Assembly: GCA_015060485.1 (NCBI GenBank)
Contig: SUYI01000006.1
Coordinates: 62,001 to 126,000, forward strand
Source: Prevotella sp.
GTDB lineage: Bacteria; Bacteroidota; Bacteroidia; Bacteroidales; Bacteroidaceae
Direction of reading: 5' to 3'
Length of the DNA stretch: 64,000 nt
The notes beneath the pieces were generated by a model. That model worked only from the letters and a program-made list of their open reading frames with translations, had not been told where the DNA came from and did not search any database. Positions 1 to 64,000 of this stretch are shown one piece after another (position 1 is the stretch's first letter; each line of letters starts with the position of its first letter). A program made the translations under genes and the position numbers.

Positions 1-180
1 GACCTGTCCGTCAAACAGGTCATAGGAGAATTTTGAGTCTATGTGAACATCCCCATTTCTCGAATACTGATTGTAGCAGTATTCGAGTTTGGGGTCAACC
101 CTTTCATGAATGGCAGTGCTTGTGTTGACTTCATCAACATGGCCGTACAATAGCCCTTGGGTGCTTACAATCTTCTTCAT
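1..180 (-). CDS. Partial hypothetical protein downstream of AAA+ ATPase
   Basis: An open frame starts with ATG at 180 and runs off the window edge. The 60 visible residues begin MKKIVSTQGLLYGHVDEV and contain no motif I recognise. It lies 10 nt after the stop of the AAA+ ATPase gene on the same strand, so the two are probably one operon and may be functional partners. No separate promoter is visible in the short gap. Function unknown; the missing C-terminal part may hold the informative domain. Confidence 0.6.
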   Translation of the reverse strand, partial: MKKIVSTQGLLYGHVDEVNTSTAIHERVDPKLEYCYNQYSRNGDVHIDSKFSYDLFDGQV

Positions 181-190
181 AGACACTCAA

Positions 191-1951
191 CTATCTAGTG
201 AAACCAATACTTCTGCGCTCCTTGCCCGTGAGGAGTTCTGCACGGCAATACCCTTCGATTTCATCTAATGACGCGTATTTACCAGAGAGGATGTAATCAA
301 CAGTGCGTTTGCGAGCGATATTCTCAATCTGACCACCCGAAAAGTCAAAGTGAGAGGCAAGTTGACGGGCATCGTCGGTACTGATGTCCTTCAACATGGA
401 ACACCAGATTTTTGTCTTCACGTCGGTATCAGGCTTGTGAAACTCCACCTTATAGAGGAAGCGACGCTCGAAGGCCTTGTCGAGATTGCTCGTCAAGTTG
501 GTGGTGGCAATGAGGATGCCGTCCAAGTCCTCTATCTCCTGCAGGATAATGTTCTGCATGGCATTGTCCATCTTATCCACAGAGTGCTCAACGTTCTCAG
601 TGCGCTTGTTAATTATAGCATCGGCCTCATTGAAGAACAGAATGGGCATCACCTCGCTGTTCTGGCAGAGCTTGCGATAGCGGGCGAACACCTCCTTGAT
701 GTTCTTCTCACTCTCGCCAACCCACTTGTCGCGCAGTCCTGCGATATCGACCTGCATCAGGTCACGCCCCGTCTGACGAGCTATCTGTAGCACCGTTTCT
801 GTCTTACCAGTTCCAGGCCCGCCATAGAATAGACAGGCGAAGCCCTTACGCATACCCTGTTCTTCAAGGCGCTGCTGGATAGACGGCAGGTTCTCCTTAC
901 TGAGCAGACTGGTGAGTCGCTCAATTTGCTCCTGCTCAGAAGTATTGAAGAATAATGATTTCTCCTTGATTGCCTCATGACTCTTCAGGAAGCGGTTATC
1001 GACTCTTCTCCTACCACACTTCGAATGGCTGGGCTTATAGGCAGAAAGCAGTTCTGTCTTGGCCTTGCGCGTCAGCATATACTGCTCAGTATCTGCCTGA
1101 CCGTCATTACATTTATGCTCAATGTAGCCATAGCGCATCAAGGGATGTGTGCCTTCTCGCAGTTCCTGACGCAGACAGTCACACTCATATTCCTCAGGAT
1201 AGAGGTCGTTGATGGTCTGGAAGGTGAGTCCTTCACCCTCAGAACCCTCCCACTGAGCATAATCAACAACTATCAACAACAGCAGAGACTGAATGTGTAT
1301 GTCGTCGAACTTCAATACCTCATGGCAGAGCGGGAGATGTGAATTCGCCTTGGCCAGCTGCTGCATCCACTCCTCGTCATCCTTAAATTCAACATTGCGG
1401 TCGTTCATATTCTTGTCTATATGACTCTCCAGCTTATCGACGAACTGCTGTTCGTTGAGACCGTCAATCTTCTCAGGAACATAAGTCTTGTTATGACGCA
1501 GTGCTGTGATGACACCATGAACCAAGGCGAAACCCTCGAAAAATCCACCAATCTCGTGGACTCCTTTACGTACAGCCCAGCGCTTAGTCACCAGTTCCTC
1601 AATCTCCTCTGAATAGACCATGATAGACAGGCGAGAGCATCCAAGGTAGTTGCCCAGACGCTTCCAAGAGATAGGCTCACCAGCCTCAATCATGATGGCG
1701 AGCACGACAATCTGAACATTGGTAAGGCCCAATTCCTGACGTAAGAACGCTAGAGGATTCTTGCACACCTCCCAGTATTCATCAGACAACTGGGAGTCCT
1801 CAGCAACATCCAGCACTCTATTCAGTGCAGTGATAATAGTCCAAGTTTCAGGTTCCTTGAACTCATCCTTAGGCTCTTCAATGTCGAATAGACCATCATG
1901 GATGTCGATTTCTGAATTAAGTCTGCGTAACGGTTTCTTTCTATTGTTCAT
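191..1951 (-). CDS. AAA+ family ATPase with N-terminal winged-helix-like region
   Basis: A 586-aa protein. The C-terminal third is a clear AAA+ module: Walker A GGPGTGKT (residues 377-384), Walker B LFFNEADA (about 438-445), and a second-region-of-homology segment with LDKAFERRFLYKV supplying an arginine-finger candidate. Pore-loop-like KWVGESEKN resembles Cdc48/FtsH-type unfoldases. The N-terminal half is predicted helical, with a stretch around residues 75-140 that could be a winged helix. A paralogue of the same length and order lies at 20828-22546, both starting with K-K-P-L-R-R-L. Probably an ATP-driven remodelling protein; substrate unknown. Its promoter has the island palindrome (2014-2027). 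The downstream partial gene is likely co-transcribed. Confidence 0.9.
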   Translation of the reverse strand: MNNRKKPLRRLNSEIDIHDGLFDIEEPKDEFKEPETWTIITALNRVLDVAEDSQLSDEYWEVCKNPLAFLRQELGLTNVQIVVLAIMIEAGEPISWKRLGNYLGCSRLSIMVYSEEIEELVTKRWAVRKGVHEIGGFFEGFALVHGVITALRHNKTYVPEKIDGLNEQQFVDKLESHIDKNMNDRNVEFKDDEEWMQQLAKANSHLPLCHEVLKFDDIHIQSLLLLIVVDYAQWEGSEGEGLTFQTINDLYPEEYECDCLRQELREGTHPLMRYGYIEHKCNDGQADTEQYMLTRKAKTELLSAYKPSHSKCGRRRVDNRFLKSHEAIKEKSLFFNTSEQEQIERLTSLLSKENLPSIQQRLEEQGMRKGFACLFYGGPGTGKTETVLQIARQTGRDLMQVDIAGLRDKWVGESEKNIKEVFARYRKLCQNSEVMPILFFNEADAIINKRTENVEHSVDKMDNAMQNIILQEIEDLDGILIATTNLTSNLDKAFERRFLYKVEFHKPDTDVKTKIWCSMLKDISTDDARQLASHFDFSGGQIENIARKRTVDYILSGKYASLDEIEGYCRAELLTGKERRSIGFTR

Positions 1952-1978
1952 ATTCTAATGTATTTTTAATTTCGAGGG

Positions 1979-2027
1979 CAAAGGTAATCAATATAAATGA
2001 GAGGAGCCTTAAAGTTATACATATAAC
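1979..2027 (-). promoter_or_regulatory. Promoter with island palindrome (site 1)
   Basis: On the minus strand, TACCTTTG (1979-1986) matches the Bacteroidota -7 consensus. The near-palindrome GTTATACATATAAC (2014-2027) is centred at 2020.5, exactly 38 bp from the -7 centre (1982.5). The same spacing recurs at six other promoters in this island, which argues for a shared DNA-binding protein acting near -45. It would drive the AAA+ ATPase gene. Confidence 0.75.
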
Positions 2028-2185
2028 TGAAAGCTATTTTTCTACCTTCTTCGCCGCTCGATGATTGGCTTCATGGATAAGTTTTAACAAGAAAAAGAAA
2101 CAGTTGAAGGAGAGTTTCTAACTCCCCCTCTTCTGACATAGTGACCGTCACTTGTGGCTTCAGTGCTCACACTCGCTGCGTCATC

Positions 2186-2890
2186 CTATATATTTTGAGC
2201 CAACTTAATTAGAGATTGAGAAAGCATTTCCATGCCAATAGTTGCAGTTTCCTTAATGTGTAGGAAGCCTTCAGGTATTTCCACCTCTCCAGGATCAATG
2301 ACAATGTTGTGTCCTGCACCAGAACATGCCGTAAGCGTATTAGCAGGAGACACCAAGAGAGAAGTCCCAATGACCACAAAGATGTCGGCTTCAAATGCTG
2401 TGTTCATGGCTACTTTCATGTTAGGCACAGGTTCGCCAAACCAGACTATATAGGGTCTTAGCTGGCTACCATCTTTAGCCTTGTCTCCAATTGCAATATC
2501 CTTGTCCAAAGGACGAACTTCTATACAGTCAGTTTTCTCTTTATCATAGGAAGAGCAAACCTTTGCAAGCTCTCCATGAAGATGAATGACATGGGTAGAG
2601 CCTGCCCGTTCATGAAGGTCATCAACATTCTGAGTGATGATGGCTGTGTCGTACCACTGCTCCAGCTCGGCCAAGAGTTGATGTGCTTTATTAGGCTGGA
2701 CTGTAAGCAATTGACGACGACGAGCATTGTAGAAGTCAAGTACAGCCTGAGGGTCTTCATTCCACCCATCAATGCTGGCTAGCTTCAAGGCATCATACTT
2801 CTTCCACATTCCATCTTTATCGCGGAACGTGTCGATACCACTCTCCTTGCTTATTCCTGCCCCAGACAGGATAACCAGTTTCTTCTTCAT
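2186..2890 (-). CDS. Sir2-family NAD-dependent protein deacylase
   Basis: A 234-aa single-domain sirtuin. Rossmann/NAD motifs are GAGISKESGIDTFRD near the N-terminus, TQNVDDLHERAG, the catalytic-histidine segment VIHLHGEL, and VWFGEPVP. The family consumes NAD+ to remove acyl groups from lysines; some members act as NADases in phage defence. The paired CxxC zinc-ribbon cysteines are absent, as in several Bacteroidota sirtuins. Its ATG overlaps the stop of the upstream helicase gene (ATGA, 2887-2890), so it is translationally coupled as third gene of the 8714-to-2186 operon. Whether it is a regulator of the helicase-nuclease or an NAD-depleting effector is not decidable from sequence. Confidence 0.92.
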   Translation of the reverse strand: MKKKLVILSGAGISKESGIDTFRDKDGMWKKYDALKLASIDGWNEDPQAVLDFYNARRRQLLTVQPNKAHQLLAELEQWYDTAIITQNVDDLHERAGSTHVIHLHGELAKVCSSYDKEKTDCIEVRPLDKDIAIGDKAKDGSQLRPYIVWFGEPVPNMKVAMNTAFEADIFVVIGTSLLVSPANTLTACSGAGHNIVIDPGEVEIPEGFLHIKETATIGMEMLSQSLIKLAQNI

Positions 2891-5800
2891 TTTACTTCAA
2901 CAACAAACTGAGTTACTGGATAATAGATGATGCGAGCTGCCACCTTCTTGTTGCCTTCTGCTTCTAAAGCACGCTGGTAACAATCGAGCTGGTCGCCATG
3001 ACGACCTGCATAATGCTCGCTGACAGGGTTGAATACAAGACTATAGTTACCTGGACAGGTCTTATAGTCCACAACGATGTAGGCATCTTCCGTTTCCCAA
3101 ATGAGATCAATGTAGCCATTGACAATATGTCCGTCCGCATCTAAATGACGGAAAGGCTTTTCATGATGTCGCTTAATAGCCTTGCCATATCTTGCTTCAA
3201 GTGTGTCGGTCAGATACTTCCATGAGTCGAGAAGTCTGCCAGGCTCAGACATATTCTTGTCTGTAAATCCGTAGCTGTTGCGTAGCTTTACTATCTGATT
3301 TTCTGTGATACTATCATCACAACAGCAGAAGACTTGATGAATAAAGTCACCCATAAGGGCGTCGTTTCCCTTGCTGTCGGCATGCATACGATGCTCCTTG
3401 TCGTTGATGACCACATGATCGTGCTGAGTTGTTCCTGCCTTTGATGGAGAAACAAATAGAATGTTGTCAAGGGAAGAGAAATCAGCTGTCATGTCATGGA
3501 CTCGGTTCATTGATTGCTCAGGCCATTCCAAAGTGTTATCGGCATCTATACGCTCTACATGTAATGGCATACCTATTCCTAACAAGTCTTGACTCTCACT
3601 GCCATCCAAAAGCTGATTGATGTTATTGACACCAACGGAACGGAACCAACTGAGACTGACAGCTCCATCCTTTTCTTTTGGAGCAAGAATCAGTATTTCA
3701 CGAGCACGTGTAACACCAACATAAAGTAGTCGTGCTGCCTCGCCAATCTCATGGGTAGATACCGTTTCCCATAGAGAATGCTTTTGCAACCTCGATGTAA
3801 CAACTGCTTTTGCAGCATCTGAACTACCATAAATGTTGCGTACCAACGAGATGGTCATAGGTGGATTGGGATTCTCAGCAGTAGGCTGTTGCTCACGATG
3901 ATGATGACAGCCAAGCATACTTCGAGTAGCAATCTTCGTAGCATCAGCAGCATCATTATCAAGTGACAGCATAATAACCACTTTCCATTCCAAGCCCTTT
4001 GACTTATGATAGGTGTAAAGGCGAACACCATCCTCATTTGCAGCTCCATCCTGTTTCTGGTCAGTAAAAAATTCAATGAATCCTGCAACTGTTGCCGGTT
4101 GAGCCAGCTTAGTGGCATAATCCTCGTACTTTCGTGCCAGGTCAATTAATACCTGTAGGTTTGTTTCTTCCGCTTGGGCATTTTCCCAGCTCTGAACCAA
4201 AGAATAAAGGTCAAGCTCAATAACAAGACTCTCCACTAATGAGCTGATACTCTGATAGCCCAGTAGGTTTGTGGAATATTCCTCTTCCTCCTTTGAACGA
4301 AAACTACGAAGCTGAGTAAGACGTTTTAATATAGGAAGATCTTTCAAGTACTCAGAAGGCGTTTTCCCTTCTACTGCCAGATAATCAAGACGATCTTCAA
4401 TTATCTTTGTGACATGATAACCTGGCTCCGATAGGTATGCTACTTCAGCACGTGCCAACTGATTGAATGGTGTGTTGACCAGTGTTAGGAGAGCTTTCAT
4501 TAAGCGACCTGAACGAGATTCCTTAATATCATTAGATTCACGACAGACAGGAACTTTCAGCGTCCTTAATTCATCTGCCAGCCGGTCAAGGTCAGCATTG
4601 GTGCGAGCTAAAACAGCAATATCCTTCGGAGCGATTTTCTCACGTAGAATCAGTTGTTGAATTTGGAGAGCGAGAGTCTTGTCACCAGAGTTTGGCCATA
4701 GACGTAGGGGATGCTCAACAGGAGTGTAGTTTCCATTCTTCTCAGGCATAAAAAGTTTTACTTCCTTATCAGTCATTTGACTGAACACCTGCGAGAAAAT
4801 TGCATTTGAAAAGTTGACTAATGGCTCGACAGAGCGATATGAGTGTTCCAAATGTTCCGTATCACTGATGCTATCAGCAACAGCTGCAGTCAGTTCCGTG
4901 TCGGAACCACGGAAACCATAGATGGCCTGTTTCTTATCGCCCACATAGCAGGTATTAAGAAGACTGGAAAGCTTCTGGAAGATACGTACCTGCATGGGGT
5001 TTGAATCCTGGAACTCGTCGACAAAAAGGTGTGTATAGCGAGAGGTAATGTCCCGCTGCACTTCCTTTATATCGAGAAGCTGCAAGAACATTTCTTCCAT
5101 GTCATTGAAGTCAATCAGGTGATGCTCATCCTTATATTGACGGTATTCTTTCTGCCACCGACAGGCTAGACGGAAGATCAATGAGGCATATTCTCTTTGG
5201 TGTTTTGCAGACTCTGCTGTAAATACTTTTGTTCCAGCAAGGCATTCAGAGAATCGCTTCGTATTATCAGAATCCTTGCAACGTCCTTTGGCGATGGCCT
5301 CTAAGTCGTCTAACTCGTCAGCTGACAAGTCGCGGTTCTTGTAGTAACAGATGCGTTCCAACTCTGCTTTTACCTTTGAGCCCTGCCTCATGTTACTCAA
5401 AACACCTTCAAGTTCAATGATAACTGCCTGAGCATATTCCATCAATGATGTATCATCCTTTGGTTCATCGAGACAAACGATAAAACTCTCAGTTGTTTCA
5501 ATGCTGTCCTTTATCTGATCCTCTTTGATACCATACCACTGGATAAAGTCGAGAACTTTGCAGAGGTCAGCTTTCCAGAACTCATAATTGATGCCAGACT
5601 TTCGTTCCTTGGCATCATAAATAACATTATAGGTCTCAGCATACTTGAACAGGAACGAACGGTCTTTAGGGTCAAGTAGTCCTCGAAGAGAATGGTCACG
5701 ATACATCTGAAGCTCATTTTCCTCCATAGCTGCTGCATCTGGCATGATGCCTAACAGATACCAATATTTGGTCAAGAAGGTGTTGGCCACAGAATGAACT

Positions 5801-6027
5801 GTTCCAATAAGGGCATGTTCCATCTGCTGTGCTTCGCGATGCTTGCCAAGATTGACCAACTCTTTCTTAGCTTTTTCACGTAACTCTTGGGCTGCTGCCT
5901 TGGTAAAGGTAGTCATGATAACCTGGTCCGGATTCAACTTGTGGTCGAATACCATCTTCGCCACATCGGTTGTAATTCTATATGTCTTGCCAGATCCTGC
6001 TCCGGCACTGATGAATGTCTTTGCCAT
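2887..6027 (-). CDS. UvrD/Rep-type helicase-nuclease (AddA-like)
   Basis: About 1046 aa. Superfamily 1A helicase motifs are all visible: motif I SAGAGSGKT at the N-terminus, DEFQDS (Walker B), GDKKQAIYGFRGSD (motif III), TYHKSKGLEWK (motif V) and LLYVGVTRARE (motif VI). The C-terminal domain carries a PD-(D/E)XK nuclease signature, NGYIDLIWE then IVVDYKTCPG, followed by GDQLDCYQRALE. This is the AddA plan: DNA unwinding plus end cleavage. The start chosen is ATG 6027 (MAKTFISAG), which places motif I normally; an upstream ATG at 6057 would add 10 residues inside the preceding gene. It follows the AddB-like gene with a 12-bp gap and overlaps Sir2. Accessory in context, so possibly defence or recombination. 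Confidence 0.9.
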   Translation of the reverse strand: MAKTFISAGAGSGKTYRITTDVAKMVFDHKLNPDQVIMTTFTKAAAQELREKAKKELVNLGKHREAQQMEHALIGTVHSVANTFLTKYWYLLGIMPDAAAMEENELQMYRDHSLRGLLDPKDRSFLFKYAETYNVIYDAKERKSGINYEFWKADLCKVLDFIQWYGIKEDQIKDSIETTESFIVCLDEPKDDTSLMEYAQAVIIELEGVLSNMRQGSKVKAELERICYYKNRDLSADELDDLEAIAKGRCKDSDNTKRFSECLAGTKVFTAESAKHQREYASLIFRLACRWQKEYRQYKDEHHLIDFNDMEEMFLQLLDIKEVQRDITSRYTHLFVDEFQDSNPMQVRIFQKLSSLLNTCYVGDKKQAIYGFRGSDTELTAAVADSISDTEHLEHSYRSVEPLVNFSNAIFSQVFSQMTDKEVKLFMPEKNGNYTPVEHPLRLWPNSGDKTLALQIQQLILREKIAPKDIAVLARTNADLDRLADELRTLKVPVCRESNDIKESRSGRLMKALLTLVNTPFNQLARAEVAYLSEPGYHVTKIIEDRLDYLAVEGKTPSEYLKDLPILKRLTQLRSFRSKEEEEYSTNLLGYQSISSLVESLVIELDLYSLVQSWENAQAEETNLQVLIDLARKYEDYATKLAQPATVAGFIEFFTDQKQDGAANEDGVRLYTYHKSKGLEWKVVIMLSLDNDAADATKIATRSMLGCHHHREQQPTAENPNPPMTISLVRNIYGSSDAAKAVVTSRLQKHSLWETVSTHEIGEAARLLYVGVTRAREILILAPKEKDGAVSLSWFRSVGVNNINQLLDGSESQDLLGIGMPLHVERIDADNTLEWPEQSMNRVHDMTADFSSLDNILFVSPSKAGTTQHDHVVINDKEHRMHADSKGNDALMGDFIHQVFCCCDDSITENQIVKLRNSYGFTDKNMSEPGRLLDSWKYLTDTLEARYGKAIKRHHEKPFRHLDADGHIVNGYIDLIWETEDAYIVVDYKTCPGNYSLVFNPVSEHYAGRHGDQLDCYQRALEAEGNKKVAARIIYYPVTQFVVEVK

Positions 6028-6041
6028 AATTCTTTTGCGTC

Positions 6042-8714
6042 TTAGATGGTGAAACACTTATAATCTGAATACAGGTTCTCTGCCTTTTTAGGGTCTTTTT
6101 TCTTCCCGTCATCCTCCAGAGGATAAACATCCCCTGATTGAGCATATTCAATTTCACGAATGGGTTTGTTATCAGCAGTTTCTATCTTACCTTCGCTTAT
6201 TTCCTTAACCCTTTCCGCATAGCCGTTCCGAAGCTGTGTCATTACATCAGCCTGAATATCAGGGGTAATGAGCTCGAAATTCTCGCCGATAAAGTCGTCT
6301 GTACTAAAAAGCTTTCCATACGGCATCACAAAGTATGCTGTACGCACTGATTGCGGATGGTCTTCGTGATTCATCAACATCGCTTTATAGATAGAAAGTT
6401 GAAGTGCCCGATTCTTCTGTAGGACAGCTTTATATTTGTCCTTTTTTGCCACCCACTTCAGGTCGAAAACAACCTCATTTCCAGCCTTGTCATGTAAGAG
6501 CATATCGATGTATCCTTGAAGCATAATTCCGTCTTTGAAGCCTAAGTCCTGTTCTTCTTTCTGCTCACACTGTATGACAGTCAGACCATTCTCTTGAATA
6601 ATAGTCGCTAGTTTTCTGACACAGCCTCTAAGCAGATACATTAGGCGCTCTTTGTCAAGATGATGCTCTGGGAGAAGTAGTAAGGCTCCTTTTCTAATAA
6701 GTGCTCTGCGAAACGCTTGCTCATATTCGCTGACTACAAAATCAGCCAAGGATTTATCCCCTCTTTCAGCAGTGAAGAGATTCTCAACCACTTCATGAGC
6801 CACATTACCATAAGTCAGGAACAATTTGATATCAGTTTCGCTGGTATCAGTAAATTGAAGTGTATAGTTCATGAAATAGTCAAAAGGATTCTGCAGAAGT
6901 TTCTCCAAGGCAGAGTAGCTTTCCACTGATCTCCAGTTGACAGGATGCTTTTCTGAATCAAAACGTATTTCAACATTATCGGTAGGGCGATGGTTATCCA
7001 CGCTTTCTACTGCTTTTGAAGCCATATCGGCATATAGTGCATCACCATCTTCTGTTTTTGAAATAAAAGGCAACTGAAGATAAAATGGATGCATAGGAAG
7101 TTTAGTGGCTCCCTGCTGGTCACATGTAACGATGGCCAATTCTCCAGATGTCTGGTAGATTGGTCTGGCAGCCATCAAATGAATGAGGTCACTCTCATGC
7201 TGTTTGTTCCAGTACAACACCCCGCTGTTTCCAAGTTGCTCCATTTCATGGTTAGAAAGGAAGTCTGTTGACAGACTTGTCGAAATATCACCATAGAAAT
7301 CGCACCAGATAGTTTTCTTTGCCTTATCAACCATATTGGACGGTCGATTGATAACACATCTGCCGCCAACCTGGGCATGATAGAGAGTGAAGTCTCCATC
7401 CTCATAGAGTGATTGGGCCCACTGGCTAAGAGTGGTAAAGGACAATTCTCCTTCAACCAATGCGTCTATCTGACTGAGTAATGCATCAGTCATTTCCGAC
7501 ACATTCCTTAATTGAGCAATTCTAGCATCATATGGTTGAACCGCAGTAATCTTCACAGCCTTGTTTGACGCATATGAACTGATTGCTGATAGGAATTTTG
7601 CAAGAGCTTTGACATTTACAGAATCAGATTCCTCCGCTAAAGGCAATGAACTATCGTCTTTTCTCAGGTCAAAGGGCAGATACCTAATGTAATTCTGTTC
7701 ACGCTGCTCTTTGGTACTCTCTTGAGGTGTTTCATCATCATCAGTCTTGAATTCTCTTTCTATGTATGCGTTGATACATTCCTGGACCTTCTCATTGCAG
7801 AATCCACCCTCTCGTACTACAATCCTTGCCAATTCTCTACATAACATTCTGTCAAGAGGACACTCTGGAAGGAAGAGGTACTGAAGAAGTGTATTTACAT
7901 TTAATGGACGCTGGAATAGTTGTATGGCCAGCAGGAACATCTGTGTAATCTGCGGGTTCGTACCCGTCATTTCACTGCCACATACAGGATTCCCTGACAT
8001 GTGGAACCAGTTGTCAAGACGCTTGTTGTCTGCATTAATCCACACGTCGTAGGATGTTGGCTGTTGTTGTGCCAGCCAAACTTCTGCTTTCCACTGCTGG
8101 GAGAAGTGTATCTCCGTAATGGTCTTAGGTACTACAGTTGTATCATCTGTGTTTTCTTCAATAGTAGTCCCAAGGCTATGCAAAGATTTTAGAAGTGGCT
8201 TTATATAATCAGGCATAAGATCAATATGACATGGAATCTCAATGACAAGTTCCTTATAAGCTTGTGGTATTCTCACTTCACCTGATTCCATCTGGCGGAT
8301 CTGGCTTGAAAGCTTCAGTAACAGAGAGGCGATGCCCTCATCATGGAAATAACTGTCAATCTCAGCCAAAGTATTAAGACGGTCACACTCTTCCAATTTT
8401 ATGTTCTTGTTCCAACCACACAATGCCAGACTGTCTCTCCACCTAAGAAGCGTCTTAGCCACACTCATACTGTCAATTTTGATGCTTCGATGGAAGATGT
8501 TGTCCACTTTACTGTTGTCATACTCCAACAGAGCCTTGTGGTAGTCAGTAAGTCTTTCTGGGAAAGAGGAAATTTGCTGATGAATGCCCGCATGCAGTGC
8601 AAGCTGACAAAGAAGACCTTGTGTTTCTAACACCTGAACATCAAGCGCAACATGTCGGGCCTGCATGTCCATATAATAACTCCCACTGTAAAAAGGACTA
8701 TATACAATCTTCAT
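6042..8714 (-). CDS. PD-(D/E)XK nuclease family protein (AddB-like)
   Basis: A 890-aa protein. The C-terminal third shows a RecB-family nuclease: NPFDYFMNYTLQF entry, then LQGYIDMLLHDKAG and VVFDLKWV supplying the metal-binding D and DxK, and QLSIYKAML as the QxxxY element. The N-terminal region is long and lacks Walker motifs, consistent with the inactivated helicase of AddB proteins. It is encoded directly upstream of the AddA-like subunit, so the two probably form a heterodimeric helicase-nuclease. Promoter: minus-strand TATTTTTG (8740-8747), without the island palindrome, so this operon may be regulated differently from its neighbours. Confidence 0.85.
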   Translation of the reverse strand: MKIVYSPFYSGSYYMDMQARHVALDVQVLETQGLLCQLALHAGIHQQISSFPERLTDYHKALLEYDNSKVDNIFHRSIKIDSMSVAKTLLRWRDSLALCGWNKNIKLEECDRLNTLAEIDSYFHDEGIASLLLKLSSQIRQMESGEVRIPQAYKELVIEIPCHIDLMPDYIKPLLKSLHSLGTTIEENTDDTTVVPKTITEIHFSQQWKAEVWLAQQQPTSYDVWINADNKRLDNWFHMSGNPVCGSEMTGTNPQITQMFLLAIQLFQRPLNVNTLLQYLFLPECPLDRMLCRELARIVVREGGFCNEKVQECINAYIEREFKTDDDETPQESTKEQREQNYIRYLPFDLRKDDSSLPLAEESDSVNVKALAKFLSAISSYASNKAVKITAVQPYDARIAQLRNVSEMTDALLSQIDALVEGELSFTTLSQWAQSLYEDGDFTLYHAQVGGRCVINRPSNMVDKAKKTIWCDFYGDISTSLSTDFLSNHEMEQLGNSGVLYWNKQHESDLIHLMAARPIYQTSGELAIVTCDQQGATKLPMHPFYLQLPFISKTEDGDALYADMASKAVESVDNHRPTDNVEIRFDSEKHPVNWRSVESYSALEKLLQNPFDYFMNYTLQFTDTSETDIKLFLTYGNVAHEVVENLFTAERGDKSLADFVVSEYEQAFRRALIRKGALLLLPEHHLDKERLMYLLRGCVRKLATIIQENGLTVIQCEQKEEQDLGFKDGIMLQGYIDMLLHDKAGNEVVFDLKWVAKKDKYKAVLQKNRALQLSIYKAMLMNHEDHPQSVRTAYFVMPYGKLFSTDDFIGENFELITPDIQADVMTQLRNGYAERVKEISEGKIETADNKPIREIEYAQSGDVYPLEDDGKKKDPKKAENLYSDYKCFTI

Positions 8715-8816
8715 ATTCGGTATATTTAGTTATTTTGCGCAAAAATACAAATTTTTATTCATACTACAACACGAAACGAGGGAAAATCTGCATATTTGAC
8801 ATAGTGCAGTAAGGAA

Positions 8817-9728
8817 CTAATGATGAATTAGTCCCTTAGCACCGATGTATGAAACACTCTCTGAAGCGACCTTTTGGGCCTCCATCAAGCAATCTTCGAG
8901 GATAGAGGCCTGAATGTCTGCAATACGAGGTAGTCCATGTTTGCCTAGTTCATGTATAAGCGTAGACGAAGTCCAATCACCAGCACCCTCACCATCAATA
9001 GCGTTAGAGTTCCATACAGGGGGAAGTTGCTTCCACACACCTCCCCTGAGACAGTATCGAAGTCCCTCCTGATTCATGGTCTGGATAAACAGCTTGTCTG
9101 AATATCCCTCCGTGAAAGACACATCTGGGTGACGCTCATTTGAGAACTTCACAATATCGCTGACATCTACAGCACGGAGGAAGTTGCGGTCAACAGGCTC
9201 GTTAGGCTCATAGTACACCAACACCCCCCGTTCGTGGAAGAGTTGAGCAAGCAGGATGTTACCTGGCGCACAGCGATCGAAGAAGAAGATATCGGGCATC
9301 TGATCGAGCGAGTCGAAGAGAGTCTGAGCCTGTTTGAGCGTCCAGAAACGGTGGTTGACGAAACGTCCGCCACGAGGAGAATGAGCCATATAGGCAGTCT
9401 TCTGCTTACCGTCACGTCCTGTCTTATGGATGATATCAAGAATCGTGGTACCACCGTCTGGAGTGTTAGACAAGTAACGCGTATCACAGCCATAGCTCTC
9501 CAGATCAGTTTTCAATCGCAAGCCTACCTCAGAGTCATCGAGACGGGCAGCGGGAAGAGTATGCCAGCCATACCAAGCAAGAATGGACATGACGTTACCA
9601 GCAGTGCCACCCACATGCTGGTAGATAGTCACAACGTCATCCTGAGAGCGTTTCATCATCAAGTTGTCAAGCGGAAAAGTTCCCGCGCCAAGGCATGTCA
9701 GCCCGTTCATTTCATTTACCTTATTCAT
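8817..9728 (-). CDS. PfkB-family carbohydrate kinase
   Basis: About 303 aa. The N-terminal segment GAGTFPLDNLM with VGGTAGNVMSILAWYGWHT matches the substrate-binding half of ribokinase/PfkB enzymes, and NSNAIDGEGAGDWTSSTLIHEL is the PfkB signature with the G-A-G-D anion hole and catalytic Asp. The family phosphorylates sugars or nucleosides with ATP. Next to ADP-ribose-hydrolysing enzymes, ribose or an ADP-ribose breakdown product is a reasonable substrate guess, but this is inference. ATG 9728 is chosen over TTG 9737; an ATG at 9710 is also possible. Its promoter has palindrome site 2, which overlaps the end of the preceding gene. Confidence 0.88.
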   Translation of the reverse strand: MNKVNEMNGLTCLGAGTFPLDNLMMKRSQDDVVTIYQHVGGTAGNVMSILAWYGWHTLPAARLDDSEVGLRLKTDLESYGCDTRYLSNTPDGGTTILDIIHKTGRDGKQKTAYMAHSPRGGRFVNHRFWTLKQAQTLFDSLDQMPDIFFFDRCAPGNILLAQLFHERGVLVYYEPNEPVDRNFLRAVDVSDIVKFSNERHPDVSFTEGYSDKLFIQTMNQEGLRYCLRGGVWKQLPPVWNSNAIDGEGAGDWTSSTLIHELGKHGLPRIADIQASILEDCLMEAQKVASESVSYIGAKGLIHH

Positions 9729-9757
9729 ATAATACAACGCGAATTAATAATCTGGGG

Positions 9758-9806
9758 CAAAGGTAGGAAAAGATATTCAAACAGGCATTATAGCTATACG
9801 TATAAC
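9758..9806 (-). promoter_or_regulatory. Promoter with island palindrome (site 2)
   Basis: Minus-strand TACCTTTG at 9758-9765 and GCTATACGTATAAC at 9793-9806; centres are 38 bp apart. The palindrome also encodes the last residues (L-Y-V) and stop of the upstream SIS/ADP-ribosylglycohydrolase gene, so an operator is embedded in a coding end. Confidence 0.75.
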
Positions 9807-12160
9807 CGATAATTCCACCTGTCGAGAATCTCCCGCAGTTCGAGCGGGAGTTTCTCGTAAGCAAAGGTAGCGAGCTCAGAGGGAACATCCATCGAGGCAG
9901 CAGCGATGTTGCCAACCATGCAGCCCATGGTATCGGTATCGCCCCCGAGGGAGATGGCACGGATGATGGCATCTTCGAACGATTCTGATTCGAGGAAGCA
10001 GATGATGGATTCTGGCACGGACTTATCGCAGGCCGTCTCGAAAGCGTACGCAGGACGTATCTCGTCTGTGGTACGGTTGAGGTCGTAACCGAAGGTCTGC
10101 TCGATATACGATTTGATGTCGGACTTCGAGTGACCAGTGCGGTTCAGGAAGATGGCAGCAGCGATGGCCTGAGCACCACGTATGCCCTCGTCCGAGTTGT
10201 GGGTGATCTCAGCAGTTGTCCTGGCCAGTGTCAGGCATTCGTCGAGCGACTGAGCGTACCAGGCTACGGGAGCTACACGCATGGCGCTGCCATTGGTGTG
10301 GGCACCGTATGGTTCACGGCTATCGGACTTGACCCACTTCTGAAAGTCCTTACCGAAAGAGTATGATGCGTAACGGCGAGCGAAACGTTTGAACAGGTCT
10401 ATGAGCGTCTGTTTGTCGTGCGTCGGATCATCGACGAGCCACTTGGCGATGGCGAGTGAGAGGACCGTGTCGTCAGTGTATGTCATGCTGACGGAGGGCT
10501 TCAGATGTGGTTTCCCTGCGAGAGCCTTTACCTTCTGTTTGTCCTTTCCCAACTCGTATTTCGAGCCCAACACCTCGCCCACGATGCCACCGATGATACC
10601 ACGCGTTGGTAACATATCTGGCGTATTTGGTGCGATGGTATCAACATGGAGGGTTCCGTCGTTCTTGCGGGTGAAACGCAGAGTGCTACCCAGCCAGTTG
10701 ATGTACGCATCGTTGAGGATATCAGCATCAGCAGGCTCACCAAGGAGGAACTTTTTCCACTCTACACACCAGTGGCAGTCTGGTTTCTCGAACTCCATGG
10801 CCCTACGACATTTCGCGTGGAAACGATCCTCGAGGAAGTCACAACGTATACGCTGGGGATTGTTCAGGTAACCCTTATCAGGATTGAGGATGGTCTGCTG
10901 AGTTTTCAGTGCATCACGGCTGTCATTGAACGCAGCCATGAGATACGGAACATCTACATCAGAAAAGTGCAGTCCGAGGACATCAACACTGGGACGTTTT
11001 GACTCGATTGACAGACGGTCAGTATAAGGAACAGCAGTCATGATAAGATGCAACGAACCGAACATGCGGAAGTCATCCTGGAAGGAGACGAGGTCGCGGA
11101 AGGCACCTTTTTGGAGTCCACCGAGATTCTCAGGGTCGTTGGGATTGGAACCACGATACTGCTCGCCAAAGACACTGGTAAACACGCTCATCTTGTACAG
11201 GAGGTCGATTGAAGCAAGAGGCGATGCGATGTCTGTACGGATGAGGACGATGGGCAGATGACCAGGCAGACGGTCGAGAAAGTTGCGACAGAGAGATTCC
11301 TCACGAGGGGTGACCAACAAAACAAGGGCACAGTCTGTCTGCGGATGACGTGGACTCTGGATGAAGTTGGATAGTGAGAGGAAACGCCCGTGACACTCAT
11401 CACGGAAGTCAGAGATGACGCAGGATGCAAGTCCGGCCTCGGTCATGTTGCTCTCCAACTTATTGGCTACGGGTTCACCGTATGATCCGTAGAGCACGGT
11501 GAACTGGCTGATGGTGCTGAGGTCTGGCGGTGTGGTCGTACCATCGACGCAGCGGTATGTGAAGTTGTCAACAGGATTGGCAGAGAGCGCCAGCTTGCGA
11601 GAGAAGTCTGCATCACCAGTGAAGGCCTTATATATTAAAGAGAAGTACGCGAAGGTTCCATTCACGCTGATGAAGCCGTCGGGAAGGTCAAACGGATGGT
11701 TGATGACACTGTTGGGACAGGACTTCTGCATGCGTTTCATGTTGGCATTATCAGCATCGGTCATGGTCAGAACGCAGCAACGTTCCGGATTTGTGCGAGC
11801 CATGCGCTGAGAGATATACACGGCATCCTGGTTCATCAGTGACTTACTGATGAGCAGCAGTTTGGCAGTCTGCAGAGTTTTGTCAGAGAGTGAGTTGGCC
11901 TGATACGGAGTAACGGCACGGCCCAGTCCGCAGTTGGTTCCGTACAGGAGTGCTGCGTATGCGGCAGAGGGATGAGAACCGCCATGGCCCATGGCGATGA
12001 GAGGCATTTCTGGGTCATTGAAGAAGAACTGGCGCAGTAACTCCACGTCAGTCTGTTCCGCTTGTTCGATGTACTTGCGGGTGTCGTTCAGTAACTGGCT
12101 CATCAGCGGTTTTCCGTTGCGAGCTTGGGGCTTGAGCTGGTTTGTACGTTTTGCTGTCAT
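9794..12160 (-). CDS. SIS-domain / ADP-ribosylglycohydrolase fusion
   Basis: A 788-aa two-part protein. The N-terminal half resembles a sugar-isomerase (SIS) fold: MGHGGSHPSAAYAALL, LLLISKSLMNQD and a second glycine-rich lobe around VLYGSYGEPVANKLES. The C-terminal ~290 residues are a DraG-type ADP-ribosylglycohydrolase: GIIGGIVGEVLGSKYE, the metal-binding TYTDDTVLSLA, NGSAMRVAPVAWYA, HNSDEGIRGAQAIAAA and GGDTDTMGCMVGN. DraG enzymes remove ADP-ribose from proteins or other acceptors using two Mg2+ ions bound by these Asp residues, all present here. The SIS part may bind a phosphosugar product or ligand. The promoter shares a divergent operator with the 12293 gene. Confidence 0.88.
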   Translation of the reverse strand: MTAKRTNQLKPQARNGKPLMSQLLNDTRKYIEQAEQTDVELLRQFFFNDPEMPLIAMGHGGSHPSAAYAALLYGTNCGLGRAVTPYQANSLSDKTLQTAKLLLISKSLMNQDAVYISQRMARTNPERCCVLTMTDADNANMKRMQKSCPNSVINHPFDLPDGFISVNGTFAYFSLIYKAFTGDADFSRKLALSANPVDNFTYRCVDGTTTPPDLSTISQFTVLYGSYGEPVANKLESNMTEAGLASCVISDFRDECHGRFLSLSNFIQSPRHPQTDCALVLLVTPREESLCRNFLDRLPGHLPIVLIRTDIASPLASIDLLYKMSVFTSVFGEQYRGSNPNDPENLGGLQKGAFRDLVSFQDDFRMFGSLHLIMTAVPYTDRLSIESKRPSVDVLGLHFSDVDVPYLMAAFNDSRDALKTQQTILNPDKGYLNNPQRIRCDFLEDRFHAKCRRAMEFEKPDCHWCVEWKKFLLGEPADADILNDAYINWLGSTLRFTRKNDGTLHVDTIAPNTPDMLPTRGIIGGIVGEVLGSKYELGKDKQKVKALAGKPHLKPSVSMTYTDDTVLSLAIAKWLVDDPTHDKQTLIDLFKRFARRYASYSFGKDFQKWVKSDSREPYGAHTNGSAMRVAPVAWYAQSLDECLTLARTTAEITHNSDEGIRGAQAIAAAIFLNRTGHSKSDIKSYIEQTFGYDLNRTTDEIRPAYAFETACDKSVPESIICFLESESFEDAIIRAISLGGDTDTMGCMVGNIAAASMDVPSELATFAYEKLPLELREILDRWNYRLYV

Positions 12161-12185
12161 GCTGTTTATTTGTTGTTTTACGGTG

Positions 12186-12269
12186 CAAATTTCGACATTT
12201 TATTCCATACAATGCCTTAACATATACGTATAACAAAAAGTATAACTATCAGGCAAATCATTACCTTTG
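12186..12269. promoter_or_regulatory. Divergent promoters around one palindrome (site 3)
   Basis: CATATACGTATAAC (12221-12234, centre 12227.5) sits between a minus-strand -7-like GAAATTTG (12186-12193) and a plus-strand TACCTTTG (12262-12269). Each -7 centre is exactly 38 bp from the palindrome centre, so a single site can serve both the SIS/ADP-ribosylglycohydrolase gene and the 12293 gene. Confidence 0.78.
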
Positions 12270-12292
12270 CCGCCAGAAAACAGATAAAAAAT

Positions 12293-12871
12293 ATGGATAA
12301 GACATTTAACAAGGTAAGATTCTCCGACTACAAAGGTAAGTATGATGAGAACATAAAGGAAAGAATGGAGTTATCTCCAGAGTCCATAGATATTGAAACC
12401 ATGAGGGCAAATCTCTATGGCTATACATTTACTAAAGGATATACTGATGGAGTAATACCTGATGAATTATTAATGGACTATTGGGAGGAGCATCAAACAA
12501 TAAAGGAGTGTGAGGATTTGGCCGTTTTAGATTTTCAAGACATTTTCGAGGAAGATCATGCGGATGATGTTTACTTCGATGTATCACCCCAAGAGCGGCT
12601 CATTCTAGAGACTATTGACAGCACCGGGGATGGGAAAACGCCTGAAACAGCCCTATGTGTTATTGATGTTCACCAAGAGTATGAGTATATAGCAAGGGTG
12701 ATTCGGTTATTTGGTTTGAACCTCATCAGACAGAGCGTGTCAAATGGAATTGATTGCCTTGAGCTTAAAGACCACAATGGCCATGTCGAAAAGGTATATT
12801 TCGATATTAAACGCCGTTTTGAGGTAGGGTACCTTGCAAAGTTTTCTACTTCAGATGCTCCAGAAACATGA
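12293..12871 (+). CDS. Hypothetical protein, DUF4919-like
   Basis: A 192-aa acidic protein. The central segment GDGKTPETALCVIDVHQEYEYI resembles small Bacteroidota proteins annotated DUF4919, but I call this by memory only. No signal peptide or membrane segment. It is transcribed from palindrome site 3, divergent from the ADP-ribosylglycohydrolase fusion, and its 3' end overlaps the end of the convergent NADAR gene by 26 bp. Its regulation puts it in the island regulon; function unknown. Confidence 0.75.
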   Translation: MDKTFNKVRFSDYKGKYDENIKERMELSPESIDIETMRANLYGYTFTKGYTDGVIPDELLMDYWEEHQTIKECEDLAVLDFQDIFEEDHADDVYFDVSPQERLILETIDSTGDGKTPETALCVIDVHQEYEYIARVIRLFGLNLIRQSVSNGIDCLELKDHNGHVEKVYFDIKRRFEVGYLAKFSTSDAPET

Positions 12872-13433
12872 ATGCATCTGATGGTAAGGTGTAGTCCAAC
12901 TTACCATTATCACGCAGTTCCATCAGTAGACGACCCAGCAGGTTGGGGCCTACGAAATCATCACCTTGCTGCTTCACGCCCCATGTGTCTGGAGTCTTCT
13001 TTGGAAAAGAAGTCTGGTCTTCTACAATATACTTACCTTTTGAGCGTTCCAGTTCCTGACGGAATTCCTCACTTTGTTCGTATTTCTGGGTCAGACAGAA
13101 CTTCATGGCATCAACTATCATCTTACCCCAGTCTTCACGTCGATGCGTCTTTTCCCAATGCTTGGTTGTCATTTTGGGATTATTGGCATTGTATACAGCA
13201 ATGACAGGCTCCTCGTCCTTGAACTTCATAAGCTGAAACAGCAACTCTGAGGTCTTGAATACTACGTTATTAATAATAATAGGTGTCGGAGAAAAGTTCC
13301 CAAAGATTCCCCAAGGGTCTTTGACTTTGCGGATGGCTATGCACTCGCTGACAGGATACGTCTCTATCGAATAATATTGTGGATAAAACTCCTGAATGAA
13401 TGGGGCTATGCTATAGAAATTCATAATTGTCAT
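12846..13433 (-). CDS. NADAR-family protein (ADP-ribose N-glycosidase-like)
   Basis: A 195-aa protein of the YbiA/NADAR family: FGNFSPTPIIINN at the N-terminal core, ELLFQLMKFKDEE, the long helix region with MKFCLTQKY, and the hallmark end DTWGVKQQGDDFVGPN followed by LGRLLMELR. NADAR proteins cleave N-glycosidic bonds in riboflavin precursors or, in more recent work, remove ADP-ribose from guanine bases. It starts 2 nt after the stop of the ADP-ribosyltransferase-like gene (TAA-AA-ATG), which is the arrangement of a toxin-antitoxin or modifier-eraser pair. The 3' end overlaps the convergent 12293 gene. Confidence 0.88.
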   Translation of the reverse strand: MTIMNFYSIAPFIQEFYPQYYSIETYPVSECIAIRKVKDPWGIFGNFSPTPIIINNVVFKTSELLFQLMKFKDEEPVIAVYNANNPKMTTKHWEKTHRREDWGKMIVDAMKFCLTQKYEQSEEFRQELERSKGKYIVEDQTSFPKKTPDTWGVKQQGDDFVGPNLLGRLLMELRDNGKLDYTLPSDAFMFLEHLK

Positions 13434-13435
13434 TT

Positions 13436-14047
13436 TTAAAAGCTATCTAATGGTATTTCCTTCTCTGAACCTTCAACGAGCTGGAACTTCTTAGAGTCTA
13501 GCTCTATCTTGTCAATACGAACGATACGTATCTGGTCGATGTTAAGCACCACACGGTTTGTTAAACCATCAGGTTTTGACTGGGCTTGCGGCCAAGCAAA
13601 AAACTCCAATCCAATCTCACTAAAGAACTTGGATGCAGCTTTCTCGGCATTTAGATCAGCTTTGTCGATAAGCTGTTTCGTAGTACCGCTTTTCCCTGTC
13701 AATTTGTTACCGACATACTTTCGGAAGAATTTGCCGACAGCTCTAGCTTCATCAGGGATTTGCTCTCCAAGAGCCTTCTCTGTACGTTCTATAATAGAAT
13801 GATTTACAGGACGTACAGAGAATAGGTGATTTTCTTCTGTCATATCGGGAATCTCCAAGGTATAAACATAATAGTCTTTGTTCTCTGGACGCTTCTTGTT
13901 GTAAGCATAGTGTGCAGCAGAGGTATATGACTCTGTGACATACGTACCAAAACCAAACTTCGCTTTTCCATCACCCTCCAAAGCATGGGCGATGTCGAAC
14001 TTCTTAAAAAGAACCGATGTTCCGTGATAGAAAGTCTCCATAGACAT
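13436..14047 (-). CDS. ADP-ribosyltransferase-like protein
   Basis: A 203-aa protein. FYHGTSVLFKKFD (His8), GFGTYVTESYTSAAHYA (Tyr36) and a C-terminal beta segment NRVVLNIDQIRIVRIDKI match the H-Y-E class of ADP-ribosyltransferase folds (DUF3990/ART-PolyVal type). The catalytic Glu is not certain; Glu in GLEFFAWPQ is one candidate. The family transfers ADP-ribose from NAD+ to protein or nucleic acid. It is directly upstream of NADAR in one operon, suggesting writer followed by eraser. A minus-strand -7 box TATATTTG (14065-14072) precedes the gene; the nearby palindrome (14085-14098) is only 23 bp from it, unlike the other sites. Confidence 0.72.
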   Translation of the reverse strand: MSMETFYHGTSVLFKKFDIAHALEGDGKAKFGFGTYVTESYTSAAHYAYNKKRPENKDYYVYTLEIPDMTEENHLFSVRPVNHSIIERTEKALGEQIPDEARAVGKFFRKYVGNKLTGKSGTTKQLIDKADLNAEKAASKFFSEIGLEFFAWPQAQSKPDGLTNRVVLNIDQIRIVRIDKIELDSKKFQLVEGSEKEIPLDSF

Positions 14048-14084
14048 AACTGTTTAATCAGTTGCAAATATACGAAAAACATCT

Positions 14085-14133
14085 GTTATATGTATACTTA
14101 TGAGGTGTATTTTGGCATTTTTTTGTAATTTTG
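14085..14133 (+). promoter_or_regulatory. Promoter with island palindrome (site 4)
   Basis: GTTATATGTATACT (14085-14098, centre 14091.5) precedes plus-strand TAATTTTG (14126-14133) with the standard 38-bp spacing. It drives the deoxyribosyltransferase-like gene at 14159. The site also lies upstream of the divergent ADP-ribosyltransferase gene, at a non-standard distance. Confidence 0.7.
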
Positions 14134-14158
14134 CAACATCAAACTTAATAGAAAGTGT

Positions 14159-14857
14159 ATGATTGAAGTTATTAAATCTCCAACTCCCGTGACTGAGAAA
14201 ACTCAGTGGACAGTTTTTCTTGCAGGCCCGATGAATGGTGCTCCTTCCTGGCAGGCACAAGCTCCCAAGCTGGCAGCAGAACTAGGTATTGAGAATCTTA
14301 CGATGCTGAATCCCCGTAAGACTGAGCGATTTGTAACACAGACCTATCAGGTAAACTGGGAAACCTTCGGATTGCGCATGTGCGACGTCATCCTTTTCTG
14401 GATTCCTCCTCAGGCTCGCCCAATGAAATCACATCGCATCTATGCCATCACTACCCGTCTGGAGATGGCCGAGAATCTGGCACGTGGCCATAAAGTTATT
14501 ATCGGTGTGGATCCTGAATGCGAGGAGCTGGCAGGCATTCACCATCTAATGCGTATGGCAAAATACTATGGGGTGAACAAGATTCACTCAACCCTCGAGG
14601 ATTGTCTGAAAGAGCTAAAAACATGGATGGAACGTCCTCGCAAGGAGGAAGAGCGCATTCACCATATCTCTGGTCCGGCTTTTGAACCAATGGGGACACT
14701 GAACCGCGTGCCACAAGCAAATACAAACCGCAACCAGACAATGATGGAGCACTGGAATCAGACTGTAGCTCCCGGTGATACGGTTATTGTAGAAGGTGAA
14801 TTCGGAGCCGAAGAATGGATGAAATATCTAAACGGGAAGATGGAATTAAGAACATAA
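14159..14857 (+). CDS. Nucleoside 2-deoxyribosyltransferase-like protein
   Basis: A 232-aa protein. TVFLAGPMNGAPSWQ at the N-terminus, LNPRKTERF, CDVILFWIPPQ and RLEMAENLARG with an LE(M)AE nucleophile-type motif match the nucleoside deoxyribosyltransferase fold, which cleaves or exchanges N-glycosidic bonds of nucleosides and related NAD-metabolising relatives. The last ~60 residues are an extra region with no recognised motif. The start has no competing ATG. It is monocistronic as far as seen and is under palindrome site 4. After it, 156 bp hold short hairpins (for example GATATTC/GAATATC at 14860-14877) but no clear terminator. Confidence 0.82.
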   Translation: MIEVIKSPTPVTEKTQWTVFLAGPMNGAPSWQAQAPKLAAELGIENLTMLNPRKTERFVTQTYQVNWETFGLRMCDVILFWIPPQARPMKSHRIYAITTRLEMAENLARGHKVIIGVDPECEELAGIHHLMRMAKYYGVNKIHSTLEDCLKELKTWMERPRKEEERIHHISGPAFEPMGTLNRVPQANTNRNQTMMEHWNQTVAPGDTVIVEGEFGAEEWMKYLNGKMELRT

Positions 14858-15013
14858 CAGATATTCAGCGGAATATCCGTTGTTCAAGGGAACGTTAGCA
14901 CTTTCCATTCATCAGTGAGTTGTCCAGACTCCATCCGATGGAAGCGACTAAACAACCTTCCTATTTATGTCTGAGGACGGTGCAGTCGTTGAGACGCCAC
15001 CGTTCTTCTATGT

Positions 15014-16231
15014 CTACTCCTTTAATGGGGTAATATGTTTCCTTAGATCATCCTGAATATACCCGCTCTTATACATATCAATGGAAGGAATGTCGTGACA
15101 ACTATATTTAAGAGAACTGTCATATATTTCTATCAAATCTGCTGGAAGCTTTATCCTTCGTGGACGCATGGTGAGATTTCCGTCAGTGAGCGTGTCTGTA
15201 TACACAGAAATCCAATATCGTTGTGAATCCGACAGTCGATCGTCCTTCGCAAAAGTCTGATTGTTGATGAAGTTGCAATCTCTCCTAAGACCATACTTTT
15301 GAGTCTCCTCCACGTAATGAGTAATAGTCTTATATAATATCTTCCATACTGAATATACAACCTTGCGCCTGAAATCTTTGTCATACAGTTCCTGGGGTAA
15401 ACCAAAGCTGTATTTGTGAGTAAGCAATACAAGAAGATATGTCATCTTACAGGACTTTGTTGGGAAGTCCAATAGAATGGATTCGCCATTGTCAGTAACG
15501 ATGGAAATATCTAAGGTGCCAGTAACATCATTGGCATTGAACTTATTCTTTCCTTTATCAACGACGATTTTAAAACCGGGTTTCGTTCGTCCGTAATCAA
15601 TATCACCGGGTAGCATAAAGATACGGTCTTCTTCTCCATAATCCTCTTCGAATTTATAATTCAGGAAAGAAGAAAGATTTTCTCTTGATTCTTCAGGAGA
15701 AGCGTAACCAAACCGACGCTGCAGGAACTCAAATAATTCTTTTCGACTAGTATCTGTAAGAGAATCGAAATAATCCTCCAACTTCATCCCATCAGGAATA
15801 CAATAACCATCAGGCAATGATTCCCTTATAGTCTCATTTGCTGCATTGACAAGGACTCCCAATACGCCTCCTATTGTTCTGTTGAGCCTAGCCCAAAACC
15901 ATGGCGAGTCAGGCAACTGGTCAACAGTATCTGGCAAAAATGTGTAATCGAACTTGTCTTTAGGGAACAGTCTCGCTACCATGTGAGCAGAAGTAACGTA
16001 CTCATAAAGGTGAATATCAATGTCATCACCATTAATAATTGACTGTTTCTGACTATCAGCATCGAAATCAATCAACTCGATTTTGAAGTACTTCGTGCTA
16101 AATTCATCAGCGAGTCTTTGCAATGACTCTCTCCTTCTGGGCTTATTGTTCCATTTGTTTACAAACAGATAGAGCCGAAAGGGTGAAAGATTGAGATTTC
16201 TTATCTCGTCAGGCTTTTGTACTAAAAACAT
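15014..16231 (-). CDS. Hypothetical protein, 405 aa
   Basis: I do not recognise this protein. It is soluble, with a hydrophobic helix-like patch TIGGVLGVLVNAANET near residue 130 and an Asp/Glu-rich centre; there is no Walker motif, zinc finger or signal peptide. The start is ATG 16231, which has AAGGAG at the right distance; an upstream TTG at 16255 lies inside the -7 region (minus-strand TATCTTTG, 16253-16260) and is unlikely. No island palindrome is found 38 bp upstream of the -7 box. It sits between the deoxyribosyltransferase-like and PARG/HD genes, so a role in the same nucleotide or RNA pathway is possible but unsupported by motifs. Confidence 0.8.
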   Translation of the reverse strand: MFLVQKPDEIRNLNLSPFRLYLFVNKWNNKPRRRESLQRLADEFSTKYFKIELIDFDADSQKQSIINGDDIDIHLYEYVTSAHMVARLFPKDKFDYTFLPDTVDQLPDSPWFWARLNRTIGGVLGVLVNAANETIRESLPDGYCIPDGMKLEDYFDSLTDTSRKELFEFLQRRFGYASPEESRENLSSFLNYKFEEDYGEEDRIFMLPGDIDYGRTKPGFKIVVDKGKNKFNANDVTGTLDISIVTDNGESILLDFPTKSCKMTYLLVLLTHKYSFGLPQELYDKDFRRKVVYSVWKILYKTITHYVEETQKYGLRRDCNFINNQTFAKDDRLSDSQRYWISVYTDTLTDGNLTMRPRRIKLPADLIEIYDSSLKYSCHDIPSIDMYKSGYIQDDLRKHITPLKE

Positions 16232-16312
16232 ATAACTCCTTTTTTTTTGAGGCAAAGATACAATTAATGTTAGCCCAGCACAAGTGAATTAACGATTTTA
16301 ACTTGATCTGGA

Positions 16313-17860
16313 CTATTCTTTATCCAATTTAGCACTTTTGGAATCTGCATCATGAATTAATTTCACTAACACAGATTGTGACGATGCCGTCTGATAGTCG
16401 TAATTGTATATTTCAAACGCATCCTTGGTATGGATACCCATGTGCCATCTAATGGCGGCTTTTTCTTCTTCAGAAAGAACAAGTCCCCATTGAGTTAGTA
16501 TATCAACAGTCTTCGTACCATGCAGTCCATCACGATTTGAATAGTATTGCTTCGTATGGTGTGGACTCCCATGTTTCATGCAATATTCATCCATTTTACA
16601 CACATCATGTAATAATGAACAGATTGTAACACTGTCAACACCAAAGGAAAGAGCCTTCCCTGAGGCTTTCATATTTTGATAATCAGCATAAGCTTCTTGG
16701 TATACTCTGAGAGAATGGTGGGCAAGACCGCCTTCGAAGTTGTTGTGAAACTTGATGGATGCAGGTACAGTGTAAAAACCGCCATCATTCAGATTCTTAA
16801 GTACATTCTCAACTCCTTTCCTTCCTGTGGAAAGAAGAAGGGATTCTATTTCATGCTTATAATCATTCTTGGAGTCATCAAGTTCAGAATTATCATTATT
16901 ACTGCTACACTCTGGACAGAGTACCTCTTTAAAAGCGTTATAATTCCGACCGTGAGAATTGTGGTCTTCAATGATTGCAAAGTGAATCTCGCGAAATAGT
17001 CCCTGAAACTCTTTTTCGTTGAACACCTGTTTGAACAGTTCTGCCATGTGTTTGGGTGGATTAGCAAAGGCACCACAACCAAAAGCTCCGAGAACAAGTC
17101 GCCGCTGGCCATTGTTATATGCCAGTCGCAAAATAGTGCGCATAAGATTAAGTGTAGATGGAATGAATTGGTCTGGAATGGTCGTCCTTCCATCCATAAA
17201 TCGCCTGATATTGTTTGCTGCAACGGCCACAAAGTTAACCTGCCAAGGTGTTTCCAACAAAGCATACCCGTTTGCCTCAGTATCTCTGAAAACAGTAACT
17301 CCGTGAGAAAAGACGCCACCAAAATTTTTCTTCAGAGGATATGAATGATGCGTGTTATGTGGAATCCCATAGACTTTTTCGCAATCAAAAGAAGCGGGAT
17401 CAGCATATTGGAAGAGAAAACGGAAATAGTCGGAACAACGAAAGAGATATTCCTCCTGTGCACCAGCACCATTATATACGCCACCTCCAGGATTCTTGGC
17501 ACTGGCCATATTTAATACGCATAAGTCATCTGTATAGTCTTTATCCAAGAGTGTTTTGGCATATGCCAAACAGTCTTGATTAACTACCTTGAATTCTGTG
17601 TCGTATTTTCGCTCTACATTCCTTAATGAAATTTCTTTTTCGCAAAAGACATTGTCTTGAAGAGTTTTACCGTTATGGAGATTGTGGAAACGAACTATGA
17701 TACCAGAAGGAGTCTCGTATCCTCCACATTTCACTATTTCCAGAGTTGACTGGAAGACCTTTGCTCTAACAGGACGTGTACCGCCTTGAATACTTTTGGA
17801 TGCTTCAAACTCATTAAGCCAGACTTTAGCATCCCATGATGGATAGTTTTCTTTCGTCAT
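16313..17860 (-). CDS. PARG-type macrodomain / HD-domain fusion
   Basis: About 515 aa. The N-terminal ~310 residues are a bacterial-type poly(ADP-ribose) glycohydrolase (TIGR02452/DUF2263-like): VLNMASAKNPGGG, then YNGAGAQEE, giving the GGG-X7-QEE catalytic signature with both catalytic Glu residues. The C-terminal ~180 residues are an HD-type metal hydrolase: GLAHHSLRVYQEA supplies His, and SLLHDVCKMDE is the HD pair, with later IRWHMGIHT. The combined enzyme would release ADP-ribose and then act on a phosphate or nucleotide bond, for example a phosphodiester or nucleotide phosphate; the second substrate is inferred. ATG 17860 is preferred over TTG 17866. The upstream palindrome at 17962-17975 has 46-bp, not 38-bp, spacing. 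Confidence 0.88.
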   Translation of the reverse strand: MTKENYPSWDAKVWLNEFEASKSIQGGTRPVRAKVFQSTLEIVKCGGYETPSGIIVRFHNLHNGKTLQDNVFCEKEISLRNVERKYDTEFKVVNQDCLAYAKTLLDKDYTDDLCVLNMASAKNPGGGVYNGAGAQEEYLFRCSDYFRFLFQYADPASFDCEKVYGIPHNTHHSYPLKKNFGGVFSHGVTVFRDTEANGYALLETPWQVNFVAVAANNIRRFMDGRTTIPDQFIPSTLNLMRTILRLAYNNGQRRLVLGAFGCGAFANPPKHMAELFKQVFNEKEFQGLFREIHFAIIEDHNSHGRNYNAFKEVLCPECSSNNDNSELDDSKNDYKHEIESLLLSTGRKGVENVLKNLNDGGFYTVPASIKFHNNFEGGLAHHSLRVYQEAYADYQNMKASGKALSFGVDSVTICSLLHDVCKMDEYCMKHGSPHHTKQYYSNRDGLHGTKTVDILTQWGLVLSEEEKAAIRWHMGIHTKDAFEIYNYDYQTASSQSVLVKLIHDADSKSAKLDKE

Positions 17861-17918
17861 ATTCAATACTTTTCTGCAAAATTATAATTATTCTGTGATA
17901 TAACCAAATAATACCAAA

Positions 17919-17975
17919 CAAAGATGTACTATTGTTCAGTTCTCTTTATTAAAGTAGGTTCGCTATATGTATAGG
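17919..17975 (-). promoter_or_regulatory. Possible variant palindrome promoter (non-standard spacing)
   Basis: Minus-strand CATCTTTG (17919-17926) could be the -7 box of the PARG/HD gene, and GCTATATGTATAGG (17962-17975) resembles the island palindrome. The centres are 46 bp apart, not 38, and the palindrome lies inside the coding end of the small ORF at 17929. Weak candidate. Confidence 0.3.
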
Positions 17976-18192
17976 TTACTCTAAAACCAATATATGTGCA
18001 TCTGTCTCTTTGTATCTCATTTACTGTCTCAGACAACTCCTTTTGTCTGGTATTGACGAGCCATTCTACATTGATACCCTTTCGGCGCAGCGGACGCAAA
18101 TTACCCTTGCATAGTGTCCACAAATCCATGGCAAACCACGTAAGCAGAAAGAAGAACAGGAAATCCCTGAAAAATTTAAAAATACTCCTCAT
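17929..18192 (-). CDS. Small predicted membrane protein
   Basis: An 87-aa frame. The N-terminus, FKFFRDFLFFFLLTWFAMDL, is a strongly hydrophobic helix, followed by a basic region and a mixed C-terminus. Its ATG (18192) lies inside the end of the metallophosphoesterase gene, overlapping by 17 bp, an arrangement compatible with translational coupling. No homologue is recognised. Coding status is plausible but not proven; it could be a chance frame. Confidence 0.45.
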   Translation of the reverse strand: MRSIFKFFRDFLFFFLLTWFAMDLWTLCKGNLRPLRRKGINVEWLVNTRQKELSETVNEIQRDRCTYIGFRVTYTYSEPTLIKRTEQ

Positions 18193-18916
18193 AGGGTATA
18201 ATTTGAGTTACAGACTTGATTTTCCCCTTGTTATTGAGACAAAAAGCAGCCCGACAGTCGAGGCAGGCGAACTTGTCAGTCATTATCGGGCCGTCATATT
18301 GCATGGAATGGCCAACAATCTGATATGTGTCGGTCAAAGGATCCGATACAAGCATCTCCTCAACATCTGCCCAGACCATACTACCACTGGGATAGTCACC
18401 CCATCGCATTTCACCAACCTGCGCTAAGGCTTCCACCCCTTTATTGGTTTGGAGCAGACGGTTCAAATGATTCGCATCAGGTTCCCTTATCAAATCGAGA
18501 TTCCTTTTAAGCCAGCTCTGGGTGACTCCAGCATGAGAAAACAGATAGTGGATTCCACCCATGTCTGTTTCCCATGCTAGTTGGAAATATTGATGATTCT
18601 CCTGAAATAGGCGCTGAAGTACAATGGCTGATATTGGATCATATCTAACACCTCCTACTAATTCATAATAATGCTCAGAATAATAGTGGAGATCATGATT
18701 ACCCAACAGCAGAACGACTTTGTCTGGGTTATTCTGTTTGTAGGCAATAATGGATTTGAAGTTATCTACAGCCCTTTCATTCGTTATTCCCTCAATATCA
18801 TACGGATCTGTGTAATCTCCCAGGAAAACAATTCTCTCGTACTTGTTGCTGTCAATGGCTTCCTTCCAAAAGTCCCTACCATGGACATCAGGTATAATTA
18901 ATAGCCCCTTTTTCAT
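18176..18916 (-). CDS. Calcineurin-like metallophosphoesterase
   Basis: A 246-aa protein with the complete metallophosphoesterase series: IPDVHGRDFW (D-x-H), VFLGDYTDPYD (GDxxD variant), LLGNHDLHY (GNHD), FSHAGVTQSW (H) and VGHSMQ (GH). These ligate two metal ions for phosphoester hydrolysis. Relatives include serine/threonine phosphatases, ApaH-type dinucleotide hydrolases and the phosphatase modules of RNA end-healing proteins. Proximity to an RNA ligase (RtcB) and a PARG/HD enzyme makes nucleic-acid end or nucleotide hydrolysis attractive, but the substrate cannot be read from sequence. It lies 13 bp downstream of the sigma-factor gene's stop and is likely co-transcribed with it. Confidence 0.88.
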   Translation of the reverse strand: MKKGLLIIPDVHGRDFWKEAIDSNKYERIVFLGDYTDPYDIEGITNERAVDNFKSIIAYKQNNPDKVVLLLGNHDLHYYSEHYYELVGGVRYDPISAIVLQRLFQENHQYFQLAWETDMGGIHYLFSHAGVTQSWLKRNLDLIREPDANHLNRLLQTNKGVEALAQVGEMRWGDYPSGSMVWADVEEMLVSDPLTDTYQIVGHSMQYDGPIMTDKFACLDCRAAFCLNNKGKIKSVTQIIPYEEYF

Positions 18917-18929
18917 TCCTTCTATTATA

Positions 18930-19805
18930 TTACGCTCCCAAATGCTTAAGCAAGAGTCTTGATTTTGGACTCTTTCTTACCTTGTCAAGTCCACGCTCAC
19001 GAATCTGGCGGACACGTTCACGTGTTAATCCTAAGTCGTCACCAATGTCATCGAGAGCCCTCTCTTGACATCCTATGCCAAAACTCTGTATGACTATTGT
19101 TCTTTCCCTATCGTTAAGAACAGTACATAGTACCTGCATCAGGTCGCTACACATAGAGTCGTGGTTAACTTTACGGTCTGAGGCATATTCTGACGAAGAA
19201 CTAAGCATGTCTGCCATTGTTGTGCTTTCATCTTCTGTGATAGGAGCATCGATGCTGGAGACATGCGCCTCTGCCTGAATGGCTTTCTCAATCTTATCTA
19301 TCTCTAAGGAAATGATATCGCTCAGTTCTTCTGCAGATGGATAACGCTGATACTTCTGCATAAATGCATTGGTGGCATTTCTTATCTTGTTACTGATAGC
19401 AATCTGGCTTTGAGGTCTACGTACCATATTACTATAATCAGCTATGGCCTGAAGAATACTTTGACGAATCCACCAAATAGCATAGGAGATGAACTTGAAT
19501 CCACGTGTCTCATCAAACTTATCAGCGGCTGTAATAAGTCCCATATTACCTTCACTTATCAGATCAGTAAGAGAAACACCTTGATTCTGATACTGTTTTG
19601 CAACAGATACCACAAAACGCAAATTGGCAGTTACAAGCTTGTCCTTCGCGATTTCGCCCTTCTTACCTCCAGCATGGATAGCTTGAGCTAATGCGACCTC
19701 TTCATCAGTCGATACCATAGGCAAACGGCTGATTTCTGTCAGATACTTGTCGAGTGATTCCTCAGACCGAGGGGTAATGCTTTTGTTAATCTTCAGTTGT
19801 CTCAT
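18930..19805 (-). CDS. Primary-type sigma-70 factor (RpoD-like), accessory copy
   Basis: A 291-aa sigma factor starting MRQLKINKSITPRSE, very like the start of the main Bacteroidota sigma factor, which also lacks region 1.1. Region 2 is intact (NLRFVVSVAKQYQNQG, LISEGNMGLITAADKFD, FISYAIWWIRQSI), region 3 follows, and region 4 ends with DDLGLTRERVRQIRERGLDK, the -33 recognition helix. It is therefore a primary-type paralogue inside the accessory island. The start is ATG 19805 downstream of the -7 box TATCTTTG; longer frames run through the promoter. It has palindrome site 5 and precedes the phosphatase gene in one transcript. It may redirect polymerase to island or stress promoters. Confidence 0.9.
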   Translation of the reverse strand: MRQLKINKSITPRSEESLDKYLTEISRLPMVSTDEEVALAQAIHAGGKKGEIAKDKLVTANLRFVVSVAKQYQNQGVSLTDLISEGNMGLITAADKFDETRGFKFISYAIWWIRQSILQAIADYSNMVRRPQSQIAISNKIRNATNAFMQKYQRYPSAEELSDIISLEIDKIEKAIQAEAHVSSIDAPITEDESTTMADMLSSSSEYASDRKVNHDSMCSDLMQVLCTVLNDRERTIVIQSFGIGCQERALDDIGDDLGLTRERVRQIRERGLDKVRKSPKSRLLLKHLGA

Positions 19806-19830
19806 ATTCCTTAATTTTTTATTTCGGCGG

Positions 19831-19879
19831 CAAAGATAATAAAAGTAAAATACACATGCCTCCATTATATACGTATAAG
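19831..19879 (-). promoter_or_regulatory. Promoter with island palindrome (site 5)
   Basis: Minus-strand TATCTTTG (19831-19838) and TATATACGTATAAG (19866-19879), centres 38 bp apart, upstream of the sigma-factor gene. It lies back to back with site 6 for the divergent WG-repeat operon; the two palindrome centres are 66 bp apart. Confidence 0.76.
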
Positions 19880-19931
19880 ACAAATAGATGGTTCATGCAC
19901 CCATCCTCAAAACTCTTCCATGTGATTTGTG

Positions 19932-19980
19932 GTTATACGTATAGATGGAAAAGGCAATCCAAGTTATTATAGTATCTTTG
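19932..19980 (+). promoter_or_regulatory. Promoter with island palindrome (site 6)
   Basis: GTTATACGTATAGA (19932-19945) and plus-strand TATCTTTG (19973-19980) with the 38-bp centre spacing. It drives the WG-repeat/AAA+/acetyltransferase operon. An ATG at 19945 overlaps the palindrome and is upstream of the -7 box, so it cannot be the translation start. Confidence 0.76.
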
Positions 19981-20034
19981 CCCCCAGAAATCCAAGGACT
20001 TGCCGCGGATAATAACTTTAAAATAATATATAAT

Positions 20035-20799
20035 ATGAATGTAAAGACTGCTACAGACAACGAGAACAAGCCTAAGGCTACAGTGAAGAATCTCCAGTTT
20101 ATTGAAAAGCTGGATCAACTGATTGATATTGCTGAAAAAGAAGAGGAATCAGAAGAGGGATCTCCTGTTCAAGGACGTTCATCTGGTGATCTCCTGACTT
20201 TACGCGTAGGTTATATTGAGCGTTACGACTGGTATGACACCATCTTTGAGGAGAACGGCAAATATGGCACGAAGGACGTGACAGGCAAGGTAATATTGCC
20301 TGCACAATATGACGGGATTGGTGAACTGTGTCATCAGATATACTTCGGAAAACTACCTCGTGTAGCCGTTCTCAACGGAAAATGTGGACTAGTATTACCA
20401 GATGGCAGCGGCAAGGCTTTGACAGATTTTGAGTTCGATAGTATGTCTTACATGATTATCTTACCATATTTCAAGGTAAAGATGGGCGAGAAGTATGGCA
20501 TCATTCGCAAAGACGGCAAAATCATTGTTCCTTGTATACTTGATGAAGTATGTCTACCATTAGGACACTGTGTTGTGTTTAAGGCAAATGGGAAATATGG
20601 ACTTATAGACTCTTGGTGTGGTGATCTCTATGTTGCACCTGAGTATGACAACATTGAAATTGTCGATATGGAACAGCCTTATACTATGACTAAGGATGGC
20701 GTTGAAGGCGTCATCAATGAGAAGGGTGAGTTTATGACCCTTGAGGAATCTCTCGATTACGAAGATTACCTCGTTGGAGAATATAATCCAGACTTTTAA
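20035..20799 (+). CDS. WG-repeat protein
   Basis: A 254-aa protein with about five WG-like (KWG) repeats, each of the form G-K-Y-G-x-x-D..G-K-x-x-x-P..Y-D-x-I: for example GKYGTKDVTGKVILPAQYDG, EKYGIIRKDGKIIVPC and GKYGLIDSWCGDLYVAPEYD. WG repeats form beta-propeller-like surfaces and often mediate protein contacts. The start is ATG 20035 because the upstream in-frame ATG (19945) lies in the promoter. It is the first gene of a three-gene operon with an AAA+ ATPase (gap 28 bp) and a GNAT protein, so it may be an adaptor or substrate sensor for that ATPase. Confidence 0.82.
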   Translation: MNVKTATDNENKPKATVKNLQFIEKLDQLIDIAEKEEESEEGSPVQGRSSGDLLTLRVGYIERYDWYDTIFEENGKYGTKDVTGKVILPAQYDGIGELCHQIYFGKLPRVAVLNGKCGLVLPDGSGKALTDFEFDSMSYMIILPYFKVKMGEKYGIIRKDGKIIVPCILDEVCLPLGHCVVFKANGKYGLIDSWCGDLYVAPEYDNIEIVDMEQPYTMTKDGVEGVINEKGEFMTLEESLDYEDYLVGEYNPDF

Positions 20800-20827
20800 T
20801 TGGTAAAATATGATCAGAGGTAAAAAA

Positions 20828-22546
20828 ATGAAAAAACCGTTGCGCAGACTGAAGATCCAGGAAGAGACTGAAACAGACTTGGTTCCTGACTTCGTCGATG
20901 ATGGTGAGGAGCTTACCCTGTTGACAGCTATCAACAGTATCGTGACTCTCGCTGAAGATTCTGCACTAAGTAACTCTTTCTTTGAGAAAGCAGACCGATT
21001 CATTACTTATTTTTCTGAGCGTCAAGATATCACTAAAATCCAGGCTGTGCTGTTGGCACTCTTCATAGAGTCGAGTGCTGCTGGCAACAAGTCTGATTTC
21101 TCAGATGTTGCACGTTATCTTGACTGTAACAATGTCCAGGTATTACAATACAAGGGTGAAGTAGATGAACTTGTTAGAAAAGGTATGCTTCGCATGATTA
21201 AGAACAACATGAACCGCAGTTATGACTATGCGATTACTCAAGGTTTCATGGAAAATCTAGCAAAGAATGAACCTTATCAACGTAAATCATACAAGAATGC
21301 CACTGGAATCCAGTTTTTTCAGTATTTCTATGATATTACCCATCTGCGTCATGAGGATGAGCTATCTTCTGAACTAATGCTCGAAGAGATTGGGCGACTT
21401 ATGGATGACAATCCTGATCTTTCGTATGTGAAGGCCCTACGTGGCATAGGAATGTCAGCAGCGAGTGAGGCTGTAGTTACTCACATGTGCCGTCATTTGG
21501 TTCTTTGTGGAACAGTAAACATCCCTATGAGTCATTTGGTTTTCCTTTTCGATGAGCAACATCTAAAGTATGACTTTGATAGAGCAATGTCTGATGGACG
21601 GCATTACCTCGTTCGGAATGGCTGGGTTGAAAATGCGTTCTCAGAGGGCTTTAGGGAAAAAGATGAATATCAACTGACAACTAAATCAAGGGAAATACTA
21701 CTTCAGGAGTTTGAAATTAAACAGACTGACTGTAATAAAGGTTGTGACGTAATACAGAGCGATGGTATTGCTGAAAAAGATCTATTCTTTAACAACGAGG
21801 TCAAACACCAACTCGATGGATTGGCAGAGCTGCTTGATGAAAGCCATTATTTGAGTATCTGTGATCGTCTGAAAGAAAAAGGGCACCGCCAAGGTTTTGC
21901 GTGTTTGTTCTACGGCGCACCTGGGACAGGAAAGACAGAAAGCGTGCTACAGTTGGCCAAGAAAACTGATCGTGATATCATGCAGGTGAATATCTCACAA
22001 GTAAAAAGCATGTGGGTAGGTGAGAGCGAAAAGAATATTAAAGCCATCTTTGACCGATACCGTGCTGTGGCAAAGAACTCCAAACGTGTTCCTATCCTCC
22101 TTTTTAATGAAGCGGATGCTGTCATTGGCAAACGTAAGGAAGGAGCAGAGCGCTCTGTTGACAAAATGGAGAACTCTATCCAGAATATTATCCTACAAGA
22201 AATGGAATCACTGGATGGAATCATGATTGCTACCACAAACTTGGTTCAGAATATGGACGCAGCATTCGAACGAAGATTCCTCTATAAGGTTAAGTTTGAG
22301 AAGCCTGAATTGGCTCAGCGTACTAAGATTTGGCAATCAATGATGCCAGAACTATCTGAAAAGACTGCTGAGCGTCTGGCTTCTGCCTATGACTTCAGTG
22401 GCGGTCAGATAGAAAACATCACGCGTAAATGTGATATTGAGAGCATCCTTTACGGAGATGAGTTCGTGACAGACGAGAAGATTGAGCAGTACTGCCGTGA
22501 GGAAAATATTGTTAAAACGAGAGCAACACGTATTGGCTTTCAATAA
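20828..22546 (+). CDS. AAA+ family ATPase, paralogue of the 191-1951 gene
   Basis: About 572 aa. Walker A is GAPGTGKTE, Walker B ILLFNEADAVIGKR, and the arginine-finger segment MDAAFERRFLYKV; the pore-loop-like KSMWVGESEKN and the downstream FSGGQIENITRK are conserved with the paralogue at 191-1951. The N-terminal half again has a helical region with LLALFIESSA and a DNA-binding-like segment around SDFSDVARYLDCNN. The start is ATG 20828, preceded by AGAGG, matching the paralogue's start K-K-P-L-R-R-L; ATG 20810 is weaker. It lies between the WG-repeat and GNAT genes. Likely a remodelling ATPase; paired AAA+ genes at both ends of the island suggest duplication or two specialised versions. Confidence 0.9.
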   Translation: MKKPLRRLKIQEETETDLVPDFVDDGEELTLLTAINSIVTLAEDSALSNSFFEKADRFITYFSERQDITKIQAVLLALFIESSAAGNKSDFSDVARYLDCNNVQVLQYKGEVDELVRKGMLRMIKNNMNRSYDYAITQGFMENLAKNEPYQRKSYKNATGIQFFQYFYDITHLRHEDELSSELMLEEIGRLMDDNPDLSYVKALRGIGMSAASEAVVTHMCRHLVLCGTVNIPMSHLVFLFDEQHLKYDFDRAMSDGRHYLVRNGWVENAFSEGFREKDEYQLTTKSREILLQEFEIKQTDCNKGCDVIQSDGIAEKDLFFNNEVKHQLDGLAELLDESHYLSICDRLKEKGHRQGFACLFYGAPGTGKTESVLQLAKKTDRDIMQVNISQVKSMWVGESEKNIKAIFDRYRAVAKNSKRVPILLFNEADAVIGKRKEGAERSVDKMENSIQNIILQEMESLDGIMIATTNLVQNMDAAFERRFLYKVKFEKPELAQRTKIWQSMMPELSEKTAERLASAYDFSGGQIENITRKCDIESILYGDEFVTDEKIEQYCREENIVKTRATRIGFQ

Positions 22547-22559
22547 GAAGGAGATACCC

Positions 22560-23114
22560 ATGATAGTATTTAGAAAAGTAACCAAAGATGATGCGGTTCT
22601 TAATAATAGAATTGAAGAACTGAACAAGAAAGTGTTCCCTTCCACAGAGACCACTGCAGATTTACATTTTCTATCAGATTATTATAAAGGGGCTTCAGTG
22701 GACTTTATTGCCATGGAAGATGATGGTACTTTTGTAGGCTATACTTATATGATAAATTTCTTCCAAGGCTCTTTTATATATTATCTGGCCATTGAACCCG
22801 AATACCAAAGCAAAGGCTATGGTACTGCATTGCTGAAATATCTCAGGATTATTCAAGGGAATTGTCCTATTGCCTTGACGGCATTCGCTCTTAATCCTGA
22901 TGATGAAGAGTATGAGAACAACGTCAGAAGGAAGTGGTTCTATATTAAAAATGGCTATGTCGATCAAAAGATTCCATATCCATCTGAGGATTCTCATCGG
23001 TTTGATGTATACATGAATGGCTTTGGAATGAGTTACATTGAACTAATGGCCTTGCTCAATAAGGTCAATATGTTCTTTAATACGTTAATATGTAGGGCAG
23101 GTCTTTTTAAATGA
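22560..23114 (+). CDS. GNAT-family N-acetyltransferase
   Basis: A 184-aa protein. YYLAIEPEYQSKGYGTALLKYL is the acetyl-CoA-binding core of GNAT enzymes (motif A, Q/R-x-x-G-x-G/A). The start ATG 22560 has AAGGAG 7 nt upstream; the longer frame starting inside the AAA+ gene is rejected. The gene is 13 nt after the AAA+ stop, in one operon. Acetyl acceptor unknown. A Sir2 deacylase is encoded elsewhere in the island, which allows a writer/eraser idea, but nothing in the sequence links the two. Confidence 0.88.
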   Translation: MIVFRKVTKDDAVLNNRIEELNKKVFPSTETTADLHFLSDYYKGASVDFIAMEDDGTFVGYTYMINFFQGSFIYYLAIEPEYQSKGYGTALLKYLRIIQGNCPIALTAFALNPDDEEYENNVRRKWFYIKNGYVDQKIPYPSEDSHRFDVYMNGFGMSYIELMALLNKVNMFFNTLICRAGLFK

Positions 23115-23135
23115 AATAGTTGCCAATAAAGAAGT

Positions 23136-23169
23136 AAGGATGGCAAGGCTTTTATACCCTGTCATCCTT
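23136..23169. terminator. Bidirectional terminator
   Basis: An inverted repeat AAGGATGGCA / TGTCATCCTT with a 14-nt loop lies between the convergent GNAT and RING/TerD genes. The right arm is followed by TTCATT on the plus strand, and pyrimidine-rich sequence lies beyond the left arm on the minus strand. Confidence 0.6.
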
Positions 23170-23194
23170 TTCATTATTGAAAGCTGTAAAGGTT

Positions 23195-25459
23195 CTATCC
23201 GTTCAATAGTTTTGTCACGTCAGCCGGATTAAGCGCCCAATCATAGGTGTACGCTTCATCGGCATCCTCTACATTCTCCACAACAGTAAGGTTCTGAGCC
23301 TTGACCTTCATGTCGAGTAGCTGACCAATAGAGAGCTTCGCCTCCAACTTGTGGAGCAACGCTTCAATGGATGCACTGTCAGCCCCTCGCAGTGTCTGAG
23401 CCGTGAACGGCATTTCGAGCCAGATAATCTCGCGCTTAGCCACATCGAGTACACCGAATACCAAACCCTTGGAAAGATTGCCCTCGCTGATACGAACCAT
23501 GTGCTGTACACAGGAAGGATCGTAGGCCACACCCTTCTTTTCGGAAATCTTCATAGGATTGGCTGAGTCCATCCAACCAACTACCAGATTAGGAGACAAG
23601 GCTCCAACAGAGTATGCATTACAGGTGAAGGTGACATACTTGGCATCAGCTGCCTCCAATTCGGGCAAAGACAACTCAATATACTCGGCTGTACCCACCA
23701 TCTCAGGGATGGAACGGATGTCACCAGAGTGCTTTGCACCTACGCAAGTCAGACTGTAGTATGCACATTCTGAGACCTTACAGTTGGCACGGGCAATACG
23801 GGCGCTCAAGTCCATGTCGAGGTGCTGAGCGTGCAAGCCCTTTCCCCACTGGAGGAACAAACGAACGGCATCACCTTCTACAGGGAAGCGTGTTCCCATT
23901 AGGGCACATGACGTATCCTGGATGGTGGTTGAACGGTCGCCAACACTGACAGGGATATTGTAGAGCGAAGAATCTATGAAGATTGTCTTCGCCTCAGTCC
24001 CCTGAGCGGCAAAGCGTCTTGCCATAGAATCCCTATACAAGCCATCAACAGCATCAACCATTGCCTTACGTGCGTCATCATCATAGAGTGCCAGCAGCTT
24101 GTTGGGCTCTATCTTGTGAGTGACACCTGTGATAGGACGAGCCAGACGTGTCTCCTTGGGATCGAAGTAAGCTTCTGCGGCATTGCCCAGCGACAAGAGC
24201 AGACGGGCTGGCAACTTGTCGGCAATCTCCTCGAAGACGGCCAGTACCTTATCGCTTCCGAAGCGGAGCATAGAAGCAAACAGACAGCGAGCAAAGATAC
24301 CTGGACGCTCCTTCAGCAGTGCAAGGGTCTTGTCGGCATCGTTCTCTGAGCGAGCCTTATCCACACGGCCCTGCCATGTAGAGTAGTTCTGCTTGTAGAA
24401 TACATCGAGAATCTCAGCCAGATGGTCAAAACCATTTTTGCGTGAGTACTCACCCAGACGGAGCGCACGAATCATGCGTACCCACATACCACGCTTGGGG
24501 TTCATGTTCTCAGCAGCCTGCTTTGCTGTCAAAGGAATGGTGTTCAACCACAGTGCCACACGCAGACATGCTCTACGGTCGTACTTCAACATGAGTTTCT
24601 TCTTCATGTCCTTGGCAGCATCTACACCACGATTCAGTGGCCCCCACATATGGAAGTACAGTTTGCGGGCATGAGCCACGAGCGTCTTTGGCTCGATAAT
24701 CTGTACATAGCCAGTCTTTTCGTACCAGAGGTAACGCAGTACATCGGTAGGAGTCTTCAGTAACTTTGATGCCTCCTCAGCCTTATCCTGCTCTACCAAT
24801 AGCTTGACAACGAGCATGGCTGTTTCCTTCATGGTGATGTTGGCATCCTCAGGCAGCTGGAACTCACGCAACAGCTGCTCCAGAGAATCCTTTTGGGTTG
24901 CATCCAGAGGAGTTGCAGAAGTAAGGAGTGATGAAAACACATGCTTCATGTCATCAACTGTGAATAAACGCAGTTCCTTCAGCTTACTGCCCTGTCCCTT
25001 ATAGACAAAGTCTGCTGTCTCGAATGGTGTACCGCAGAACGGACATCCGTTATAGCGTTCGATGGGGAAGGTTCCTTCAGGAATGAGGTGTCCGCAAGGA
25101 AGTGTCGTTCCCTTGAAGCCTGCCTTCTCGCCAAAGATGTTAGCGATGAAGGTGATAAGATGGTCTGCAAATGTTTCACCTGTAGGCACATTCCACCCCT
25201 TAACGAGTGAAGCCCAGTTCAGGTTCACACCCATTACATCATTGATACACTCAGTAATCTCTGCAAGTCTGTCGGCAGGAACAGCATTCAAGGCATGAAG
25301 CAGTTCTTCACTGACGCATAAACCATTCTCCTTCAGACGGGCAACTAATGCCAATACAGGCACAGAGGCCTCAGAAGCCATGTTGATGTCCTTACGATTG
25401 ATGTCGAGGAACACGGCACGGTAGCGCAAAGCTACATTTGTCAAAGTCTTGTTGTTCAT
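23195..25459 (-). CDS. RING-finger / TerD-like protein (MXAN_6230/SCO0854 family)
   Basis: A 754-aa protein. A zinc-binding RING-like element lies at about residues 119-148: PCGHLIPEGTFPIERYNGC and PFCGTPFE give Cys122, His124, Cys139 and Cys142. The long middle is helical with HEAT-like character. The C-terminal ~200 residues (DAVRLFLQWGKGLHAQHLDM, SGDIRSIPEMVGTAEYIEL, VTFTCNAYSVG) resemble the TerD-type beta-sandwich. This matches, by memory, the bacterial family named MXAN_6230/SCO0854 and found near RNA-repair or stress genes. It follows the tRNA-like array and rtcB on the same strand, so it may be a scaffold or RNA-binding cofactor. ATG 25459 has a purine-rich leader; M27 is an alternative. 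Confidence 0.82.
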   Translation of the reverse strand: MNNKTLTNVALRYRAVFLDINRKDINMASEASVPVLALVARLKENGLCVSEELLHALNAVPADRLAEITECINDVMGVNLNWASLVKGWNVPTGETFADHLITFIANIFGEKAGFKGTTLPCGHLIPEGTFPIERYNGCPFCGTPFETADFVYKGQGSKLKELRLFTVDDMKHVFSSLLTSATPLDATQKDSLEQLLREFQLPEDANITMKETAMLVVKLLVEQDKAEEASKLLKTPTDVLRYLWYEKTGYVQIIEPKTLVAHARKLYFHMWGPLNRGVDAAKDMKKKLMLKYDRRACLRVALWLNTIPLTAKQAAENMNPKRGMWVRMIRALRLGEYSRKNGFDHLAEILDVFYKQNYSTWQGRVDKARSENDADKTLALLKERPGIFARCLFASMLRFGSDKVLAVFEEIADKLPARLLLSLGNAAEAYFDPKETRLARPITGVTHKIEPNKLLALYDDDARKAMVDAVDGLYRDSMARRFAAQGTEAKTIFIDSSLYNIPVSVGDRSTTIQDTSCALMGTRFPVEGDAVRLFLQWGKGLHAQHLDMDLSARIARANCKVSECAYYSLTCVGAKHSGDIRSIPEMVGTAEYIELSLPELEAADAKYVTFTCNAYSVGALSPNLVVGWMDSANPMKISEKKGVAYDPSCVQHMVRISEGNLSKGLVFGVLDVAKREIIWLEMPFTAQTLRGADSASIEALLHKLEAKLSIGQLLDMKVKAQNLTVVENVEDADEAYTYDWALNPADVTKLLNG

Positions 25460-25646
25460 AACTTCTTTTATTTAAAAGGTAATTGGCTCGCAGCGACAGG
25501 TTGCATGTCTGTCTCAACGTAGAGCATAGGAGTATGCCAGCCTTGACCTTGTTAATACTATGAGGTAATTGAAGAACTTTTTTGCAGAATAGGGCGTACC
25601 CGATCCAAGGGAGTAAGTCCTTCTTAAACCTCGTTATCTATTTTGA

Positions 25647-25764
25647 GCTGCGAGCAGGGCTCGAACCTGCGACCCATAGTACCACTTTAGAAGTATGTGG
25701 CGATTGGTCCTTCTCAGGAAATGTCATCACAAACCTATTGCTCTACCAACTGAGCTATCGCAGC
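25647..25764 (-). ncRNA. tRNA-like RNA 1 with expanded anticodon loop
   Basis: The minus strand folds as a cloverleaf: acceptor GCTGCGA/TCGCAGC (7 of 7 pairs), D arm GCTC-AGTTGGTA-GAGC, T arm GCAGG-TTCGAGC-CCTGC and a 5-nt variable loop. The anticodon stem (ATAG/CTAT) is kept, but the loop region is about 46 nt too long and contains internal hairpins (TCCT-GAGA-AGGA and CCAC/GTGG). Discriminator U, no encoded CCA. An ordinary tRNA is excluded by the missing 7-nt anticodon loop. It lies in the rtcB-to-RING/TerD gap on the coding strand of both genes. Confidence 0.8.
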
Positions 25765-25847
25765 ATTAAGAGAGGTAATTGACACTGCTATCCCAAAGTA
25801 TTCGCATTACCTAATAGAAGTAAGCAGCTCTTGACCTTCTCTTTAGA

Positions 25848-25964
25848 GGTACGGGGCAGACTCGAACTGCCGACACTTGACGGAGTATGTGCTAATTGGC
25901 CTTGCCGTCTGGAAGGAAATCTCAGAACAAATTATCAATGCTCTACCAACTAAGCTACCGTACC
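25848..25964 (-). ncRNA. tRNA-like RNA 2 with expanded anticodon loop
   Basis: Cloverleaf on the minus strand: acceptor GGTACGG/CCGTACC (7 pairs), D arm GCTT-AGTTGGTA-GAGC, T arm GGCAG-TTCGAGT-CTGCC, variable loop GTGTC, anticodon stem TTGAT/GTCAA. The loop is replaced by 52 nt, with a 5-bp hairpin GACGG/CCGTC. The insert shares TTTGT, TGA-n-ATTTCCT, AAGG-n-CCAAT and CACATACT with RNA 1, although their acceptor and T stems differ in sequence, so the insert is the conserved, presumably functional, part. Confidence 0.8.
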
Positions 25965-25975
25965 ATTATGTTTGA

Positions 25976-26064
25976 GCGGCGGGCTGGATTCGAACCAGCA
26001 GTAACCTTTAGGTGTAAGCAAACGTTTAGGCCATCTCTTTGGCAATTGCGAAGCTTACCGCCGC
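25976..26064 (-). ncRNA. tRNA-like RNA 3, degenerate D arm
   Basis: Acceptor GCGGCGG/CCGCCGC (7 pairs, extendable by A-U) and T arm GCTGG-TTCGAAT-CCAGC are perfect. The middle is 89 nt overall and does not give a normal D arm or anticodon arm; GCCA-AAGAGA-TGGC and TAAGC/GCTTA pairings are possible. It carries a divergent copy of the shared motif (26011-26033). Eleven nt separate it from RNA 2. Likely processed from the same transcript by tRNA-end enzymes. Confidence 0.65.
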
Positions 26065-26074
26065 TTATTGGAAA

Positions 26075-26151
26075 GACGGAAAGTGCGAGTCTAAACACGC
26101 CCCACAGTTAGGGCTCTAACCGGAAAGGAGTAAGATCTCGCTTAGTCCGCC
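26075..26151 (-). ncRNA. Possible fourth structured RNA just after rtcB
   Basis: Directly after the rtcB stop, the minus strand has closing helices GGCGGA/TCCGTC (one G-U) and GCGAG/CTCGC, plus an internal hairpin GTTAG/CTAAC. No proper T loop is present, so it is not called tRNA-like. It contains a partial copy of the array motif. It could alternatively be part of the rtcB 3' end or a processing signal. Confidence 0.4.
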
Positions 26152-26158
26152 TTTTTTA

Positions 26159-27331
26159 TTATCCTTTAATCACTGCCACTGGCAACAATCTTGTTTTCAC
26201 CTTAACCAGGTCAGTCTCATTAGCAATGACCTCCTCGATGTCCTTGTAGGCACCTGAAGCCTCTTGCATGTCCTCCTGAGAACGAATCGCATGTACGATA
26301 CCTTTTGCTTCAAGTTGGGCTACCTCCTGCTTCAGGTTCAGTGTCTTGATGGCCATCGAACGGGACATTACACGACCAGCTCCGTGAGAACATGAACAGA
26401 ACGAATCAGGATTACCCAGTCCTTCTACAATATATGATGCCGTACCCTGAGATCCGGGAATGATGCCAATGACTCCTTCACGGGCAAGTGTTGCACCCTT
26501 GCGATGTACAATGACATCCTGTCCGAAGTGATGCTCAAAAGCTGCATAGTTATGGGCGATGTTAATCATCGGCTCAAACTCTATGCCCTTAAGAGAATCT
26601 GCCAGCACCTCCTCGATGCGCTCCATCATGAGCTTCCTGTTGCAAAGGGCGAAATCAATACAGTACCTCATCTCTTTCCAGTACATTTCAAACTCCCTGC
26701 TGCCTCTGGCGAGGAAAGGAAGATGAATGTCTGGAGATACATTAGAGTACCATTGTGCATTGAGCGTTGCAGCTATCTTGTTGTAGAAGTCACCAACCTG
26801 CTTACCCAAGTTACGTGAACCGGAGTGTATCATGATCCAAAGTGTTCCTTCCTCGTCCTTCTGTAGTTCAATGAAGTGGTTGCCACCTCCCAAAGTACCG
26901 ACTTCGTGACGAATAGAGTGCTGACGGCGATTTACGACCTCCAACTTTTCTATGTCATGTCCTTCAGGCAGGTATTTCTCATCCTGCGGCTCCTTGTGGT
27001 GATCCATTCCCAGAGGAATACGCTCACGGATTCCCTTCATGATTTCCTTACGCAGTACAGTCGTTGGGATTTCGTTTACCTTCCAGTTGGTCTTCACTGC
27101 GCACATGCCACAACCGATATCCACACCTACGGCGTTAGGGATTACAACATCCTTGCATGCAAGCACACCACCGATAGGCATTCCCATACCTGTATGCACA
27201 TCGGGCATGATGGCCAGGTGATGGAAGAGGAAAGGAAGTGTGGTCAGGTTTTCAATCTGACGCATAGCCGACTCTTCCACATTGTCCGTCCAAATCTTGA
27301 CAGGACGGTTGTTGATCATCTTAACTTCCAT
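26159..27331 (-). CDS. rtcB: RtcB-family RNA ligase
   Basis: A 390-aa protein of the 3'-phosphate RNA ligase family, which joins 2',3'-cyclic phosphate or 3'-phosphate ends to 5'-OH using GTP and Mn2+. Signature blocks: NAVGVDIGCGMCAVKT (metal Cys), GTLGGGNHFIEL, SGSRNLGKQ, HNYAAFEHHFGQD, VHRKGATLAREG, IIPGSQGTASYIVEG and FCSCSHGAGRVMSR with the guanylated His. It is shorter than E. coli RtcB, as usual for the short clade. No archease or RtcA lies nearby. Its promoter has one of two matching operators shared with the divergent WYL gene, and downstream lie the tRNA-like RNAs, candidate substrates or guides. Confidence 0.95.
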   Translation of the reverse strand: MEVKMINNRPVKIWTDNVEESAMRQIENLTTLPFLFHHLAIMPDVHTGMGMPIGGVLACKDVVIPNAVGVDIGCGMCAVKTNWKVNEIPTTVLRKEIMKGIRERIPLGMDHHKEPQDEKYLPEGHDIEKLEVVNRRQHSIRHEVGTLGGGNHFIELQKDEEGTLWIMIHSGSRNLGKQVGDFYNKIAATLNAQWYSNVSPDIHLPFLARGSREFEMYWKEMRYCIDFALCNRKLMMERIEEVLADSLKGIEFEPMINIAHNYAAFEHHFGQDVIVHRKGATLAREGVIGIIPGSQGTASYIVEGLGNPDSFCSCSHGAGRVMSRSMAIKTLNLKQEVAQLEAKGIVHAIRSQEDMQEASGAYKDIEEVIANETDLVKVKTRLLPVAVIKG

Positions 27332-27423
27332 TGTCGTTTTCGTTTTAATTGTTACACATCTTTAATAATAAGTGGTGCCTCGTAGCTCATCTCTATACGT
27401 ATCCGTTTTTCAGGATCGCGATG

Positions 27424-27460
27424 CAAAGTTAGATATATACTACGAAATCTTTTTGCGTAG
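27424..27460 (-). promoter_or_regulatory. rtcB promoter with 21-bp operator 1
   Basis: On the minus strand, an imperfect inverted repeat CTACGC-N9-TCGTAG (27440-27460) is followed by -7 box TAACTTTG (27424-27431). The operator centre is 22.5 bp from the -7 centre, so it overlaps the -33 region. It matches operator 2 at 17 of 21 positions in the same orientation relative to its promoter. A TATACGTATC element at 27394-27403 lies in the leader, at no standard spacing. Confidence 0.78.
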
Positions 27461-27508
27461 TTAGAAAAATCTTTCAAAAATCAGTGAAAAAAGTACAATT
27501 TTTAAGTT

Positions 27509-27545
27509 CTGCGCAAATAGGTTGCGTAGAAATTGCTTATCTTTG
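27509..27545 (+). promoter_or_regulatory. WYL-gene promoter with 21-bp operator 2
   Basis: On the plus strand, CTGCGC-N9-GCGTAG (27509-27529) is followed by TATCTTTG (27538-27545), with centres again 22.5 bp apart. Autoregulation plus control of rtcB by the WYL protein is the simplest reading. Confidence 0.78.
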
Positions 27546-27573
27546 TGACGTCTTAAACAAAAACTTGATTATT

Positions 27574-28602
27574 ATGCCTGCAAACAAGAATGCTTTGATT
27601 CGGTACAAGACCATCGATAACTGTCTTCGCAACTATTATCGTCGGTGGACACTTGAAGACCTCGTGGATGCCTGTTCTGATGCCCTCTATGACATGGAGG
27701 GAATCCGCAAGGGCGTTTCTGTCAGAACTGTCCAAGGTGACATACAGATGATGCGTTCTGATAAACTTGGTTACAATGCGCCCATTGAGGTGTACGACCA
27801 TAAGTATTATCGGTATGCGGATAAAAGCTATTCCATCATGAATATGCCGATGTCACAGAATGACTATGATGTGATGCAGGAGGCCGTTGACATGCTTCGC
27901 CAACTGGAGGACTTTGAACAATTCTCGGAAATGTCGGACGTGGTTAGTCGTTTACAGGACAAGCTGGCCATCAGCCGTAATAATCGCAAGCCGATTATTC
28001 ATTTCGACAGTGTTCCGAATCTGGCAGGTATCCGTCTGCTTAACCCTCTCTACAACTATATCGCCCACAAGCAGACGTTGCGCATCATGTATCAGTCGTT
28101 CAATGCGAGAAAGCCAACAGAGTTTATCCTTTGTCCGTATCTACTAAAAGAATTCCGCAACCGTTGGTTCCTCTTTGGCTCCAAGCAGGATGACCTGAAG
28201 CTTTACAATTTGCCCCTTGACCGCATCAAGAGTGTTGAACCCACAAAGGTGCCATTCAAAGAGAACCCAGACTTTGACCCGGAACACTTCTTTGATGATG
28301 TTATTGGTGTCAGCAAAAACATCAATAACAAACCCCGAACAATCAAGTTTTGGGCAAATAGAGAGCAGAGCCATTACATCAAGACAAAACCAATACACCG
28401 ATCTCAGCAAGTAATAAGTGAGAACCATGAAGATGGCAGTTGCGTATTCAAAATTGAGGTGGTCATCAATTTTGAGATGTACTCGGTCTTTATGTCCTAT
28501 GGTTCAGGCATTAAGATTGTCTATCCTCGCAATGCAGCTATGTATATGCGTGACAAACTCAAAGAAGCCTTGGCACTCTATAATACTGAAGAAGAGCGAT
28601 AG
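27574..28602 (+). CDS. WYL-domain transcriptional regulator
   Basis: About 342 aa. The N-terminal ~80 residues form a winged helix (IRYKTIDNCLRNYYRRWTLE, then VSVRTVQGDIQMMR). The central WYL domain has LRIMYQSFNARKPTEF, ILCPYLLKEFRNRWFLFG and LYNLPLDRIKSVEP, and a WCX-like C-terminal domain follows. WYL regulators sense ligands, often nucleic-acid ends or nucleotides, and commonly control defence and RNA-repair operons. The start is ATG 27574, downstream of the -7 box; the longer frame runs through the operator. It is divergent from rtcB with paired operators. Activator or repressor status is not decidable. Confidence 0.92.
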   Translation: MPANKNALIRYKTIDNCLRNYYRRWTLEDLVDACSDALYDMEGIRKGVSVRTVQGDIQMMRSDKLGYNAPIEVYDHKYYRYADKSYSIMNMPMSQNDYDVMQEAVDMLRQLEDFEQFSEMSDVVSRLQDKLAISRNNRKPIIHFDSVPNLAGIRLLNPLYNYIAHKQTLRIMYQSFNARKPTEFILCPYLLKEFRNRWFLFGSKQDDLKLYNLPLDRIKSVEPTKVPFKENPDFDPEHFFDDVIGVSKNINNKPRTIKFWANREQSHYIKTKPIHRSQQVISENHEDGSCVFKIEVVINFEMYSVFMSYGSGIKIVYPRNAAMYMRDKLKEALALYNTEEER

Positions 28603-28615
28603 ACTATAGGCCTGC

Positions 28616-28650
28616 TATTGCTACGCTATCCGCACGATAGCGTAGCAATA
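28616..28650. terminator. Bidirectional terminator, 14-bp perfect stem
   Basis: TATTGCTACGCTAT and its exact complement flank a 7-nt loop between the convergent WYL gene and the 28654 gene. The arms contain CTACGC/GCGTAG, recalling the WYL operators but with 25-bp rather than 21-bp geometry, so termination is the preferred reading. Confidence 0.7.
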
Positions 28651-28653
28651 TGT

Positions 28654-28962
28654 TTAGCCCTTCTTATAGCTTGCCCACATCAACCGGATTTCCATGCACT
28701 CATCATATTGTTCCTTCTTGACTCCGGGACACGGAACCTGCAACCTTCCGTTCTGTATTCTCCAAGTTCCAAGAGGATCTGCATCTGGGAAAGCCTCGTT
28801 GATAGCCTTGATAAGCGCATCGATTACCCAAGAATATAACATTCCTGTAACGATGAAGGAATAACCTTCAGCACGTTCCCCATTGGGATGAATGTGCGTG
28901 GTTACATTCGCTTCCTCACATATCTTTTTTACTATCTTCTTGATTTTCTTATCATCGTACAT
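28654..28962 (-). CDS. Hypothetical protein, 102 aa
   Basis: A small soluble protein starting MYDDKKIKKIVKKICEEAN, with a basic N-terminus and no recognised domain. It follows the 28964 gene by one nucleotide, so the two are an operon. It lies at the junction between the RNA-repair island and the transfer-associated region. Function unknown. Confidence 0.65.
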   Translation of the reverse strand: MYDDKKIKKIVKKICEEANVTTHIHPNGERAEGYSFIVTGMLYSWVIDALIKAINEAFPDADPLGTWRIQNGRLQVPCPGVKKEQYDECMEIRLMWASYKKG

Positions 28963-28963
28963 A

Positions 28964-29248
28964 TTAATTTCCTATTTTGGTTTTCATTGATTTCCTGAAA
29001 TCCTCGAACTTCTTTATCTCAACATCTAATCCTTTCTCCATCACTGTCGTTGTGACATAGCCGTAATAACTCGCCTTCTCAATAGGAGACCAATCGCTTT
29101 CCTTGCCCCAATAGGCAATCAGCAGGGCTACAGCTTCAGCGAATAAATCCAACTCTTCTGTCGGCTCGAAATTACAGCTCTCTATAGCTTCGTTGAGCTT
29201 GTCGGCCAGCATGCCGACCTTCTCTTTCTTTGATATCTTCTTTGCCAT
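28964..29248 (-). CDS. Hypothetical protein, 94 aa
   Basis: A small, mostly helical protein starting MAKKISKKEKVGMLADKLNE; no motif recognised. A minus-strand -7 box TAACTTTG at 29270-29277 supplies a promoter for this and the downstream 28654 gene. A Lys-rich start and acidic centre are the only visible traits. Confidence 0.65.
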   Translation of the reverse strand: MAKKISKKEKVGMLADKLNEAIESCNFEPTEELDLFAEAVALLIAYWGKESDWSPIEKASYYGYVTTTVMEKGLDVEIKKFEDFRKSMKTKIGN

Positions 29249-29450
29249 AACATATTTTCAAAACAGATGCAAAGTTACTGATTTTTTAGCAGAAAAAGGC
29301 AGAAGAACAATACTATCTTCCATTTTTAACACTATATGGCTGTGATAGTGCTAACACCGCCATTTCCTCCTTTCTATATCCATCTTCTCCCTGCTTTGTC
29401 GCCTGTCTTTACACGGGCATTCCCTTCTGGGTACTTCACGATTTTCTTTG

Positions 29451-29694
29451 TGCAAAGTTAGCAAGCCCTGATGACATTGGAAAGTACCGCGATGCTATTT
29501 CAGGAGAAAGTTCTAACGGATGCTCCGCGAATTTTCTGCTGAAATTCCTTGCCGTAGTCATCCTTTGGGGCTTGCTCTTTATCGCGCAAAGAAAAGTCTA
29601 TACCCGATAGGGAATGCCGATGAAGTAAAAAAAAGCTCCTTCGCAGGAGATGGACTTAAAAAGAAAAGTCTGCCCCTCCTGGGAGTCCGATAAA
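29451..29694 (+). ncRNA. Structured RNA element, copy A
   Basis: Within the 475-bp gap 29249-29723. It aligns over its length with copy B (34175-34405). Helices: P1 AGCAAGCCC (29460-29468) with GGGCTTGCT (29568-29576); P1b GATGAC with GTCATC (29557-29562); P2 ATTTCAG (29497-29503) with CTGAAAT (29539-29545); a 3' hairpin near GACTT/AAGTC; end block GTCCGATAAA. P1, P2 and the 3' hairpin differ from copy B by compensatory changes. Conserved unpaired blocks include AAGTACCG and GCCGATGA followed by an A tract. The strand is inferred from the downstream plus-strand gene. The rest of the gap (29278-29450) holds a small hairpin CACTAT/ATAGTG and no gene. Confidence 0.7.
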
Positions 29695-29723
29695 AATAAG
29701 TTTCACAAACAAATTCAATCATT

Positions 29724-30209
29724 ATGCACGCAAAAGTTTATCAAATCACAAAGCGCAGAGTGGACAAAGAGAACTACCTCAATGAGAACACCCTTACACA
29801 GGGAGATAGCAGCGATTATGATTATTGCTCTGAAATCTCTGAGGAAGAAAGGGCTGAGTCGATTGACACCTTAGTCAACCACATCCTTCCGAAAGGTATG
29901 TTCACGCTCGTAGGCAGTGATGAACTCGTATTCAATGGCGGTAATTACGAATGGATTCACAAATGGGTAGATGCCATCCACGAGAAATCTGATGAAGTCA
30001 CCGCAGAGAATGTGACCCACTGGATAGGTGCTGCCTACCAACTGCAGAAGGTTATCAACAACCCACTTGGCACTGACTCGCATTTTTATCTGTCTGAAAG
30101 CACTACCCAGACGTTTGCCGAACCGTCTGCCGAGCTGATGCGGATGGTATGCAAACTCAGAAAAGGCGAACGGCTCTATATCGGTGGAATTATTGATTAT
30201 CATTTTTAA
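29724..30209 (+). CDS. Hypothetical protein, 161 aa
   Basis: A soluble acidic protein starting MHAKVYQITKRRVDKENY. No enzyme motif recognised. It is preceded by RNA element A, 30 nt upstream, and followed 7 nt later by the DUF2958 gene, so it heads a small operon. Proteins of this kind are common as maintenance genes in Bacteroidales conjugative elements. Function unknown. Confidence 0.7.
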   Translation: MHAKVYQITKRRVDKENYLNENTLTQGDSSDYDYCSEISEEERAESIDTLVNHILPKGMFTLVGSDELVFNGGNYEWIHKWVDAIHEKSDEVTAENVTHWIGAAYQLQKVINNPLGTDSHFYLSESTTQTFAEPSAELMRMVCKLRKGERLYIGGIIDYHF

Positions 30210-30216
30210 TAGCATT

Positions 30217-30567
30217 ATGAGACTAATGAACACTGAGCTGGCGGAAGCTCTTGAAAAATATCCGCTCTATAGTCAAGACGGCAAGAAGGCTGATGCCGTA
30301 GTAGCCAAGTATTTCTTCCCTGCAACTGCCCTTACTTGGTACGTCACCGAGGGCAGAAAAGAAGATGATGACTACCTGTTCTTCGGATTGGTAGTAGGTA
30401 CGGACACCACCGCAGAAATGGGCTATTTCAGCCTGTCACAGCTGTCTGAGCTGAATGTGTGCGGCCTGAAGGTGGAGCGCGACTTGTACTTCAAGCCAAA
30501 GAAACTTGGCGAGATCTGCAACAAGTCAGTCAGGGACTATGTAAACCATTATTTCAAGGAAGATTAA
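30217..30567 (+). CDS. DUF2958 domain protein
   Basis: A 116-aa protein. TALTWYVTEGRKEDDDYLFF followed by GLVVGTDTTAEMGYFSLSQL is the DUF2958 signature, found on plasmids and integrative elements beside replication or antirestriction genes. The start is ATG 30217; the frame extends upstream into the previous gene. The hairpin at 30582 ends the transcript. Biochemical role unknown. Confidence 0.8.
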   Translation: MRLMNTELAEALEKYPLYSQDGKKADAVVAKYFFPATALTWYVTEGRKEDDDYLFFGLVVGTDTTAEMGYFSLSQLSELNVCGLKVERDLYFKPKKLGEICNKSVRDYVNHYFKED

Positions 30568-30581
30568 TCTGTTTTGTTCAT

Positions 30582-30616
30582 GCACCCCGAACGTCGGGGA
30601 ACCGGCCGAGGGGTGC
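30582..30616 (+). terminator. Terminator-like hairpin
   Basis: GCACCCC (30582-30588) pairs with GGGGTGC (30610-30616), followed by TTTA, 15 nt after the DUF2958 stop. GC-rich stem, short U run. Confidence 0.55.
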
Positions 30617-30634
30617 TTTATCAGACTCAAAGAT

Positions 30635-30829
30635 ATGAATATAAGAGTGAGAATAGCAGTCATGAGCCACCTGTCAGATGCACAGGCCATGCTCGATTTC
30701 AACCTAAAGAAAGAGGCAACCAATGAGATAAACCTCGCAAAAGCCATCCTTCTGGCGCATCCCAACACTGATGATTGGGCGACCGAGAACGAGCTTAACG
30801 AGATTGCAGACAAACTAAAACAACAGTAA
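30635..30829 (+). CDS. Hypothetical protein, 64 aa
   Basis: A small helical protein (MNIRVRIAVMSHLSDAQAML). No motif recognised. Its stop is adjacent to the start of the next gene (1-nt gap), supporting real coding and operon structure. Confidence 0.6.
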   Translation: MNIRVRIAVMSHLSDAQAMLDFNLKKEATNEINLAKAILLAHPNTDDWATENELNEIADKLKQQ

Positions 30830-30830
30830 T

Positions 30831-31073
30831 ATGGCACACAGAATGAAGCGGGAAACCCATGACATCCCCGAATGGGCAATATATTTCCTGGAGTATGGGG
30901 AGTGCGATGGTCTGACAGAGGAGGAGGTGGATATGCTGACGGCCTTTATCGAGTTCAACTTCCCAATGGGCTACACCATGGAAGTGCAGTGGGACAACTA
31001 CAACGAGTTCGACACGCATCCGGCCTTCGGACTGCCAACAAAGACCTATCAAGTGGATTTCTATACCCACTAA
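30831..31073 (+). CDS. Hypothetical protein, 80 aa
   Basis: A small acidic protein (HDIPEWAIYFLEYGECDGLT, then EVDMLTAFIEFNFPMGY). It resembles short hypothetical proteins common in Bacteroidales conjugative elements; no function is known to me. It is directly downstream of the 64-aa gene and followed by a terminator hairpin. Confidence 0.65.
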   Translation: MAHRMKRETHDIPEWAIYFLEYGECDGLTEEEVDMLTAFIEFNFPMGYTMEVQWDNYNEFDTHPAFGLPTKTYQVDFYTH

Positions 31074-31082
31074 GACAGATGG

Positions 31083-31111
31083 GGGAACAGGTCAAGAAAA
31101 GGCCTGTTCCC
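31083..31111 (+). terminator. Terminator-like hairpin
   Basis: GGGAACAGG and CCTGTTCCC pair around an 11-nt A-rich loop, followed by TTCATCTATTCTT. Ends the 30635-31073 operon. Confidence 0.6.
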
Positions 31112-31171
31112 TTCATCTATTCTTGATTCCTGAGTATTATTTCATTATTTTTTCGTAATTTTGCAGCCATT

Positions 31172-31627
31172 ATGATGACATATGCAGAAGCTTGTATAAG
31201 AGAAAGACAGGAGAACGTCACAGAGGATTTCATCCGTGGCGCAGTTTGGGCTATCATGAAGGTGTATGAGCTAGTTCCATACGACCGGACAAAGTCCTAT
31301 AAAGAACGTATCGACATGATTTTGGATCTGGAGAAGACCTTCCCAGACTATATCGCCGCAGAGAAGGAATCCTTCGAGTTCAACCGGGGAGCAACACATG
31401 GACTGGAGTCTTTTGCACTCCGGGTAGCCAAAGATGAACACTTGGATTATGGTGACCGTTTGACTATTATTGGAAGCTATGGTGTTGACTACATCGCGGA
31501 AGAAGAGGACGCTCTTCAGATGTATCAGGAAGAGTTCCCTGAAGGTGAGGAAAAAGAAATCTCCATCCAGAACATTACCAAAAAGTTAGAATGGGCTAAG
31601 AACATTGAGAAGAACAAGAGCTGGTAG
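31172..31627 (+). CDS. Hypothetical protein, 151 aa
   Basis: A soluble, strongly helical acidic protein starting MMTYAEACIRERQENVTED. No domain recognised. A good promoter precedes it: TAATTTTG at 31156-31163, then GCAGCC. It is monocistronic; the large hairpin at 31669 follows its stop after 41 bp. Probable accessory gene of the mobile element. Confidence 0.65.
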   Translation: MMTYAEACIRERQENVTEDFIRGAVWAIMKVYELVPYDRTKSYKERIDMILDLEKTFPDYIAAEKESFEFNRGATHGLESFALRVAKDEHLDYGDRLTIIGSYGVDYIAEEEDALQMYQEEFPEGEEKEISIQNITKKLEWAKNIEKNKSW

Positions 31628-31668
31628 TCCTTCCAGCTCTTCTTTTTCTCTATACGCTCTCACGGGCG

Positions 31669-31735
31669 GCTGTCAGGCCGCTCTTGCTCCTGAGTCGAGC
31701 TGTGGCCGACACGGGAGCAAGAGCAGCCTGACAGC
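31669..31735. repeat. Large inverted repeat, 21 of 22 bp stem
   Basis: Arms 31669-31690 and 31714-31735 pair with one C-A mismatch; each reads GCTGTCAGGC, one variable base, then GCTCTTGCTCC (or its complement). The 23-nt loop has a further GTCG/CGAC pairing. A second nested hairpin follows immediately (GAGGCAGG/CCTGCCTC, enclosing GGAC/GTCC, about 31736-31783). It may be a strong terminator, a processed RNA, or a cruciform DNA site such as a single-strand replication or transfer origin. Confidence 0.7.
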
Positions 31736-31783
31736 GGAGGCAGGATGGACATTCTTACAGACAGTCCATTTGATCCCTGCCTC

Positions 31784-32534
31784 AATTCTCTTTTCCTAAC
31801 TCTTCGTCCCACCCACCACCCGTACAGATTCTTTCACCTATACCATTCTGGTCTTATTCTGCCTATGGCTACGCTTTCTTCTTCACTACGTATGCCCCTG
31901 TCCGAACAGGGCATCTGGCAAGGGAGTGGCCTATTTCTTATTCGTTTTCTCTTTATTCCTATTCTTGGCTCTTCGGGTCTTGTTGCCTATCTTCTGGACG
32001 TTTCTGATACTTGGTAGGCACAAGTTTCGTGTTGTGGATCGTCTCTTGTTGGTACACTCTGCTGGCGTAACCCTTCGACCATCACGCACCCTTTGTTGCT
32101 TTTGGTTGGCATTCAGCCTTGATGCTTTTCCATTGCCTCAGAGGATTGCACGACTTTCCTATTGCTTCGTTCTTCTCCATGCGTCTTTGATGCTCTACTC
32201 TGGGCTGATATGGTTACGAGGTGCTTGACCGCGTTATTCATTTCGGTATAACCTGGCATCGGTCGTTCTACGTCTTCACATCATTTTTTCGGGCGATGTC
32301 ATATACAATTTTCCGTTGCAAAGGTAGCGACAGCGGCGCTCGTCAAGGGCGCACATCCGTTTTGCTCGAAAAAAAGAAAAATAAATTTGGGGAAGGCTTT
32401 CCTATTTCCAAATTTGTTCAGAGCCGCAAGGGTTTATTTTTTGTCGGCATTCCCTTGTCTTATGGCACCTTCTCCTGTCTTGCTGTTCTTGGCAGCGTAA
32501 AATTTAAATATTAACATCTAAAAAAATTAAAGTT
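31784..32534. other. Long pyrimidine-rich non-coding region before ssb
   Basis: No convincing gene in either strand; plus-strand frames are T/C-rich with implausible composition. It contains a hairpin around 31887-31911 (ATGCC/GGCAT with CTGT/ACAG), and from about 32320 a conserved-looking leader with GCAAAGGTAGCGACAGCGGC and then an A/G tract, before the ssb gene. Possibly a regulatory or replication/transfer region; no origin can be defined. Confidence 0.4.
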
Positions 32535-32927
32535 ATGAAGACAATGAACAACTTTCAGATTTCAGGTTTTGTAGTAAACAACGCTACCATCAACCAGTTC
32601 GCAACCGCATCAATCGCCCGCTTCGGTTTATCTGTCCGTCGCACGGAGAAGAACGGTGACGCAGAGAAAAAGGTATCTGCAATCCTCAACATCGAGGCAT
32701 GGAAGAGCAACGAGGCTTCTGACAGCTTCAACCTTCTGACCAAGGGTACTCGCGTGACGGTCGAGGGTTACTTCAAGCCTGAAGAGTGGACGGACAAAGA
32801 CAATGTTAACCACAACACTATAAAACTCGTGGCCACCAAGTTCTTCGAGATGAAGGACGAAGATAAGAGCGACGAGACCCCGGCTGAACAGCCAAAAGAG
32901 GAGAAGAAAAAGAAGGCTAAGAAATAA
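32535..32927 (+). CDS. ssb: Single-stranded DNA-binding protein
   Basis: A 130-aa protein. The N-terminal ~100 residues are an OB fold (NNFQISGFVVNNATINQF, SIARFGLSVRRTE, ILNIEAWKS, LTKGTRVTVEGYFKPEEWTD). The tail is acidic then lysine-rich (EEKKKKAKK) and lacks the usual D-D-x-P-F tip for partner binding. Such SSBs accompany Bacteroidales conjugative elements and protect transferred single strands. The alternative start M4 is only 9 nt downstream. A UUCG-capped hairpin ends the transcript. Confidence 0.88.
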   Translation: MKTMNNFQISGFVVNNATINQFATASIARFGLSVRRTEKNGDAEKKVSAILNIEAWKSNEASDSFNLLTKGTRVTVEGYFKPEEWTDKDNVNHNTIKLVATKFFEMKDEDKSDETPAEQPKEEKKKKAKK

Positions 32928-32950
32928 CGGCCTTCTCCCTTTTCTGCCAG

Positions 32951-32976
32951 GTGCCTCTGTCTTCGGACAGGGGCAT
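32951..32976 (+). terminator. UUCG-capped terminator hairpin after ssb
   Basis: An 11-bp stem (two G-U pairs) with loop TTCG, GCCTCTGTC/GACAGGGGC, 23 nt after the ssb stop, followed by CACTCTGTTTTATC. Confidence 0.65.
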
Positions 32977-33090
32977 CACTCTGTTTTATCTTCTGAGGAT
33001 TGTCTTCTTTTCTATGGCGCTGTCACCTTGGATGATGTTTGCATTCCTATTTATTATATAGGCATTTCTTGGACTATGTTTCCAACTTTT

Positions 33091-34088
33091 CGTGCTCATA
33101 GTAAGCTCTTATACTTCTCGTAACAGGCGTGTTATGAGAGGTACAAAAGCCTGCTATGAGCACCAGGCAGACGCGGACATATCCTTTCTGGCAAAAGGAC
33201 AAGACCGCCTGATGTCTGCCTGCTCGTTTGTCTATGGCAAAGAGTATCATTGCTTTCTTGGCTCTATCAACTCCCGACCACCCAACCCCTGTTCTCGCTA
33301 AAAACGCTATCCATTTCACGGCAGCCTGCGCTTCGGACTGCTTGCTGCTATCGTCGAACCTTTCCTCCAAGTATCTCTCGAATGACAGTCTTTAACGCCA
33401 TTTGAAAGATACTCTCAGAAAGGCTTGATGATGGCAGCGGCTTAAACTGTTTTCGGCTGCTGTGAGGTGGATGGCTTATTCGGACGCTACTGGTTTTCGT
33501 GCTCATAGTAAGCTCTCGTATATCTCGTAACAAGTGTGTTATGAGTGATACAAAAGCCTGCTATGAGCACTGGGCAGACGCGGACATATCCTTTCTGAGA
33601 AAGGAAAAGACCGCTTGTGTCTGCACTCTGCACTTTGCACTATTGCACTTTGTGTCTCTCTTTGGTATCATCTCCCAACCGCCCAACCCTGTCTCCGCTA
33701 AAAACGCTATCCATTTCACGGTAGCCTGCGCTTCGGATTGCTTGCTGCTATCGTCGAACCTTTCCTCCAAGTATCTCTCGAATGACAGCCTTCAACGCCA
33801 TTTGAAAGATACTCTCAGAAAGGCTTGATGATGGCAGCGGCTTAAAGTGTATTCGGCTACTGTGAGGTGGATGGCTTATTCGGACGCTACTGGTTTTCGT
33901 GCTCATAGTAAGCTCTCGTATATCTCGTAACAAGTGTGTTATGAGTGATACAAAAGCCTGCTATGAGCACTGGGCAGACGCGGACATATCCTTTCTGAGA
34001 AAGGAAAAGACCGCTTGATGTCTGCCTGCACTTTGCACTATTGCACTTTGTGTTTCTCTTTGTTATCATCTCCCGACCACCCACCCCT
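33091..34088. repeat. Tandem ~400-bp direct repeats, two and a half copies
   Basis: Copies start with CGTGCTCATAG at 33091, 33498 and 33898 (periods 407 and 400); the third is cut off at about 34088. Each begins with a long hairpin: GTGCTCATAG pairs with CTATGAGCAC about 65 nt on, enclosing CTCGTAACA/TGTTATGAG. Another pair, AGTATCT/AGATACT, is internal. Related minus-strand frames recur in each unit but follow from the repetition and look non-coding. Repeats of this size suggest an origin, segregation site or recombination hotspot. The rest of the 32928-34785 gap contains the ssb terminator, RNA element B and a small ORF. Confidence 0.8.
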
Positions 34089-34174
34089 ATTGATGGCTTC
34101 CTCTACCATGCTGGTACTTCTTCGTCGTCCTTTCACATCACTTTATCCCGACGGCTATTGATGACTATCCCCCG

Positions 34175-34405
34175 TGCAAATTTAGAGAGGCTTGATGAAC
34201 ATGCAAGTACCGACAGGCTATTTCGGGAGCAAGTTCATGCTGAACTTCCTGCCGAAATTCCTTGCATCATCATCAATTCACCTCTCTTGTTCTTGGCACA
34301 GAGGATAGTCTATAGCTGACGGGATAAGCCGATGAGCTTTAAAAAAAACTTCTCAGAAGCGATTCTTCTAAAGAGGAAGTCTCAACTTCAGGGATGTCCG
34401 ATAAA
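34175..34405 (+). ncRNA. Structured RNA element, copy B
   Basis: Homologue of 29451-29694. Helices: P1 AGAGAGG (34184-34190) with CCTCTCT (34281-34287); P1b TTGATGA (34192-34198) with TCATCAA (34270-34276); P2 ATTTCGG (34220-34226) with CCGAAAT (34252-34258); inner AAGTTC/GAACTT; 3' hairpin GAAGT/ACTTC; end block GTCCGATAAA (34396-34405). Sequence in the stems differs from copy A while pairing is kept. Confidence 0.7.
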
Positions 34406-34423
34406 CTTGCGTTCCGTCAGGTA

Positions 34424-34570
34424 ATGCGAGTGATAATCGGAGGCAAACAACGGCGACTGGAGCTATCTCTGGAGCCTGGTAATGAATATTATAAACTGTA
34501 TGGATATGGAACTGATTCTGCTCTACGTCCTGTGGCGTTTCGCCAAGGCAATATGTGTGGGCTGGACTAA
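34424..34570 (+). CDS. Possible 48-aa small protein
   Basis: A short frame starting MRVIIGGKQRRLELSLEPGN and continuing with YYKLYGYGTDSAL; composition looks protein-like. It begins 18 nt after the end block of RNA element B, as the 29724 gene follows copy A. An overlapping 31-aa frame (34500-34595, MDMELILLYVLWRFAKAI) is hydrophobic and an alternative. Neither is certain. Confidence 0.35.
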   Translation: MRVIIGGKQRRLELSLEPGNEYYKLYGYGTDSALRPVAFRQGNMCGLD

Positions 34571-34683
34571 GGACAGCCACTACTACGACCGCTGAACAGC
34601 CTGAATACCGGCTTGTTTGGTGATGGTTTCTTGTGTGTCACCCATGATTTGGGCGACCGGATAATTGTGTTTTTTAACACGGG

Positions 34684-34752
34684 AAATGTTAAATTCTGAA
34701 GGTTTTGCCCTTATCTGTTGTATCGTCGCTTATTCTTCGTTCCTTTGCAGCC
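34684..34752 (+). promoter_or_regulatory. Transfer-region promoter module, copy 1
   Basis: AAATGTTAAATTCTG (34684-34698), a GGTTTTGCCC block, and a -7-like CTTTGCAGCC. The A of ATGTT and the first T of TTTGCAGCC are 58 bp apart, identical in three modules (39261-39329 and 48392-48460). It drives the 34786 operon. Confidence 0.7.
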
Positions 34753-34785
34753 AAATTCAAAATTCAACCATAAAATACAAGTCAA

Positions 34786-35022
34786 ATGAAAGCTATTTTT
34801 AATTTCCAAATCAAGATGGATGACCGCCAGACTGCCGTTCTTTTCGGCATGGAGGAGTGTAAAGGAGTGGACATTGAAGTGATGTCGAACCTCACTAAAC
34901 TGTTCTCTGAGACTAAGACAAAAATCTCCAAACTACTTGAAAAAGGCAGCCCGAAAGAACGTGTGGGTGGTGATTCTAATGCTTCAGAACCTGAGAAAAC
35001 AGGATCAAAATCCGTTGATTAA
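34786..35022 (+). CDS. Hypothetical protein, 78 aa
   Basis: A small protein (MKAIFNFQIKMDDRQTAVLF, then a low-complexity Glu/Lys/Ser tail). No function recognised. It heads the 34.8-37.6 kb operon under promoter module 1. Similar short proteins begin transfer operons in related elements as far as I recall, but I cannot name a family. Confidence 0.65.
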   Translation: MKAIFNFQIKMDDRQTAVLFGMEECKGVDIEVMSNLTKLFSETKTKISKLLEKGSPKERVGGDSNASEPEKTGSKSVD

Positions 35023-35110
35023 CTTTCTTGTGTCATAATTGAAATGTTTAATTCGGCAGGTGTGTAGGTATGTCGCTTGCACACCTGTTTTAATTTCCAA
35101 AGTCACTCAA

Positions 35111-36166
35111 ATGAAATCAAAAACGATCATCTTCCATGCGGCAGTATTCGCTATTCTGTGCCTCTGTTCTACTATAGCAAGCTGCCAGAAAAAAGGCATC
35201 CGAGTCAGGAACCTTCAAGAGACAATCGCGCTCAGTGAGCGTCACTATGAGACTATCAAGGATATGAGTACTGCATCTGTTGATGAACTGATTGGTATCA
35301 TCAACGTCACAGAAGAGTTGGAGGACTCTATTCTCTCCTTTTCTTCACGAGATACTATAGCCGCTAACAAGGAAATCCAGAAACGTATCATCTCTGTCAG
35401 CGACTCGCTCCGTTTTCACATCATGCGTCTGGCATTGTCACAGTCCAGGTCCTTGGCTGATGTCATCTATCTCAAGACAAATACCATCGGCAGGCAGCGT
35501 AGTTGCCTGGATCCAAAGTTGCATAAACAGGCTGAGAGGTTCTTCGGGAAACTCGATAATAACTCCACCTTCAAGGATGCTGCTACAACCATCAAGGAGT
35601 ATGAAAAGCTGTTGGCTAATGATGATTATTGGCATATCACAAGCCGGGAGATCTTCAAGGATTTCCTGAAACGGGAGGATATATGCTTCCGTTCCATGCT
35701 CCAGTTCCTGCCGACTATACCACAGGAAAAACTGCAGCGGTTCACGGAAGAGACAGCCTTGATCTGTAATTCTTTCTATGCTTCCGGCGACAAGTCGTTT
35801 GCTCCTGTTGAAGAGATTACGGCCTTCATGACAATGCGCTATAACCGCCGACTCCTACAAAATGCAGATGCCTGCAGGACTCATCTGATGAATGGTGTCA
35901 AACTGAACAAGACGGTTGCCCAAAACTACCGATGGATGCTTCTGCAGCCCTTCTTCAGCATCGATGAGATGTCTATGGCAGCTCTATCTTCAAGTCAGCA
36001 ACAACTCCTTCACGATATAGCTCAGGACATGCCTGAACTCTTTGCCAAGCTGGAGAAATACTTCCCGAAGAAGCAAGGAGCAAAGGACAAGGAGGCTTCA
36101 GAAACCAATATTATTGACGTTATTACCCTCTATATTTTAAAGTCTCACATTAAAAGTATTGTATAA
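35111..36166 (+). CDS. Predicted lipoprotein, 351 aa
   Basis: Start ATG 35111: MKSKTIIFHAAVFAILCLCS followed by TIASC gives a lipoprotein signal with Cys as lipidation site. The longer frame from 35039 adds an implausible N-terminus. The mature part is helical with no catalytic motif. Its last codons overlap the start of the next gene (ATGA at 36166), so translation is coupled. Probably envelope-associated within the conjugative element; role unknown. Confidence 0.75.
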   Translation: MKSKTIIFHAAVFAILCLCSTIASCQKKGIRVRNLQETIALSERHYETIKDMSTASVDELIGIINVTEELEDSILSFSSRDTIAANKEIQKRIISVSDSLRFHIMRLALSQSRSLADVIYLKTNTIGRQRSCLDPKLHKQAERFFGKLDNNSTFKDAATTIKEYEKLLANDDYWHITSREIFKDFLKREDICFRSMLQFLPTIPQEKLQRFTEETALICNSFYASGDKSFAPVEEITAFMTMRYNRRLLQNADACRTHLMNGVKLNKTVAQNYRWMLLQPFFSIDEMSMAALSSSQQQLLHDIAQDMPELFAKLEKYFPKKQGAKDKEASETNIIDVITLYILKSHIKSIV

Positions 36167-36663
36167 TGAACAACTCAAACGAACCATGCACTACGAAAGC
36201 CGAAAGATTCCAGAAATCATCGCTTTCACTGATGGACTTCAATGTAGAAGAAGCCATCAAGAACCTTGAAATGTGCCTGCATGTGGGCAAAGAAAACATC
36301 AGTAAGAAGAAGACGGAGAACTGTACTGTCCTGACTGTCTCTCTCGGAAAAATGCTGCTGATAGACCAGCTGATGGAGGACATTGAGAATATCCTAAACC
36401 TCTCCATCCTTCTTGCTACGAAGTCGGAAGATGGCAAATGTCTGGAGTGTATTGCCTACTCAAAGCCTTGTGTCGGTGATATGATCGTCGTGCATCTTTA
36501 TTCCCGTCTCTATGGCGTGATGGAGAGCTTCGAGGTCAATGTATATGACTCGATTGAAAAGGTGTATAAGGACTTGAAGAACCGTCTGGATTATCAGAAA
36601 GACATCAGCTGCAAATTCATGGAAGCGGAAGATCCAATGACTGTCCTCAGACAATTTATCTAA
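36166..36663 (+). CDS. Hypothetical protein, 165 aa
   Basis: A soluble protein with mixed helices (MDFNVEEAIKNLEMCLHVG; LLIDQLMEDIENILNLS). No domain recognised. It is translationally coupled to the upstream lipoprotein and followed by a membrane-protein gene after 11 nt. Confidence 0.7.
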   Translation: MNNSNEPCTTKAERFQKSSLSLMDFNVEEAIKNLEMCLHVGKENISKKKTENCTVLTVSLGKMLLIDQLMEDIENILNLSILLATKSEDGKCLECIAYSKPCVGDMIVVHLYSRLYGVMESFEVNVYDSIEKVYKDLKNRLDYQKDISCKFMEAEDPMTVLRQFI

Positions 36664-36674
36664 ACTATAGCACT

Positions 36675-37250
36675 ATGATTTACGTACTTGTTTTCATCAG
36701 ATTAGCCTTCTATTTCTTGGCTATGATGCTGTTTTTCTGCCATAGGTTCCACTATAAGCCTGGCTTTGAGCATCCTCGTGTCAGACCACTATACTTCTGG
36801 ACAAGACAGTTCCATGAGCACATGAAACGGTCAGATAATGCACGAAAGTTCTTCATCTTCCTGGTCATTATTCTTCTGACTATAGCACAGGCAACAGACC
36901 TGTCACTACTCACTGACTTTGGCTATATGAGCCTTGGTAGAGACAAATCCTATATCCAGTTCGGACTTGGCATGATGCTGACTATAGCATTGTTCCGATA
37001 CTCTATTTCTGATAAGTTCTTATCCAGAAGATCCGGACTCGTTATCGGCTATTGGGCTGTCTTGTTCCTCATAACTGTCCTGGCATTTTTTAAGCTGATT
37101 ATCCTTCAGGATGTTCTTTGCTTACTTCTTTTTGCCCGTTATCTATACCCTCAGAAAGAGGCAGCAGATGCGCCCAAAGGACGTAAAAGCATACCCGATG
37201 ATTGTTACAAAAAGAGGGCATTTCGCATAGCGGCAAGCCTATTTGTCTGA
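36675..37250 (+). CDS. Predicted multi-pass membrane protein, 191 aa
   Basis: Four to five hydrophobic segments: LVFIRLAFYFLAMMLFF, FFIFLVIILLTIAQ, LGMMLTIALF, YWAVLFLITVLAFF and LIILQDVLCLLLF. The ends are basic. No enzymatic motif. It sits in the operon leading to the relaxase and is likely an inner-membrane accessory component; exact role unknown. Confidence 0.75.
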   Translation: MIYVLVFIRLAFYFLAMMLFFCHRFHYKPGFEHPRVRPLYFWTRQFHEHMKRSDNARKFFIFLVIILLTIAQATDLSLLTDFGYMSLGRDKSYIQFGLGMMLTIALFRYSISDKFLSRRSGLVIGYWAVLFLITVLAFFKLIILQDVLCLLLFARYLYPQKEAADAPKGRKSIPDDCYKKRAFRIAASLFV

Positions 37251-37266
37251 CTCAAATATTGGCAAA

Positions 37267-37596
37267 ATGAAGATGGATAAGACGCAATACTCTGTCAAAA
37301 TGAGTACGGAATTGGTCGCCTTTCTTGGCAAGGCTTTGCCTCACCGCACATCACGAATTGAAGCCTATACCGACCTGCTGAACGAGCAGATGAAGATGCT
37401 TGAAATAGACTTTGATGGTGGCTGCTCGGTGCCCTTTCTGGTTAAATTCCTCGAACTTACAGAACGATGGAACTGGGGACGGAACACTGTCATACGCTTT
37501 CTGCAATCGCTGGAAAACTATGGCGCTATCGAGGTTAAAAGATGCCAGGATGGCACACTGATTCGTGTACTCAATATATCGCAGGACACCCCTTAG
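37267..37596 (+). CDS. Helix-turn-helix-like protein, 109 aa
   Basis: A small protein with a predicted winged-helix C-terminus: SVPFLVKFLELTERWNWGRN, TVIRFLQSLENYGAIEVKR. The frame upstream starts at TTG 37243; ATG 37267 is preferred. It directly precedes the candidate oriT region and the relaxase gene, the usual place for a DNA-binding mobilisation accessory or transcription regulator. No family name can be given with confidence. Confidence 0.7.
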   Translation: MKMDKTQYSVKMSTELVAFLGKALPHRTSRIEAYTDLLNEQMKMLEIDFDGGCSVPFLVKFLELTERWNWGRNTVIRFLQSLENYGAIEVKRCQDGTLIRVLNISQDTP

Positions 37597-37774
37597 GCTA
37601 ACAACCCAAGGGGCTTGCCCTGTGTGTTCCGTTTTTTTTATGGGGCAGCCTAATACCCCTAAAAGTACCTTTTTAGGGAGAGGGAGGCCATCAAAGGAGC
37701 AAGCTCCGGCCTCTGTTTAAAGGGGTTTCGCCTATTCTGTTCTATGTATCATTTTTCTAAAGCAACAACAAATT
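37597..37774. other. Hairpin-rich gap before the relaxase gene, candidate oriT
   Basis: 178 bp with three strong inverted repeats: CCCCTT/AAGGGG near 37588-37613, CCTAAAA/TTTTAGG near 37657-37678, and GAGGCC/GGCCTC enclosing GGAGC-AA-GCTCC near 37684-37714. Position immediately upstream of a MobV relaxase gene and downstream of a DNA-binding-type gene fits oriT; the nick site is not identifiable. The first hairpin may instead be a terminator. Confidence 0.45.
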
Positions 37775-39244
37775 ATGGCGTATCAAGTATTAGACATTAA
37801 AACCCAAAAGGGAATGAGTGAAGCGGAGAGCGCAGAGCATCTTAGAAAGCGTACTACGGATTCCCTGAAGGAAGCAAAGCGCAAAGGTAACTATGATGTA
37901 ACCCGTGAGCCTCTGAACTTTGAGATTGGCAAGGGCTGTGTTATCAAGGCCATCGATAAGCAGCATAGTATACCGACACGGATGAGGGCAAATCTTATCA
38001 GTCGTGGCATCAAAGACCCGAACGAGGGCTTGAAGGAAGGGAAGTACCGCACCGTGGTCAATATGATCCTTGGCGGTTCTCGCGAACAGATGAGACGTTT
38101 GGCTTTCGGCGACCAGACAATCAAGGAAGGGCTTGATGCTGACAACTCTCAGGTGACAAGGAAACCTGACATCGAGAACTGGGCAAAGGACATGTATCAG
38201 TTCATGGCCAAGAAATATGGGGAAGAGAACATCGTTGCTTTCGTTGTTCATCTGGACGAACTGAACCCGCATATCCATTGTACGCTGATGCCTATCGACG
38301 AGACAGGCAAGTTCAACTACAAAGGCATCTTCAACGGCAAAGGAAAGAAATTCGGGCTGAGTGACTATTATTTCCGACTCCATGATGAGCTGTCTATTAT
38401 CAACAAGAAATATAGTCTTGACAGAGGCTCACACATAGCGGAAACGGGAGCACGTCACCGAAGCACGGAAGAATATGTGCGCCACCTCGACGAACAGCGT
38501 GAACAACTGGAGCAGAAATGCAGTACGCTTCAGAATGAGATCACCATCTATCGCCAAACCAAGAGAGAGTTGGATGAGGAGATAAGAAAGGCTGACAAGC
38601 GTGTGAAGGGTCTGACAACGATGATTGGCAATCTGGAGAAAGACAAGTCTGGAATCGAAAAACAAATTGAGGAGCTGAAACGCTCAGGCGAGGAGAGTTC
38701 CCGTGAGACCCAATCCAAACTCTTTATCCTTCAACAGCAGTTGCAGACTATTGAGAACAAGATTGAGGACAAACAGGAAAAACTGGATGCTGCCGTAGTC
38801 CAGTTAAGACAACTGGGTGAACAACATCGTGAGCTGTCTGACCAGTACGAACATCTGCAGGAGGAGGTCAACAAGGTCGTGCCAATAGCAGAGGAGCGTG
38901 CCTTCCAGGGTGTGCAGGCTCAACTGTCTCAGATGATGATTGATGATACGAAGATTCAGTTCTCCAGACTGTCACAGTTGGATGCCAGGGCTTTGGACTA
39001 CTTCGAGGGAACGCTGCTGATGGATATGGCTGAGCATGGCCAGGCTATCATGACAGTGGCTGCAGCTCTCTTCCTCGGATATGTCGATAAGGCAACGGAG
39101 TTTGCACAGACACATGGAGGTGGCGGTGGCCCTAGTGGTGACTGGGGAAAGAAGGACGGTGAGGATGACCGAAAATGGGCAAGGCGCTGTCTGGCAGAAG
39201 CCGCAAGGATGATGAAGAGCAATGGCAGGAACAGACGGCGTTAA
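37775..39244 (+). CDS. MobV-family relaxase (Mob_Pre-type)
   Basis: A 489-aa protein. The N-terminal ~200 residues form the relaxase domain; the metal motif VVHLDELNPHIHCTLMPI is the H-x-D-E-x-x-P-H-x-H signature of MobV enzymes. A long coiled coil follows (about residues 230-370, rich in Glu/Gln/Lys), and the C-terminus has a glycine-rich stretch and a basic tail (NGRNRRR). MobV relaxases nick oriT and pilot the single strand. The coupling-protein gene is 5 kb downstream on the same strand. Confidence 0.9.
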   Translation: MAYQVLDIKTQKGMSEAESAEHLRKRTTDSLKEAKRKGNYDVTREPLNFEIGKGCVIKAIDKQHSIPTRMRANLISRGIKDPNEGLKEGKYRTVVNMILGGSREQMRRLAFGDQTIKEGLDADNSQVTRKPDIENWAKDMYQFMAKKYGEENIVAFVVHLDELNPHIHCTLMPIDETGKFNYKGIFNGKGKKFGLSDYYFRLHDELSIINKKYSLDRGSHIAETGARHRSTEEYVRHLDEQREQLEQKCSTLQNEITIYRQTKRELDEEIRKADKRVKGLTTMIGNLEKDKSGIEKQIEELKRSGEESSRETQSKLFILQQQLQTIENKIEDKQEKLDAAVVQLRQLGEQHRELSDQYEHLQEEVNKVVPIAEERAFQGVQAQLSQMMIDDTKIQFSRLSQLDARALDYFEGTLLMDMAEHGQAIMTVAAALFLGYVDKATEFAQTHGGGGGPSGDWGKKDGEDDRKWARRCLAEAARMMKSNGRNRRR

Positions 39245-39260
39245 CATTCTGAGCAGTGCC

Positions 39261-39329
39261 AAATGTTAAATTCTGGAAGTTTTGCCCAAAACTATTTCAT
39301 CGTCACTTATTTGATATTACTTTGCAGCC
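39261..39329 (+). promoter_or_regulatory. Transfer-region promoter module, copy 2
   Basis: AAATGTTAAATTCTGGAAG, TTTTGCCC, then TTACTTTGCAGCC; 58-bp internal spacing as in copies 1 and 3. Upstream of the OmpA-like gene. Confidence 0.72.
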
Positions 39330-39361
39330 GTTTTTCAGGATAAACTAAAATCGTTAGAAAT

Positions 39362-40702
39362 ATGAAAATTCAGAAAGTACTATTCATGACTGCTGGCCTT
39401 CTCCTCGGAAGCGTCAGCGCAGGTGCTGCCATCAATGGTGACAGTGCCTATGTGGCGGATGATCCTGTAATGGTCATCCAGCCTGTGACTCCTGTCTATC
39501 TCGATGATGTGGCAGGGAATCTCTCATTCACCTCCAACTGGTTCCTGTCCGTTCAGGGCGGTATGTCGGCTTTCATCGGGAAGCCAGTCGGTTGCGGTGA
39601 TCTCTTCGACCGGACTAAGCCCATGCTGAGCATCGGACTTGGCAAGTGGTTCACGCCTCATTTCGGAAGCCGTCTCTCTTTCCAAGGCTTTAAGTTCGTT
39701 GACCAAGGACTGGCCGCACGGACTTTCCAGAGTGTACACCTTGACCTGATGTATAACCTTTGTAATGACTACAAGCATAACAGCATCGGCCTCGGAAGAT
39801 GGGGAGTCATCCCTTATGCCGGGTGTGGCATCATCAACAACTCGTTTGCCCGTAAGAATCCATTTGCCATATCGTTTGGTATCATCGGACAGTATCGCTT
39901 CTGCAAAAGATTGATTCTCTCAGGTGAATTGGGGAATACCATCACCTTTCAGGACTTTGATGGTGTCGGTAACGCCCGAAAAGCTGGGGATAATCTGCTA
40001 CAGGGGAGCATTGGCTTGACTGTCATATTAGGAAAGGCTGGCTGGAAGCGTGTCATTGATCCTATGCCTTACATCTATCAGAATGACTGGCTGATGGAAT
40101 ATACGGACAAGCTTCGGGCAAAGAATGACCAGATGGCTAAACGTATCGCCAAAGATGATGCAGCTCTGAAAGAGTACCGAAAGATACTCCAGATAAAAGG
40201 CTTGCTCGATGACGATGCTGATTCCGATATGCTGGCCAAGAATTATCCGAGAAACAACTATAGTGGGCTGAATGCCCTCAGACAACGGATGAAAGGCTCT
40301 CAGATACCTTCTTTGGATAATCCTGTAAAGAGCAGTTCTTTTGAAACATCCAATGACAGCAATGAATGTATCGGAGCACCTGTCAATTTCTTCTTCAAAC
40401 TGAACACAGCAAAACTGACCAGTAAGGCACAGCAGCTGAACATTGCTGAGATAGCACGGGTAGCGAAGGAGCATAGTCTGTTTGTACGTATCATCGGAGC
40501 TGCCGACAAGGCAACGGGAACGGAGAACAGGAACAAGGAGCTTTCCGATAGTCGAGCGGCTTATATCTCAGGACAGCTTCAGAAGAGAGGCATCCCGATA
40601 GACAAGATCATCTGTGAGGGTGTCGGCGGCATCAGCAGATTCAAACCTGATGAGATCAACAGACATACTCGCGTGATGCTCTACCGTAAATTGCCAGACT
40701 AA
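39362..40702 (+). CDS. OmpA-family outer-membrane protein
   Basis: A 446-aa protein with a signal peptide (KVLFMTAGLLLGSVSAGAA). The first ~240 mature residues look like a beta-barrel (GGMSAFIGKPVGCGD, LSIGLGKWFTPHFGSRLSFQ, GIIGQYRFCKRLILSGELG). A helical linker follows, then a C-terminal OmpA-like peptidoglycan-binding domain: FFKLNTAKLTSKAQQLNI, LSDSRAAYISGQLQKRGI and RHTRVMLYRK. Such proteins may stabilise the transfer apparatus or the donor envelope. Own promoter (module 2); followed by the 40776 gene. Confidence 0.85.
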   Translation: MKIQKVLFMTAGLLLGSVSAGAAINGDSAYVADDPVMVIQPVTPVYLDDVAGNLSFTSNWFLSVQGGMSAFIGKPVGCGDLFDRTKPMLSIGLGKWFTPHFGSRLSFQGFKFVDQGLAARTFQSVHLDLMYNLCNDYKHNSIGLGRWGVIPYAGCGIINNSFARKNPFAISFGIIGQYRFCKRLILSGELGNTITFQDFDGVGNARKAGDNLLQGSIGLTVILGKAGWKRVIDPMPYIYQNDWLMEYTDKLRAKNDQMAKRIAKDDAALKEYRKILQIKGLLDDDADSDMLAKNYPRNNYSGLNALRQRMKGSQIPSLDNPVKSSSFETSNDSNECIGAPVNFFFKLNTAKLTSKAQQLNIAEIARVAKEHSLFVRIIGAADKATGTENRNKELSDSRAAYISGQLQKRGIPIDKIICEGVGGISRFKPDEINRHTRVMLYRKLPD

Positions 40703-40775
40703 GCGTTAAGGGAACTTGCACCTGTATTGGGTAGCAAGTTCCAGCCGTATATAAACGAATCATAAATACAGTATT

Positions 40776-42371
40776 ATGTCAACACTCAGAAAAGACTACA
40801 ACCCAAGCGGTGACATATCGAGGAATTTGGAAGAGACCCTGCGAAAGAACGGCATGGATGCTCATCTTAAACAGGACGGCAACAACTACCAGCTACAGGT
40901 CGTCAGCCACGATTCTCCCGTTGTCACCTATGACATCAGCAGGAGCGATGCCCTGAAGCTGATGAATGGCGGTTCTCATGCTTCAGACAAGAAAGCATAC
41001 AATACTTTCGTTAATATCGTCCGCAATGATTTCTATGTTCCTAACAACTATGTCCATGCCAAGAATGCAGGTAGCCATGTCAATATGGGACTGAACGGTT
41101 ATCGGGCTGATATGCCGCCACTGGCAACGCCTCCTTTCAGAAGGGGATTTGACAGAACTGAGCTGTTCCGTCCTGGTTTACCTGAAGGTCAGTTGTTCAG
41201 ACGGATTGATGGGCGTATTTACCCAAACGGGCCAATGATGGTGGCAGAGCGTCCCGGTGGTGTCATGCGGCCAGGTGAACTACAGTCTGGAGGTGCTGGC
41301 TTCTATTATAAAGGCAGGCAGCAGAATGTACAGGCTGACGTTCTGGCTAACTTGGGTAACATCGAGGTAAAGCCTATCGAGCGTCAGAACGGTCAGGCGA
41401 TTCCCTACAGTGAACGGATAAGTTCACCTGTCTATTTCAATAGCAAGGCTTTCCAAGAGGTAATGGCCTCACACGGCATTGTGATTGACGAGCAGAAAAA
41501 GACGCTGACCATCCAGTCCTCTGAGGTTCCGAAGGACATCAGATATAAGCTGACTGATGAAGAGTTCCAGATGCTCACGAACAACAAGGTCAAAGGACAA
41601 GATGGTGTGTCTGTCGAAGCGCGTCTTGACATCATCAACAGGATCATTGCTGCCGACTTCGCAGGAAAGGTTACAAAAGAAATGCTTGAAAGCAGGAATC
41701 TTGTTGATGTAAAGCTACAGCCTGAGAAGGAACAGGAAATCCTTCATAAAAGGATGGCTGTCCGCATTGAGGAACCGAACGAGAATAACGGACGATTCCC
41801 TTTGCGTGATAATGATCTGTCAGGTACGCTTGACCGTGAGCATACCGTTGGTATCGTGGACGGACGTGAACTTGAAAAGCTGAAAGAGTCCAAAGGATGG
41901 TATCGTGAGCAGGCTCATGGCAGGGAGGTTGCCGTAGGTGCCATCACGGTGGAACCAGACCATGAACATACGGGGAAATACAAGATGACCGCTATCATCG
42001 ACGGTGAGCGGGTCAGCCATGAGATTACCCAGAAACAATACGATAAGTTCATGGCCGTAGATGACTACCACCGCATGAAACTGTTTTCAAAGGTGTTCCC
42101 TGAAGTGGAAATGAAGGGCAACGGAAATGGTGTGAATGTGGGTGCTGCCATACTTGCGGCTCTGACTGTCGGAACAGGTGTCGCTCATGCCATCGGAGGA
42201 CCAAGACCACCGATGCCTGCACCGGAGGTATATATGGACAGGTTTGAAGCCCATCATGTGTACTCTAAGCCTGGAGTGATTGATGCCGCAACGATTGCTG
42301 CAGCACAGTTTGAAAGCGAGACTGCAAGCCGTATGCCTGCAGAGAACGAGTCCATTGGTATGGGACGTTAA
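40776..42371 (+). CDS. DUF3945-type protein
   Basis: A 531-aa protein. The central part (VYFNSKAFQEVMASHGIVID, YKLTDEEFQMLTNNKVKGQ) and the later half (KYKMTAIIDGERVSHEITQK, QYDKFMAVDDYHRMKLFSKV) match the repeating DUF3945 pattern of Bacteroidales transfer-element proteins. A short hydrophobic stretch AAILAALTVGTGVAHAIGG lies near the C-terminus and may insert in the membrane. The role is unknown. A similar DUF3945-like segment ends the 1197-aa fusion at 53040. Confidence 0.7.
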   Translation: MSTLRKDYNPSGDISRNLEETLRKNGMDAHLKQDGNNYQLQVVSHDSPVVTYDISRSDALKLMNGGSHASDKKAYNTFVNIVRNDFYVPNNYVHAKNAGSHVNMGLNGYRADMPPLATPPFRRGFDRTELFRPGLPEGQLFRRIDGRIYPNGPMMVAERPGGVMRPGELQSGGAGFYYKGRQQNVQADVLANLGNIEVKPIERQNGQAIPYSERISSPVYFNSKAFQEVMASHGIVIDEQKKTLTIQSSEVPKDIRYKLTDEEFQMLTNNKVKGQDGVSVEARLDIINRIIAADFAGKVTKEMLESRNLVDVKLQPEKEQEILHKRMAVRIEEPNENNGRFPLRDNDLSGTLDREHTVGIVDGRELEKLKESKGWYREQAHGREVAVGAITVEPDHEHTGKYKMTAIIDGERVSHEITQKQYDKFMAVDDYHRMKLFSKVFPEVEMKGNGNGVNVGAAILAALTVGTGVAHAIGGPRPPMPAPEVYMDRFEAHHVYSKPGVIDAATIAAAQFESETASRMPAENESIGMGR

Positions 42372-42383
42372 TAATACAAGCTA

Positions 42384-42878
42384 ATGAAAGATATGAACGG
42401 ATCATTTCTGACATATAGGTTAAAGCCGCACTGGATTCAGTATGCCATCGATCAGCTGCCGTGGATTATCATCTGGGTGATCGTTACGCTTTATGCCGGT
42501 GACGACACCCTCCCCTACAGGGAATACCTGATGTATGGATCTGTCTGTATGATGTGCTATCTGATATGGCAGGCCATAGAGCTTTGGCGTATCGAGTATG
42601 TCATCACAGGTGAACAGCTCATCTACAAGCATGGCGTGCTGTTTCATTCGGCTGACTATATGGAGTTGTATCGTATTGTTGATTATCAGGAAAGCCGTAC
42701 TCCAGTGCAACAGCTGACTGGACTGAAGAATATACTGCTGCTGTCTGGTGACAGGACTTTGCCCAGATTGAGGATGGTAGGCATCCGTGGCAGTTCGCGC
42801 ATTCTTGATGAGATTAGGATTAGAGTGGAATATAACAAGAAAAGACGTGGAATCTATGAGATTACGAATAGGAATTGA
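42384..42878 (+). CDS. Membrane protein with bacterial PH domain
   Basis: A 164-aa protein. Two hydrophobic segments (LPWIIIWVIVTLYAG; LMYGSVCMMCYLIWQAI) are followed by a bacterial PH domain: YVITGEQLIYKHGVL, MELYRIVDYQESRTP and NILLLSGDRTLPRLRM. It overlaps the next gene by 23 bp in another frame. Probably an inner-membrane scaffold protein in the transfer operon. Confidence 0.8.
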   Translation: MKDMNGSFLTYRLKPHWIQYAIDQLPWIIIWVIVTLYAGDDTLPYREYLMYGSVCMMCYLIWQAIELWRIEYVITGEQLIYKHGVLFHSADYMELYRIVDYQESRTPVQQLTGLKNILLLSGDRTLPRLRMVGIRGSSRILDEIRIRVEYNKKRRGIYEITNRN

Positions 42879-43578
42879 ACTGATTAAAAGGACAATGGCA
42901 TGTGCTGCTTTTGCAGCATGTGCCAACACTGTCTATGCAGGGATTGTCGAGACAAACCCTTTGTGTATCGCCGCCATCGCTGAAGGATATGCCGTCATCA
43001 ACAAGGGTATAAAGGGGCAGACGCATAACCAGGAGGAGATAGCTGTTCTCCAGAACTCCATCGCTGCTGAATATACCATGATGAAGAAATGGGAGCAGAA
43101 ATACAACTCCTATCTGAAAACGGCACAAGGCTATGGCACTTCCCTGAAGGCATCGATGGGCATCTATTCAGAAGGTGTCAGGACGCTCCAGTACCTTTGG
43201 CAAATCCGAAAGGCCATCGGCCAGAACCCGGAAGGTGCCTTTGCCACCTTCTCGATGAACGACCTGTATCTTGAAACAGCAGCAGAGTTCCTGAAGGTGT
43301 ATAACCTCCTGAACAATACTGTTGCTAAAGGTGGAACGGCGAATATGCTGAATGGTGCAGAACGAACACAAGTATTGTGGTCTATCAATGATGAGCTTGC
43401 TTATCTGAACAAGAAACTGCGATCATTGATTATCAGCATATCTTACTACAACTTGAAGGATGTGTGGATCAACGCTACGGCAGGAATTGCACACCGTGGT
43501 TCCAGAGAGGTGGCAGCATATGCTCTTGACCGATGGAAACGTGCAGCCAAGGTGACAATGAACATAAGCAGATATTGA
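42856..43578 (+). CDS. Secreted conjugation-associated protein, 240 aa
   Basis: Start ATG 42856: a signal peptide (IKRTMACAAFAACANTVYAG) is followed by a helical mature part (VLQNSIAAEYTMMKKWEQKY, GYGTSLKASM, LWQIRKAIGQNPEG, YYNLKDVWINATAG). It shares layout and the ending pattern (DVW...S-R-E-V-A) with the next gene, so the two look like diverged tandem paralogues. Probably a periplasmic mating-pore component of the TraI/DUF4141 kind; the exact family is uncertain. Confidence 0.72.
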   Translation: MRLRIGIELIKRTMACAAFAACANTVYAGIVETNPLCIAAIAEGYAVINKGIKGQTHNQEEIAVLQNSIAAEYTMMKKWEQKYNSYLKTAQGYGTSLKASMGIYSEGVRTLQYLWQIRKAIGQNPEGAFATFSMNDLYLETAAEFLKVYNLLNNTVAKGGTANMLNGAERTQVLWSINDELAYLNKKLRSLIISISYYNLKDVWINATAGIAHRGSREVAAYALDRWKRAAKVTMNISRY

Positions 43579-43579
43579 C

Positions 43580-44275
43580 ATGAGACAACTACTAATGATC
43601 TTATTCTTGGTTTTGACCGTCCCAAAGAATGCCTTAGCAGGTATCGATCCTGCAAGAGCTGCTGCTATCGACGTGGCATCGGAGCTGGAGAAGAAAGCCC
43701 TTGATGCTCAATATAAGGTGCAGCTGCTACAGTCCACTGGTCATCTGTGGACTCGTCAGGAGGTGGATGCTGTGACCGACTTCCAAAAGGAGTTCAATGA
43801 CTACATCAGCACATTCAACAGCTTACTAGCTTATGCGGCTGAGATATATGGCATCTACTATGACCTTAACAGTCTGGTGGGCACAGTCGGCTGGCTGAAC
43901 AGAGAAATGGGAAATCATCCGGAGAATGCCTTTGCCGTGGCTCTCTCCACCAGAAAGGGCAACATCTATATGAGAGTATTCAAGACTGGAACCAGTGTGG
44001 CATTAGACATCAAACAGTTCGTGATAAGCGACAAGGGAAAAGCTACCGAGGCTCAGCGTCTGAAAGTACTTGAAACTATTAGGCCGAAACTTCGTCAGCT
44101 CGACAAGGAACTGAAGATTCTATGCAAATACATCCGTTATACCTCGATAGAGGATCTTTGGCATGAGATTAGTGGCAGACACTATACTCCTGCTTCGAGA
44201 AAGGAAGTGGCTCTGATTTGCCATCAGGGGTGGATGCTGAGTGCAAAGACCGCCAAGAATACCAAACATAAATAA
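43580..44275 (+). CDS. Secreted conjugation-associated protein, 231 aa
   Basis: A signal peptide (LLMILFLVLTVPKNALAG) is followed by coiled-coil-like helices (VASELEKKALDAQYKVQLLQ) and a C-terminal IEDLWHEISGRHYTPASRKE. One base separates it from the previous gene, of similar size and design, and eight bases from the coupling-protein gene. Likely periplasmic transfer component; specific role unknown. Confidence 0.72.
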   Translation: MRQLLMILFLVLTVPKNALAGIDPARAAAIDVASELEKKALDAQYKVQLLQSTGHLWTRQEVDAVTDFQKEFNDYISTFNSLLAYAAEIYGIYYDLNSLVGTVGWLNREMGNHPENAFAVALSTRKGNIYMRVFKTGTSVALDIKQFVISDKGKATEAQRLKVLETIRPKLRQLDKELKILCKYIRYTSIEDLWHEISGRHYTPASRKEVALICHQGWMLSAKTAKNTKHK

Positions 44276-44283
44276 CAAGCTAA

Positions 44284-46470
44284 ATGGAAGAGACTAAAGA
44301 ACTACAGAATGTGTACAAGATATTCCGTACACTGATATATGTAACCCTACTGATAGAGTTCTTCGTGTATGCCATGCCGTATCAGACGCTGGCATCCATG
44401 GGAACGCTGATGCTGGACTTTCACGACCGTCTGGCTCAGTTTGCCATCTACAGGCATGGCAATCTCATATACAGTAAGCTCGTGACCTTGTTTTTGGTTA
44501 TCATCACCTGTATTGGAACCAGGAACAAGAAGCATATCGAGTTCGATGCGCAGAAGATGGTGTATTTCCCATTGGCAGTAGGACTGGCATTGGTAGTATT
44601 GTCTGTATGGGTCTATGGCTGGAACATGACCGCAAGGTTCTATGCTGTCCGGGCAAACATCTGGATATATATGCTGGCATCTATCTTTGGAACGCTCTTC
44701 GTTCATACAGCCCTTGATAATATCTCCAAGCATCTGAAGACAGGTTTGATGAAAGACAGGTTCAACTTCGAGAACGAGAGCTTTGAACAAAATGAGAAGC
44801 GGACAGACAACAAGTATTCAGTGAATATCCCTATGCGATATTACTATAATGGCAAATTCCGTAAAGGCTGGGTGAACATCACAAACCCATTCCGAGGAAC
44901 TTGGGTAGTCGGTACACCTGGATCTGGTAAGACATTCTCCATCATCGAGCCTTTCATCAGACAGCATTCTGCCAAGGGCTTTGCGATGGTTCTATACGAC
45001 TACAAATTCCCTACGTTGGCCAATAAGCTCTATTATCACTTCAAGAAGAATGAAGCGGAAGGTAACATCCCCAAGGGCTGCACCTTCAACATCATCAACT
45101 TTGTGAATGTTGAGTATTCACGGCGTGTTAACCCTATTCAGCAGAAGTATATCAATAATCTGGCAGCTGCTCAGGAAACAGCGGAAACGCTGATTGAGTC
45201 CCTGCAGAAAGGTAAGAAGGAGGGGGGAAGTGGCTCTGACCAGTTCTTCCAGACCTCTGCCGTCAACTTCCTTGCTGCCTGTATCTACTTCTTTGTGAAT
45301 TATGAGAAGGAGCCTTATGACAGAAATGGCAACCTGCTATATGCTGAGAAGATACAGGATCCAGAAACCACACAGCTGAAGCCGACAGGCCGTGTATTCA
45401 CGGACTCTACCAAACAGAAGCGCGTAGAGCCTGCATACTGGCTGGGCAAATACTCGGATATGCCGCATATTCTTTCCTTCCTGAACCTGGACTATAAGCT
45501 AATCTTTCAGGTGCTGGAAACGGACAGAGAGGTTGCACCGTTGCTTGGCCCGTTTGCGACAGCCCTGAAGAACAACGCTATGGAACAGCTGGAAGGTATG
45601 ATTGGTACACTCCGTGTCAATACCTCTCGACTGGCCACAAAGGAGTCCTATTGGATATTCCATCGTGATGGTGATGACTTTGACCTGAAAGTGTCTGACC
45701 CGGAGCATCCTTGTTATCTCCTGATTGCCAATGACCCGGAAATGGAGAGTATCATTGGTGCTTTGAACGCCTTGATCTTGAATCGTCTTGTGACTCGTGT
45801 CAACAGTGGCCAAGGGCATAATGTACCTGTGTCCATCATTGTTGATGAGCTGCCGACATTGTACTTCCACAAGATTGACCGTCTGATAGGAACAGCTCGT
45901 TCAAACAAGGTAGCTGTGACATTGGGCTTTCAGGAATTGCCACAGCTGGAGGCAGACTACGGGAAGGTTGGTATGCAGAAGATTATTACGACTGTCGGCA
46001 ATGTGGTCAGTGGTTCTGCCCGTTCCAAAGAGACGCTGGAATGGCTGTCTAATGACATCTTCGGTAAGGTAGTCCAGATGAAGAAAGGTGTCACCATCGA
46101 CCGTGACAAGACTTCTATCAATCTCAATGAGAATATGGACAACCTTGTTCCTGCCTCCAAAATCGCAGATATGCCTACTGGATGGATATGTGGTCAGACG
46201 GCAAGGGACTTCGTGCAGACGAAAGTGGGCAGTGGCGACACGATGAATATCCAGAAAGCGGAGGAGTTCCAGACTTCCAAGTTCTTCTGCAAGACGGACT
46301 TTGATATGGAAGAGATTCATAAGGAAGAGAAAGAGTATCGGGACTTGCCCAAATTCTACAATTTTAAGTCGAGGGACGAACGGGAGAGAATCCTTTATGC
46401 CAACTTCAATCAGGTTACTCAGGATGTCAATAAGATGGTGAATGATCTGCAACGGTTCTTTAAAAGGTAA
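44284..46470 (+). CDS. VirD4/TraG-type conjugative coupling protein
   Basis: A 728-aa protein. N-terminal membrane segments (LIYVTLLIEFFVYAM, LVTLFLVIITCIG, YFPLAVGLALVVLSVWVYG) are followed by the ATPase: Walker A WVVGTPGSGKTFSIIEPF and a Walker B-like SIIVDELPTLYF. The C-terminal TraG/TraD part includes NKVAVTLGFQELPQLEADYG and SGSARSKETLEWLSND. It couples the relaxosome to the mating channel and pumps the DNA strand. It matches proteins annotated MobC in Bacteroidales elements. Confidence 0.92.
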   Translation: MEETKELQNVYKIFRTLIYVTLLIEFFVYAMPYQTLASMGTLMLDFHDRLAQFAIYRHGNLIYSKLVTLFLVIITCIGTRNKKHIEFDAQKMVYFPLAVGLALVVLSVWVYGWNMTARFYAVRANIWIYMLASIFGTLFVHTALDNISKHLKTGLMKDRFNFENESFEQNEKRTDNKYSVNIPMRYYYNGKFRKGWVNITNPFRGTWVVGTPGSGKTFSIIEPFIRQHSAKGFAMVLYDYKFPTLANKLYYHFKKNEAEGNIPKGCTFNIINFVNVEYSRRVNPIQQKYINNLAAAQETAETLIESLQKGKKEGGSGSDQFFQTSAVNFLAACIYFFVNYEKEPYDRNGNLLYAEKIQDPETTQLKPTGRVFTDSTKQKRVEPAYWLGKYSDMPHILSFLNLDYKLIFQVLETDREVAPLLGPFATALKNNAMEQLEGMIGTLRVNTSRLATKESYWIFHRDGDDFDLKVSDPEHPCYLLIANDPEMESIIGALNALILNRLVTRVNSGQGHNVPVSIIVDELPTLYFHKIDRLIGTARSNKVAVTLGFQELPQLEADYGKVGMQKIITTVGNVVSGSARSKETLEWLSNDIFGKVVQMKKGVTIDRDKTSINLNENMDNLVPASKIADMPTGWICGQTARDFVQTKVGSGDTMNIQKAEEFQTSKFFCKTDFDMEEIHKEEKEYRDLPKFYNFKSRDERERILYANFNQVTQDVNKMVNDLQRFFKR

Positions 46471-46559
46471 AAAGCTATGCTTTTACACAAAATTCAAATG
46501 TAGAATTTCTGTATTTCAATATTATTTTGTACCTTTGCATTGTTTTAAACATAAACCGT

Positions 46560-47234
46560 ATGAAGAACAGAAAGATTGTTTTCGCATTTGCCATACTGAT
46601 GACAAACGCACTTTTCGCACAGAAGACTCATTTTCAGATGTCTTCACTGAGACCAGATGCAGACAGTGCCTTTACTTGTAGGGTGACTGCCAAGTATGAT
46701 AATGGGAGATTCGTACAGTACACAGGCTGTACAATCTTCCCCTTCACCAGCACAAAGAATGCCAAGGTCAGGCTTTCTTTCGATGCTGATGAGGTTCCCA
46801 AGTTCCTGGAGTTCCTTGAACGGGTAAGAGATAAATATGCAGAATGGTCGAATACTGCAGCTACGAATCAAGTTCGTGGCTTTAGCAAGAAAATGCCGAT
46901 TGAAATGAAATCGAAAGGTGGCATCTGGAGCTTGTTTTATGTTGATGGTAAACCGCCAAGAAGCACCTTTGACATGAATCGACAATGGGAATTTCTCATA
47001 CCTTTCTTCAAGGTGGATAAACAAGGAAAGTGTTTTGTAGAATGGAGCACAGGTAATCTTGAATACCATGTCAAAGGAGGTATTCACGGACTTGGTAACA
47101 TTGTCGAAGTGGAACGATGTAACGGAGGACAGTTTGTTTTTGCCTCGGTTCAAGAAATTCAGTCTTTAATCGACTGCTTCAATATACAAGGAGGGCCAAT
47201 AAACAAACAAGATGTGAGTAATTTGTTTCAATGA
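46560..47234 (+). CDS. Hypothetical secreted protein, 224 aa
   Basis: Start ATG 46560 downstream of a -7 box TACCTTTG (46530-46537). Signal peptide MKNRKIVFAFAILMTNALFA ending at Ala-Gln. The mature part is beta-rich (FVQYTGCTIFPFTSTKNAKV, KVRLSFDADEVPKFLEFL). No domain recognised. Ends at a bidirectional terminator against the convergent peptidase gene. Confidence 0.75.
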   Translation: MKNRKIVFAFAILMTNALFAQKTHFQMSSLRPDADSAFTCRVTAKYDNGRFVQYTGCTIFPFTSTKNAKVRLSFDADEVPKFLEFLERVRDKYAEWSNTAATNQVRGFSKKMPIEMKSKGGIWSLFYVDGKPPRSTFDMNRQWEFLIPFFKVDKQGKCFVEWSTGNLEYHVKGGIHGLGNIVEVERCNGGQFVFASVQEIQSLIDCFNIQGGPINKQDVSNLFQ

Positions 47235-47241
47235 AGATAGT

Positions 47242-47269
47242 AAAAGGATGGTTCAATGACCATCCTTTT
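47242..47269. terminator. Bidirectional terminator
   Basis: AAAAGGATGGT and ACCATCCTTTT, 11-bp perfect stem, 6-nt loop, between convergent genes; A and T tracts serve each direction. Confidence 0.8.
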
Positions 47270-48277
47270 CTAATTCTCCATTACTGCCATTTGATCGTAT
47301 CTGAATAATCGGTGAGTCTTGATAATACTAACGCATTTCTGGACATAGCTGTTGCTTGTCGCATAACCACACGCTTTTATGCCGACCAACCAATGATACC
47401 AGTCATCACAAGCAAATGAATGGCAAGGCTTGTAACGGTCTGACATCAGAAGTGAAGAGTGATACTCTATACTTTCTAGGACATTCCCAAAAACACAGAA
47501 TTTCTCGTTCTTTTTGTCATCATCGTACAGATTGTACGGACGACCGGATTCAAGCCATCTACGATTGGCCTTGATGCCGAAATAATTATGGTCATTAACG
47601 GCCATCTTACTGGTTCCCCACCTGCTTTCCAATGCCATCTGCGCAAGTGTCACGCTGGCTGGAATGCCATATTTCCGTTGTTGCTCCATAGCAATGGGAG
47701 CATATTGTTCTATGAATGTTTTTTTTGTTGGTAGTACAGGTAAGGTGTCCAACCGCAAAGCTTCCTGGCACTCCTTGCGGATTTTCCATATTTCAAGCAA
47801 TACCTTATATGGATCTATTCTTTCGCCATTGAGCCTACAAGTGATGTGTAGGTGTTCGCCTGTCGAACGGCCAGTATTGCCTGTGATGCCCACCACATCG
47901 CCAGCAAGCAATTCTTCACCTTCAGTAGCGGTCACTTTGAATAGATGACAATAGCTTATCAGGTAGTTACCATGTCTGAGAACGATATATCTTCCAGACC
48001 GGCCATCCTGACCAATAGACTCTACATAGCCGTCAAACATAGCCTTGACTTCTTCGCTTCTGGCTTTCAAGTCTATGCCGCAATGAGTGGAAGGCTTTCC
48101 CGTGAAGGGATCTTTGCGTTTTCCATAATGTGAGGTTACATGAATCTGCTCCAAGGGATAGGAAACACTGAGATAGCGGTCTATCCAGTATTCCCTATCG
48201 TTATCCTGGGCTTGGCAGCAGACTGTCTGCAATATCATGGCAATGATACACGACAGACAAAGTTTTGAATTCATCAA
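47270..48277 (-). CDS. Secreted M23 peptidase / glucosaminidase fusion
   Basis: A 335-aa protein: signal peptide (CLSCIIAMILQTVCCQAQ), an M23 endopeptidase (HVTSHYGKRKDPF, HCGIDLKARSEE, HLF and STGEHLHITCRL, i.e. H-x-x-x-D and H-x-H present), then a glucosaminidase domain (KYGIPASVTLAQMALESRWG, NYFGIKANRRW). Such enzymes cut peptide and glycan of peptidoglycan to open a path for the transfer channel. The domain order is the reverse of the protein at 51584-52954. Promoter: minus TACTTTTG near 48317. Confidence 0.9.
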   Translation of the reverse strand: MMNSKLCLSCIIAMILQTVCCQAQDNDREYWIDRYLSVSYPLEQIHVTSHYGKRKDPFTGKPSTHCGIDLKARSEEVKAMFDGYVESIGQDGRSGRYIVLRHGNYLISYCHLFKVTATEGEELLAGDVVGITGNTGRSTGEHLHITCRLNGERIDPYKVLLEIWKIRKECQEALRLDTLPVLPTKKTFIEQYAPIAMEQQRKYGIPASVTLAQMALESRWGTSKMAVNDHNYFGIKANRRWLESGRPYNLYDDDKKNEKFCVFGNVLESIEYHSSLLMSDRYKPCHSFACDDWYHWLVGIKACGYATSNSYVQKCVSIIKTHRLFRYDQMAVMEN

Positions 48278-48391
48278 TCTTTTTACCTAAATCTAATACC
48301 TATTGAAAACAGATGCAAAAGTAATCATTTTATTTGTGTCTCACAATAGCCATGCAGAAAACTTCTATATTTTAACATTTGAATTTGGGTA

Positions 48392-48460
48392 AAATGTTAA
48401 ATTTGAGAGATTTTTCTATAAACTATTTCTATGTGTTTTTAATGTCGTACCTTCGCAGCC
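48392..48460 (+). promoter_or_regulatory. Transfer-region promoter module, copy 3
   Basis: AAAATGTTAAATTTG, a TTTTTC block and TACCTTCGCAGCC with the same 58-bp spacing as modules 1 and 2. Upstream of the 48486 gene. Confidence 0.65.
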
Positions 48461-48485
48461 AAAATCAATCATAAACAATTGTAAT

Positions 48486-49280
48486 ATGCATTTTGAGAAT
48501 TTTACAGAAAGGGATATTCCCTATGAGACACTGGCAAACTATGGCCTGACTCATGAAATGGTAGATGACCTGCCAGAGTCGGTAATGACTAAGTTCCTGC
48601 ATGGCTGTTATACGCCGATTCTACCTCTTAGAATTAAGACTGAAGCTGAGGATATCGAATTCCTGTCAAGAATCGCGCTGTTCACTGGTGTAAACGGTGA
48701 GGTAAAGGTTATGTTGAAGCCGAAGATTGAGACTTCAAGCCTCGGTCTGTACTCAGCAGAGCAACAGGAAGAACTGCGTAATGGTAAGACTATCATTGCC
48801 AATTCCCCATCGGATATCAAGAACGGTGACTTTGGCGTAAAGTGCTTTGTACAGTATGATGAGGACACCAATCAGGTACTGAGCGTTCCGACTCAAGCCA
48901 TCGGTGAGAACATCAGGGTATTGACGGACATCCTGGGACTTGATTATGAAACAGTACGTGCTATGCAGCAAGGTGAGCCCCAGTCCGTTGAGTGGCAGAA
49001 TTCTGATAATGGTCTGGAGCAAATTACTTTTGGCATAGATTTGCGTGAAGAATACGGAATACGCATGGCCAACGGAGGACTACAGGAATGGGTTGACCAA
49101 TCGAAAGATTTCAAGGAGAAATACAACTTTGGACTTTACGGTGTATGGAAGGCCAGCGAAGATGGAAAGTCTGGCGTTTATATCCCAGAGGAAGAATATA
49201 CCGATGAGATCCGGGATGAGATGCAGCGTGCAGGCAACCGTAACCGTGCAACTGTCCGAATGAGTTCTTTAAAGATATAA
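48486..49280 (+). CDS. DUF4099-type protein
   Basis: A 264-aa protein. The start PYETLANYGLTHEMVDDLPE and ILPLRIKTEAEDIEFLSRI match the DUF4099 family of Bacteroidales mobile elements, usually linked with a DUF3945 part. No catalytic motif. Driven by promoter module 3. Function unknown. Confidence 0.75.
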   Translation: MHFENFTERDIPYETLANYGLTHEMVDDLPESVMTKFLHGCYTPILPLRIKTEAEDIEFLSRIALFTGVNGEVKVMLKPKIETSSLGLYSAEQQEELRNGKTIIANSPSDIKNGDFGVKCFVQYDEDTNQVLSVPTQAIGENIRVLTDILGLDYETVRAMQQGEPQSVEWQNSDNGLEQITFGIDLREEYGIRMANGGLQEWVDQSKDFKEKYNFGLYGVWKASEDGKSGVYIPEEEYTDEIRDEMQRAGNRNRATVRMSSLKI

Positions 49281-49326
49281 TGATGTATAGTTATCAATAT
49301 GTATTAACGATAATACCGCTACACTT

Positions 49327-49563
49327 ATGGAATTGAATGGTTTCTATAATGAAGAAGAGCTGGCAGAACTGCTCGATCGTAATGAGATTACGAGAAAAGA
49401 CTTTATCACACATCACTCTCCTGAACTGCTGAAGCAATATGAAGATTTCTGCTCGGACTTTGGGCTGGAACAGGATGAAGACAGTGCAGAACAGTTCATG
49501 GAGGAAATGCAATTGAAATTCGATTATGCCTTTCATGATAATGATATCACCCTCACTATGTGA
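49327..49563 (+). CDS. Hypothetical protein, 78 aa
   Basis: A small acidic protein (MELNGFYNEEELAELLDRNE, then TRKDFITHHSPELLKQY). No domain recognised. It follows the DUF4099 gene on the same strand and ends just before a bidirectional hairpin. Confidence 0.6.
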   Translation: MELNGFYNEEELAELLDRNEITRKDFITHHSPELLKQYEDFCSDFGLEQDEDSAEQFMEEMQLKFDYAFHDNDITLTM

Positions 49564-49597
49564 ATTCAATGTTAAAATAGTCATTTGTAAAAATGCA

Positions 49598-49627
49598 GAT
49601 TGCCACCGTCGTGAGACGCTGGCAATC
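49598..49627. terminator. Bidirectional terminator
   Basis: GATTGCCA-C-CGTC, loop GTGA, GACG-C-TGGCAATC: 12 pairs with one C-C mismatch, followed by ATTTTTTAT on the plus strand and flanked by an A-rich tract on the other side. Confidence 0.8.
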
Positions 49628-49658
49628 ATTTTTTATAGACTCTATAGAAATCCTATCC

Positions 49659-50918
49659 CTATCTTCCCCGATGTACGGCAGGATTTTTAGCTGCCACTTC
49701 CTCCACCGCCTCCCTCTCATTCTCCCCCTGCTTCTTGTCGGCAAGAGCATCTGAAATGGCCATGTCTGGGATGCCGTCTTCATTGACATCGACAGTTATT
49801 GTCTGTATCTCCCTTACGTCAAGACGCATATCCTCAATCCTATGACCAATAAAGTTTGCGGCTTTCTTCACGTCATCAAGAGTTGTCTTCAGGAATGAAG
49901 GATCTTCTTTCAGACTACCCAGCCATGATTTCAGGTAGGCTGCACTATCATCCTTGATGTGCTTGTCGAAGCCGTACTGATGGGCTACGACGGCAGCACT
50001 CATCTCTGCAACCAGCTCTTCCCTGGCATAGTCAAACTTCTTATCTCCAGTCTTGTTGTCAAGTCGGCCAAATAGTTCCTTGCTCCCAGTGGAATGTGTC
50101 ATCTCGTGTAGAAGGTTGCCATAGAATGACTCGCCATCGATAAAGTTCTTCTTCGGAGGAAAGACAATCTCATTCTTTGAGGGACTGTAGTAGGCCCCCT
50201 GATTCTCCTCAAATCTGACAGGACAAATCCATTTGTTCTCTGCCACCATCTTGTCGAGCGGGTCAAACTTGAACATCTGGCCTTCCTCCATTGGGACAAT
50301 ACCACTTTTGTCGAGTTCCTTGAACTTCGCTTCAATCTTGTCATAGAGTTCCGGACGGGCTTCCTTCAAGTTCGTCTGCTGGAGGTTGTACACATTATAG
50401 ACGTGCGTATAGGAACGGACATAGTAACGTTCCTGCTCTTCCTTCGTCATGTTATTGTACTCACTGAGCGTAATCGGCTTATTGGTATTCTTCTCCTTGA
50501 TCATTGGAATCGAGAGAAATACAGGGAAAGCCTTTTCTCCTTTCAAGATATGTACAAAGCCTGGATTCTCGCCCTCTGTCGGTTGCAGGTCAACAGCGGG
50601 TTTCTCGGTCTTGTCATCCTTTAGCTTACTCTTATTGTTCAAGTCGTAGGCAATCTGATTGTGAGTCACAAACACAGGCATGTCGAACTTTCGCTTAGCA
50701 CTATATAGCAGCAACAGGAATGTGTTGATACCATTATAGGGCCTGCCACTCAGGTTTCGGGGCATCACAAAGCTGCCCTTCTCAATCCAAGGCTTCTGCC
50801 AGTCCTTGTCAATAGCCTTGATACGCTCCATCATCAGCTCTGCAAAGGTGTCAAGAGCACGGTCTTCCGCACTCTTGGCATCTTCTCCAGTCCAATGGTA
50901 TTTTCTTGTCTGTCCCAT
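49659..50918 (-). CDS. ArdC-like antirestriction/ssDNA-binding metallopeptidase
   Basis: A 419-aa protein. N-terminal ssDNA-binding domain (KPWIEKGSFVMPRNLSGRPY, NGINTFLLL), then a zincin-like domain with NLLHEMTHSTGS (HExxH) and EELVAEMSAAVV (third ligand Glu), and the C-terminal AYLKSWLGSLKEDPSF pattern. ArdC proteins ride on conjugative elements, bind the incoming strand and protect it from restriction. A 3-nt gap separates it from the upstream OB-fold gene, so they are one operon. The intact HExxH here contrasts with the lost motif in the 53040 fusion. Confidence 0.88.
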   Translation of the reverse strand: MGQTRKYHWTGEDAKSAEDRALDTFAELMMERIKAIDKDWQKPWIEKGSFVMPRNLSGRPYNGINTFLLLLYSAKRKFDMPVFVTHNQIAYDLNNKSKLKDDKTEKPAVDLQPTEGENPGFVHILKGEKAFPVFLSIPMIKEKNTNKPITLSEYNNMTKEEQERYYVRSYTHVYNVYNLQQTNLKEARPELYDKIEAKFKELDKSGIVPMEEGQMFKFDPLDKMVAENKWICPVRFEENQGAYYSPSKNEIVFPPKKNFIDGESFYGNLLHEMTHSTGSKELFGRLDNKTGDKKFDYAREELVAEMSAAVVAHQYGFDKHIKDDSAAYLKSWLGSLKEDPSFLKTTLDDVKKAANFIGHRIEDMRLDVREIQTITVDVNEDGIPDMAISDALADKKQGENEREAVEEVAAKNPAVHRGR

Positions 50919-50921
50919 ACG

Positions 50922-51551
50922 CTAAAACACTTGAACCTCTTCTTTCTTCGGAGTCTTGTCCTCATACTGCCATTCCGTGATTTCCTTCACACGACAGCCA
51001 AGATCAAGATTCTGATTATACAGCTTCACCTCCAACTCGCCCTTCACTACAATGCTTGTGGCAGGTCTGAGCCATGTGGCCTTGTCCGGGGCAAAGTTCA
51101 GGAAATGCACCCAGATGAAGGATGCCTGCTCACCGCTGTTCTCCTTGGAATAGGCTGAGAATGTCTGGAACTTCTTGCCACGCTTGTCATTCAGCAGCTT
51201 GATTTCCTTGTTCCCAGTCTTGCCCATGAACTCCATCTCACCTTCAAGCTTGTCAATCTCGCTCGTGTCGATGGTCACAGAGTCTGCGTAGAGGTTGAAA
51301 TACATGCCGTCCTCATGCTTGCGGAAATACAAGGTGCCGACGACCTGAACACGCTTGCCGATGCTCACCAGCCCTGCAGTGACCAACTCACTGTCAGCCG
51401 TCACACCGACATTGTATTCACGCACATTGCCGTTCTTGTCGCCAAGAGGCAGGTTAACACCGAAAGATACAAAGGGCTTTCCATCCTTGCCCTCATGTGT
51501 AGAGGCAGCTTTGTTTACAACGCCTGCCAACGTTACCTTACATCTGATCAT
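50922..51551 (-). CDS. OB-fold-like protein, 209 aa
   Basis: A 209-aa protein. CKVTLAGVVNKAASTHEG, FVSFGVNLPLGDKNG and VSIGKRVQVVGTLYFRK have the beta-strand pattern of an SSB/OB fold, and a second OB-like half may follow (SIVVKGELEVKLYNQNLDLG). It is adjacent to ArdC (3-nt gap) and probably binds single-stranded DNA during transfer. Identification is by pattern, not a named family. Confidence 0.7.
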   Translation of the reverse strand: MIRCKVTLAGVVNKAASTHEGKDGKPFVSFGVNLPLGDKNGNVREYNVGVTADSELVTAGLVSIGKRVQVVGTLYFRKHEDGMYFNLYADSVTIDTSEIDKLEGEMEFMGKTGNKEIKLLNDKRGKKFQTFSAYSKENSGEQASFIWVHFLNFAPDKATWLRPATSIVVKGELEVKLYNQNLDLGCRVKEITEWQYEDKTPKKEEVQVF

Positions 51552-51583
51552 AACGAAAAATGGTTTATGGTTGAAAATTTAGT

Positions 51584-52954
51584 TTATTTGATACTTACTG
51601 TCTGTTCTCTTTCCACGTCCTGCTGCATACCTGCCTCGAAATAGGCTGATGATGACTGCAAGACCTGATTGTAGTCTGCCATTGGCGTATCTCGTTCTCT
51701 GAAGACCACATCTGTCTTTTTCAAAGGTTCTGCCTGAGCCAGCTCCTGATCCAACTGGGAAACCATCAGCAGGAGTCCGCTGAACACAGAGCCTATCAAG
51801 GCACCCATCGGGTCTGCAGAGTTGCTGATGGAAGGCATGGAGTCACCTGCCATCAGGTATGCCAGCCAGTCTTTCGGGTCATAGGACTGGGTTAATTCGG
51901 CCAGCATCATATCGTGATTATCCTGATACGGTGTTTCCTGGATATTGACTGCAGCTTTATGGGCTGCCAGCAAATCATTGCTGCCATACATTACCTTGGC
52001 ATTGATACCGCCTCTGACTGCTATTTCTGCCAGATATACCGAAGGGTCTATCTGCTCGGCATGGCCATCAGGAGTGACTTTCTTCACGGAGAAATGAAGA
52101 TGTGGCCCTGTGCTGTTGCCTGTATTTCCTGACACACCGATAGGCTGTCCGGCAGAAACCCTGTCACCTTCCTTCACGTCCATCTGACTCAGGTGCATAT
52201 AAGCAGTCTGGTATTTGGAACCATCAGCCCTTGCATATTCCACGCGGATGACATTACCGCCTTTGCCCTCATTCTTGGCAGAAAGCACAACACCATTATC
52301 CTCTGTTGCCAGTACTGGAGTATAGTTTGCCCTTATGTCAAGTCCCATATGGTTGGTGGAAGCTCCAGCTTTCGGTGCTTGCCTGTGACCAAAAGGAGAA
52401 GTAACAGTCAATGATCCGTTGGTAGCATCGCAAGACAACGGGAAACTGTAGCGTCCCTGTTGTACTGATGCTGCAAAGGGCTGTTGCCGCGCTCCAGTCA
52501 ATGCCATCTGGTCATACTTTTCCAGTCCGTATTTCCTGATGACAGCCTCGATGGAGGCCACGTAATTGGGATCGGTGGCATAGCCGCCTTTCTTGATGCC
52601 CTCTATCCAATGCAGATGGTCTGTCGGTGCATACTGTCGGCATGCCTTGTAACGGTCTGCCATCAGCACCTTTGAGTGGTACTCCAGACTTTCCAAGGCA
52701 CTGCCGAAGGTGCAGAACTTGTCATTGTAATGGTCGTCATGGTGATAGCTCCAAGGCTTGCCGGACTTAATCCACTCCTTACTGGCTTTGATGCCGAAGT
52801 AGTTATTGTCCTGCTTGGCAAGGTTGCTCTCGCCATAGCCGCTCTCCACGGCCATCTGTGCCAGCGTAACACTGGCAGGAATGCCGTAGCGACGCTGCTC
52901 TTCCATGGCAGCCGCCGCATATTTCTCGAAGAAGGCTCTCTTATAATCGCTCAT
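51584..52954 (-). CDS. Glucosaminidase / M23 peptidase fusion
   Basis: A 456-aa protein: glucosaminidase first (RYGIPASVTLAQMAVESGYG, NYFGIKASKEWI), then M23 (VTSPFGHRQAP, NHMGLDIRANYTPVLA, AYMHLSQMDVKEGD, STGPHLHFSVKK with all metal and catalytic residues), and a ~130-residue tail of unknown function. No signal peptide is visible (MSDYKRAFFEKYAAAA), so export may use the transfer machinery. Domain order is the mirror of the 47270 protein, suggesting domain shuffling within this element. Confidence 0.88.
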   Translation of the reverse strand: MSDYKRAFFEKYAAAAMEEQRRYGIPASVTLAQMAVESGYGESNLAKQDNNYFGIKASKEWIKSGKPWSYHHDDHYNDKFCTFGSALESLEYHSKVLMADRYKACRQYAPTDHLHWIEGIKKGGYATDPNYVASIEAVIRKYGLEKYDQMALTGARQQPFAASVQQGRYSFPLSCDATNGSLTVTSPFGHRQAPKAGASTNHMGLDIRANYTPVLATEDNGVVLSAKNEGKGGNVIRVEYARADGSKYQTAYMHLSQMDVKEGDRVSAGQPIGVSGNTGNSTGPHLHFSVKKVTPDGHAEQIDPSVYLAEIAVRGGINAKVMYGSNDLLAAHKAAVNIQETPYQDNHDMMLAELTQSYDPKDWLAYLMAGDSMPSISNSADPMGALIGSVFSGLLLMVSQLDQELAQAEPLKKTDVVFRERDTPMADYNQVLQSSSAYFEAGMQQDVEREQTVSIK

Positions 52955-53039
52955 TGTCTAACTGATTGGTGATTTGTTGTCTATATGCTCGTTAAAGCGT
53001 TCGTTAAGGTACGGCTTTCCTGAATTGTCCATATCCTTA

Positions 53040-56000
53040 TTATCGGCGAAACCCTTGGTTACGCTGGACCTCCTCGCCAGCTTCCACCTTTTCCTCTTTC
53101 TGGGTTTTCTGCTCCTTGTCAAGTACATTGGCAAAGACCTTGGAGGCCAACTGCGTCTTGTACTTGTCCTGGTCATCAGTCAGCCAGAAACGGTTCCATG
53201 CGCCGATTGACACTTCACGGGCAGGCTGCTTCTCTCCGTCGATAGTGGCGGACATCATTACCTGATGCGAAGAGTTGTTGGGCTTGAAGAGACTGACCTT
53301 GCTGATACGTTTCAGGTCAACATTGCCTGTATCAATTGTCAGCAGGTCTTTCTTCAGCTCAGGATGTTCCTTTGCAAGCTGGTAGTATTTCTGGCCTATT
53401 TCACTACGCACCTTATCCCCTGCAGGATCTTTCAGGGAGCTGAAGTAAAGTGTGATATCCTCCTTGGCTGGATACATCGTCATCGGCTTCTCGTTTCTGG
53501 CCTTTACAAAGATGGCATAGTTGTTATCCTCATCAGGGAAGATATTCACCTTCTCTATATCAGCTTTGTGGTTCACCAATCCTGTTACATCAAGGCGTGT
53601 CATTGGAATCAATGAATACTGTTTTAGCTTGTTCACCATGACCTCCTTACCCTCAAAATAGGAATTGGGCTGTCGCAACCCCAAGGCTCCACCAGCATTA
53701 TGGAAAGATATGCCATCCTCACTGAACCCTTCTTTCTTCAAGGCTGTAGCAATACGGCTTTTGTTCATGCCTGGTATCTCGTTGTTCACCTCTAAAGAAG
53801 CACCTGCAGGGAGGATGACGGCTGCCGTTTTCTTTTCTTTGTCAGATACCACGACAAATTCCTTGCGCTCTGAACTCGGCAGTTTAGCAAGTTCCCTGGC
53901 AATGCTATAGTTGTTGGGCATCTCCACCGTCTTAGGCTTATCGCCACGAATCTTACTGAAGTCCACCGTCTCGCCTCTTGTCAGCTTGTCTATCGTTTCA
54001 AGGGCATTGTTCACGTCACGTTCCACATGGTCAATCAGTTTCGGGTCTTCCTTCAGTTCCCGAACCCAATAGTCCACATTGCCAGTATTCTTATCAGAGA
54101 GCTTGGCCTGCAGACCAAGACCTGCAAGGATAGTTCCTGCAGACAGTTCCTGAATCAGCTGCTCATGCTTCTCGGCATAGTCTTCATCATGGCCGATACG
54201 TCCGGCTCTGTCAAGGCGTTTTTCACTACCAGTAGCGGCAACGATGGAAGTTGCGAGGTCATGGGCATAGTCCGTATAGGTCTCATAGGCTTCTGCCGAT
54301 GCCAGATGAATGGTGTCATCAGTAGCATCATAGTGCGTATGCTCAATAGCAGAAGCCGTCTTGATGGGGACAAGGCTCTTCGTCAGCTGGGCAACAATAC
54401 CTTTTAGCTGCTCATTGGCTGCCTTCTCCTGCTCTGACAACTGTATCTTGGTGGTACGTGCGTTGTCTTCTATCGGCTGATCAACGATGGCCACCCGAAG
54501 ACCGGCGCGAACAAGCTTCGGCAAATAGACATCCAGAGAATGGTGTGGGAAGGAGGCAAGGAAATCAATACCATTCAGGTTAATGTGGTTAGTAACGGTT
54601 ATGCCTAACTTGTTCCCGCCTTTCTGGGCATCTTCATTATACATCTGGTAGAAGTCGTTATTGCGGAACAGCAACACGGCATCCGGATGCTTTTCCTTCA
54701 GATTCCTGTAAGTTGTGGCAATCTTGCTCTCCTGCGATTCCTGAGACATATTGATAATCTTTCCCGTCTTCTGAGAGCCATAGACATCTACCAGTTTCGA
54801 GAACTCGGCCTTGTCCTTTTCTGGGAGTACAGTCTGCTCGACATTGAACATATAGCGGTATTCCTTATGCGGGACAGCCTTGTAGTTCGAACGTTCCTCC
54901 GGGGCAATGGCCATCAGGCCCTCGCGGCTCTTGATGTCCGTCTTGTCATACTTGTTGACGTATGAATCCCATTTCGTCCAACTCAGAGGCACACCTTCCT
55001 CGCCCTGCTTCACAGAAATACCCTGGTTCTTGGCTTTCTCGAAAGATGTGAACTGGCTGGTCTTGAAATCGTGAATCTCTGAATGAGCGCTGAGCAACAG
55101 GTTATTATAAGGTGACAGCTGAGTGGTCTCGCCATAGACAGCAGGGGCTTTCTTCTCTGACTTGTTGAGCCAGACACCACTGTTTGCCTTTGCCTGCTCC
55201 AGAACGGCACTTAACAGAAGCGCCTGTGCGACAGCTCCGGCAACCTTGAACTTCGGTTCCTCCTTAGCTTCTTCCTTGGCTTTCTGCTCTTCGGCCTTTT
55301 TCTTCTCTTCTTCCTGTTTCTTGGCCTCCTGCTTTGCAGCCTCGGCTTTCTTCTGATTCTCCTTGGCAGTCTGCTCTGCCTCATTCTTTTCCTTTTCCAT
55401 ATCGATTGATTTTGATTTTGAAGTTTCCTTTTCTATTGCTTTTTCCAAAGCGTCCTTAATTTCTCCTCTGACATCCTTACCATACACTCTGAGCATGGCA
55501 TCATGCAGCCTTTCGCTATGTGGCTGGACATAGATTCGCGTGGTGAAATGAGAGTCAATCAGCATAGTATGCTTCTTTCCTGAAGAATCGGCAACACGGA
55601 TTCCCTGCGCTCCAAAAGGTTTCAGAAGTGAAGAGAAATTGCCGACATCCAAAACCTCATAGCTTTCATCATTCATCTGGAATGATTCACCAGTCATGAA
55701 CCTGTGCCGCCCAAAGGTGGAAAGGACGTTCCCATGAGTATTGTAGAAAGATTTGCGGACAGCACTGAGAACGGCATCCACATCTTCTGCATTCTGCATA
55801 TTCTCAACAAGGACTGCATTACCATTAGTTCGAAGCATGGCCTTTTCCGGTTGCCCCCAAAGCTTCTTTGAATAGCCGATGCCTTCTACATAATTGCCAC
55901 TGCTGACTGGCACCTTCTCAGAAAGTCTTCCTGTCAGTGTCTTCTCATGTGACATTCTGGTATCTTTGATGGCTCCACGGTCATAAATGCCTGTTCCTCC

Positions 56001-56633
56001 TATGAAAAGAACATCGTCTATGGCTGTCTTCAACTCTTCTTTCAACTCTTCCAAGTCCTTTTTGCCCTCCGTATGGTCATTCACCATATTGATGTTGACA
56101 GGATAGTTATAAAGTCTGTAGTTGACGGTACTCCCAAGAACAACAAGCTTGGTGGAATCACCTAAAGCCCGAAAGGCAGACATGGCCGTTGTACCTGTAT
56201 CGAGGACATTATCCACCAGTATGGGGAACTTCCCTTCAGGTATCTTGCTGGTCACAGTAAAGTCAAAGGGATGAAGGCTGTTGATGCCTTTCTCCACCTT
56301 CCTGTCATAGAGAGGCTGATGGGGATTGCCCTTCAGGATATCGGCAACATCATTACCTGTCTGAGAGGCTATCTCATCGGCAAGTGTTTTGGTATAGAGT
56401 GCCACGCCGTTTCTTCCTGGCATCGGTATAAGTACAGCTTTCTCATGTTCAGGAATGGCTCTTACCAATCCTGCCATGATGGCTGCTGCCTTGTCGATAC
56501 CTTCCTTGTCGCCATCCTTGACACGGTGTGCCAAGGCACGAACTGGCAGATAGTCGGATGAGGAATATACCTCCATACGGCCAGACCAGTCCACGTTGAC
56601 AAATGAATCCTTCTTCGTATTATTCTTTTTCAT
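53040..56633 (-). CDS. 1197-aa fusion: PRTase, MutS-I-like and ArdC-like (degenerate) domains
   Basis: Order of parts: (1) phosphoribosyltransferase-like, residues ~50-200, with AVLIPMPGRNGVALYTKT and ILVDNVLDTGTTAMSAF (PRPP loop); (2) a region ending in a Lys/Glu coiled coil (~405-470); (3) an ArdC N-terminal-like part around LSWTKWDSYVNKYDK; (4) MutS domain I: AVLLFRNNDFYQMYNEDAQ, LGITVTNHINLNG, LPKLVRAGLRVAIVDQ; (5) a zincin-like region where the HExxH of ArdC is replaced by YAHDLATS, with EQLIQELSAG and YWVRELKEDP still present; (6) a DUF3945-like C-terminus. Probably handles the incoming strand; enzymatic peptidase activity is doubtful. Follows the 56633 gene with one base of overlap. 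Confidence 0.82.
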   Translation of the reverse strand: MKKNNTKKDSFVNVDWSGRMEVYSSSDYLPVRALAHRVKDGDKEGIDKAAAIMAGLVRAIPEHEKAVLIPMPGRNGVALYTKTLADEIASQTGNDVADILKGNPHQPLYDRKVEKGINSLHPFDFTVTSKIPEGKFPILVDNVLDTGTTAMSAFRALGDSTKLVVLGSTVNYRLYNYPVNINMVNDHTEGKKDLEELKEELKTAIDDVLFIGGTGIYDRGAIKDTRMSHEKTLTGRLSEKVPVSSGNYVEGIGYSKKLWGQPEKAMLRTNGNAVLVENMQNAEDVDAVLSAVRKSFYNTHGNVLSTFGRHRFMTGESFQMNDESYEVLDVGNFSSLLKPFGAQGIRVADSSGKKHTMLIDSHFTTRIYVQPHSERLHDAMLRVYGKDVRGEIKDALEKAIEKETSKSKSIDMEKEKNEAEQTAKENQKKAEAAKQEAKKQEEEKKKAEEQKAKEEAKEEPKFKVAGAVAQALLLSAVLEQAKANSGVWLNKSEKKAPAVYGETTQLSPYNNLLLSAHSEIHDFKTSQFTSFEKAKNQGISVKQGEEGVPLSWTKWDSYVNKYDKTDIKSREGLMAIAPEERSNYKAVPHKEYRYMFNVEQTVLPEKDKAEFSKLVDVYGSQKTGKIINMSQESQESKIATTYRNLKEKHPDAVLLFRNNDFYQMYNEDAQKGGNKLGITVTNHINLNGIDFLASFPHHSLDVYLPKLVRAGLRVAIVDQPIEDNARTTKIQLSEQEKAANEQLKGIVAQLTKSLVPIKTASAIEHTHYDATDDTIHLASAEAYETYTDYAHDLATSIVAATGSEKRLDRAGRIGHDEDYAEKHEQLIQELSAGTILAGLGLQAKLSDKNTGNVDYWVRELKEDPKLIDHVERDVNNALETIDKLTRGETVDFSKIRGDKPKTVEMPNNYSIARELAKLPSSERKEFVVVSDKEKKTAAVILPAGASLEVNNEIPGMNKSRIATALKKEGFSEDGISFHNAGGALGLRQPNSYFEGKEVMVNKLKQYSLIPMTRLDVTGLVNHKADIEKVNIFPDEDNNYAIFVKARNEKPMTMYPAKEDITLYFSSLKDPAGDKVRSEIGQKYYQLAKEHPELKKDLLTIDTGNVDLKRISKVSLFKPNNSSHQVMMSATIDGEKQPAREVSIGAWNRFWLTDDQDKYKTQLASKVFANVLDKEQKTQKEEKVEAGEEVQRNQGFRR

Positions 56634-58372
56634 TATCTGATACCACGGCTGATTTCACGATGCTCGCTCTCTGCCATCTGGCGTTCATAGTTCTGTTCCA
56701 CCTCCATACGCTGCTCATCATATTTGGCAAGTACGGCATTGGCTATGGTGTTAATTGGCAGTGCCCCTTTCTGATAAGCATCCACGACACTTTCCTGAAG
56801 TGTGACAGTACTGGGTACTCCGTCAATGGTGGCCACCAACAGATTGCCGTTCAGCTGTGGATGGCTGATTCTGGCATTCAGACGCTCGTCTGCATAAGGA
56901 CGGTATCTGACTTCCTTTGCGGATGGTGTCTCGCCTAGGATCTCATGGGTGGCCTTGTTCAGCAGGTTTGCGCCACCAAGACCGATAAGGAGCATCTTCA
57001 GCAACGGATTGCGGACGAACATACCCATGACAATAGCTGCAATGGGAAGCAGGTTCTGCTGGACGGACAGGGATTTTGTCTTGCCTGTAAACATGCCGAT
57101 CATCATGTCCGGCAACATGGCAAGGACATAACCGAGATTCTTGAATACATCACTGAAGCCAGTCAATCCGACGCTATCAAAGAGACCACCCCAGCCATTG
57201 TTGTTTACCCTTTGTGGCTGGTACTGATAGTTTTGCTGATAGCTATTCAACTCAGCAGAAGACGGACTGTTGACAGTTGTCTGATGTGGGGTAGGAGCAG
57301 GTATAGGCTCAGCCTTCTTCTGTGGCTTTACTGGCTTTGGAGTTTCCTGTTTCAATCTGGCAAGATCACGTCTGTAAGCTTCTTCCATACCAGGAGCAAC
57401 AATCATGGGAATATCATCCCTGTCATCTGTCTCGGTAAGAAATGTTCCCTTCAGCGGAAACCTGTTGTTCTCTGCGATCTGTTTCAGGGCTGGAGAAGGA
57501 TTCGTCAATGTCACCTTCTTCTTCATCCCGGCATTGAGAGCCGTCAAATAGTCGCTGTCCTTGGCATCGACAAGCTCCTTACGGGTCTCTGGCAGAGTCC
57601 AGCTATTTCCAAAGACGGAACGACTTACCAAGGCATCAACATTCTGTCTGTTATTGCCTGATGAGAACACAATATCTATTCCGGCTCCTGCCGTAGTACC
57701 GATAATGGCAGTTTTCATGCCGCCGACAGGCATAACGGCAAAGTCCATCAGACCGCCGACACCATAAGCTGCCATCTTTTCCGTCTTTGAAGGTTTATAC
57801 TGCTGTTCCTGCAAAGCTCGCATCCCATCCCAGTCACTTGGCTGTGTAAGGCCGAGGATAGATAGTTGCTTACCTTTCTGGAAAAGGTATTCAACAGAGT
57901 CTTTCGGTGCACCATGTGCTGCCATACGATTGAGGGACTTCTCCAATATCTTGTTGTTCACATACCATGTTGCAAGGTCCTGACCATATTTCCTGCTTTC
58001 TGCCATATACTGCTCTTTTCCCATCTTGTCAATCATGGCTTTCTGATAGGCATCAATCAGCTTCCCGAAGTCAGCCTTGAAGTCGGATGAAGACTCGAAC
58101 CGCTTTTGGAAACTCTTCTGGATATTGCTCCAGTAATTCTGGTATGAGTCAAGACTCTGGGACTTGGCAACAGCTGCTGCAGCCCTTGGCCCTGATAAGG
58201 TGACAGCACCAAGCAGACCGCTATCGCTGACCAATGAGCCGTATTCCTTCAGGTATGATGCATCGGCATCCTTCACGGCCTTGTCTGCCAAAGGTGCTAT
58301 ATGGGCATCAAAGTATTTGCTGAAGTAATGCTCCAGCTCAATGAAATCCTGCGGTACTTTCTTATTTGACAT
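56633..58372 (-). CDS. Hypothetical conjugation-region protein, 579 aa
   Basis: A large protein with a helical N-terminal half (Ala/Lys-rich), hydrophobic stretches in the middle (GVGGLMDFAVMPVGG, TAIIGTTAGAGIDIVF) and near the C-terminus (VLAMLPDMMIGMFTGKT, IAAIVMGMFVRNPLLKMLL). A Pro/Lys-rich linker (KPVKPQKKAEPIPAP) separates them. No enzyme motif. Tightly packed in the tra operon (one-base overlap with the next gene), so it is likely a structural or scaffold component; family unknown. Confidence 0.75.
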   Translation of the reverse strand: MSNKKVPQDFIELEHYFSKYFDAHIAPLADKAVKDADASYLKEYGSLVSDSGLLGAVTLSGPRAAAAVAKSQSLDSYQNYWSNIQKSFQKRFESSSDFKADFGKLIDAYQKAMIDKMGKEQYMAESRKYGQDLATWYVNNKILEKSLNRMAAHGAPKDSVEYLFQKGKQLSILGLTQPSDWDGMRALQEQQYKPSKTEKMAAYGVGGLMDFAVMPVGGMKTAIIGTTAGAGIDIVFSSGNNRQNVDALVSRSVFGNSWTLPETRKELVDAKDSDYLTALNAGMKKKVTLTNPSPALKQIAENNRFPLKGTFLTETDDRDDIPMIVAPGMEEAYRRDLARLKQETPKPVKPQKKAEPIPAPTPHQTTVNSPSSAELNSYQQNYQYQPQRVNNNGWGGLFDSVGLTGFSDVFKNLGYVLAMLPDMMIGMFTGKTKSLSVQQNLLPIAAIVMGMFVRNPLLKMLLIGLGGANLLNKATHEILGETPSAKEVRYRPYADERLNARISHPQLNGNLLVATIDGVPSTVTLQESVVDAYQKGALPINTIANAVLAKYDEQRMEVEQNYERQMAESEHREISRGIR

Positions 58373-58383
58373 TCTGATAGTTA

Positions 58384-59496
58384 TTATAATCCTAATAGTT
58401 GCTTCCTAGTCATCTCAATGGCATTGTGGTAGATGCTCATCTGCTTGGGGTAATAGCGCTCCAGCCAGGCATCCTTGCCAATCTCTCCCTGTATGAACTT
58501 GATGGCCATCTCACGGGAGATCTCAATGACATCTTCGCCATGTTCCCTGTTGTTGAACCATGCCTTCGTCCACCAGCGGATACCTGCATTGTCAGGATAG
58601 ACACTCGCAATACGCGGAACATCAAAGCTCCTGACAATGATTTTCAGGTTCTGCAAGGGGTCTATGTAGCGGATGTCATCGGTTGCTGCTTCAAGGAACT
58701 TTTTTTTTTGACTCTCATCCCAAGTGGAAAGAAAGACAGAGTGACGGACGGCCAGATAGTTAAGGAAATCTCCAATGATGAGATCCTGAACCTTGCTGGC
58801 AAGTGGTACACTGCGGTCACTGAGTCCTAACGGATTGGTCACCGAGGGCAAGGTCTCGAAATAATAGTTTTTCCTGGCACTCTGCACAAACACGTTCTGC
58901 AAGGCTTTCTCCGTCTGTTCAGAAGGACGGTAGCTGCCTTTGCGAAGCTCGTCCATATAGAGGGGCAGATAACGTGACATCAGGCTGGCTATCTCATCCA
59001 TATCCTTGGCATAGGCCGAAGGAACCTCGATGCCCGTATTTCCGTCACCAACCATTCCTGATGACATGCAGTTCTGATAGAGCATGGCCAGAAAGTCTGC
59101 TGGGTCAATCTCTTCACCGTCAAAACGGACACCGATATGTAGGATATTCCCACTCTTGGCGATCTGCTGACCAGCCGACACTTCCAAGCCGAAGCCGACA
59201 TAGATTTCTGTAACATGACCGTATTCAACTTCATAGTTGCCATAGCGGATCTTGACATAACCCTCATGGATGGGGTCACTGCCAAGTCCTGTGACTGTAC
59301 CTGATGCAACGGCAAGAAGGGGTGCACCGTTTGCCGTCAAGTCCATTCCATGATGGAAGAACTTCTCCTTCGTCTGTGGATGAACCTGTTCGCCGTAGCC
59401 CAAAGTGGGTACTGGTTCACACTCGTCTGCCGAATAAGGCATGCAGTAGCCTGTGGCTGACTGCAAGAACATTTCCTTTGTATATTTCATTTTCAT
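58384..59496 (-). CDS. M23-like protein with altered active site
   Basis: A 370-aa protein. M23 landmarks: GYGEQVHPQTKEKFF, HHGMDLTANGAPLLAVASG (H-x-x-D kept), YGHVTEIYVGFGLEV, then NILHIGVRFDGEEIDP where the usual H-L-H reads I-L-H, losing the catalytic His. The ~220-residue C-terminal half is helical with no match. It overlaps the upstream 59493 gene by 4 bp. Possibly a non-catalytic peptidoglycan-binding factor of the transfer apparatus. Confidence 0.75.
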   Translation of the reverse strand: MKMKYTKEMFLQSATGYCMPYSADECEPVPTLGYGEQVHPQTKEKFFHHGMDLTANGAPLLAVASGTVTGLGSDPIHEGYVKIRYGNYEVEYGHVTEIYVGFGLEVSAGQQIAKSGNILHIGVRFDGEEIDPADFLAMLYQNCMSSGMVGDGNTGIEVPSAYAKDMDEIASLMSRYLPLYMDELRKGSYRPSEQTEKALQNVFVQSARKNYYFETLPSVTNPLGLSDRSVPLASKVQDLIIGDFLNYLAVRHSVFLSTWDESQKKKFLEAATDDIRYIDPLQNLKIIVRSFDVPRIASVYPDNAGIRWWTKAWFNNREHGEDVIEISREMAIKFIQGEIGKDAWLERYYPKQMSIYHNAIEMTRKQLLGL

Positions 59497-60218
59497 CTTC
59501 CGAATCCTCTGCTACGTTCTACAATTTCCGGTTGTGGCTGTATGGGTGTCTGTGCTACAGGAGCCTGTGAATAGGCAGGCATGCGCTGGGCATAGACTGG
59601 ATGGCTGTTCCTGCCGATGGTATGAAGGCCAAGCAATGCTCCAAGGGCTTTGGTAAAGAGACCAAAACGCCCGAAAATAAGGAAGCTGCTGGCAATCATC
59701 GCTGCCATGGACATGGCACTGACATTACCGTTCATCAGGTTACTGAGGAAGTTACCGCCCATACTGAGCGGATTGGCCATGAAACTGCCAAAGCCGTCTT
59801 GGTTGGCATACACTGGCTGCTGTATGGCATCGCCATAAGGCGTTACGGGAGTCATCTGCTGTTGGATTTCTGACATCTGCTGGCTGGCCATGTCTGTAGC
59901 TGCATTGACGGCCTGCTTGCCTTTCTCTCCAATAGCAAGGTCAACGACTTCACCAGCCACGCCATGCGCTTTCACTTTCTCAGCTCCACCCTGACCGAAC
60001 AGCACATCACTGGCTACACCAGTGAGACCATCCTCTGAATGGACGGCACCGGCAACGGCTCCTGTACCGACAACGCCTTTCCAACCTCCAAGTCCCTTGG
60101 CTGTGGCTCCCATTCCTTCACCAACGCCTTTGGCAACAGCACCAACGGATCTTCCTGTTCCCTCAGTTAGTCTGACAGTCCCTTTACCGACTGCCTTAAT
60201 AAAATTTGTCCATCCCAT
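59493..60218 (-). CDS. Hypothetical membrane-associated protein, 241 aa
   Basis: The N-terminal half is Gly/Val/Ala-rich (GRSVGAVAKGVGEGMG, VGTGAVAGAVHSEDGLTG), followed by a possible membrane segment around AMSMAAMIASSFLIFGRFGL. A Pro/Gln-rich stretch (AQTPIQPQPEI) and basic tip end the protein. No family recognised. Coupled to the downstream M23-like gene by a 4-bp overlap. Confidence 0.7.
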   Translation of the reverse strand: MGWTNFIKAVGKGTVRLTEGTGRSVGAVAKGVGEGMGATAKGLGGWKGVVGTGAVAGAVHSEDGLTGVASDVLFGQGGAEKVKAHGVAGEVVDLAIGEKGKQAVNAATDMASQQMSEIQQQMTPVTPYGDAIQQPVYANQDGFGSFMANPLSMGGNFLSNLMNGNVSAMSMAAMIASSFLIFGRFGLFTKALGALLGLHTIGRNSHPVYAQRMPAYSQAPVAQTPIQPQPEIVERSRGFGR

Positions 60219-60237
60219 ATCTTAGTTGTTTTAATGG

Positions 60238-60909
60238 TTATCTGTGCAAAGTGATGATGCAGCGGGCAGGATGGCTCTCAGTTTTGGGCGTTTCCTGCAT
60301 GGTTCCTGTACCAAGGGAGTAAAGCCAAGCCTTGGCACTGGCCTGTCCGCTGACTTCTGAGCTTGTCCAATACCAGCAGCCTGCATCCTGCCTGTGGACA
60401 GGCTGACCACCACAGCGGACGATTATCGGATTGACGATATCCAATGTTGCATAAAGCAGTCGCATTTCCGCTACACTGGGGATATAGGCACTCTGGCCAT
60501 ATCTCCAGACGGAGAAGACCTCCTCTGCAAGAGGTGACTCTGCCTTGTTGTTGGAATAAAGGGCAAAAGTATTGGCATTGCCACATTTACTGTCCGTATC
60601 GGTGGACGTACCCTGATTAACGCCAAGGGTATCTGAGAATGCCACCGCAGGAATCTCCCTCAGTCCGATTGCCAGTCCGTCACCGTCTTCTGTTGTTTCC
60701 CTGGAGGTGTAAAAGACAACGGCAACAGGCTCCTTACCTTGTTTCAGACATTCCTCATAGGAAGCAATGTGACCGTCTGAACACAGGACATGGCCTACAT
60801 AAATGTTCTTATCAATGGCCTCATGGTCATCGCAGGAAGTCATCCCATAGGCGACGACTATAAAAGCCGCCGCCAATATTCCTAAATGCTTGTATTTTGC
60901 TAATCTCAT
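60238..60909 (-). CDS. Predicted lipoprotein with DUF1566-like domain
   Basis: Start ATG 60909: HLGILAAAFIVVAYGMTSCD is a lipoprotein signal with Cys. The mature part ends with SAYIPSVAEMRLLYATLD, CWYWTSSEVSGQASAKAW and HPARCIITLHR, resembling the Lcl C-terminal/DUF1566 pattern of surface proteins. The frame upstream of 60909 reads through the intergenic gap and is not real. It lies after TraO in the same direction, where related elements encode TraP/Q-position genes, but it is not homologous to those as far as I can see. Confidence 0.75.
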   Translation of the reverse strand: MRLAKYKHLGILAAAFIVVAYGMTSCDDHEAIDKNIYVGHVLCSDGHIASYEECLKQGKEPVAVVFYTSRETTEDGDGLAIGLREIPAVAFSDTLGVNQGTSTDTDSKCGNANTFALYSNNKAESPLAEEVFSVWRYGQSAYIPSVAEMRLLYATLDIVNPIIVRCGGQPVHRQDAGCWYWTSSEVSGQASAKAWLYSLGTGTMQETPKTESHPARCIITLHR

Positions 60910-60958
60910 ATTCTTTGAAATCTTGATTGACCTATTTTCGTATTGATGTATTGTTGTG

Positions 60959-61471
60959 TTACAAGGGTAGCTTGACTCCGAGAGCCACGCCTGTCCTGAA
61001 CAGGTCTTCGCCACGTAACACTACATCTTCCTTGATCTGCCAGAAGACCTGAAAGCCGTTACGCAAGGCATAGGTATGTTCATAGCCAATATGCGCTGCT
61101 CCAATCATCTTCTCTGTATCGCTACCGCCACTCACTCCAATTCGGAGGTTGCCGTGATGGTTACGGCCTCGCACTACGCAAGGCTTATAGGCTATACCGA
61201 TGCTATAGGTGAAGTAATTGTGCCAGAAACTTTGCTTTGTCACATGCCCGGCATCAGGATCTTCTGCCCACTGGATATAGCCATTGGCGAAATACTCCCA
61301 GGCATGGTGATAACGGGTCTCATGTTCATAGGATATTGTCGCATCGAGGCCACGCTCATAGAGCGCACCAACGGCAATATTCAGGTGGTTGACATTACTG
61401 CTCATCTGTGCGAAAGCAGAAGAGACTGTCAAGGCCATTATTGCGGCCAACAGGAAAAACTTCTTTCTCAT
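60959..61471 (-). CDS. traO: Conjugative transfer protein TraO
   Basis: A 170-aa protein with a signal peptide (FFLLAAIMALTVSSAFAQ). The mature part is beta-rich (LNIAVGALYERGLDATISYE, FTYSIGIAYKPCVV, IGAAHIGYEHTYAL, TGVALGVKLPL), as in TraO proteins of Bacteroidales conjugative transposons. It starts 5 nt after the TraN stop. Probably outer-membrane associated. Confidence 0.85.
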   Translation of the reverse strand: MRKKFFLLAAIMALTVSSAFAQMSSNVNHLNIAVGALYERGLDATISYEHETRYHHAWEYFANGYIQWAEDPDAGHVTKQSFWHNYFTYSIGIAYKPCVVRGRNHHGNLRIGVSGGSDTEKMIGAAHIGYEHTYALRNGFQVFWQIKEDVVLRGEDLFRTGVALGVKLPL

Positions 61472-61476
61472 AGCTC

Positions 61477-62316
61477 TTACTCCTCCTGCAGTAATACCTT
61501 GTCGAATGCATCAGCACTCAGCACATCCTCATAGTCAATGGATATGCTGATGGTACGGCCACTGATCTGTTTCTCTGAAAGCTCAATGACAACAACCTTA
61601 TCGTTGGGGAAGGTCATCTTCTTGATGACAATGACATTCCGGTAGCCGTGAAGAAAACTCTTGCACTTGTCTAGAACCAACGAAGGAGTGAGTTCTATTG
61701 TCTGGTTATTGGTAGCCTTCTGAACCTTCTTGTCTGAGAGCTTCACACGAAGCTCATCAATGTCAAAGCGGATGTTCGTCTTGTTCTCTACCGAGAAATC
61801 AATGAAGAAATATTCGCCCACCGCATAGACATTGTTCAGTCGCATTTCCACACGATGCTTACGTGACTTGATATTATGTATCTTGGCAGGGCTGTTCCAG
61901 ACCCGACGGGCAAAACGAGTCATATCCTCAGTAGAAAGTGAGACGGCAGGATTGGTATAGTTCATCCGTTCCTGGGGCATAATCTCCTTATCCGAAACGG
62001 CTTCTTCCATCTTAGTAGTATATACCAGCGCATACTGTGTACGATAGCGTTCCGTGATGATGGTGACGATGGCCAGCACCTCACCATCGGCATGACCTCC
62101 TTCCTTGGGCTTGAAGCGAACGGTGTTATCGATGGGCTTGTCACCAGCCACCTTATCGGTTGACACATCGACGAAATGGATGGGTTCTGAGGCTGTCACC
62201 ACTGTTGTAACCTGCTCATTGACGGTAATCTGCTCCAGTTCTTGATAGGTTTGCTGGGCATTTGCGGATGCTACGAAGAACATACCGAGGAAAAACATTC
62301 CGATTTTCTTTTTCAT
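61477..62316 (-). CDS. traN: Conjugative transfer protein TraN
   Basis: A 279-aa protein with a signal peptide (IGMFFLGMFFVASANAQ). The DUF4138/TraN pattern is visible: TASEPIHFVDVSTDKVAG, VRFKPKEGG and the C-terminal FLHGYRNVIVIKKMTFPNDK. TraN is the VirB9-like outer-membrane/periplasm component of the Bacteroidales secretion channel. It follows TraM by 26 bp and precedes TraO by 5 bp. Confidence 0.9.
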   Translation of the reverse strand: MKKKIGMFFLGMFFVASANAQQTYQELEQITVNEQVTTVVTASEPIHFVDVSTDKVAGDKPIDNTVRFKPKEGGHADGEVLAIVTIITERYRTQYALVYTTKMEEAVSDKEIMPQERMNYTNPAVSLSTEDMTRFARRVWNSPAKIHNIKSRKHRVEMRLNNVYAVGEYFFIDFSVENKTNIRFDIDELRVKLSDKKVQKATNNQTIELTPSLVLDKCKSFLHGYRNVIVIKKMTFPNDKVVVIELSEKQISGRTISISIDYEDVLSADAFDKVLLQEE

Positions 62317-62342
62317 AACGATGTTATTTGATTTACTGATTC

Positions 62343-63542
62343 TTACTTCTTACTGTTCTTTAACTGCTGTCCATTGATCAGATAGACACGGGTTCCGTAT
62401 TTCAGCGTAACTTTGTTCTTACGGATGGCCTTGCTGATAGCCTGAGAGGTACGTTGATAGGCTTGCTGAACAGCCTGACCTGCCCATTGTGCCACATTCG
62501 TACCTGAACTGGAACCATCCAAAGACATGCTCTGCTGCATGGCAGAGCTTCCTATCTCCTTGGCAGTTTCCCTAAATGAGCTGGATGGGACATATAAACC
62601 TTCCAATCCATCTGTATCATAGATGGAGAGGTTGATGGTCTTGATCTGGTCACCGACAAAGACGCTGCCGACTTTACCTTTGACACGCTGTTTGCTGAAG
62701 CCTGACATGGTAGCATAGAGATAGGTTCCTTTGGGAACGGACATACCTCCGATTTCCACATCATCGAGTAGTCTGAGGCGGACACGCGAGCCGTCAACAG
62801 CCTTGACGTTCTCATCAATGATGGCAGTTATCAGGTTGAAACTGGGATCGTTCTGAGAGACAGTATTAAAGTACTCTGATTCGCCCTTGGTCTTCTTGAC
62901 GACTGTCTCAGCTTCTTCTGATTCTTTATTGTCGCTATTGACGGCACCTGTTTTCTTACCGTTCTGGGCTACTGCCTCTGCTGTCCCGTCATCCTCCTTG
63001 TCAGGGGTATTATGGCCATAGCCCTTGCCATAGGAACGTGCCTGTGCAAGCAGGTCATCAGCTTCGCTTCTGCCTTCACGTCCCCTGAGACGACGGGCAT
63101 TCTGCCGTTCCTCATCAGTGAGAGGTACAACAAAGTCATTGTTTCCCATCTTAGGAGCTGATGCACTCTGGGCACGTTTCTGCAGTTGGCGCAGTTGCTC
63201 CAGCTCATTGTTATGCTGGACAGTGGCAGCCTCTTTCGCATTATAGCGGGTTTCGTACTCTTCTTTACCTTTGGCTGAGTCACGCTCTGCATTGGCTACA
63301 GCGGTATAGTCCTTCACGTCACCAAAGGCATTGACCATGTTCTCGCGCTTGCTGCCCAGACGCTCATCTACTCTGGCCTCCGGCAACTCAGAGTTTAGGT
63401 ATTCCGTAGCCATCAGACGGGGATCGACTGTCTTAATCTCTGTCGTGAACATGTCTATGAACAGCCAGCCAGTAATCAGCAGGAGTACATAGAGAATGGC
63501 CGGAAAGATATACTTGGGCTGTTTGAAATTAATCTTGTTCAT
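62343..63542 (-). CDS. traM: Conjugative transfer protein TraM (VirB10-like)
   Basis: A 399-aa protein. One N-terminal membrane helix (FPAILYVLLLITGWLFIDM) is followed by a long helical, charged linker and the C-terminal beta domain with NLITAIIDENVKAVDGSRVR, VPKGTYLYATMSGFSKQRV and TLKYGTRVYLINGQQL. This is the TraM plan (VirB10-like), spanning the periplasm. It overlaps the upstream TraL-like gene by 4 bp. Confidence 0.92.
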   Translation of the reverse strand: MNKINFKQPKYIFPAILYVLLLITGWLFIDMFTTEIKTVDPRLMATEYLNSELPEARVDERLGSKRENMVNAFGDVKDYTAVANAERDSAKGKEEYETRYNAKEAATVQHNNELEQLRQLQKRAQSASAPKMGNNDFVVPLTDEERQNARRLRGREGRSEADDLLAQARSYGKGYGHNTPDKEDDGTAEAVAQNGKKTGAVNSDNKESEEAETVVKKTKGESEYFNTVSQNDPSFNLITAIIDENVKAVDGSRVRLRLLDDVEIGGMSVPKGTYLYATMSGFSKQRVKGKVGSVFVGDQIKTINLSIYDTDGLEGLYVPSSSFRETAKEIGSSAMQQSMSLDGSSSGTNVAQWAGQAVQQAYQRTSQAISKAIRKNKVTLKYGTRVYLINGQQLKNSKK

Positions 63543-63907
63543 GGCTCTGTCTGCAAATAAGGGTTTACATAATCATCTGGCAGCTCATGGACGTGGACAC
63601 TCTTCTTCTGAAGGGCAGAGTCCACACGTTCTACTGCCACGCCTTTTCTTCCTGCTCCGGCCTTGTAACTGCTGACCATACGGTAGAAGTTGAAGAAGAA
63701 ACAGAGCAACACAATCCCAAATACGACAACGAGGAAACCGCAACGGTGGCTGTCGGCAATCTGCTGAAGCTTTCTGGCCATCCAGCTGATACCTGTCTTG
63801 TCGGCAAAGCGACGGCCATAGTTCACCTCACGCTCATAGCGCTCCCTATACTTGGGATCATTCTTGTCGGGCATCTTTTCCCCGACGAACATTTTCTTGA
63901 TACTCAT
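63539..63907 (-). CDS. TraL-position membrane protein
   Basis: A 122-aa protein with a charged N-terminus and one membrane segment (GFLVVVFGIVLLCFFFNFY), then a short periplasmic tail (VHVHELPDDYVNPYL). By gene order (TraK, this, TraM, TraN, TraO) it sits in the place of TraL in Bacteroidales elements. Sequence identity to TraL is not asserted. Confidence 0.78.
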   Translation of the reverse strand: MSIKKMFVGEKMPDKNDPKYRERYEREVNYGRRFADKTGISWMARKLQQIADSHRCGFLVVVFGIVLLCFFFNFYRMVSSYKAGAGRKGVAVERVDSALQKKSVHVHELPDDYVNPYLQTEP

Positions 63908-63930
63908 ATCTCTGATGGTTATAAAAACGA

Positions 63931-64000
63931 TTAATACTCACTCTTTCTGCGTTCCTCCAAATCCTTGTTAAGAAGGGTTCTCCAGTTGACAATCAGCAGA
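63931..64000 (-). CDS. C-terminal end of TraK-position protein (partial)
   Basis: The frame enters from the right edge and ends with TAA at 63931-63933; the 22 visible residues include LLIVNWRTLLNKDLEERRKS. Gene order upstream of the TraL/TraM pair points to TraK, the VirB8-like inner-membrane component. Too little is visible to be certain. Confidence 0.55.
   Translation of the reverse strand, partial: LLIVNWRTLLNKDLEERRKSEY

Follow-up and report, generated by a model that had tools for sequence, protein, structure and literature searches.

Seven structured RNA elements (25475-26151) were identified on the minus strand of the window, the whole 64,000-nt stretch of Prevotella sp. DNA analysed here, where they separate rtcB from the gene of a RING-TerD protein. 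They are probably Y-RNA-like partners of this adjoining protein, the middle third of which is predicted to be Ro60-like. Since the RNAs occurred almost only in genomes encoding RING-TerD proteins, and in view of this predicted middle domain, they likely correspond, in bacteria, to the Y RNAs of Ro60. Four elements belong to a type designated S and three to a type designated P, which were described by the Infernal covariance models R1 (S type) and R2 (core of the P type). The features of the locus are listed below, all R1 and R2 scores being those of training-set members.

23195..25459, minus: RING-TerD protein, 754 aa; N-terminal helices, RING at about aa 118-146, predicted Ro60-like helical middle at aa 158-490, TerD at aa 525-701
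23990..24988, minus: DNA of the predicted Ro60-like middle domain, the part folded alone
25475..25552, minus: S-type RNA closest to the RING gene, motif with open ends; R1 49.0 bits
25561..25633, minus: S-type RNA; R1 53.7 bits
25646..25764, minus: RNA 1, P-type tRNA-like; Rfam tRNA 52.9 bits
25689-25733, minus: permuted core of RNA 1; R2 50.6 bits
25771..25840, minus: S-type RNA flanked by RNA 1 and RNA 2; R1 47.2 bits
25847..25964, minus: RNA 2, P-type tRNA-like; Rfam tRNA 46.8 bits
25881-25931, minus: permuted core of RNA 2; R2 36.4 bits
25976..26064, minus: RNA 3, P-type mini form with acceptor, core and T arm and without D arm
26010-26057, minus: permuted core of RNA 3; R2 35.7 bits
26075..26151, minus: S-type RNA, 7 nt past the end of rtcB; R1 41.2 bits
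26159..27331, minus: rtcB, 390 aa; Pfam RtcB 375.7 bits, the sole RtcB match in its own genome
27424..27431, minus: box TAACTTTG, probable promoter of rtcB, RNAs and RING gene, as read from the sequence
27509..27529, no strand: inverted repeat CTGCGCA-N7-TGCGTAG between the WYL gene and rtcB, predicted operator
27574..28602, plus: WYL-domain regulator divergent from rtcB; Pfam WYL and WCX

The RNA array and its shared motif

All elements of the array share one covarying two-helix motif (H1, H2) with UUACUUC at its end. The S type reads 5'-AAGGU-C(C)AAG-[H2]-CUUACUUC-loop-AG-[H2']-CAAUUACCUU-3' and includes a bulged C, two A-U pairs and an AA bulge opposite. The P type is a circular permutation of the S element, H2'-CAAUUUCC-loop-GGACCAA-H2-UACUUC. 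The original prediction comprised the three P-type RNAs only; the four S elements, which carry the same motif in another strand order, are added here. An Rfam search with one S RNA returned nothing near a cut-off.

Among 20 S sequences, 11 of the 15 pairs displayed changes on both sides, while the AA, UACU-C and the pairing UU were invariant and the base preceding AA was C in 16 sequences. The motif was then followed in 80 loci, the best 80 of 354 candidates from a genome scan, at least five of which were judged to be contigs already present in the earlier genome set. In alignments that were both fitted to a model, 90.9% of cells paired in 132 distinct S sequences (covariation 0.559 versus 0.159; 0/500 shuffles) and 87.2% in the P core (0.530 versus 0.202; 0/500 shuffles). 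The number of pairs with a change on both sides was not above shuffles in these two larger sets (S 299/500; P core 158/500). By covariation, the RNAs thus have a basal stem in which a distorted internal loop separates two helices, a feature of Y RNAs.

S RNAs were located 72-1344 nt upstream of the RING gene and on its strand in 77 of the 80 loci, and in most same-genus loci compared an S-type element stood just upstream of this gene. Copy numbers ranged from one to five S RNAs per locus. Such multiplicity, together with doubled copies inside one tRNA body in three loci (L167, L171, L175), could suggest that the elements are repeats derived from tRNAs, selfish or degenerate and of no function for the host; this is extremely unlikely given the strong covariation, the invariant loop nucleotides and the close tie to one protein family across three Bacteroidota lineages.

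Permuted cores inside tRNA bodies

The three tRNA-like RNAs announced by the original prediction do exist on the minus strand, RNA 1 and RNA 2 being recovered by the Rfam tRNA model. Both have a perfect 7-bp acceptor stem, a perfect 5-bp T stem and a D arm, and carry their insert at the site of the anticodon loop; RNA 3 consists, apart from its core, of acceptor and T arm only. RNA 1 and RNA 2 therefore have the acceptor, D and T arms of a functional tRNA and RNA 3 lacks the D arm; a 7-nt loop with an anticodon was found in none of the three, the arm as a whole being absent in RNA 3. ARAGORN made no tRNA call in the window, so that the anticodon arm of these RNAs is non-standard.

R2 detected 45 permuted cores in the 80 loci. 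All 45 were placed between a 7-bp acceptor stem (perfect in 44) and a T stem, a frame test that in a narrower first version had been passed by 25/45 and whose spacing was changed afterwards to admit the mini form; the changed version was passed by 54 of about 3,900 random positions (4000 draws, those of two short loci being skipped). Room for a D arm was available in 27 cores, with four of four D pairs in 26, and the remaining 18 displayed the same mini form as RNA 3. Acceptor stems of the P bodies vary widely yet remain paired. Loci L167 (5759-5870), L171 and L175 each displayed two cores in tandem within one tRNA body of about 187 nt, so that the 45 hits represent 42 bodies. The earlier proposal that the insert is the selected part of the molecule was thereby strengthened, since the covariation of S type and P core exceeded that of shuffles and every core occupied the frame of acceptor and T stem. 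A tRNA-like domain on the anticodon side of the stem is also a feature of Y RNAs; it was encountered in the P type only (45/45 cores), S types displaying no tRNA body by eye and T-arm-like hairpins in some cases. Energies spoke on both sides: the lowest-energy fold of RNA 1 (-39.8, versus -35.0 for tRNA plus core) counts against the model, and that of one Flavobacterium copy coincides with a tRNA plus an extra arm.

In the P RNAs of Flavobacterium, the core lies next to an anticodon-type hairpin, the loop of which is CUUUUAA, CUUCUAA, UUUCUAA or UUGUUAA in one class. Near-identical tRNA bodies (L090-L098) differed at the anticodon position, where UUU, UCU or GUU was found; this speaks against a role in decoding. 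These loops are pertinent to two other readings of the P type. According to the first, which we consider unlikely, anticodon nucleases are what the P-type RNAs respond to, as decoys that spare real tRNAs or as sensors that report tRNA damage, the cuts being mended by RtcB. The tRNA frames of all cores would suit such a role, as would the 7-nt anticodon-type loop with U33/A37-like flanks retained by most Flavobacterium copies, and PMC7790460 mentions the proposal that YrlA competitively inhibits an anticodon nuclease. However, RNAs 1-3 of the window display no obvious anticodon loop, conserved positions lie in the core and not in the loop, S elements, the more numerous kind, share the core but show no evident complete tRNA body, and nine of 15 RNA-positive genomes gave no RtcB match.

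The second reading, still less probable, regards the P core as a tRNA intron excised by an unknown endonuclease, the halves being joined by RtcB into a working tRNA. Excision would leave RNA 2 with no semblance of an anticodon loop, a D arm is missing from the mini form, bodies that are almost identical vary in their would-be anticodon, the S type carries the same motif outside tRNA bodies and RtcB is often absent. This has to be set against several Flavobacterium copies in which removal of the core leaves a canonical anticodon arm (GGACA-CUUUUAA-UGUCC), one compensatory change in that arm (L096t1) and two copies (L019, L027) read by ARAGORN as intron-bearing tRNAs.

Distribution and the RING-TerD protein

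Among 149 genomes, the source of the window included, the S model was found in 15, the RING protein in 15 and both in 14. The exceptions were G045, with a 47-residue RING-TerD fragment and no RNA, and G085, with the RNA and no protein match. In G045 (C1:3084154-3084373), short RING-TerD and RtcB fragments lie side by side, perhaps as the relic of a lost locus. The RNA adjoined the RING gene in 11 of the 14 shared genomes and was located elsewhere in G009, G049 and G063, while G070 displayed a second, unlinked copy. In G009 and G085, a promoter-like box, TATATTTG, precedes the RNA by 8 nt. As the RNA lies away from the gene in three genomes, linkage and cis action are not the whole story. An interpretation of the S element as an autoregulatory binding site, acting in cis as a leader in the mRNA of the RING-TerD gene and with the P types as by-products, is accordingly very unlikely: such a leader would fit the position of S RNAs upstream of the gene, but not the three displaced RNAs, the genome without the gene, the second copy of G070 or the promoter-like box 8 nt before the RNA.

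A larger set of 395 Bacteroidota genomes, searched with stricter Infernal filters as in all large searches and with metagenome-assembled genomes being incomplete, displayed the RNA in 11; these were precisely the genomes in which the protein was matched over its full length, and RNA and gene were adjacent in them; ten further NF041916 matches were all partial. Ten Flavobacterium loci gave four or five S hits each (41 at E below 0.1), with one or two P RNAs in addition in nine loci; the tenth (L097) was without a P hit, either at the Rfam cut-off or with R2 below E 0.5. A Hymenobacter plasmid carried one S RNA and one tRNA-like RNA, which was missed by R2 and the core of which was seen by eye only. 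A Segatella hominis plasmid carried two S RNAs and one P RNA. These finds extend the pairing of RNA and protein to three lineages of Bacteroidota. A Flavobacterium johnsoniae record (P0224) encodes a RING-TerD protein as well; provided that the array is also present, this would make the idea testable in a tractable laboratory species.

Outside Bacteroidota, the loci of distant RING relatives (Variovorax, Streptomyces, Niallia) gave no hit with either R1 or R2. Plasmid 2 of the betaproteobacterium Variovorax sp. WDL1 (L224; 5986-8214 and 3011-4663) displayed a distant (24%) RING-TerD relative near rtcR, the activator of RNA repair. The non-coding DNA downstream (1 kb) contains two similar elements, possibly Y-like by eye, in which GCCUUCCUUCUAA is accompanied by a UUAGGC partner. 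No RING relative was confirmed in viral contigs; six phage records (among them Rhodococcus phage Weasels2 and Lactobacillus phage LpeD) gave weak partial matches to the RING-TerD middle and the TerD part.

The expected co-occurrence of the RNA model with rtcB turned out to be weak, in contrast to its strong co-occurrence with the RING-TerD gene: rtcB was matched in only six of the 15 RNA-positive genomes and adjoined only two of the 15 RING-TerD loci compared (the window and 14 others). A core function as decoys, guides or substrates of RtcB, one of the roles first suggested for these RNAs, consequently found no support, and RtcB was rejected as an obligate partner. The other suggested role, as scaffolds for the RING/TerD protein, is favoured by the co-occurrence and by the predicted Ro60-like fold. 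A broader connection with RNA repair is borne out, since genes of RtcB, RNA ligase and PNKP type were encountered near some Flavobacterium arrays.

The middle of the RING-TerD protein may form a ring-like helical domain, predicted to resemble that of the TROVE proteins Ro60/Rsr (PF05731) over about 257 residues. Foldseek alone gave no Ro60 among the 50 matches listed. No sequence similarity to TROVE was found: 22 members of the RING-TerD family had no PF05731 match, HHalign of the whole protein and of the domain against 16 TROVE proteins gave 0.2% and 0.1%, and the domain profile matched none of the PDB sequences. Ro60 carries a C-terminal vWA domain, whereas RING and TerD domains were found in its place in the RING-TerD protein. 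Among described families, the window protein resembles the MXAN_6230/SCO0854 RING proteins (NF041916), with which it aligns over 12-688; its 173.6 bits stay under the curated cut-off, which is 600. An RNA partner and a Ro60-like fold are both absent from the one-line description of that family, and no paper was found under the gene names SCO0854/MXAN_6230. Titles and abstract beginnings, in a search with preprints and most subscription papers outside its scope, offered nothing pointing to this RNA. The closest relative of the window protein among the best 80 of 354 candidates was that of Prevotella ruminicola KHT3 (93%).

Relationship to Y RNAs and to RNA repair

TROVE proteins were absent from all 80 genomes searched, the source of the window included, and were therefore ruled out as an explanation of the RNAs. 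They were present in 27 of the 395 Bacteroidota genomes, only one of which (G437) also belongs to the 11 RNA-positive ones. In 20 TROVE loci examined from these 27 genomes (L099-L118), arrays of several Y RNAs were seen beside the TROVE genes, matches to YrlA and to the Deinococcus Y RNA all falling below Rfam gathering scores. YrlA-like RNAs under the Rfam cut-off were found in 18 of the 20 loci (20 hits in total). A third model, R3, built from 12 of its own hits, added shorter Y RNAs and gave 45 hits in 18 of the 20. The consensus of these RNAs is AAGGUGYCGUAGA-H2-UUACUUCG...T arm, acceptor hairpin, D arm...H2'-...UUACCUU. UACUUC followed the 5' stem strand in 18 of 20 YrlA-like RNAs by manual count, visible cases having been added by eye to script counts of 12/19 and 14/20 in which the T-loop search had misplaced some RNAs.

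The array of the window accordingly resembles YrlA with Rsr/Ro60 (rsr-yrlBA-rtcBA operons) in several respects. Both are small-RNA arrays beside a Ro-like gene (predicted as such here) and rtcB; both have a basal stem of helix, distorted internal loop and helix, followed by UUACUUC in the Y RNAs of Bacteroidota; and in both the D and T arms of a tRNA are joined to the stem at the anticodon side. Read as a circle, YrlA and P RNAs thus follow one order: stem, UUACUUC, T arm, acceptor, D arm, stem. They differ in their opening, the P type being open at the acceptor, with natural tRNA ends, and closed at H1, whereas YrlA is open at the basal stem. The internal loop of S and P types (C(C)AA / CAA) is also unlike that of YrlA, and, judged by sequence, their partner falls outside the TROVE proteins. 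Against YrlA (RF02553), the window array reached 24 bits over a span of two RNAs, versus a gathering score of 69. Searches of TROVE loci with R1 and of S loci with R3 were negative and, the covariance models giving no cross-hits, common descent of YrlA and S/P RNAs was not established.

There is an even chance that these elements belong to a second, TROVE-independent Ro/Y RNP system, in which Ro60-like rings of RING-TerD proteins have their own RNA arrays and some of the RNAs are circularly permuted Y RNAs using natural tRNA ends; one closed topology would have been opened at two places in parallel systems. In the favoured reading, that of Y-RNA-like partners, the RING-TerD protein would hold the RNA at H1, H2 and the bulged C, in the way that Ro60 holds a Y RNA by its basal stem. 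The exposed UUACUUC and the tRNA-shaped part might recruit a second RNA-processing partner, by analogy with PNPase, which Rsr and YrlA tether in the RYPER particle (PMC8394870). Thanks to its tRNA body, the P type could be matured by the enzymes that process tRNA ends, and the particle could act as a tRNA mimic. If so, RNA binding would become a predicted function of RING-TerD proteins, which would also acquire an RNA partner, Y-type RNAs would gain a form with true tRNA ends, and a ubiquitin-type RING and a TerD domain would be placed on an RNA-repair particle. Ro60 orthologues themselves, the role of which is poorly understood, are known from the majority of metazoa and from about 5% of the bacterial genomes sequenced (PMC4726728).

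As to genomic context, the 7-nt gap between rtcB and the array, on the same strand, is the arrangement of an RNA-repair operon. A tRNA-like molecule was reportedly described in RNA-repair operons, together with SPFH/Band-7 proteins, by Burroughs and Aravind in 2016. It is likewise tRNA-like and located beside RNA-repair genes, one Flavobacterium locus (L095) has a Band-7 gene near its array, and the molecule may overlap with the P type. Some rtcBA operons contain Ro60 and Y RNAs (PMC7790460).

The Bacteroidota -7 consensus is TAnnTTTG, and the box ahead of rtcB, which fits it, is a probable promoter of rtcB, RNAs and RING gene. The repeat CTRCGCA-N6-9-TGCGYAG, present between the WYL gene and rtcB of the window, was also found upstream of the array in nine of ten Flavobacterium loci, near which a similar WYL gene occurs. 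Within 400 nt upstream of the array, the strict repeat was displayed by eight of 77 other loci, about 2.5 being expected from its overall rate there (73 in 885,535 nt). This operator-like repeat is thus not general, and we infer its binding by the WYL regulator. In Flavobacterium it also precedes an RtcB gene (L093 2602) and an Rnl1-type RNA-ligase gene (L089 2175), which suggests one RNA-repair regulon. Upon RNA damage, the WYL regulator would switch on the array together with rtcB and other RNA-repair genes.

Further neighbours in the window (15014-22546) were a PARG-type plus HD protein, a calcineurin-like phosphoesterase, an RpoD-type sigma factor, a WG-repeat protein and an AAA ATPase weakly like the anti-phage protein IteA (101 bits, cut-off 510). 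By eye, the product of the open reading frame at 37775-39244 resembles a plasmid mobilisation protein (MobB-type); the region may be mobile.
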